In this document: positions 1-32,901 of the stretch, in pieces
Layout: each line of letters opens with the position of its first letter
How positions within the stretch are numbered: position 1 is the stretch's first letter
NCBI GenBank assembly: GCA_018652265.1
Contig: JABICL010000031.1
Location: 1 to 32,901 of the forward strand
Source: Candidatus Peribacteria bacterium
GTDB taxonomy: Bacteria > Patescibacteriota > Gracilibacteria > Peribacterales > Peribacteraceae
DNA length: 32,901 bases
Reading direction: 5' to 3'
Made by a program: the position numbers and the translations under genes
The notes under the pieces: generated by a model
Told to the model about the DNA's origin: nothing
Databases searched by the model: none
Seen by the model: only the letters and a program-made list of their open reading frames with translations

Positions 1-607
1 CATCACAAACACTCATCTCTATAACCTCCTCATACATCTTTGTAAGTTCACGACATATAACTATTTTTCTTTCTGGCTGATCAGATAACACAGATGCAAT
101 TTCTGAAAGTGTTTTCTCTATCCTATGTGGAGATTCGTAGAAAACTACTGTGTGCTCACACTCACGAAAAGATTCGATAAGAGTTTTCCTACCTTTCTTG
201 AGTGGCAAAAATCCCAGGTAAGTAAATTTATTTATAGGAAGACCAGATACAGATAGCGCACTCAAAAATGCAGAAGGTCCGGGAATTGCTTCTATATCTA
301 ATCCCCTACTTCGCGCCTCTGACACAACCAAATATCCAGGATCAGATATTCCTGGAGTCCCGGCATCGGAAACTAAAGTCAGGTGATCACCACTTTCCAA
401 TCTTTCTATAATCTTATTTACCTTCCCCTTATCTGAATACGAATGAAATGAAATAAGTTCTTTTTTTTGCAACTTAAGTAATTCAATCAATTTTCCTGTA
501 ACCCTAGTATCTTCACAGATAATTGCATCACAAGATTCAAGTGTAGACTTGGCGCGTTCGGAGATATCTCCGAGGTTGCCTATGGGTGTAGATACGATTG
601 AAAGCAC
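1..607 (-). CDS. rsmI: 16S rRNA 2'-O-ribose methyltransferase RsmI, partial (C-terminus outside window)
   Basis: Reading the minus strand from a GTG at 607 gives an open frame of 202 codons that leaves the window. It begins MLSIVSTPIGNLGDISERA, the RsmI signature (TPIGNLGD), and continues with EDTR, SDAGTPGISDPG, IPGPSA and VVFYESPHRI, all characteristic of this tetrapyrrole-methylase-fold family. RsmI uses S-adenosylmethionine to methylate the ribose of C1402 in the decoding centre of 16S rRNA. The GTG is the only reasonable start: an in-frame TAA lies one codon further upstream and the family's N-terminus begins exactly here. About 70-80 C-terminal residues are missing because of the window edge. 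It is divergent from gyrA across a repeat-rich 167-bp gap. Family identity is near certain. Confidence 0.95.
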   Translation of the reverse strand, partial: MLSIVSTPIGNLGDISERAKSTLESCDAIICEDTRVTGKLIELLKLQKKELISFHSYSDKGKVNKIIERLESGDHLTLVSDAGTPGISDPGYLVVSEARSRGLDIEAIPGPSAFLSALSVSGLPINKFTYLGFLPLKKGRKTLIESFRECEHTVVFYESPHRIEKTLSEIASVLSDQPERKIVICRELTKMYEEVIEMSVCD

Positions 608-616
608 TTTTTACAA

Positions 617-713
617 GGTATTGTAGGTAAGGTAGGTATTGTAGGTAAAGTAGGCAAGATTTAATTCGTCATATTCAGTCTGTACCTACCATACTTACTT
701 TACCTCCCTTACT
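617..713. repeat. Low-complexity inverted repeat between rsmI and gyrA
   Basis: The left arm (about 617-655) is built of GTAGGTAAGGTAGGTATT-like units on the plus strand. The right arm (about 682-713) carries the complementary type (TACCTACC, TTACTTTACCTCC). The arms could pair as an imperfect stem. Similar short-word repeats occur after gyrA (3480-3522), after rpmE (3971-4075) and after the DUF4015 gene (13354-13445), so this looks like a genome-specific class of intergenic repeat. No function is evident. Confidence 0.6.
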
Positions 714-774
714 TTCGTTACCCTCTTAAATCTCTTCCTCAACCTCTCCTTTTCCCCTAAAATACTTTCCGCCT

Positions 775-3462
775 ATGCCAAAGAAAGATCAATCGCAGGA
801 AACACTATCAAATATCGGGAGGCTCGCTCCCCGACCTATAGTTCATGAAATGGAAGAAAGTTACTTAGACTATGCAATGAGTGTCATAGTCTCACGTGCG
901 CTTCCAGATGCAAGAGACGGCTTAAAGCCAGTTCACAGAAGAGTACTCCACTCTATGAATCAGCTTGGACTTAAACATTCATCTAAATTCCTCAAGTCTG
1001 CTCGAATCGTTGGTGATGTAATGGGTAAATATCATCCACATGGAGACAGTGCAATTTATGAATCTCTTGTTCGTATGGCACAGGATTTCTCACTGAGATA
1101 TCCACTAGTACGAGGACAAGGAAACTTCGGATCTATAGATGGAGATAGCGCCGCTGCAATGCGTTATACAGAATCAAAAATGGAAAAGATTACAGAGGAG
1201 ATGCTCACAGATATAGAGAAAGACACAGTTGATTTTCGACCAAACTACGATGAAACCAGAAAAGAACCATCCGTTCTTCCATCAAAAATTCCACAGTTAC
1301 TTCTAAATGGAACTGTAGGTATCGCTGTAGGAATGGCCACAAATATTCCTCCACACAATCTAAATGAGCTCATGGAGGCGATTTTACATCTCATGGATCA
1401 TCCAAAGGCAACAGTGGAAGATTTACTTGAATTTGTAAAAGGGCCAGATTTTCCAACTGGAGGAGTGATCTACGGAAAAAAAATGCTAAAACAAGCATAT
1501 CTAACAGGTCGTGGATCTATACCTATACGTGGAGTTGCCGAAATTGAAGAAGGGAAAAATGGTAAGCAGCGCATTAGAATTAGCCAAATTCCTTATCAGG
1601 TTAATAAATCATCTCTCATAGAGAGAATGGCTTACTTAGTACAAGAAAAAATAGTTCAAGGAGTATCTGATATTCGCGATGAATCATCCAATAGAGAGGG
1701 AATGCGAATAATAATAGAACTAAAGAAAGATAGTTATCCTCAAAAAATTCTTAATCAATTCTTTAAACAGACTCCATTACAATCAAGCTTCGGATATAAC
1801 ATGATTGCTCTTGCAGATGGCTTACAGCCAAGATTGATGAATCTGCAGGAACTATTAGAAATTTTCATAAAACATCGTCGTGAAGTCACTATTAGGCGCA
1901 TCACATGGGAAAGAGATAGAGCAAAAGAACGTGCTCATATTCTAGAAGGCCTCAAAAAAGCTTTAGATAATATCGACGCAGTTATAAAACTAATTAAATC
2001 CAGCAAAACAAAAGAAATTGCAAAGGAAGGACTTATGAAGAAATTTAAACTTACAGATATTCAAGCAGATGCGATCTTGCAGATGAGACTTCAGACACTT
2101 GCAGGACTTGAACGCAAAAAAATAGAAGATGAGCTAAAAGAAAAGAAGAATTTTATAAGAGACTGCGAAGTGCTCTTGGGAGATCAAAAGAAGATGGATA
2201 AAAATATAAAAGCTGAACTAGTAGAGATACAGAAAATATATGGTGACGAAAGAAGAACTGTAATAAAAGCAAATGCGATTGGAGAGTTCTCTGCAAAAGA
2301 TACTATTCCAAACGCCCCTATGATCGTAGCTCTCACAAAACAAGGCTACGTGAAGCGCCTCTCCCCTGCTCAGTTCAGAGCACAACACAGAGGAGGAAAA
2401 GGGGTTAAGGGAATGACTACAAAAGATGAAGATGAACTAATGAACATGGAATATGCAATGAATCATGATGAGCTTCTCTGTTTCACAAATACTGGACGAG
2501 TATTTACTATTCCAGTTTATGAACTGCCTCAAGCAAGTAGAACTGCAAAAGGACAGAACATAATTAATCTATTGCAATTAAAACCAAACGAAAAGATTTC
2601 TTCAATACTGTTACAAAAATTTGAAGGAAAGAAATTCCTATTTATGGCAACCAAACAAGGAACCGTAAAAAGGTGTGAACTTTCTGAATTCGATAATATA
2701 AGAAAGAGCGGACTGATCGCTCAGAAGATGCATGACGGAGATGAACTTAAATGGGTTGCTTTGACTTCTGGTAGTGATCAATTATTCCTACTTAGCAAGA
2801 AAGGAAAAGCAATTCGCTTCCCAGAAAAAGATGTTCGTGTAATGGGAAGATCAGCAGCAGGTGTAAGAGGAATAAGACTAGGTAAAGATGATGAAGTTGT
2901 AGCAGCTGATCCTATCGCATTCCCTGACCTATCACATCTACTTGTAGTAATGGAAAATGGACTTTCCAAGATGACCAAGACAACTGAATATAGAATTCAG
3001 GGCCGTGGAGGAACTGGAGTAAAAGCTGCAAACATAACAGTGAAGACTGGAAATATAGTTGGAGGTTTTGTTTTAACCGGAGAAGAAAAAGGAGATCTAA
3101 TATGTATAAGTAAACATGGACAAACTATAAGACTACAAATTTCTGATATCCCACTAAGAGGAAGAGCAACTCAAGGAGTTATAATTATGAGAATGAAAGC
3201 ACGAGACGTAGTTGCTTCTATAAGTCTAGTACTGGAAGAAGAGGGAGAAATAGATGAAACAAAAATGCAGAAAGCCATGGAAAAAGCTAGAAAAGAAGAA
3301 GTGGCACTTCAGAAGGCAATGAAGAAAGAAGGCATAGAAAGCGATTTGCTTGAAGAAAAAATAGAAGTAAAAAATAAGAAACCAGCTCTTAAAAAGAAGG
3401 CGCCTGCTAAGAAACCAGCCAAAAAAGCATCTAGCACCAAAAAGAAGAAGAAAAAGCGTTAA
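775..3462 (+). CDS. gyrA: DNA gyrase subunit A with lysine-rich C-terminal tail
   Basis: The 895-residue protein is the breakage-reunion subunit of type II topoisomerase, which with GyrB introduces negative supercoils. The catalytic tyrosine is Tyr131 in AAAMRYTE. The quinolone-determining segment [17 protein letters not shown] has Ser92 and Glu96 (positions equivalent to E. coli Ser83 and Asp87), i.e. no classical resistance change at the Ser. A GyrA box, QHRGGKG at 537-543, in the C-terminal beta-pinwheel domain identifies GyrA rather than ParC. Unusual is the tail from about residue 866 to 895, almost only Lys, Ala and Pro and ending in KKKKKKR, which resembles histone-H1-like tails. No Shine-Dalgarno precedes the ATG; a possible -10 (TAAAAT, 758-763) lies 11 nt upstream. 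rpmE follows after 62 bp and has a similar basic tail. Confidence 0.97.
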
Positions 3463-3479
3463 TAATTGTTGATTTACTA

Positions 3480-3522
3480 CCTAAGATACCTAAGATACTC
3501 AAAGTACCTAAGATACCTAATC
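3480..3522 (+). repeat. ACCTAAGAT tandem words before rpmE
   Basis: The gyrA-rpmE gap contains four near-repeats of TACCTAAGAT in 43 bp directly upstream of the rpmE start. There is no Shine-Dalgarno sequence in it. It belongs to the same style of short-word repeats seen at 617-713 and 3971-4075. Confidence 0.6.
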
Positions 3523-3524
3523 CT

Positions 3525-3974
3525 ATGAAGCCTAATATCCACCCAGAAGTACACCAGGACGCAAAAGTAAACTGCACTGCTTGCAACGCAGTATTTACTA
3601 TCCCAAGCACAGTTAAAGAGCAGCAAACTGAAGTTTGTAGCAATTGTCATCCTGTTTACACCGGTAAATACCGTGGTATTACAAGTTCTGGAAGAGTAGA
3701 AAGATTCCAGAAGAAAATGGCAACTGCAGCATCTGTGAAAAAAACTATAAAACCAAAGAAGAGAAAACTTACAGAAGAAGAAAAAATGGAATTAAAAGCA
3801 AAAGAAGCAGCTGAAAAAATAAAAGAAAAGAAAGCAGCAGAAGAAGAAAAGAAAAAGGAAAAAGCAGTAAAAGAGGCAAAAAAGACAGTTGTAAAAAAGA
3901 CAACAACTAAGAAGAAGAAAGCTGTAACCAAAAAGAAGAAAGCAACGACTAAGAAGAAAAAGAAGAAAAAGTAG
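3525..3974 (+). CDS. rpmE: Ribosomal protein L31 (zinc-binding type) with long basic tail
   Basis: Residues 1 to about 66 are a recognisable large-subunit protein bL31: MKPNIHPE start, Cys17-x2-Cys20 and Cys38-x2-Cys41 as the probable zinc site, then HPVYTGKYRGITSSGRVERF, close to the usual HPFYTGKQ...GRVDRF. The rest, about residues 68-149, is a low-complexity extension of Lys, Glu and Ala that ends almost purely in Lys, Thr and Val. bL31 is normally 65-90 residues, so this is close to twice the usual length. The tail is probably disordered and may contact rRNA or DNA; that is inference. The stop codon lies within the first unit of a 15-bp tandem repeat. Start ATG at 3525 is fixed by homology. 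Confidence 0.93.
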   Translation: MKPNIHPEVHQDAKVNCTACNAVFTIPSTVKEQQTEVCSNCHPVYTGKYRGITSSGRVERFQKKMATAASVKKTIKPKKRKLTEEEKMELKAKEAAEKIKEKKAAEEEKKKEKAVKEAKKTVVKKTTTKKKKAVTKKKKATTKKKKKKK

Positions 3975-4030
3975 GTAGTAACGCAGTAGGTAGTAGCGCA
4001 GTAGGTAGTAGCGCAGTAGGTAGTAGCGCA
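3971..4030 (+). repeat. 15-bp tandem repeat, four units
   Basis: Four consecutive copies of GTAGGTAGTAGCGCA occupy 3971-3985, 3986-4000, 4001-4015 and 4016-4030; the first has an A for G. A partial unit GTAG follows. The first unit includes the rpmE stop codon. Beyond it, 4037-4073 carries CACTAACCACT-type words that could pair back with the GTAGTG words. A candidate variable-number repeat. Confidence 0.9.
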
Positions 4031-4105
4031 GTAGTGAGATACTAACCACTATCCACTAATCACTAACCACTGGTTGCCAATTCCAAAATAGACACCAATA
4101 GCATA

Positions 4106-4114
4106 TGTTACAAT
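4106..4114 (+). promoter_or_regulatory. Extended -10 promoter of hrcA
   Basis: TGTTACAAT is an extended -10 (TG-n-TACAAT) whose hexamer ends 10 nt before the hrcA ATG. Transcription would start about 4121, leaving a leader of only a few bases. No convincing -35 is seen. No CIRCE operator is present. Confidence 0.55.
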
Positions 4115-4124
4115 GATTTAAACT

Positions 4125-4841
4125 ATGAACGAGCGACAGGCGAAGCTACTGGCAGCGATTATTGACGAATTCATTCAAACCGGTCTTCCGGTAGGTTCTA
4201 AATCTATAATCGACAGAAAGAAGTTTGATATATCAGGTGCAACTATAAGGAATGAAATGCACATCTTAAGCGAGGAGGGATTTATAGAACAACCTCATAT
4301 ATCCGCAGGTAGAATCCCCACTGCGATGGGATACAGGATGTATGTAAAAGATTTTATGAAACCAACTAAACAGGAAGCACTTGTAAAAGAAAGATTTGAA
4401 TCACTTAAAAATCAATATCTTAATCGCAAAGACCAAGAGCGTGCATATGAAGCTGTAGCATTACTTTCTCGTATAATGCCAAATATAAGCTTTGCAACTA
4501 TTCCGCATAGAAACAGAGTCTACTATATGGGTCTTGCAAATGTTCTTAGACAACCTGAATTTCAACAGGATGCATTACTTGCAAGTAATGTAGTAGAAGT
4601 TTTAGAAGAAGGTCTTACAGATCTTTTGGGATCTGTAGAAGTAGAAATAGATGAAAAAATCAGATATTACATTGGCGAAGAACATATTCTTCATACATTA
4701 CAAAGTTGTGCATTACTTGTAACCAAATACACAATAAGAGGAGAAGATGGAGTTATAGGAATACTTGGACCTATAAGAATGGATTATGCGTATAATACTG
4801 TTGCACTCGAGCTTGCTTCCGATTTACTTAACAAGTGCTAA
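4125..4841 (+). CDS. hrcA: Heat-inducible transcription repressor HrcA, short form
   Basis: The N-terminal 75 residues match the HrcA winged helix: MNERQAKLLAAIIDEFIQTG, PVGSKSI, SGATIRNEMHILSEEGFIEQPHISAGRIPTAMGYRMYV. The C-terminus VIGILGPIRMDYAYNT is the conserved HrcA end. At 238 residues it is roughly 100 shorter than typical HrcA, mostly in the central inserted dimerisation region. HrcA normally binds CIRCE inverted repeats and represses groEL and dnaK operons, with GroEL controlling its activity. No CIRCE and no chaperone gene is near. It is followed after 12 bp by the VirD4-like gene. Start ATG is fixed by homology and the nearby -10. Confidence 0.93.
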   Translation: MNERQAKLLAAIIDEFIQTGLPVGSKSIIDRKKFDISGATIRNEMHILSEEGFIEQPHISAGRIPTAMGYRMYVKDFMKPTKQEALVKERFESLKNQYLNRKDQERAYEAVALLSRIMPNISFATIPHRNRVYYMGLANVLRQPEFQQDALLASNVVEVLEEGLTDLLGSVEVEIDEKIRYYIGEEHILHTLQSCALLVTKYTIRGEDGVIGILGPIRMDYAYNTVALELASDLLNKC

Positions 4842-4853
4842 TAAATAAAATCT

Positions 4854-7478
4854 ATGGCTGAGGTTCTTCTAAAAATCAGGCCGTCCAAGACCAAAGATGA
4901 TGATCGTGGTCCAAAGCGTGGGCCTCTTCTTATGGAGCAGTCCCTTGCTGCTATTCATGCATTGAAAAATATAGTCTCTTTGGAAATTGCATCACTTAAT
5001 GGAAAGATATGTTTTTTTGTACGAACAAATGAAAAAACAGCTTCAGCAGTAGAGAGTCAAATATATGCACAATATCCAGATATAAATGTAGAACAAATAG
5101 ATCCAAAATCTCTAGATATAACTGAGGAAGAAGAATCTCGCGAATTAAATCTAACACTATCACATCCAGATATTTTCCCAATAAAGAGACATCCTCAGTT
5201 TGATGACATGCTTAATCGCGTGACTATAGATCCCCTATCTGGACTCACATCTACATTATCTAAGTATCAAGACCCAAAAATGAGAGGTCATATAGTTCTC
5301 AAACTAAAGCCAAACTCCAGCAAGTTCCCTAGAAGAGTACTTAGATTTTTACCACTGATTACAAAAGGCCTACCAAGTAAATACACTTGGTATAGAAATA
5401 TCTTTGCAAGTGTTCATCTTGCTAGAGGAATAAAAAGAATCCTTCTTTTGCCGCTAGATGTAATAATGGGCGGATTTCGTAGTTGGCTTAACAGCATAGG
5501 AGATATTATTTCTCCTATACAAATTGCAAGAGATTCAAAATTTGATGACACAAAAGATCTAGACATTCGCCAAACAACTCGTACTCATGATAGAGAAGAT
5601 GAATTACAAGCATCTAAAGATAAGATGTGCAGATTGCTTTTTGATGCATCTATAACATTACGTGTAATTGCTCCAAAAGGAATGACATCTGCATGTGAAT
5701 CCAAACTACAAGAAATATCTAGCAGCTTTAGACAGTTTGATCTTCCACAAAGTAATAACTTCCGATCAACTAAAAGCACAAAAAGATTTTTACTCAGTCA
5801 CGAAGAAGCAGCAACCATATGGCATCTTCCTACAATCTTAGTAAAAACACCAAACATAGATTGGGTTACAAATAAGCAACTAGAGCCACCTCATGAATTG
5901 CCTATACTTTCCGAAAATGACAAGGATCTTACAGTTTTAGGAGAATCTGTATTTCGTGGCAAAAGAACACGATTCGGAATAAAACAAGATGATAGAAGGC
6001 GTCATATATATGTAATAGGAAAGACTGGAATGGGAAAATCTACGATCTTGGAAAATATGATTTTCTCTGATATTCAAAGTGGCAAAGGCATAGCTGTTAT
6101 AGATCCTCATGGAGATCTAGCTGAATCTGCTCTCAAGATGATTCCAAAAAGCAGAACAAATGATGTGGTGCTTTTTGATCCTACAGATAGAGATTATCCA
6201 ATATCTTTCAATATGTTGGAATGTAGCAACTCAGATCAAAGATCGTTAGTTGCATCTGGACTTATGGCAGTTTTCACAAAGATATGGCCAGACGTATGGA
6301 GTGGAAGAATGGAGCACATACTTAGAAATACACTCCTTGCACTTCTGGAATCTCCAGGCAGCTCAATGCTTGGCATTATGAGAATGTTTGCAGATGATGC
6401 ATACAGGAAAAAGGTAGTCTCTCATTTATCTGACCCACTAGTAAAAAGTTTTTGGGAAGATGAATACGAAGGATGGTCAGAAAAATACAGAACAGAAGCA
6501 GTAGCCGCTATACAAAACAAAATAGGGCAACTTCTAAGCACTCCAATCATAAGAAATATAATAGGGCAAACAGCAAGCTCACTAGATATTCGTCATGCGA
6601 TGGACACTGGGAAAATAATCATAGTGAATTTAAGTAAAGGAAAACTCGGAGAAGATAACTCTGCATTCCTAGGATCTATGCTTGTAACAAAATTCCAGAT
6701 AGATGCTATGAGTAGAGCGGATGTACCAGAATCCGAAAGAAATGATTTCTACTTGTATGTAGATGAATTCCAAAATTTTGCTACTCCATCTTTTGCTTCG
6801 ATTCTATCTGAAGCACGTAAATATAGATTGAATCTTACAATGGCAAATCAGTATGTAAGCCAGCTCACTCCAGATAAATCAAACACTATGCTTAGAGATG
6901 CTGTGTTTGGAAATGTAGGAACATTGATCACCTTCCAGGTAGGATCAGAAGATGCAGAAGAAATTGCTTCTCAGTTTGGAGATGAAAAAATGGCAGAAGA
7001 TATTGTTGGACTTCCTAAATATCAAGCTTACGTAAAACTGATGATAGAAGGCATAACAAGTAATCCATTCTCTGTAGCTACACTTCCTCCTCCAGATTTT
7101 GCACAAGACAAAGGCCGCACAGAAAAAATTCGAAAAAACTCTCGAGAGAGATATGCAGAAAAAAGAGAAGAAGTAGAAGACAAAGTCCGTAAATGGTCAG
7201 CAAGCGCAAAAGCTGCAAGAACCGCTCAGAAAGGTGAAGATAAGAAGAAAGAGAAAGAACTGGAAGAGATTAAAAAGGCTAGAAAGAAAGGCATGAAGTT
7301 AGATGAATACCGAAAATGGCGTGACCGCGAAATGTGGACAAATAGCTATAACTCTCTGAAGAAGAAAATAACCAATGGCGAGGAACTATCTGAAGAAGAA
7401 AAGGTTGAGATGGAGAATTTGAAGAAGAGGCTAGATGAAGGCGGAGGACCTACTGTGGAGGCGGCAAGAAAGGCGTAG
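4854..7478 (+). CDS. VirD4/TraG-like type IV secretion / DNA-transfer ATPase family protein
   Basis: The 874-residue protein has a P-loop at 389-397 (GKTGMGKST) and a Walker B at about 632-638 (FYLYVDEF, D637 E638), separated by a TraG/TraM-recognition-like region (AVIDPHGDLAESAL; IIVNLSKGKLGEDNSAFLGSML; EARKYRLNLTMANQYVSQL). This is typical of the conjugative coupling-protein-like ATPases widespread in CPR genomes. The first 380 residues are a poorly conserved N-terminal region with a possible membrane-associating hydrophobic stretch near 198-222. The C-terminus is highly charged and coiled-coil-like. It ends in MENLKKRLDEGGGPTVEAA, a module repeated in the NUDIX protein and in a remnant ORF nearby. 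No mating-pair genes are adjacent, so a role in DNA transfer or type IV pilus machinery is unproven. Confidence 0.85.
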   Translation: MAEVLLKIRPSKTKDDDRGPKRGPLLMEQSLAAIHALKNIVSLEIASLNGKICFFVRTNEKTASAVESQIYAQYPDINVEQIDPKSLDITEEEESRELNLTLSHPDIFPIKRHPQFDDMLNRVTIDPLSGLTSTLSKYQDPKMRGHIVLKLKPNSSKFPRRVLRFLPLITKGLPSKYTWYRNIFASVHLARGIKRILLLPLDVIMGGFRSWLNSIGDIISPIQIARDSKFDDTKDLDIRQTTRTHDREDELQASKDKMCRLLFDASITLRVIAPKGMTSACESKLQEISSSFRQFDLPQSNNFRSTKSTKRFLLSHEEAATIWHLPTILVKTPNIDWVTNKQLEPPHELPILSENDKDLTVLGESVFRGKRTRFGIKQDDRRRHIYVIGKTGMGKSTILENMIFSDIQSGKGIAVIDPHGDLAESALKMIPKSRTNDVVLFDPTDRDYPISFNMLECSNSDQRSLVASGLMAVFTKIWPDVWSGRMEHILRNTLLALLESPGSSMLGIMRMFADDAYRKKVVSHLSDPLVKSFWEDEYEGWSEKYRTEAVAAIQNKIGQLLSTPIIRNIIGQTASSLDIRHAMDTGKIIIVNLSKGKLGEDNSAFLGSMLVTKFQIDAMSRADVPESERNDFYLYVDEFQNFATPSFASILSEARKYRLNLTMANQYVSQLTPDKSNTMLRDAVFGNVGTLITFQVGSEDAEEIASQFGDEKMAEDIVGLPKYQAYVKLMIEGITSNPFSVATLPPPDFAQDKGRTEKIRKNSRERYAEKREEVEDKVRKWSASAKAARTAQKGEDKKKEKELEEIKKARKKGMKLDEYRKWRDREMWTNSYNSLKKKITNGEELSEEEKVEMENLKKRLDEGGGPTVEAARKA

Positions 7479-7484
7479 TCACAC

Positions 7485-7739
7485 TTATGACTCATTGTGT
7501 TGCAATCGCCTCTCGATTTCGACTGCACGTTCAAAATCCAACTTTCCCAAGTCTATCTTAAGCAATGAAATCTGCACTGTGATTCTACTAATGCTATCTG
7601 TGACTTCATCTAACAATCCTTCATCCTGCAATGCACTTCTCCAATGACTTTGTAGCTGATCATCGAGAGTAATAATTTGCGCAACTATATTGTCTGTTTC
7701 CAAGCTCATGCGGAACATGCTACCGATAGTAACTCGCAA
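7485..7739 (-). CDS. Small hypothetical helical protein
   Basis: An open frame of 84 codons from a TTG at 7739; the first ATG would be at 7718 (MFRMSLETDN). An in-frame TAA lies immediately upstream of the TTG. The protein looks helical and amphipathic (DEVTDSISRITVQISLLKIDLGKLDFERAVEIERRL), with no motif I recognise. It lies 33 bp downstream of the next minus-strand gene and could be co-transcribed with it. It converges with the VirD4-like gene, leaving 6 bp between stops. Coding status is plausible, not certain; the start is uncertain. Confidence 0.5.
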   Translation of the reverse strand: MRVTIGSMFRMSLETDNIVAQIITLDDQLQSHWRSALQDEGLLDEVTDSISRITVQISLLKIDLGKLDFERAVEIERRLQHNES

Positions 7740-7772
7740 TTACCATTTAAAAGCACTCATATGCATACTTTA

Positions 7773-8006
7773 TCAATAATCCCCAACAACTCTACGAGCA
7801 ATAATCTGAACATGGTCAGACACCAAGCCTATAAGTGCTCCAATTGCAACATTCTGTGGAGGATCTAATCCACATGTCACGCCAGCGACAAGCGCACCAA
7901 AAGCTGCTCCACGTACAGAGTGCTTGATTATTGCAAACAAATTACCATGCTCCCTGAGAGCCTCTCCGTCCTGTAATGGATTGAAAATCTCGCCAGCGTT
8001 ATACAT
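7773..8006 (-). CDS. Small glycine-rich membrane-hairpin protein, hypothetical
   Basis: The 77-residue protein has two short hydrophobic Gly/Ala-rich segments (about residues 33-46, GAAFGALVAGVTCG, and 51-63, VAIGALIGLVSDH) separated by LDPPQN, suggesting a small helical hairpin in the membrane. The start ATG at 8006 is supported by a good promoter (-35 TTGTGA, 17-bp spacer, -10 TATAGT) whose predicted start site lies only about 2 nt before the ATG. Divergent from the NUDIX gene. I do not recognise a family. Confidence 0.6.
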   Translation of the reverse strand: MYNAGEIFNPLQDGEALREHGNLFAIIKHSVRGAAFGALVAGVTCGLDPPQNVAIGALIGLVSDHVQIIARRVVGDY

Positions 8007-8015
8007 AACGACTCA

Positions 8016-8044
8016 ACTATAGAAAAATTCTGTTATATTCACAA
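8016..8044 (-). promoter_or_regulatory. Promoter TTGTGA-17-TATAGT for the 77-residue protein
   Basis: On the minus strand, -35 TTGTGA (8039-8044), a 17-bp spacer and -10 TATAGT (8016-8021). The hexamer ends 9 nt from the ATG at 8006, so the message would be leaderless or nearly so. Confidence 0.6.
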
Positions 8045-8097
8045 CATCATCTCATAATTATACTTGAACTTTCATTCACATATACTATCCATCTTCA

Positions 8098-8634
8098 ATG
8101 CAAAAAATATTATCACCACGCAATAGGCCTAAAGCTGTACCTGCTTCTTATATAGTTTTAATGCGTGATAATCAAGTAATGCTTCTAAAGCGTTTCAACA
8201 CTGGATATGAGGATGGGAAGTATAGTCTTATAGCTGGGCACGTAGATGAGGGAGAGACATTTACTCAATGTATTATTAGAGAAGCAAAAGAAGAATCAGG
8301 AATATTATTAAAGCCAGAAGATTTACAAGCTGTTCATATAATGCACAGAGATTCTGGTACGAGAGAAAATAATAATAGAGTGGATATATTTTTTATCACT
8401 CATAAGTGGCAAGGAAAACCAGAAAATAAGGAACCACACAAATGTGATGATTTATCTTGGTTTGATATAAATAATCTTCCAGATAACATTATTCCGTACA
8501 TAAGACATGCTTTAGATAACATAAAAAATAAAATTTATTACAGTGAACATGGATGGCACGAAATGGAGAATTTGAAGAAGAAGCTAGATGAAGGTGGAGG
8601 ACCTACTGTGGAGGCTGCGAAGAAGGATAAGTAG
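8098..8634 (+). CDS. NUDIX hydrolase with repeated C-terminal tail module
   Basis: A complete Nudix box, G-x5-E-x7-REUxEExGU, runs from Gly47 to Ile69 (GHVDEGETFTQCIIREAKEESG); the metal-binding glutamates are E62, E65 and E66. Nudix enzymes hydrolyse nucleoside diphosphates linked to another moiety; the substrate cannot be told from sequence. The fold ends near residue 145. Residues 147-178 (YYSEHGWHEMENL then KKKLDEGGGPTVEAA) are an appended tail shared with the end of the VirD4-like protein and with the remnant at 10077-10246. No Shine-Dalgarno; a TATACT at 8081-8086 is a possible -10. A GC-rich hairpin terminator follows. ATG 8098 gives the usual N-terminal length. Confidence 0.88.
   Translation: MQKILSPRNRPKAVPASYIVLMRDNQVMLLKRFNTGYEDGKYSLIAGHVDEGETFTQCIIREAKEESGILLKPEDLQAVHIMHRDSGTRENNNRVDIFFITHKWQGKPENKEPHKCDDLSWFDINNLPDNIIPYIRHALDNIKNKIYYSEHGWHEMENLKKKLDEGGGPTVEAAKKDK
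8553..8628 (+). repeat. Tail-module repeat, copy B (NUDIX gene)
   Basis: This DNA resembles 7408-7469 (copy A, end of the VirD4-like gene) and 10159-10237 (copy C, remnant). Most differences between copies are at third codon positions (GAT/GAC, GGT/GGC, GGA/GGT, AAG/AAA), so the peptide is more conserved than the DNA. Copies B and C share about 15-20 further bases upstream encoding YYSEHGWH; copy A does not. Confidence 0.85.
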
Positions 8635-8653
8635 CATGCGCGTCTCGCGCATG
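8635..8653 (+). repeat. GC-rich hairpin after NUDIX gene
   Basis: CATGCGCG-TCT-CGCGCATG is a perfect 8-bp stem just past the NUDIX stop. It has no U-tract, so it is not a terminator by itself. It is followed directly by the terminator at 8661. Confidence 0.7.
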
Positions 8654-8660
8654 AGGTCTT

Positions 8661-8683
8661 ACGGGCGTCTTCGCCCGTTTTTC
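8661..8683 (+). terminator. Rho-independent terminator of the NUDIX gene
   Basis: ACGGGCG-TCTT-CGCCCGT forms a 7-bp GC-rich stem with a 4-nt loop, followed by TTTTCC. It lies 27 bp after the NUDIX stop. Confidence 0.75.
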
Positions 8684-8720
8684 CTTCTTTTCTTTAGCAC
8701 CAGTTCCGCTTGCGTCCTTT

Positions 8721-8747
8721 TTGTCGGCCTGTTCACAGGCCGGACAA
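8721..8747. repeat. GC-rich hairpin upstream of the toxin-antitoxin pair
   Basis: TTGTC-GGCCTG / TTCA / CAGGCC-GGACAA forms an 11-bp stem with one bulge. The gap 8635-8914 thus holds three GC-rich hairpins, then AT-rich DNA with the antitoxin promoter. No gene is seen in it. Confidence 0.6.
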
Positions 8748-8823
8748 CGATGTCACTTAAGTATGCACTGGTTAATTTATAACCAACCTGTTTTTAGAAG
8801 TGTAAAATATCCTAACATTTACA

Positions 8824-8852
8824 TTGACAGGATTTTTTGCATTTGATACAAT
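8824..8852 (+). promoter_or_regulatory. Near-consensus promoter of the HTH-Panacea antitoxin operon
   Basis: Consensus -35 TTGACA (8824-8829), a 17-bp spacer, and extended -10 TG-A-TACAAT (8844-8852). The predicted start is about 8859, giving a leader of about 55 nt before the ATG at 8915. This is unlike the near-leaderless promoters elsewhere in the window. It is the closest to a textbook sigma-70 promoter here. Confidence 0.75.
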
Positions 8853-8914
8853 TTGTACTGTAGCTATTTCTTATTACTTAAATTATATCTAATAAACGGT
8901 TCACAAAAACTATC

Positions 8915-9697
8915 ATGACTACATATCTTAAAAGCCTTCGGCAAAATCAAAATGTCAGTCAGGAATTTTTAGCGAAGAAGATTGGCATATCACGACCTAC
9001 ATACGTACAGGTAGAAAAGGGTGAACGTAAGATGTTGGTTGAAGAAGCACAAAAACTAGCTAAATTCTTTGGGCTATCCTTAGAAGATTTTTTGGCGAAA
9101 AAGCCGGTATTAACACAAAAAGTTGAGCTTGAAAAAGCAAAAAAGAAAATTGAGCCCAAAAATCAAGAGGTACGTATTTCAGTGCCGCAGGAAAAAATTG
9201 ATAAATTCAAGGAAGTACTTTTATACATACTGGAACGAATCGGCGCGCGTCCTAACATTGGCGAAGCTGTTGTTTGTAAATTGATGTACTTTATTGACTT
9301 TGACTATTACGAGAAATTCGAAGAACAGCTAGTTGGTGCAAAATATATAAAAAATCATTTTGGGCCAACTCCTGTTGCTTTCACTGAAATTGTGAAACAA
9401 ATGGAAAAAGATGAAGAACTCGTATCTGTAGTAAAAAAGTATTTTCAGCATGATCAAAAAAAATACCTACCGCGCAGAAAGGCAGATTTAACAATTTTTT
9501 CTGCTCGTGAAAAAGAATTGATTGATTGGGAAATTGAACGTTTTAAGGATTTTAATGCCACTAAAATGAAAGATTATTCTCATAAAGATGTTCCATGGGT
9601 TGGCACAGATGACATGAAAGAAATTGATTATGAGGCTGTTTTTGCACGCACAGATGAATTTTCCGTAAGACAATACGATGACGATGATGAAGTATGA
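8915..9697 (+). CDS. HTH (XRE)-Panacea domain antitoxin
   Basis: Residues 1-60 form an XRE/Cro helix-turn-helix (LRQNQNVSQEFLAKKIGISRPTYVQVEKGERKM...AKFFGLSLEDFL). After a Lys-rich linker, residues about 95-240 match the Panacea / SocA-like DUF4065 domain (KLMYFIDFDYYEKF, KNHFGPTPVAFTEIVKQM, FSAREKELIDWEIERFKD). In the family, Panacea proteins act as antitoxins of many unrelated toxins, and HTH fusions probably autoregulate. The C-terminus is acidic (QYDDDDEV). Its stop codon overlaps the start of the RelE-like gene by 20 nt, the usual antitoxin-first coupling. It has a strong own promoter. 260 residues, start ATG fixed by the HTH. Confidence 0.88.
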   Translation: MTTYLKSLRQNQNVSQEFLAKKIGISRPTYVQVEKGERKMLVEEAQKLAKFFGLSLEDFLAKKPVLTQKVELEKAKKKIEPKNQEVRISVPQEKIDKFKEVLLYILERIGARPNIGEAVVCKLMYFIDFDYYEKFEEQLVGAKYIKNHFGPTPVAFTEIVKQMEKDEELVSVVKKYFQHDQKKYLPRRKADLTIFSAREKELIDWEIERFKDFNATKMKDYSHKDVPWVGTDDMKEIDYEAVFARTDEFSVRQYDDDDEV

Positions 9698-10055
9698 AAA
9701 GACAAAAGAATTTTCGCGCAACCTAAAAAAACTTCAAAAGAAGTTTTCAACTTTGCAGGATGACCTAGAAGTAAACAAGCAGTATCGAATAGAGCTTTTT
9801 CATTGTAAAGAAATTGATAGTGGAAGTATTTTTGAAATTAAGGGAATTGAAAATAGTGATACATTACAATTTTTTAAAGTTAAAAAATTTCAATGTAAAA
9901 GCTTAAAAGGACGAGGTGCCAAAAGTGGCATCCGCGTTATCTATGCTTACATCCCGCAAGAGCAGAAAATTGTATTCCTGGAAATTTATTTCAAATCAAA
10001 TCAAGAGAACGAGAATAAACAACGAATTCATGACTATATAAATGCAAATAAATAA
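9678..10055 (+). CDS. RelE/ParE-superfamily toxin, partner of the Panacea antitoxin
   Basis: The 125-residue basic protein matches the RelE/HigB-like type: KTKEFSRNLKKLQKKF at the N-terminus, then C-K-SLKGRGAKSGIRVIYAYIPQEQKIVFLEIYFKSNQENENKQRIHDYI, where the SLKGRG...GIRVIYAY...FLEIYFK pattern forms the beta-sheet core. RelE members cleave mRNA on the ribosome and ParE members inhibit gyrase. Sequence alone does not separate these, but the family resembles mRNA interferases. It overlaps the antitoxin gene by 20 nt; alternative starts are the ATGs at 9684 and 9687, all inside the overlap. Translation is probably coupled. Confidence 0.8.
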   Translation: MTMMKYEKTKEFSRNLKKLQKKFSTLQDDLEVNKQYRIELFHCKEIDSGSIFEIKGIENSDTLQFFKVKKFQCKSLKGRGAKSGIRVIYAYIPQEQKIVFLEIYFKSNQENENKQRIHDYINANK

Positions 10056-10076
10056 TGAAAATTGAGTTTTAATAAT

Positions 10077-10246
10077 GAGCTCTAAACATTCACCCCTCCT
10101 CAACACAGGCTATGTGGTTCGCTTTAGCTCCTTTTGATAATAAAAATTATTATAGCGAACATGGATGGCACAAAATGGAGAATTTGAAGAAGAAACTAGA
10201 CGAAGGCGGTGGACCTACTGTGGAGGTGGCGAAGAAATCTTCTTGA
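10077..10246 (+). pseudogene. Remnant of a NUDIX-gene 3' end with tail-module copy C
   Basis: The frame 10080-10246 follows a TGA at 10077-10079 and ends in TGA. Translated, it gives FALAPFDNKNYYSEHGWHK then MENLKKKLDEGGGPTVEVA. This parallels HALDNIKNKIYYSEHGWHE plus the same tail in the intact NUDIX protein. The upstream NUDIX domain is absent. An ATG at 10112 could start a 44-residue peptide, but there is no recognisable promoter. It is best read as the 3' end of a duplicated NUDIX-type gene whose 5' part is lost. The toxin-antitoxin pair lies between the two copies. Confidence 0.6.
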
Positions 10247-10263
10247 TTAAGTATGCTAAATAC

Positions 10264-10292
10264 TTGATATTTAACTCAAATAAAACTAAAAC
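10264..10292 (+). promoter_or_regulatory. Promoter TTGATA-17-TAAAAC of the 208-residue orphan
   Basis: -35 TTGATA (10264-10269), a 17-bp spacer and -10 TAAAAC (10287-10292). The predicted start coincides with the ATG at 10299, so the mRNA would be leaderless. Confidence 0.5.
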
Positions 10293-10298
10293 TAATAC

Positions 10299-10925
10299 AT
10301 GTCAACTAGCTCTACAGACAGACCAACAGAATGGTATGCATATGATGTTGCTGAAAACCCACAAGATCCATTTGGATATCCTAGATTTGTTGTGTCTGTT
10401 GAAAGACAAAGATTAGTAGACGTATTATTGAATTTAATGACAACTCTTAGAGAACCACTTGATATATACTTAACAGTTAGCCAACTTTTTGAAAAATCAC
10501 GAAGAGATGTAAGAGAAGAAATTGAAACATCTGTATTACAGAGTGCTCTCAGAGAAGCTGAAGACTTATTATTAGATGATAATTGCCTCACATTGAACAT
10601 TTCTTCATCAAAAAAAGAAGATGAAGATTCAGGCTTTCAAATAAGTTTCAGCAATCCAGAAACAGGAGAGATTCTCGGTGGATCAGAATATAATCCGTAT
10701 GATGAGATTGTGTTAAGAGAACATAAGATTATTGAATGCTATCACGAAGTACAAGGATTTAGAGCTCGTCTGCAGGCAGCTTTCCACAGAAATAACATAA
10801 AACTACAAAAAGAAATATTTTGGCCAGAACATGTTGAAAGAGAAAGAAAGCAATCTCATGAAAATGCTGAAACATATATGCAATTGTGTAGGAGGATAGG
10901 AGCTGAACAAGAAAGTGAGTGGTAA
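10299..10925 (+). CDS. Hypothetical protein, 208 residues
   Basis: I do not recognise this protein. It is soluble, acidic and mostly helical, with a long charged helix around residues 60-95 (SQLFEKSRRDVREEIETSVLQSALREAEDLLL) and a short region rich in Ser, Asp and Gly at about 101-130. There is no signal peptide or membrane segment. The start ATG is supported by the -10 box ending 6 nt upstream. The next gene begins 82 bp downstream, past a perfect palindrome, and may be in the same transcript. Confidence 0.7.
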   Translation: MSTSSTDRPTEWYAYDVAENPQDPFGYPRFVVSVERQRLVDVLLNLMTTLREPLDIYLTVSQLFEKSRRDVREEIETSVLQSALREAEDLLLDDNCLTLNISSSKKEDEDSGFQISFSNPETGEILGGSEYNPYDEIVLREHKIIECYHEVQGFRARLQAAFHRNNIKLQKEIFWPEHVERERKQSHENAETYMQLCRRIGAEQESEW

Positions 10926-10932
10926 ATAATTT

Positions 10933-10951
10933 TGAACAAAATTTTTGTTCA
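10933..10951. repeat. 19-bp perfect palindrome between two orphans
   Basis: TGAACAAAA-T-TTTTGTTCA is a perfect 9-bp inverted repeat with a 1-nt centre, just after the stop at 10925. As RNA it could only be a weak AU-rich hairpin; as DNA it has the symmetry of an operator. Confidence 0.55.
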
Positions 10952-11007
10952 TAAAATTAGTTCTTCATTGGTTTGACCGCATCTTTCTAGAAGATCAGAT
11001 TGTATTC

Positions 11008-11361
11008 ATGACAGTAGAGATAGGACATTTACTTCGAGATGGATGGCAAAGATTTCCTGGAGATCCAAGTAGTAGAGATTTAGCTAGGGATCTTATTCCT
11101 GGAATATATGACCTAGTAGAACTAGAAGATTTTGATGGTGCAAGAAAAGCGTGGATAAGAGCTACATCTGAATTTAGAAACCAAATACATAACGCAATGG
11201 CAAATGACCCTAATCCAGATTTAAGTGATCATGAATCCAGAAGTGACATTCAGGAGACACTAGTTACAATCGCAAATACTCTATATAAATCAACCAACCA
11301 AGAAACTCTAGCAACCGATTGGAGAGGTGTCACAAATGCACTTTTTAGAAAAATGGAGTAG
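11008..11361 (+). CDS. Hypothetical protein, 117 residues
   Basis: I do not recognise this family. The ATG at 11008 gives MTVEIGHLLRDGWQRFPGDPSSRDLARDL, a small, acidic, helical soluble protein with GARKAWIRATSEFRNQIHNAM in the middle. The frame extends upstream to a TTG at 10945, which would add 21 residues. That longer start would overlap the palindrome at 10933-10951 and use a rare codon, so I prefer 11008. A promoter for the next gene starts right after the stop. Confidence 0.55.
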   Translation: MTVEIGHLLRDGWQRFPGDPSSRDLARDLIPGIYDLVELEDFDGARKAWIRATSEFRNQIHNAMANDPNPDLSDHESRSDIQETLVTIANTLYKSTNQETLATDWRGVTNALFRKME

Positions 11362-11389
11362 TTGCATATCCCCCAATTTGTGTTATAAT
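11362..11389 (+). promoter_or_regulatory. Promoter TTGCAT-16-TATAAT of the membrane protein gene
   Basis: -35 TTGCAT (11362-11367), a 16-bp spacer and a perfect -10 TATAAT (11384-11389) preceded by TG-T (extended -10). Predicted start about 11396, leader about 14 nt. The same -35 word and spacing recur at 29367-29394. Confidence 0.7.
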
Positions 11390-11409
11390 ATATACAAATA
11401 AACACAAAT

Positions 11410-12054
11410 ATGGGATTAGCTCTCATCGCCATTAGCATTACAAAAAGACACGTAGTTCACGTGGCCCATCATCACGATGACTGGGCATGGTTTCGTATAT
11501 GGTTTGCAGTAGCCACTGTAACTGCATCTATCGTTCTAAATCTTGGTGTATTTACACTGCTTGTATGTCTTCACATGGCACTCGATGTCATCAAATATAG
11601 AACCAGACACAATCTAAGCTGGTACTGGACATTTGCAGAAACCATGAGGGAAGGAATTGTAGATATATTCTTCATAGCACTTGGACTACTTCTAAGTATT
11701 GCCTTCCACCACACTGTCGCAATAGGAGGAATTGGAAGGATTGCAAGACTTGAAGTTCTTCTTCTAAATATGTTCCTCAGAGTTGCTCCAAGGCTCAAGA
11801 TTGCAGAGCATTTACTAGAAATATTCTTGTATTGGAAACATCACTTCGAAAAACCTTTTATCCCACACGAACCATTAAGTAAAAGTGAAAGAGGGCTTCT
11901 ATTTGCAACTATCACAACAGTAGTAGCCATAGTACTAGTCCCCCACTTCACTGATATTACATGGCTAGAAATTGGAAAGACTATGCAATACGAACTAACT
12001 CCTAGACTTGAATTTGGAATTACTCACACACTAGAAACCTTACAGCCAGAATAA
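11410..12054 (+). CDS. Histidine-rich integral membrane protein, hypothetical
   Basis: The 214-residue protein has a His-rich N-terminus (RHVVHVAHHHDDW) and about three hydrophobic segments: residues 27-57 (WFAVATVTASIVLNLGVFTL...), 80-104 (GIVDIFFIALGLLLSIAF) and 163-181 (GLLFATITTVVAIVLV). The His cluster could bind metal; that is only suggested. No family recognised. A strong promoter with near-consensus elements precedes it. The DUF4015 gene begins 4 bp after its stop, so the two are very probably one operon and may act together at the cell surface. Confidence 0.75.
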   Translation: MGLALIAISITKRHVVHVAHHHDDWAWFRIWFAVATVTASIVLNLGVFTLLVCLHMALDVIKYRTRHNLSWYWTFAETMREGIVDIFFIALGLLLSIAFHHTVAIGGIGRIARLEVLLLNMFLRVAPRLKIAEHLLEIFLYWKHHFEKPFIPHEPLSKSERGLLFATITTVVAIVLVPHFTDITWLEIGKTMQYELTPRLEFGITHTLETLQPE

Positions 12055-12058
12055 AACT

Positions 12059-13369
12059 ATGAAGACCTACACTCTTACAGAGCATCGGGTAGATATGATA
12101 TGCGAAGAAACCCACGATGCAGTTTTTTTAACTACATATAAATATAAATCTCATAGAAAATCTAAATCTTTATTTGCAACTGCAGCTATGGGATTTCTTA
12201 TGTTATGGCCAATGGAAATTGTGAGCTCAGAACATATGAACGCAGCAATAAGCTCTATGTCTGCAGCGCATATGCTATCGGCAGAGGAAGTTTTAGAGGC
12301 AGTAGAGGTGATAGAAGATGTAGAAAAAACACATGCAGATAGCGATATATTTGTGGCATCTGAAACCTGGAAATCCAAGAAGTCCGATCTAACACAGAGA
12401 GGCATCTACATGACATCAAATAGCATTGCTCGCAAAGATGGATTTTTGGAAGAAAGCCTAGATAAGCTGATTACTGCTTCTGGTAATACTCTTGTAATAG
12501 ACGTAAAAGAACATGATGTGTTTTTCGAAACCACTTCTGAAATTGCAAAAGATTTAGGTGTTCAGAGGAAAAAATATGATCTTTCGGAAGTTGTAAAAGA
12601 AGCAAAAGATAATGGCATATACACTATTGCGCGTTTTGTAGCTGCAAAAGACAGAAGACTGGCAGCATTAGATACAAGCACACAAATAAGGCATCCAGAA
12701 ACAAATACAAGCGTAGGAGACGTATGGGTAGACTTATCTAATGAAACTGTACTGGAATACAACAGGCAGCTTATAAAGGATGTTATAGAAAGCGGCATAG
12801 ATGAAATTAATTTGGATTACATAAGATACCCAACTGAATATACACAAGCTCAAATTGGATTAAACGGAAGAGAAAAATCAAACCGAGTAGAGAAATTTAT
12901 ACAGATGACTAGAGAAGAAATAGATAAGTCAGAAAAAAATACAAAACTTGGCATAAGTACATATGCAATTCTTGGATGGGATTATGAAAGAAATCTAGAA
13001 CGCCTAGGACAAGATGTCGCCAGATTTGCCAGATACGTAGATGTGATCTCTCCTATGGCATATCCTGCTAGTTTCGGAGAAGGCGCTTATTACAGAAATG
13101 AATTTGGCAGAAGCAGAATGTACGAGCTTGTACATAAAACAATGACAGGATACAAAGATATTCTAGGAGATGATTCACATAAACTACGGCCTTGGATACA
13201 AGGATACAGAGTAGACAAAAAAGACATGAAAGATCAGATAGATGCAGTATTTGATGCGGGGCAATGTGGCTTTACTGTATGGAGCCCTTCGAATTTATAT
13301 TGGCCACTGTATGGAGCACTTGGAGAAGTGGAGGTACCTGAAGAATGTTTACGAGTGATTAGTGATTAG
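12059..13369 (+). CDS. DUF4015-type putative glycoside hydrolase, membrane-anchored
   Basis: From about residue 115 the protein matches the DUF4015 (putative glycosyl hydrolase, TIM-barrel) family: GIYMTSNSIARKDGFLEESLDKLI, TLVIDVKEHDV, NGIYTIARFVAAKD, WVDLSNETVLEYN, GIDEINLDYIRYP, GISTYAILGWDY, VDVISPMAYPASFG and GFTVWSPSNLYWPLY. The acids of INLDYIRYP and VIDVK are likely active-site residues by analogy. A hydrophobic stretch at about 41-58 (LFATAAMGFLMLWPMEIV), after a basic segment, looks like a type II signal anchor, which would place the enzyme outside the membrane. Its substrate is unknown; peptidoglycan or surface glycan is a guess. The 3' end of the gene is made of a 7-bp repeat. 436 residues. 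Confidence 0.85.
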   Translation: MKTYTLTEHRVDMICEETHDAVFLTTYKYKSHRKSKSLFATAAMGFLMLWPMEIVSSEHMNAAISSMSAAHMLSAEEVLEAVEVIEDVEKTHADSDIFVASETWKSKKSDLTQRGIYMTSNSIARKDGFLEESLDKLITASGNTLVIDVKEHDVFFETTSEIAKDLGVQRKKYDLSEVVKEAKDNGIYTIARFVAAKDRRLAALDTSTQIRHPETNTSVGDVWVDLSNETVLEYNRQLIKDVIESGIDEINLDYIRYPTEYTQAQIGLNGREKSNRVEKFIQMTREEIDKSEKNTKLGISTYAILGWDYERNLERLGQDVARFARYVDVISPMAYPASFGEGAYYRNEFGRSRMYELVHKTMTGYKDILGDDSHKLRPWIQGYRVDKKDMKDQIDAVFDAGQCGFTVWSPSNLYWPLYGALGEVEVPEECLRVISD

Positions 13370-13445
13370 TGATTAGTGATTAGAAGCAAAGCAAGAACAA
13401 ACATTATATTCATTACTAGCCACTACCCACTACTCACTACCCACT
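13354..13445. repeat. Heptamer tandem repeat and its inverted partner between convergent genes
   Basis: AGTGATT is repeated four times (13354-13381), beginning inside the DUF4015 coding end. At 13416-13445 lie CCACTACCCACTACTCACT-type words, the approximate complement. Together they can form a long imperfect stem around a 30-bp loop, placed between the convergent DUF4015 and glyA genes, where it could end transcription in both directions. No U-tract is seen. Confidence 0.65.
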
Positions 13446-13477
13446 TGTCAGTTTTAACGAATTAAAAAACCAACTTC

Positions 13478-14746
13478 TTAACTCCAGTTACCGGGATTTA
13501 TTCCAGGACATGAAAAATCATCACACAGCGCTTTTACATCTTCTGCAATACCTGTGAGCTTTGTTTCGTCTTCATGATTTTCTAGTACAGAATTTATCCA
13601 GTCCCCTATCTTCTTCATCTCATCCTCTTTCATACCACGAGAGGTTATTGCAGGTGTGCCAATACGAACTCCAGATGGATTAAATGGAGGATTTGGATCG
13701 AATGGAACAGTATTACAGTTTGTAACTATTCCCGCTTTATCTAGAGCCTTTGCTGCATCACGACCAGATATTCCTTTACTCTGCTGAGTTTCAAATAGTA
13801 TGAGATGATTATCTGTTCCTCCACTTACAAGTCTAAGGCCATGAGATTTCATATTCTCAGCAAGTGCTTTTGCATTCTTTACTATTTGCTCTGCATAAGT
13901 TTTAAATTCAGGCGTCTTTGCTTCTTTTAGAGCTACTGCAATTGCGGCAGTAGTATGATTGTGAGGACCTCCCTGAAGGCCTGGCATTATTGCCTTATCT
14001 ATTTTTTGAGCGTGCTCTGCTTTGCTCATAATCATAGCTCCACGAGGACCACGTAAAGATTTATGGGTAGTTGTAATACCAGTATCTGCAATTGGGAAAG
14101 GATTTGGATGAACCCCTCCAACTATAAGACCGGTTATATGAGAAGTGTCTGCATGAAATAGTGCTCCTACTTCGTCACATATTTCTCTAAATTTCTCCCA
14201 ATCTATAATCCTAGGATATGCAGTGTAGCCTGCGACTATTAGTTTTGGTTTTACCTCACGCGCTTTTTCCAGAATTTTCCCGTAATCAAGCATCTCAGTT
14301 TCTGGATCTAGCTCATATGGAACAGAATTATATGTCTTGCCAGAGAAATTCACTTTCCATCCATGTGTCAGGTGACCTCCATGAGGAAGTGCAAGCCCCA
14401 TTATCGTATCTCCATGCTCAAGCACAGCGTGATAAACCGCCATATTTGCAGGACTCCCAGAGTATGGCTGCACATTTGCATGCTCCACTCCAAAAAGCTC
14501 TTTTGCCCTGTCTATCGCCAAATCTTCTATAGCATCTGTAACTTGCTGACCTTCATAGTAACGCTTATGTGGATATCCCTCTGAATATTTGTTTGTAAGT
14601 ATAGAGCCAGTCGCCTCCATCACAGCTTGTGATGCATAATTCTCGGATGGTATAAGTCTAATTTTATCCGCCTCTCTCTTTTCCTCGGAAACGATCAAAT
14701 CCCGTACCTCTGGATCTGTTTTTTGTAATGCTGGAAGGTAAGTCAT
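13478..14746 (-). CDS. glyA: Serine hydroxymethyltransferase
   Basis: This PLP enzyme interconverts serine plus tetrahydrofolate and glycine plus 5,10-methylene-tetrahydrofolate, the main one-carbon entry. The PLP lysine is Lys229 in TTTHKSLRGPRGAMI. Other landmarks are IRLIPSENYAS, NKYSEGYPHKRYYEG, NVQPYSGSPANMAVY, HADTSHITGLIVGG and MPGLQGGPHNHTTAAIAVAL. The family usually has D-x-AHIAGL where this protein has DTSHITGL. The length of 422 residues is normal. It follows the cyclo-ligase gene by 74 bp, and both are downstream of dnaX in the same direction, so they probably share a transcript. ATG 14746 is the natural start. Confidence 0.97.
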   Translation of the reverse strand: MTYLPALQKTDPEVRDLIVSEEKREADKIRLIPSENYASQAVMEATGSILTNKYSEGYPHKRYYEGQQVTDAIEDLAIDRAKELFGVEHANVQPYSGSPANMAVYHAVLEHGDTIMGLALPHGGHLTHGWKVNFSGKTYNSVPYELDPETEMLDYGKILEKAREVKPKLIVAGYTAYPRIIDWEKFREICDEVGALFHADTSHITGLIVGGVHPNPFPIADTGITTTHKSLRGPRGAMIMSKAEHAQKIDKAIMPGLQGGPHNHTTAAIAVALKEAKTPEFKTYAEQIVKNAKALAENMKSHGLRLVSGGTDNHLILFETQQSKGISGRDAAKALDKAGIVTNCNTVPFDPNPPFNPSGVRIGTPAITSRGMKEDEMKKIGDWINSVLENHEDETKLTGIAEDVKALCDDFSCPGINPGNWS

Positions 14747-14762
14747 ATATTCAGCTTACGCT

Positions 14763-14813
14763 GAAAATTCCAAATTCCAAAAAACAAATTCCAAAAAATT
14801 CCAAATTCCAAAC
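14763..14813. repeat. AATTCCAAA short tandem repeat
   Basis: Five copies of AATTCCAA(A) in about 50 bp fill the gap between the cyclo-ligase and glyA genes. This is low-complexity DNA of the same general kind as the repeats at 20917-20950 and 24836-24895. Confidence 0.75.
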
Positions 14814-14820
14814 AGCAAGC

Positions 14821-15372
14821 TTACCCCCTGCATGTCACCACTTCATCCATCACCTCATCATGCCCCTCTACAGGCACTTCATTTACTATCTGACATTCAA
14901 AACATACACCCAGAAACCTAGTATCAGAATTCAGCCCTCTCTGAGCAGAGATAAAGTAGTCATATCCCCCATTTCCACGCCCCAGACGATTTCCCAACTT
15001 ATCAAATGCTCTACCTGGAACTATTACAAATTTTGCGCCCTGCGGATCTAGAAGCTTAGAAGATTTACTTGGCTCCATCACACCTAGTTGTCCAGGAGAT
15101 AAATCTGCATCGCCAGAAAACAATCTAAATTTGAGCCCTTTAATATCAAAGCATGGCAAATATATTTCGTAACCTTCATCTACCAAATCTTTTATCAAAT
15201 ACCTAACATCTACCTCACTCTTAAACGGATGATAAGCACAAATTGTACATGGCTCCTTTGGTAATAATTCTTTTATTCTTCTACAAACAGATCTGCTTTC
15301 AATATCGCGATCTTTATCTGACATTTGCGACACTCTATCGCCTATACTTTTTCTAAGCTGATCTTTATCCAT
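14821..15372 (-). CDS. 5-formyltetrahydrofolate cyclo-ligase
   Basis: The 183-residue protein has the family marks: an N-terminal basic helix (MDKDQLRKSIGDRVSQM), YHPFKSEVDVRYLI, LGVMEPSKS (the GxxEP motif), and VPGRAFDKLGNRLGRGNGGYDYF, the ATP and folate-binding signature. It converts 5-formyl-THF, an inhibitor formed by GlyA side activity, to 5,10-methenyl-THF using ATP, so sitting beside glyA makes biochemical sense. It lies 62 bp after dnaX with a small REP-like hairpin between. Start ATG 15372 matches the family's N-terminus. Also called MTHFS or YgfA. Confidence 0.95.
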   Translation of the reverse strand: MDKDQLRKSIGDRVSQMSDKDRDIESRSVCRRIKELLPKEPCTICAYHPFKSEVDVRYLIKDLVDEGYEIYLPCFDIKGLKFRLFSGDADLSPGQLGVMEPSKSSKLLDPQGAKFVIVPGRAFDKLGNRLGRGNGGYDYFISAQRGLNSDTRFLGVCFECQIVNEVPVEGHDEVMDEVVTCRG

Positions 15373-15410
15373 AATGTTTGCAATTGAATGCTAAAGCCAA
15401 TAAAAACATG

Positions 15411-15438
15411 TGTCAGGCTGAGCGTAGTCGAAGCCTAA
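15411..15438. repeat. REP-like hairpin, GGCTGAGC...GTCGAAGCC type
   Basis: AGGCT-GAGCGTAGTCGA-AGCCT can fold on itself (5 bp, more with mismatches) and overlaps the dnaX stop codon. Variants of the words GCTGAGC and GTCGAAGC/CTTCGAC also occur at 18931-19042. This is a known type of intergenic palindrome in many bacteria. Confidence 0.6.
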
Positions 15439-22598: not shown

Positions 22599-23471
22599 AT
22601 GGCGAGAATTAAAGCGAGTAAGAAAAGAACGACAGAACAAGTGGAAGCTGATGAACAACAAGCTGCGAAAGACAAGAGGGCTAAAGCATCAGCACAGTTT
22701 GTCCACGGCCTATTCGGTCTAGATGGTCTAACCGCCGTAGTCATTGGTGGCGAAGGTGTTCTGGGCGGTGCTATTGCCGAAGGATTGGCAAATGCAGGTG
22801 CCCATGCGGTTGTCGCAGGCATCAATCAAGAAAACGGCGATGCATGTGTCGAACGCATCTCCCAAGCAGGCGGAACGGCTGAATTCTTTAAGTTAGACGC
22901 AACGAAGCGCGAAGATTTGGAAGCGCTGGTCAAACACATCTCCGAAAGCAAACGCCGTTGCGACATCCTAGTGAATGCTGCCGGTATCAACGCAGCTACT
23001 CCATTCCTGGAAATCAGCGATGATGAATGGGATCGGATTCTCAATGTCAATCTGCGCAGCGTACGACTCGCGTGTCAGGTGTTCGGCAAGGCAATGTTGG
23101 ATGCAGGCAACGGCGGCTCGATCATCAACATAGCCTCAGCCAGTTCGGAGACCCCGCTTTCACGAGTATTCACGTATTCCGTGACAAAAGCGGGTGTTCT
23201 GAATCTGACGCGCAACCTGGCGCGCGAATGGGCCGAGCAGGGCATTCGAGTGAATGCACTGTCACCAGGATTCTTCCCAGCGGAACAAAACCGGAAAGTG
23301 CTGACTCCCGATCGCGTCGACAGCATCATGAAGCACACGCCGATGAATCGGTTCGGCGAGCCTCAAGAATTGGTATCCGCTGTTCTGATGATGGCGTCAC
23401 CGAAATCGAATACGTTCCTGACCGGCGCAAACATCGCCGTGGACGGTGGTTTCACCGGCATGACGATCTAA
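22599..23471 (+). CDS. Short-chain dehydrogenase/reductase, GC-rich and foreign-looking
   Basis: A classical SDR: cofactor loop GGEGVLGGAIAEGLANAG (a variant of TGxxxGxG), LVNAAGINAATPFLEI (NAG), IINIASASSE, catalytic YSVTK, then VNALSPGFFPAEQN and a C-terminal GANIAVDGGF. The closest style I know is the D-mannonate/fructuronate oxidoreductase or FabG-like SDRs, but the substrate cannot be fixed. About 38 charged residues (Lys, Glu, Ala) precede the fold. The coding DNA is visibly GC-richer than its neighbours with GC-ending codons, and it has a Shine-Dalgarno, so recent horizontal acquisition is likely. No partner sugar-acid genes are adjacent. 290 residues. Confidence 0.9.
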   Translation: MARIKASKKRTTEQVEADEQQAAKDKRAKASAQFVHGLFGLDGLTAVVIGGEGVLGGAIAEGLANAGAHAVVAGINQENGDACVERISQAGGTAEFFKLDATKREDLEALVKHISESKRRCDILVNAAGINAATPFLEISDDEWDRILNVNLRSVRLACQVFGKAMLDAGNGGSIINIASASSETPLSRVFTYSVTKAGVLNLTRNLAREWAEQGIRVNALSPGFFPAEQNRKVLTPDRVDSIMKHTPMNRFGEPQELVSAVLMMASPKSNTFLTGANIAVDGGFTGMTI

Positions 23472-23597
23472 CAATCATCAACAATCATTATAACCCCTCA
23501 TTTCGAACAAGAGCCCCAACTAAACATTGTGGTTCTTTTAAATCTTTTAAGAAACTTACAAACAAGCATTCTCCTATCACTAAAGACCTGTAGCCTT

Positions 23598-23885
23598 CTA
23601 GACAGAACTAACATCACACATTGGCTTCATTGCTTTTTCTCTTTCCCATCCTATCCCTTCTTCTAAAACTCCATCATTGTTCAACTCTACAACCCTACCA
23701 TCATTAGACTTAAAAAATGCTATCCATCCTCCATCGCAAGGTAAAACTACTTTATAATCAAAACGTGAATCATCTATAACAATTGCTATATCACAACCAT
23801 TTGGCTTTTCTGGACCATCAGGAAACCCTGGACATTCTATTAACTTTTTACCGATCTCTGCTTATACTTGATGTTTTGCATTCAT
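23598..23885 (-). pseudogene. Small hypothetical gene with an in-frame TAA at codon 8
   Basis: From ATG 23885 the frame reads MNAKHQV, TAA (23862-23864), then AEIGKKLIECPGFPDGPEK and on to a TAG at 23598-23600, 96 codons in total. After the TAA there is no ATG, GTG or TTG until well inside the conserved-looking part (IDDSRFDYKVVLPCDGG, WIAFFKSNDGRVVELNNDG). The promoter upstream is intact. It is best explained as a recent nonsense mutation, or a sequencing error. The family is unknown. The remainder of 23472-23597 shows no gene. Confidence 0.6.
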
Positions 23886-23893
23886 AATAAACA

Positions 23894-23921
23894 AACTTTA
23901 CACTAAATTGGATATTAGTCA
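23894..23921 (-). promoter_or_regulatory. Promoter TTGACT-16-TAAAGT of the interrupted gene
   Basis: Minus strand: a TTGACT -35 near 23916-23921, a 16-bp spacer and TAAAGT near 23894-23899 preceded by TG. The ATG at 23885 is 8-9 nt away, matching the near-leaderless pattern. It indicates that the gene was functional recently. Confidence 0.5.
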
Positions 23922-23950
23922 AGTTTTTAAACACATACATTTTGACAGAA

Positions 23951-24832
23951 TCAGACCATTTCTTGCATAAATCCCCCCACATCCCCCTTCTCCACCTCTT
24001 CCACTAAACTACTCTTTTTACCATCTCTAGACTTAAGCCTTCCTACAAAAGATGGTCTAGGATCTTTTGCATGGTACAGAACTCCTGTAGCAATTTTTTC
24101 AGAAGTATCTATCGCAGTTCTTCTTGCATTTTCAAAATCAGAAGCATCGTAGTCTGAACCAACCGCATAACAATGTTCACGCAAAAATTCTGCAGTCATA
24201 AACTTGTTATATGTAGGACAAGATTGCAGCACGTCTATATAAGCAAAGCCATCATGCTGAATCCCCTCTTTTATTATTTCTGTAAGCTGTTTTATATCAC
24301 ATGATGTTCCGCGAGCAACAAAAGTAGGACTCAAGCTAAACACCAAATCCATTGGACTAAGTGTAGCTTCTGGAATTCCATTTGGAGATGAGTTCATAGG
24401 AGTATCTTGTCTAGTTACTGCAGATGCCTGACCAGTTGTAAGTCCGTAGTTTTCATTGTTATGAAGAAGACAAACTATTGGATAGTTACTACGCACAGAG
24501 TGTACTAAGTGATTCATCCCCTCACTGAAAGTTGCTCCATCTCCTGCAAATGCAATCGTATTTACTTTTGGATTTGCAATCTTTGCTCCAGCTGCAAATG
24601 GAAGTACTCGACCATGTAATCCATGGAATCTATAACATCCACCAACCTTGTCCGACATATTCCCATGACAACCAATATCGAAACACATAAGCACTTCACT
24701 AGGATCTAGCTCGAGCTCAGCACATGCTCTCTTTACCGCAGTCCATATTCCATAATCACCACACCCATCACACCAGGTACATGGGTTTGGGGATGAATAC
24801 TTGGCCATTGATTTGTAGTTATCCTGTGTCAT
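23951..24832 (-). CDS. 2-oxoacid:acceptor oxidoreductase, beta subunit
   Basis: The thiamine-diphosphate subunit of a 2-oxoacid:ferredoxin oxidoreductase (pyruvate or 2-oxoglutarate type). A [4Fe-4S] cluster site is formed by Cys18, Cys21 and Cys24 in CTWCDGCGDYG with a fourth at about Cys205 (QSCPTYNKF). The TPP-Mg motif runs from GDG at 97-99 to NNENYG at 125-130. FDIGCHGNMSDKVGG and FHGLHGRVLPFA are conserved in KorB/PorB. It lies 37 bp after the fused gamma/alpha gene on the same strand and forms an operon with it and with flavodoxin. Substrate (2-oxoglutarate, pyruvate or another keto acid) is not fixed by sequence. 293 residues. Confidence 0.93.
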   Translation of the reverse strand: MTQDNYKSMAKYSSPNPCTWCDGCGDYGIWTAVKRACAELELDPSEVLMCFDIGCHGNMSDKVGGCYRFHGLHGRVLPFAAGAKIANPKVNTIAFAGDGATFSEGMNHLVHSVRSNYPIVCLLHNNENYGLTTGQASAVTRQDTPMNSSPNGIPEATLSPMDLVFSLSPTFVARGTSCDIKQLTEIIKEGIQHDGFAYIDVLQSCPTYNKFMTAEFLREHCYAVGSDYDASDFENARRTAIDTSEKIATGVLYHAKDPRPSFVGRLKSRDGKKSSLVEEVEKGDVGGFMQEMV

Positions 24833-24835
24833 CTA

Positions 24836-24895
24836 ATTGAAAATTTAAAATTGGTAATTGAAAATTGTTTTAAAATTTATAATTTAAAATTCTCT
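24836..24895. repeat. AATTGAAAATT/TTTAAAATT low-complexity repeat
   Basis: Repeated AATTGAAAATT and AATTTAAAATT words fill the beta/gamma-alpha gap and run into the last codons of the upstream gene (RILNYKF end). Same style as the repeats at 14763 and 20917. Confidence 0.6.
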
Positions 24896-26726
24896 CAAGT
24901 ATCTCTTCGTAAAAGAATGGCCTCCCATCATACTTAAGAATTTTATCCTCTATAGAGAGTCCTGTTTCTTGTTTTATAAGCATACCAAGCTGCGACTGAT
25001 TATTACCTTCTACTATCACTACTTTTTTTGCCTTAGAAGAAAGTTCCAATAATTTCTCTGTCTTTAGTGGCCACAAATGTGAGTAATGCAAATATCCAAT
25101 TTTGCTTTCCTCGAGTGAGGATCCTCGCGAGGATCCGAGTCGAGAGGCAACCTCTCCACTCGTGCTCTGGCGCTCGGTCGAGGAAAGCTTGTTGCTCTGT
25201 CTAGAAAGATCTCTCAATACATCTACAAGAACATTCTTCGTACTACCCCAGCCAATAATCAAAATATCTAATTCTTCATTGCGGTCCGCGGACCGCGGTT
25301 CGCGGTTTGCTCCGTACAATTCCGGCTCCGGCAACGAATCTTTCAATGCCTTCATTTTCCTCATCCTCTTGTCAAACATTTCTTTTGCAGGAACGGAATC
25401 TTCTGTAATCGTTCCATCTGGAAGATTTTCATAAGAAGTTGCATTGTATCCAGGTGCAGCTTGTCCCGGTACCCATCTAGGAGATACGCCATCATCTGTA
25501 ATCATAAATCTGTCTTCAGCTTTCATTTCTGATAGATCTCTTTCATCTACAAGTTGTCCTCTGTCTATCTCGTAACTCTTCTGATCAAATTTCTCCGAAG
25601 TAAATAAGCTCTCTGCAGTATGTTTATCTGTAAGAAGAATGACTGGTATTTGGAATCTTTCTGCAATGTTGTGAGCTTCTGCAGTTAATTTAAATCCGTC
25701 TTCTGCATCACTTACAGACATAACACATCTAGGAAATTCTCCGTGCCCACTGTGTACAGCGAGTAGCAGATCACCTTGAGCAGTCCATGTAGGCATACCA
25801 GTAGCTGGGCCTGGCCTTTGAGCAAGCACAAACACCATAGGACTCTCTATGATTCCAACCATAGACAAAGTTTCTGTCATCAGATCAAATCCTCCGCCGG
25901 AAGTTCCTGTCATGGCTCTTGTTCCCATAAAATAAGATGCCGAAGCCATTTGAGAAGCTGTAATTTCATCTTCTGCCTGCTTGATCACCATCCCAGTCTT
26001 ATTCTGAATTTCTGCGAGATAAGTAAGTATGCTGCTCGCTGGAGTCATAGGATAACTTGCAAACATTCTCACCCCAGCATGAACTGCTCCAAGTCCTATT
26101 GCCTGATTTCCTGTAATTAGCATCGCATCACTACAATCTTTATTTGCATCTGGAAGTTTAATTTCTATTTCTTCTTCTGACTTAAATTCATATCCCTTAT
26201 CTATGCAATTCATGTTTAGATCTATAAGTTTTGGCTTGGATGCAAATCTTTCTTTTACAACTTCTTTGAGTTTGGATACATCCTGATTAAACGCAGACCA
26301 AAGAAGTCCCGTGAACAAAACATTTTGCACAACATAAGGAGCATTTAACTCTTTTATTATTTCATCTGTAGGAAGCAATATTACTTTTATATTTTTTGCT
26401 TCTATCTTCTTCTTTTCCTCTTCGCCAAAATCCCATTCCGACATATCGTGAATTAGATACCCACCATCATTTATTTCATCTAAATGAATACTAAGTCCAT
26501 GATGATCTAGGCTAACTACTGCATCTACTATTTTTTTTGAGCTTGTTATTTTGTGACTCGCAATATCTAGCTGATAACTTGCATGCCCTCCTTTTATAAG
26601 AGAGGGATACTCGCGATATCCAAATACGAAGTATCCAGATCTCTTGAGAGCTTTAGCTAGAATCTCTCCTATAGAGTTTATCCCCTGTCCAGAGGCGCCT
26701 ACGATTTTTACTGATACACGACTCAT
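24870..26726 (-). CDS. 2-oxoacid:acceptor oxidoreductase, fused gamma/alpha subunit, with in-frame palindromic inserts
   Basis: Residues 1-185 are the gamma domain (VKIVGASGQGINSIGEILAKAL, REYPSLIKGGHASYQLDI). From about residue 203 the alpha subunit begins (LITGNQAIGLGAVHAGVRMFASYPMTPASS, DEITASQMASASYFMGTRAMTGTSGGGFDLM, LAQRPGPATGMPTWTAQGDLLLAVHSGHGEF). The C-terminal domain has the GWGST and VIVEGNNQSQLG motifs. Two GC-rich palindromes sit in the reading frame around residues 472-482 (25281-25312) and 513-541 (25104-25188), adding low-complexity Ser, Arg and Glu residues between strands. The start ATG overlaps the flavodoxin stop by 4 nt (ATGA), so translation is coupled. The family's substrates are pyruvate, 2-oxoglutarate and related acids. 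618 residues. Confidence 0.92.
   Translation of the reverse strand: MSRVSVKIVGASGQGINSIGEILAKALKRSGYFVFGYREYPSLIKGGHASYQLDIASHKITSSKKIVDAVVSLDHHGLSIHLDEINDGGYLIHDMSEWDFGEEEKKKIEAKNIKVILLPTDEIIKELNAPYVVQNVLFTGLLWSAFNQDVSKLKEVVKERFASKPKLIDLNMNCIDKGYEFKSEEEIEIKLPDANKDCSDAMLITGNQAIGLGAVHAGVRMFASYPMTPASSILTYLAEIQNKTGMVIKQAEDEITASQMASASYFMGTRAMTGTSGGGFDLMTETLSMVGIIESPMVFVLAQRPGPATGMPTWTAQGDLLLAVHSGHGEFPRCVMSVSDAEDGFKLTAEAHNIAERFQIPVILLTDKHTAESLFTSEKFDQKSYEIDRGQLVDERDLSEMKAEDRFMITDDGVSPRWVPGQAAPGYNATSYENLPDGTITEDSVPAKEMFDKRMRKMKALKDSLPEPELYGANREPRSADRNEELDILIIGWGSTKNVLVDVLRDLSRQSNKLSSTERQSTSGEVASRLGSSRGSSLEESKIGYLHYSHLWPLKTEKLLELSSKAKKVVIVEGNNQSQLGMLIKQETGLSIEDKILKYDGRPFFYEEILERILNYKF
25104..25188. 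repeat. Palindromic element in frame inside the oxidoreductase gene
   Basis: Terminal inverted repeats GCTTTCCTCGA (25104-25114) and TCGAGGAAAGC (25178-25188) bound 85 bp of nested palindromes: perfect GGATCCTCGCGAGGATCC (25119-25136), GAGAGG-CAA-CCTCTC (25142-25156), and CGAGTG/CACTCG (25112-25117 and 25157-25162). GC content contrasts with the gene. It is translated as a Ser/Arg-rich insert. Confidence 0.8.
25281..25312. repeat. Second in-frame palindrome in the oxidoreductase gene
   Basis: GCGGTCCGCGGACCGC (25281-25296) is a perfect 16-bp palindrome followed by GGTTCGCGGTTTGC. It is read through as ANREPRSADRN, a charged linker before the GWGST domain. Confidence 0.7.
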
Positions 26727-27175
26727 TTTTGTATTGCAGATAATAGCTTATCACCCCACTTAATAATCTTTTCTTCTTGTCCATATGGATCATTTACAAT
26801 AGGAAGAGGTGGCAATAAATTCTTTCCTCCTATCTCTCTAGCAAATTGCATCAAGTGAGCTGTGGATTTACAAGTATAGAAATACCTATCATCACCAAGT
26901 CCTATTACACATGTGCCTTTTCCTTCTAGATCAAACTCTTTTGCAACACTAACAAATTTTATAAACCCAGGAGAAAGTTGTCCTTCTCTTACAGAGTTCC
27001 ATGTACCACATGCAAACATAAGAATGTCGCAGTCTTTCATATTTTCAGGTTTTGATTCTTCTACTCTCTGAACTTTAATTTCCATATCAGAACTTCCTCG
27101 CAAATGCTTTGCGAGAACATCTACTGTGTACTCCGTATTGCCACTCGTTGAACTGTAGATTATGAGGAGGGTCAT
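26723..27175 (-). CDS. Flavodoxin
   Basis: The 150-residue protein has the FMN-phosphate loop at residues 8-15 (SSTSGNTEYT), the loop ILMFACGTWNSVREGQLSPGF, and the third flavin region VIGLGDDRYFYTCKSTAHLM, as in short-chain flavodoxins. It is a single-electron carrier. Its stop overlaps the start of the oxidoreductase gamma/alpha gene (ATGA), making a coupled operon in which flavodoxin would be the electron acceptor. An extended -10 (TG-T-TATACT, 27188-27196) lies 12 nt upstream of the ATG and overlaps the divergent promoter region of the DUF5652 gene. Confidence 0.93.
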   Translation of the reverse strand: MTLLIIYSSTSGNTEYTVDVLAKHLRGSSDMEIKVQRVEESKPENMKDCDILMFACGTWNSVREGQLSPGFIKFVSVAKEFDLEGKGTCVIGLGDDRYFYTCKSTAHLMQFAREIGGKNLLPPLPIVNDPYGQEEKIIKWGDKLLSAIQK

Positions 27176-27187
27176 AATGTAGGAATA

Positions 27188-27196
27188 AGTATAACA
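27188..27196 (-). promoter_or_regulatory. Extended -10 of the flavodoxin-oxidoreductase operon
   Basis: Minus-strand TGTTATACT (hexamer TATACT, 27188-27193). The predicted start is about 5 nt before the ATG at 27175. No clear -35. Confidence 0.5.
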
Positions 27197-27215
27197 TGTA
27201 CCTAGTTCAACTATA

Positions 27216-27224
27216 TGCTACACT
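27216..27224 (+). promoter_or_regulatory. Extended -10 of the DUF5652 gene
   Basis: TGCTACACT (TG-C-TACACT). The hexamer ends 7 nt before the ATG at 27232, consistent with a leaderless mRNA. It argues against the ATG at 27196, which lies upstream of the promoter. Confidence 0.55.
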
Positions 27225-27231
27225 TCTCGCT

Positions 27232-27468
27232 ATGATTAATGTGACACAAAACCTTGGATCAGCAATAGGGACTTATGGAGCTCCAGTCGTAATACTAGTA
27301 ATAGTACTAGCATTAGTAGACTTGGCACTTAGAGGATGGGGCATGTGGCGCGCGGCGAGGATGCAAGAAAAATGGTGGTTTTTAGCAATGTTTGTTGTTA
27401 GCTCAGCTGGAATATTGCCTGCCATTTACCTTCTGTCTACAAGAAATAAGTATGCAGGAAAGAAATAA
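27232..27468 (+). CDS. DUF5652-family small membrane protein
   Basis: Two hydrophobic helices with the family's central motif between them: PVVILVIVLALVDLALRGWGMWRAARMQEKWWFLAMFVVSSAGILPAIYLL. This ALVDLxLRGWxxWRAAR...GILPxIYLL pattern is that of DUF5652, a small membrane family common in CPR bacteria whose function is unknown. The frame extends upstream to an ATG at 27196, but the promoter box at 27216-27224 puts the start at 27232 (78 residues). Divergent from the flavodoxin operon; 120 bp before the DsbA-like gene, which may be co-transcribed. Confidence 0.85.
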   Translation: MINVTQNLGSAIGTYGAPVVILVIVLALVDLALRGWGMWRAARMQEKWWFLAMFVVSSAGILPAIYLLSTRNKYAGKK

Positions 27469-27588
27469 GTTCAAAAATAAGTAATTGCAAACGTGTGAAA
27501 AATCACACATAATGAAGAACAGATTCTGGTTAATATTATCAAATAAACTGGATCATAATAATTTGTACTTTCTACTTTTACTTTCATC

Positions 27589-28308
27589 ATGGATAACAAT
27601 TTGCATCTAAAAGGAACAAATGGTTGGGCACTGATATGCTTTGCTCTCATTGGTTTTATTTTGGGATACGGAACAAACGAAGTTATAAACTTTACATCCG
27701 CAGCACCTACTCTTGCTGCGAATAATCCAACACCAACACCAACGCCAACTCCTCCAGCTGCAAAAAAACCAAATGCAATTCCAGTAGCTAACGCAGCAAC
27801 TGCAGATGATGATGCTTTCTTGGGGGAAGAAGATGCACCAGTAACGATAATAGAATTTACAGATTACCAATGTCCTTTCTGCTCCAGACATTTCACAAAT
27901 ACATTCCCAGAAATAAAGAAAGAATACATAGATACAGGAAAAGTTAAGTACGTACTTCGAGACTACCCTCTAGGATTTCATCAGTTTGCACAGAAGGCAT
28001 CCGAAGCAACAGAATGCGCAGAAGACCAAGATAAGTTCTGGGAAATGCACGCAAAAGTATTTGAAAACAATAAATCTCTTACAGCTGAATCTTTCTCTAA
28101 GTTTGCAGCTGACCTAGGACTCGACACTTCTAAATTTGATGAATGTCTAAATTCCGATAAGTACGCAGAAGAAGTAAAGAAAGATATGGCAGATGGTTCA
28201 GCTTCTGGAATTACAGGAACTCCTGGATTCTTCGTAAACGATAAGAAGGTCACAGGCGCACAACCATTTGCAAGCTTCAAAGCCATTATTGAAGAAGAAC
28301 TTAAATAG
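27589..28308 (+). CDS. Membrane-anchored DsbA-family thiol oxidoreductase
   Basis: An N-terminal membrane anchor (about 12-33, GWALICFALIGFILGYGTNE) and a Pro/Thr-rich linker (NPTPTPTPTPP) lead to a Thioredoxin_4-type domain: DAPVTIIEFTDYQCPFCSRHF with active site C95-P-F-C98, LRDYPLGFHQFAQKASEATECAED, and the cis-proline loop ITGTPGFFVNDKKV. It would act on the outer face of the membrane. Its domain is close to that of the lipoprotein at 17211, including the FAQKASEA-EC-A segment, so the two are paralogues with different anchors. 239 residues. The -10 of its own promoter is doubtful (TACTTT, 27573-27578). Confidence 0.93.
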   Translation: MDNNLHLKGTNGWALICFALIGFILGYGTNEVINFTSAAPTLAANNPTPTPTPTPPAAKKPNAIPVANAATADDDAFLGEEDAPVTIIEFTDYQCPFCSRHFTNTFPEIKKEYIDTGKVKYVLRDYPLGFHQFAQKASEATECAEDQDKFWEMHAKVFENNKSLTAESFSKFAADLGLDTSKFDECLNSDKYAEEVKKDMADGSASGITGTPGFFVNDKKVTGAQPFASFKAIIEEELK

Positions 28309-28330
28309 AAAATTATAATTTAGCTACATC

Positions 28331-28360
28331 AAACCACGTTACCCTCTAGTAGCGTGGTTT
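28331..28360. terminator. Strong hairpin after the DsbA-like gene
   Basis: AAACCACGTTAC-CCTCTA-GTAGCGTGGTTT is a 12-bp stem (one G-U pair) with a 6-nt loop, 22 bp after the stop. Only TTT follows, so it is a weak intrinsic terminator or a stability element. Confidence 0.5.
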
Positions 28361-28414
28361 AGCTCTGTATAGCAATTTTGCGTGTTTTCATGTAAAATAT
28401 TAAACACACGCAAA

Positions 28415-29341
28415 ATGAAATTATTTTCCGGATCTTCACATTCGGCCCTTGCAGAAGCAGTATCGAAAGAGCTATCTATTCCACTAGGAACAGTTCTTCT
28501 GAAAACGTTTTCTTGTGGAGAAAGATATGTGAGATACGAAGAATCCGTAAGAGGAAAAGACGTATTCATAATTCAGACAGGATCAGATCCTTGTGATAGC
28601 GCTGTAGTAGAAACATGCCTTATGTGTCAGGCAGCGAAACTTGGATTTGCAAAATCTATTCACGTAGTCATACCCCACTTTCCATACGCAAGACAAGACA
28701 GAGTTTCGGAACCAAGAGAACCAATCTCTGCAAAATTAGTTTCAGATATGTTTGTAACAGCAGGAGCTGATCACATAATTACACTTGCTCTTCACTCAGA
28801 TCAAATACAAGGATTTTCAGATGTCCCTATGGATTCACTAAAACCTGATTCATTGTTTGTGAAACACTTCAAAGGAAAAAATCTTTCAGATCTAGTAGTA
28901 GTATCTCCAGATGCAGGAGGAGCAAAAGCTGCTAAGAAACTTGCAGACAAACTAGGAGCAGATCTAGCAATGATGCATAAAACAAGACCCTCTCATCAGG
29001 AAGCAGAGATTGTAGAGGTTGTTGGAGATATAGAAGGAAAAACCGCAGTACTATATGACGACATGATAGATTCTGCCGGAAGCATCTGTGCAGCCAAAAA
29101 AGCTCTTGTAGCACATGGTGCAAATCCAGATGTGTACGCAGCGGCAACTCACGCTATATTCTCTGGACCTGCAGTAGATAGATTGAAAGAAGCAGGATTC
29201 AAGGAAGTTGTAGTTACAGATTCACTTCCTGTATCAGATCTGGAAGTGCCAGGACTCGTAGTTCTGCCTATTGCTCCTATGCTCGCTGAGGTTATAGAGC
29301 ATGTTGTAAAAGGAGAGAGTGTGACGGAGATCTACAAATAA
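28415..29341 (+). CDS. prs: Ribose-phosphate pyrophosphokinase (PRPP synthetase)
   Basis: Makes PRPP from ribose 5-phosphate and ATP, the first substrate of purine, pyrimidine, histidine and NAD synthesis. From ATG 28415 (MKLFSGSSHSALAEAVSKEL) it has 308 residues. Landmarks: ERYVRYEESVRGKDVFIIQT, HVVIPHFPYARQDR, VVVSPDAGGAKAAKKLADKLG, and the PRPP loop VLYDDMIDSAGSI with D215, D216 and D219. A longer frame begins at a GTG at 28382, but KLFSGSSH is the family start. It is followed by an orphan and then the purP pair, so this is a purine-linked neighbourhood. Confidence 0.96.
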   Translation: MKLFSGSSHSALAEAVSKELSIPLGTVLLKTFSCGERYVRYEESVRGKDVFIIQTGSDPCDSAVVETCLMCQAAKLGFAKSIHVVIPHFPYARQDRVSEPREPISAKLVSDMFVTAGADHIITLALHSDQIQGFSDVPMDSLKPDSLFVKHFKGKNLSDLVVVSPDAGGAKAAKKLADKLGADLAMMHKTRPSHQEAEIVEVVGDIEGKTAVLYDDMIDSAGSICAAKKALVAHGANPDVYAAATHAIFSGPAVDRLKEAGFKEVVVTDSLPVSDLEVPGLVVLPIAPMLAEVIEHVVKGESVTEIYK

Positions 29342-29366
29342 TAGGTAAATAGAGCTGTGTATAAGA

Positions 29367-29394
29367 TTGCATTATTTCATATATAGTGTATAAT
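29367..29394 (+). promoter_or_regulatory. Promoter TTGCAT-16-TATAAT of the 216-residue orphan
   Basis: -35 TTGCAT (29367-29372), 16-bp spacer, perfect -10 TATAAT (29389-29394). The hexamer ends 9 nt before the ATG at 29404, giving a leader of 0-3 nt. Same elements as at 11362-11389. Confidence 0.7.
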
Positions 29395-29403
29395 AATACT
29401 ATT

Positions 29404-30054
29404 ATGAATACTGCCAACAATGACCCTAATATTCCTGATATAATCACAAGCGGAAAATGGGATGATCTTCCTGCTGGAACAATTGTCCAAACAGAAAATG
29501 GATATGGCATCAAACCTATAGGAGGTAATGATGCTCAAGGTGCTCCTGGCCCTGTAGAAGTTCGATTGCAAGATGGGCAATTTGTACCAGTAGATTCAAC
29601 ACATCTAGAATGTAATAATTGGAAAACAAGAAATTTTGATGTTATAAAACTTCCTAGTGATGATGAAATTACTGGTAGCCTAAGAAGTGAATTGCTGGTT
29701 AAACATGCAAGAGATTACAAAGGACTTGAAACTATCCACAAAGAAGCAGAGCTCATACTTGGGCATATGCAAGGAGAAAGAAATAAATTATCTGCTCTGC
29801 TTGGAACTGAAGCTGAAGAATTAAAATTTCCAGAATATCCAGAACACTCATGGAGCGAACTTCCAACAGGTACAATTTTCTTAGATAAAGAAGACAAAAT
29901 GTTTATTAAAACAAGCAAAAACGAAGCTCGTGCCGTTAAATATTATGATGGTCCTAATAGTGAAATTGATAGAACATTTGGTAAATCTATGAATAAAGAT
30001 GACAAAGTTGGTGTAGTAGATTTTCCTGAAGGCGCTAATTCTGCAGCTGCATAG
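29404..30054 (+). CDS. Hypothetical protein with two WxxLPxGTI repeats
   Basis: I do not recognise this family. The ATG at 29404 gives 216 residues; a frame start at GTG 29386 would lie inside the -10 box and is rejected. The protein contains a repeated motif: W19-DDLPAGTIVQTENGYGIKP and W150-SELPTGTIFLDKEDKMFIK, each followed by a short beta-like region, with a helical stretch (about 95-137) between. This suggests two copies of a small beta domain. It is acidic, without signal peptide. It sits between prs and purP but has its own promoter. Confidence 0.75.
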   Translation: MNTANNDPNIPDIITSGKWDDLPAGTIVQTENGYGIKPIGGNDAQGAPGPVEVRLQDGQFVPVDSTHLECNNWKTRNFDVIKLPSDDEITGSLRSELLVKHARDYKGLETIHKEAELILGHMQGERNKLSALLGTEAEELKFPEYPEHSWSELPTGTIFLDKEDKMFIKTSKNEARAVKYYDGPNSEIDRTFGKSMNKDDKVGVVDFPEGANSAAA

Positions 30055-30078
30055 ACGCTTATGAAAGAAGTTAATCAC

Positions 30079-30106
30079 TTGCTAGTAACACCAAATGTGT
30101 TACACT
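30079..30106 (+). promoter_or_regulatory. Promoter and overlapping palindrome of purP
   Basis: -35 TTGCTA (30079-30084), 16-bp spacer, extended -10 TG-T-TACACT (30098-30106). The inverted repeat GTAACAC-CAAAT-GTGTTAC (30085-30103) fills the spacer and overlaps the -10, where a repressor would block polymerase. The ATG at 30119 is 12 nt from the hexamer. Confidence 0.6.
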
Positions 30107-30118
30107 CTTTGAAATAAT

Positions 30119-31189
30119 ATGGCAAGTGAATTTCCAATACCGGCCTCCAAGAATCCAAAAGATTTTGTGATAGCAACTATCGGAAGTCATTCTGCATTAC
30201 AGATTCTGAAAGGCGCACGCGATGAAGGAATAAGAAATCTAGCAATCTGCAAGAAAGGATCAGAGAGGCCATACGAAAGCTACGGAGTTGCAGACGAGAT
30301 AATCACCATAGATGACTGGTCATCTTGGGATAGCAAATTGGAAGAAGAATTAAAGAAAAGAAATGCAATAGTAATCCCGCATGGATCATTTATTGCTTAC
30401 ATGGGACATGATCGAGTAAAAGAGATGGACATCATGTACTACGGAACAAAAGAAATCCTTGAGTGGGAATCAGATAGATCAAAAGAGAGAATATGGCTCG
30501 AGAAATCTGATCTTAAACTTCCAAGAGTTCTTGCCACGCCAGAAGACATAAAGAGTCCTGTAATAATTAAGTTTCATGGAGCTTCAGGTGGATTTGGTTA
30601 TTTCATCGCCAATACTCCAGAACAGTTCTACGAAGTAAAAAATAGAAAATATCCAGATAATAATGATTTTGTAATACAGGAATACATAGTAGGAGTTCCG
30701 CTATATATACATTATTTCTATTCCCCTATTACAGGGGAACTAGAGATACTAAGTTTCGATAAAAGATACGAAAGCAATGCAGACTCTATAGGTCGTATAA
30801 AAGCAGCAGATCAGCTTGCAGCGAATATTCATACCTCGTACACAATAGTAGGAAATATTCCTGTCGTAGTACGCGAATCACTTCTTCCACAAATGTTTGA
30901 AATGGGAGAAAACGTAGTAAAAATAAGTAAAGAAATCTGTAAGGCAGATGCATCCGGAGAAAGCAAAGGATTATTTGGTCCGTTCTGTTTAGAAGCTATA
31001 GTCACTCGTAAGCTCGAAGTATTTGTATTCGAGATAAGTGCCAGAATAGTCGCAGGTACAAATCCATTCATAGAAGGATCTCCTTATACCGCACTCAAAT
31101 ACGACGTGCCTATGAGTACAGGACGCAGAATCGCAAGGGATATAAAAGAGGCTATAGAATCAGGAAGACTAAGCGAAGTACTGGGGTGA
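30119..31189 (+). CDS. purP: Formate-dependent FAICAR synthetase, PurP family
   Basis: PurP of archaea joins formate to AICAR using ATP to give FAICAR, in place of the 10-formyl-THF-dependent step of PurH. Seen here: IATIGSHSALQILKGARDEG (conserved His24), CKKGSERPYESYGVADEII, IPHGSFIAYMGHDRV, the ATP-grasp loop KFHGASGGFGYFI, EYIVGVPLYIHYFYSP, and C-terminal SARIVAGTNPFIEGSPYT. The length of 356 residues is normal. It is an archaeal-style purine enzyme in a bacterial genome. The next gene, 27 bp downstream, is a diverged paralogue. No AICAR-forming or IMP cyclohydrolase gene is in the window. Confidence 0.9.
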   Translation: MASEFPIPASKNPKDFVIATIGSHSALQILKGARDEGIRNLAICKKGSERPYESYGVADEIITIDDWSSWDSKLEEELKKRNAIVIPHGSFIAYMGHDRVKEMDIMYYGTKEILEWESDRSKERIWLEKSDLKLPRVLATPEDIKSPVIIKFHGASGGFGYFIANTPEQFYEVKNRKYPDNNDFVIQEYIVGVPLYIHYFYSPITGELEILSFDKRYESNADSIGRIKAADQLAANIHTSYTIVGNIPVVVRESLLPQMFEMGENVVKISKEICKADASGESKGLFGPFCLEAIVTRKLEVFVFEISARIVAGTNPFIEGSPYTALKYDVPMSTGRRIARDIKEAIESGRLSEVLG

Positions 31190-31216
31190 GATTTAATTTT
31201 TATGTAAACTGAAATT

Positions 31217-32335
31217 ATGGATACAAAAGAACTACTTAAGGGCTACGATTTAGAAAATATTAGCATCGGTGTGCTTGGAGGACACAGTGCACTCGATGTT
31301 TGCCATGGAGCGAAAAAGGCAGGATTTAAGACTGTATGTGTTGCAAGAAAGGGCAGAGAAAAAACTTATGACACATATTTCAAATCAAAAAATGGCAAAG
31401 GATGTATAGACGAAACTATATTGGTAGATGAGTTTGAAGATATCTTGAACGAAGATGTGCAGAAGAAACTAAGAGAGCTGAATACAATATTTATTCATAA
31501 TCGTTACTTTTGGGTCTACTTCTCTGATTACACAAAGTTTGAAAATGAATTCAAGGTACCAATATTTGGTAATAGATCGTATGTAAAAATCGAAGAGCGA
31601 GATCAAGAATATAATCAATATCATCTTATGGATGATGCAGGAATAAGAACTCCTAAAATCTTCGAGAAGCCAGAGGATATAGATAGACCAGTACTAGTAA
31701 AAGCAAATGAAAAAACTCGAGGATATGAAAGAGCATTCTTCGTAGTCTCAAATAGTGAAGAATACGAGCAAGTTGGATCTAGACTCGAAAAAGAAGGAAA
31801 AGTAGATGCAAGCTGGAGAGATGCAACCATAGAAGAATTTGTCGTAGGTGCTCATGTGAATTTCAATTTCTTCTATTCCCCTCTTACAGATCCTGGACTT
31901 GAGCTAATGGGAACAGATACCAGAAGACAAACTAATCTAGATGGATTCCTTCGGATGCCTGCATCTCAACAGGAAAAAGCAGCCAAGCATGTACCACTCA
32001 AGATGATAGAAACAGGACACATCGCAGTTACAATAAAAGAATCACTTGTAGAGAAAGCATTTGAACTCGGAGAAAAGTTTGTGGAAGCTACCAAGAAAAT
32101 GGATTCACGAGGAATAGTCGGACCATTTGCTCTGCAAGGCGCAGTGGTAGCCGAAGAAGGAAAAGAAGACATAGTAATCTTCGATGTCTCTATGAGAATT
32201 CCTGGCTCTCCTGGAACTAGATCTACTCCTTACTCTGGATACCTTCACGGCGAACCTATGAGTTATGGAGAAAGGATTGCGATGGAAATTGCAGCTGCTA
32301 CTGAGGAGGGTAAGCTAGACAAAGTTATAACTTAA
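31217..32335 (+). CDS. PurP-family paralogue with altered ATP-grasp loop
   Basis: The protein clearly shares PurP structure: ISIGVLGGHSALDVCHGAKKAGFKTVCVARKGREKTYDTYF, IPIFGNR-type segment, PKIFEKPEDIDRPVLVKA, EEFVVGAHVNFNFFYSPL, ELMGTDTRRQTNLDG, IKESLVEKAFELGEKFV, and SMRIPGSPGTRSTPYSGYL. The glycine loop that is KFHGASGGFGYF in purP is here KANEKTRGYERAFF, so nucleotide or substrate binding probably differs. PurP-like paralogues are known in archaea; their role is unclear. It probably shares the purP transcript. 372 residues, start ATG fixed by homology. It could be a subunit, a regulator or an enzyme for a related ligation. Confidence 0.85.
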   Translation: MDTKELLKGYDLENISIGVLGGHSALDVCHGAKKAGFKTVCVARKGREKTYDTYFKSKNGKGCIDETILVDEFEDILNEDVQKKLRELNTIFIHNRYFWVYFSDYTKFENEFKVPIFGNRSYVKIEERDQEYNQYHLMDDAGIRTPKIFEKPEDIDRPVLVKANEKTRGYERAFFVVSNSEEYEQVGSRLEKEGKVDASWRDATIEEFVVGAHVNFNFFYSPLTDPGLELMGTDTRRQTNLDGFLRMPASQQEKAAKHVPLKMIETGHIAVTIKESLVEKAFELGEKFVEATKKMDSRGIVGPFALQGAVVAEEGKEDIVIFDVSMRIPGSPGTRSTPYSGYLHGEPMSYGERIAMEIAAATEEGKLDKVIT

Positions 32336-32359
32336 ACTGCACTACTACATAGTGGTTAG

Positions 32360-32641
32360 CTAGATAGTACTTTTTTGTTTTATCAGCTTTTTTGCAAGAA
32401 AGTTTCTAATCTGATTCTTTAAGAATTTTCTCCCCGATCCACTCTTCAGAAATTTTTCTCTACCAATAGCATCCATCTTATCCACATAAGTTTCGCAATA
32501 TATTAATTTCCATTTCGATTCATTGGCAGTAGAAATATTTTTATGATTATTGTGTTCTCTTAGTCTTCTTTTCAAATCATTTGTATAACCAATATACCAC
32601 TTACCACTCGATTCACTTTCTATAAGATATACATGGAACAT
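32360..32641 (-). CDS. GIY-YIG domain endonuclease-like protein (UPF0213/YhbQ type)
   Basis: A single GIY-YIG domain: FHVYLIESESSGKWYIGYTNDLKRRLREHNN, then WKLIYCETYVDKMDAIGREKFLKSGSGRKFLKNQI. These small proteins are related to the catalytic domain of homing and repair nucleases; cellular role is mostly unknown. The protein from ATG 32641 has 93 residues. The frame extends upstream to 32728, but that part lies in a GC-rich palindrome cluster and the extended -10 (TG-C-TACAAT, 32650-32658) is 8 nt from the ATG at 32641, so the shorter start is right. It converges with the purP paralogue. Confidence 0.88.
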   Translation of the reverse strand: MFHVYLIESESSGKWYIGYTNDLKRRLREHNNHKNISTANESKWKLIYCETYVDKMDAIGREKFLKSGSGRKFLKNQIRNFLAKKLIKQKSTI

Positions 32642-32649
32642 AGTGTTAG

Positions 32650-32658
32650 ATTGTAGCA
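32650..32658 (-). promoter_or_regulatory. Extended -10 of the GIY-YIG gene
   Basis: Minus-strand TGCTACAAT (TG-C-TACAAT). The hexamer ends 8 nt before the ATG at 32641, giving a leader of about 2 nt. Confidence 0.6.
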
Positions 32659-32678
32659 AAACTGAATTATAAATGGCT

Positions 32679-32762
32679 GCGCCACGTTGGCGCGCCAAAG
32701 AAGCCACGTAAAACGACTTCGTCGTCACGTGGCACGTAAAGTCGCTTGCGCGCCTTTACGTG
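32679..32762. repeat. Cluster of GC-rich palindromes next to an IS end
   Basis: GCGCCA-CGT-TGGCGC (32679-32693), overlapping TTGGCGCGCCAA (32687-32698); CCACGT/ACGTGG (32704-32709, 32727-32732) enclosing ACGAC-TTC-GTCGT; and CACGTAAAG/CTTTACGTG (32733-32741, 32754-32762). It lies between the GIY-YIG promoter and the IS end at 32769. Confidence 0.75.
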
Positions 32763-32768
32763 GTGATG

Positions 32769-32901
32769 TGTACCCCATTTGGTAGACACAGTAGAACCCT
32801 CGCTAACCCTCGATTTGAGTCAAAAGATAATCTCTGTATACAACAGGAGTCATCTTGTTTCGATTCCACTGCTTCCTTTCATAATTGTAGTATTGCATAT
32901 A
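32769..32901 (-). mobile_element. IS3-family insertion sequence, one end only
   Basis: The terminus on this side starts TGTACCCCATTTGGTAGACA, with TG as outermost bases, and is followed by the last codons of an IS3-type transposase on the minus strand. The other end and the rest of the element lie beyond the window. The exact terminus is inferred from the TG and the spacing to the transposase stop. Confidence 0.65.
32803..32901 (-). CDS. IS3-family transposase OrfB, C-terminal end only
   Basis: The minus strand from the window edge encodes YMQYYNYERKQWNRNKMTP, then VVYRDYLLTQIEG and a TAG at 32803-32805. Y-x-x-YN-x-ER-x-Q-W-N-x-x-KMTP-x-x-YR is the characteristic C-terminus of the DDE integrase of IS3/IS150-like elements. 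About 90 percent of the gene is off the window, so completeness is unknown. It ends 34 bp inside the IS terminus. Confidence 0.75.
   Translation of the reverse strand, partial: YMQYYNYERKQWNRNKMTPVVYRDYLLTQIEG

Follow-up and report, generated by a model that had tools for sequence, protein, structure and literature searches.

The 85-nt palindrome that lies within the alpha subunit gene of a 2-oxoacid:ferredoxin oxidoreductase, in the 32,901-nt stretch of DNA analysed here (the window), is very probably a member of a non-autonomous palindromic repeat family, restricted to its lineage, which has spread as DNA and whose genic copies are tolerated in frame. The repeat is dispersed through the genome, its fold is retained by compensatory changes, and copies are inserted in the interior of genes at points where the homologues have nothing, with the reading frames left open.

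The palindrome in the oxidoreductase gene

The element, its parts and the two genes concerned are located in the window as follows:

24870-26726, minus strand: host gene, 2-oxoacid:ferredoxin oxidoreductase alpha subunit, an ORF of 618 aa with POR_N and POR matches
23951-24832, minus strand: adjoining beta subunit gene, with TPP_enzyme_C and PFO_beta_C matches
25104-25188, plus strand: whole family-1 palindromic element, with copies in its own genome, a fold z of -5.5 and Rfam matches at chance level only
25104-25114, plus strand: left arm of the outer stem (stem A), exact 11-bp inverted repeat with 25178-25188
25119-25136, plus strand: inner hairpin 1, with variable arms that covary among copies
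25137-25161, plus strand: inner hairpin 2 (stems B and C), near-invariant GAGAGG/CCTCTC
25162-25173, plus strand: inner hairpin 3, variable arms
25178-25188, plus strand: right arm of the outer stem (stem D), exact 11-bp inverted repeat with 25104-25114

The coordinates and the 11-bp inverted ends given in a preliminary description of this DNA proved exact, with perfect arms, which form the outer portion of a 16-nt pair of 88% complementarity. The GC-rich nested palindromes that it claimed are also present, as an 11-bp outer stem enclosing three inner hairpins. We observed that the plus strand of the element folds with -50.2 kcal/mol (z of -5.5; none of 200 shuffles was equally stable) and that both strands fold strongly into this arrangement, with z about -5.5. 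When the element was compared with the Rfam models, the best match was FTX_2 with 14.9 bits against a gathering threshold of 48, which is chance level, and no fitting family was found.

The element is read through on the minus strand, where it encodes residues 513-541 of the alpha subunit without breaking the frame, as had been described. Homologues of this subunit were found in 30 of the 40 genomes searched, and the insert is absent from all 27 relatives that were aligned, so that none has the same residues encoded by unrelated DNA. A single-sequence structure model of the subunit (mean pLDDT 34.7) was unusable for placing the insert; its probable position in a loop is taken only from alignments to solved homologues. 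The insert would be transcribed and translated, and would add a loop of about 26-31 residues to a working enzyme.

Other repeats were also seen in this subunit. Two relatives (L052 and L069) carry short GTCCGAA-like tandem repeats in the same linker as the palindrome, as if this linker could tolerate repeat-derived sequence repeatedly. Another linker is encoded in part by a GC-rich, GCGGACC-like stretch of tandem or palindromic character at 25281-25305 of the window; a similar tandem is found in carA, where it differs between contigs C14 and C20. Homologues of the alpha subunit in members of the class contain in-frame TGA; together with the genome size, this suggests that the host is a Patescibacterium near Gracilibacteria or Peribacteria.

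Ten interrupted proteins were aligned with solved structures. In all ten cases the best match breaks off at the element and picks up again behind it. The excess over the solved homologue (query minus chain, worked out from the alignment ranges) was between 23 and 39 residues, KsgA and the symporter having the least clean gaps:

KsgA: 23 residues
Thioredoxin reductase: 26 residues
ProC: 28 residues
LeuRS: 30 residues
CarA: 27 residues
Symporter: 39 residues
Oxidoreductase alpha subunit: 29 residues
Transketolase: 27 residues
Dihydroorotase: 30 residues
MurE-like protein: 31 residues

Copies, fold and reading frame

A lack of any other copy would have spoken against the preliminary description; in fact copies are counted by dozens in the own genome, a draft of 1,069,784 bases in 48 contigs. 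A blastn search with the element gave 70 matches, and a covariance model built from 18 copies (R1) gave 106, counted on both strands; this search scored 150 of 342 first-look candidates, which makes the copy number a minimum. We counted 60 places with the exact half-pattern CTCGAG-N12-40-TCGAGAGG and none with the reversed control pattern. Altogether 63 places with the element, permuted or half forms were classified, 60 at first and three added from the half-pattern search; one of the first 60, at C30:31720-31809 (L095:2221-2310), is a different palindrome with ends GTGTCAT...ATGACAC, a second kind of repeat.

In family 1 (84-116 nt) the order is stem A, hairpin 1, stem B, loop, stem C, hairpin 3 and stem D, and A pairs with D and B with C in a four-way fold. 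In family 2 (about 80 nt) the same blocks are permuted, the A-hairpin-B unit being nested between C and D. Single halves are present too. Family-1 copies have a mean GC content of 0.61, compared with 0.38 in the window as a whole.

Among 18 aligned family-1 copies, 96.2% of the cells pair, and two-sided changes affect 48 cells against 14.7 in shuffles; among 28 distinct 33-nt hairpins drawn from the 60 half-pattern matches, 98% of arm positions are paired against 82% with the arms reshuffled, these shuffle statistics overstating significance somewhat because the copies are related by descent. Fold strength is about equal in genic and intergenic copies. Copies in the opposite orientation to the gene use all three phases, and the family-1 copies in the same orientation (4/4) use the sole phase that avoids a conserved TGA. 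Since the arms vary in step and all three reading frames are used, it is the fold that is conserved and not a peptide, and the element is accepted at any site where its DNA can be read.

We defined an interior copy as one with at least 30 residues before the element and at least 25 after it. Within ORFs of at least 200 aa lie 29 of the 60 places first classified; 27 of the 60 are interior, as is one of the three added (in a glucan-phosphorylase-like ORF, named by eye), which gives 28 interior copies in 25 genes. Here both carA copies are credited to one gene, and two copies each fall in pyrC and in a FemAB-like gene; the dnaK leader at C1:63089 and an ORF start at C30:66268 were left out. All 28 are stop-free and frame-preserving, and they occur in both orientations relative to the gene.

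The interrupted genes include leuS, ksgA, transketolase, trxB, proC, carA, pyrC, uvrD and gatA. By Pfam, the hosts comprise LeuRS, an SDF symporter, three glycosyltransferases, transketolase, RrnaAD (KsgA), TsaE, Mur ligases, an IleRS-like anticodon domain, a ComEC-type competence protein, the CPSase small chain, carbamoyltransferase, P5CR, 6PGD, UvrD, amidase and a pyridine nucleotide-disulphide oxidoreductase, which is thioredoxin reductase by its solved homologue. In the three glycosyltransferases (L014, L015) the element lies at about the same place, between two domains.

Non-interior copies lie outside genes or at ORF starts. The 31 of 60 places outside ORFs of 200 aa or more are flanked by ORFs on at least one side, and no broken gene was seen at any of them. 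When both same-strand neighbours were named by Pfam they belonged to different families, except for two CAP-domain paralogues; a split gene is possible at some intergenic sites, because some neighbours have no Pfam match.

The two carA regions, on contigs C14 and C20 (L033, L099), are about 91% identical; they come from a duplication that has since diverged or from two strains in a single bin. Looking for an empty site in this pair, we found an identical 80-nt family-2 element on both contigs. The element is identical and its near flanks are about 93% identical, which indicates that the insertion predates the split of the two sequences.

Distribution, spread and alternative explanations

The repeat appears to be lineage-restricted, being nearly absent from relatives. 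Neither the 56 relatives from the family nor the 287 from the class, sets without members of the same genus, yielded a full copy. When 59 relatives were searched at E 0.01, only G029 and G002 matched besides the own genome, both weakly. The covariance model gave, in 57 family genomes including the own one, one other weak match, which is a different palindrome, and in 288 class genomes including the own one, a 38-base piece in G002 and three pieces of 35-37 bases in G171, a member of another family of the class, where they belong to a repeat with other ends. By eye, the weak matches in G029, G002 and G025 are chance or other palindromes and were rejected as copies. The repeats of G171 (L135, L137 and L138) have TGTCAT/ATGACA ends and contain a piece like the C-hairpin-D half of the element. 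A scan of public genomes for the half-pattern, from which records of the own genome were possibly left out, gave one match, on a Prevotella contig, which by eye is unrelated; it gave none in Rickettsia, which speaks against near identity only. A literature search with the repeat sequence found nothing.

Regarding the mode of spread, Y1_Tnp has no match in the own genome (the control was found in 5 of 14 genomes), and no RVT_1 or DDE_Tnp_1 gene was found there. Around 31 family-1 copies, the number of matching flank bases was 0 in 14, 1 in 11, 2 in 5 and 3 in 1. A MITE of a DDE transposon is not supported, there being no consistent target site duplication, nor is a REP/RAYT or IS200/IS605-mobilised repeat, the Y1 transposase being absent. 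As no regular target duplication and no gene of these three families is seen, movement is deduced from copy number alone and the copying route is a proposal only: the element might be copied through a folded single strand or a cruciform, by an enzyme encoded elsewhere or lost, or else by template switching at replication, which could also swap and repair hairpin arms. These are the steps with the least support. Genic copies would persist only where the frame is kept, no stop falls in frame and the loop is tolerant, and other genic insertions would be purged.

Two copies occupy a particular position. Exactly two CIRCE-like operators match the exact pattern in the own genome, ahead of dnaK and groES, and in both cases a family-1 element of like orientation lies 6 nt past the operator, ahead of the start codon:

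L009:2060-2203 (C1:63060): CIRCE and element leader
L011:10119-10276 (C38:47120): CIRCE and element leader

The repressor expected to bind CIRCE is HrcA, and the ORF at 4125-4841 of the window, judged by eye, is presumably HrcA. In relatives with a clear dnaK start (at least five cases), only about 15-24 nt separate it from CIRCE.

A broader proposal can be made, of an active mobile element in which selection acts on a four-way DNA or RNA junction with exchangeable hairpin arms. It would have entered some 25 conserved genes without regard to frame, would have been co-opted in both CIRCE heat-shock leaders at the same position, and would be copied by a new mobilising enzyme or a replication-based route, in a streamlined, probably episymbiotic host. 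We regard this combination as doubtful. The same leaders, together with the covarying arms and the neighbours of the 28 intergenic copies scored on both sides (19 tandem, 8 convergent and 1 divergent), would also suit a module under selection for some function (as mRNA stabiliser, terminator or leader structure, for instance) rather than selfish DNA, with the genic copies as by-products. This seems improbable given that unrelated coding sequences contain 28 copies, in either orientation, that at least five dnaK genes of relatives have a short leader after CIRCE and that relatives nearly lack the family.

The strong fold of both strands might suggest that the inserts stay untranslated, being cut from the RNA or skipped by the ribosome as reported for palindromic elements in mitochondrial genes of Magnusiomyces, a precedent mentioned in PMC6649704. 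However, all interior copies are open and frame-preserving, for which the chance would be about 10^-15 for 27 of 27 copies if the frame were irrelevant (a figure conditional on how copies were picked and treating them as without shared descent). The restriction of the same-orientation family-1 copies to the TGA-avoiding phase and the lack of an Rfam intron match over 25104-25188 also argue against it, and we consider it very improbable. An artefact of assembly or binning, or an ordinary coding linker of low complexity, is hardly credible in spite of the 48-contig draft and the two carA versions, since the copies differ in sequence and sit in unrelated genes on many contigs, and the half-pattern survey (60 places against 0) already contradicts it.

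Relation to known palindromic repeats

The Rickettsia palindromic elements (RPE) of Ogata et al. are presented, in PMC10969869 and PMC2229807, as dispersed palindromes of roughly 100 nt, found between genes and in frame in conserved genes, each encoding a conserved peptide according to the review, with target duplication not established. The repeat tolerated in frame that we favour here is likewise a palindrome with terminal inverted repeats forming a long stem-loop; it has many in-frame copies in conserved genes (28 in 25 genes) and others between genes, and target duplication is likewise not established. In contrast, its host lineage apparently belongs to another phylum, its sequence is probably different, it measures 84-116 nt in one family and about 80 nt in the other, with a four-way fold and shared blocks in permuted order, and it encodes no conserved peptide, three phases and both orientations being used. 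The likeness to the Rickettsia elements put forward in the preliminary description thus concerns behaviour, the repeat being palindromic, dispersed and in frame within many conserved genes; it apparently does not extend to descent, given the apparently different phylum, the sequence, the four-way fold and the lack of a conserved peptide. The element would represent a new family, separate from RPE and behaving like them, the comparison with RPE being one by description.

In Wolbachia, protein-coding palindromic repeats were reportedly described by Ogata et al. in 2005; likened by description and not by sequence, they too are coding palindromes outside Rickettsia, in another lineage. REP palindromes are linked to RAYT, and these repeats and MITEs are also small, non-autonomous palindromes in many copies, whereas here there is no Y1_Tnp gene, no regular target duplication and many interior copies. 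In Nematomorpha mitochondria, palindromes also coexist with coding sequence; PMC6649704 describes them as long perfect inverted repeats, actively maintained, and not as a dispersed family with shared sequence.

Protein-coding palindromes have been presented as a peculiarity of Rickettsia, then of Wolbachia, and no report of them in the candidate phyla radiation was found in the open-access literature. A separate family that uses all frames, in a small-genome bacterium of an apparently different phylum, would show that this habit arises independently. Its mode of movement, without the three common mobilising enzymes or a regular target duplication, becomes a testable question. In addition, the copies amount to a natural insertion scan of LeuRS, KsgA, transketolase, CarA and other conserved proteins, indicating which sites can accommodate about 30 additional residues.
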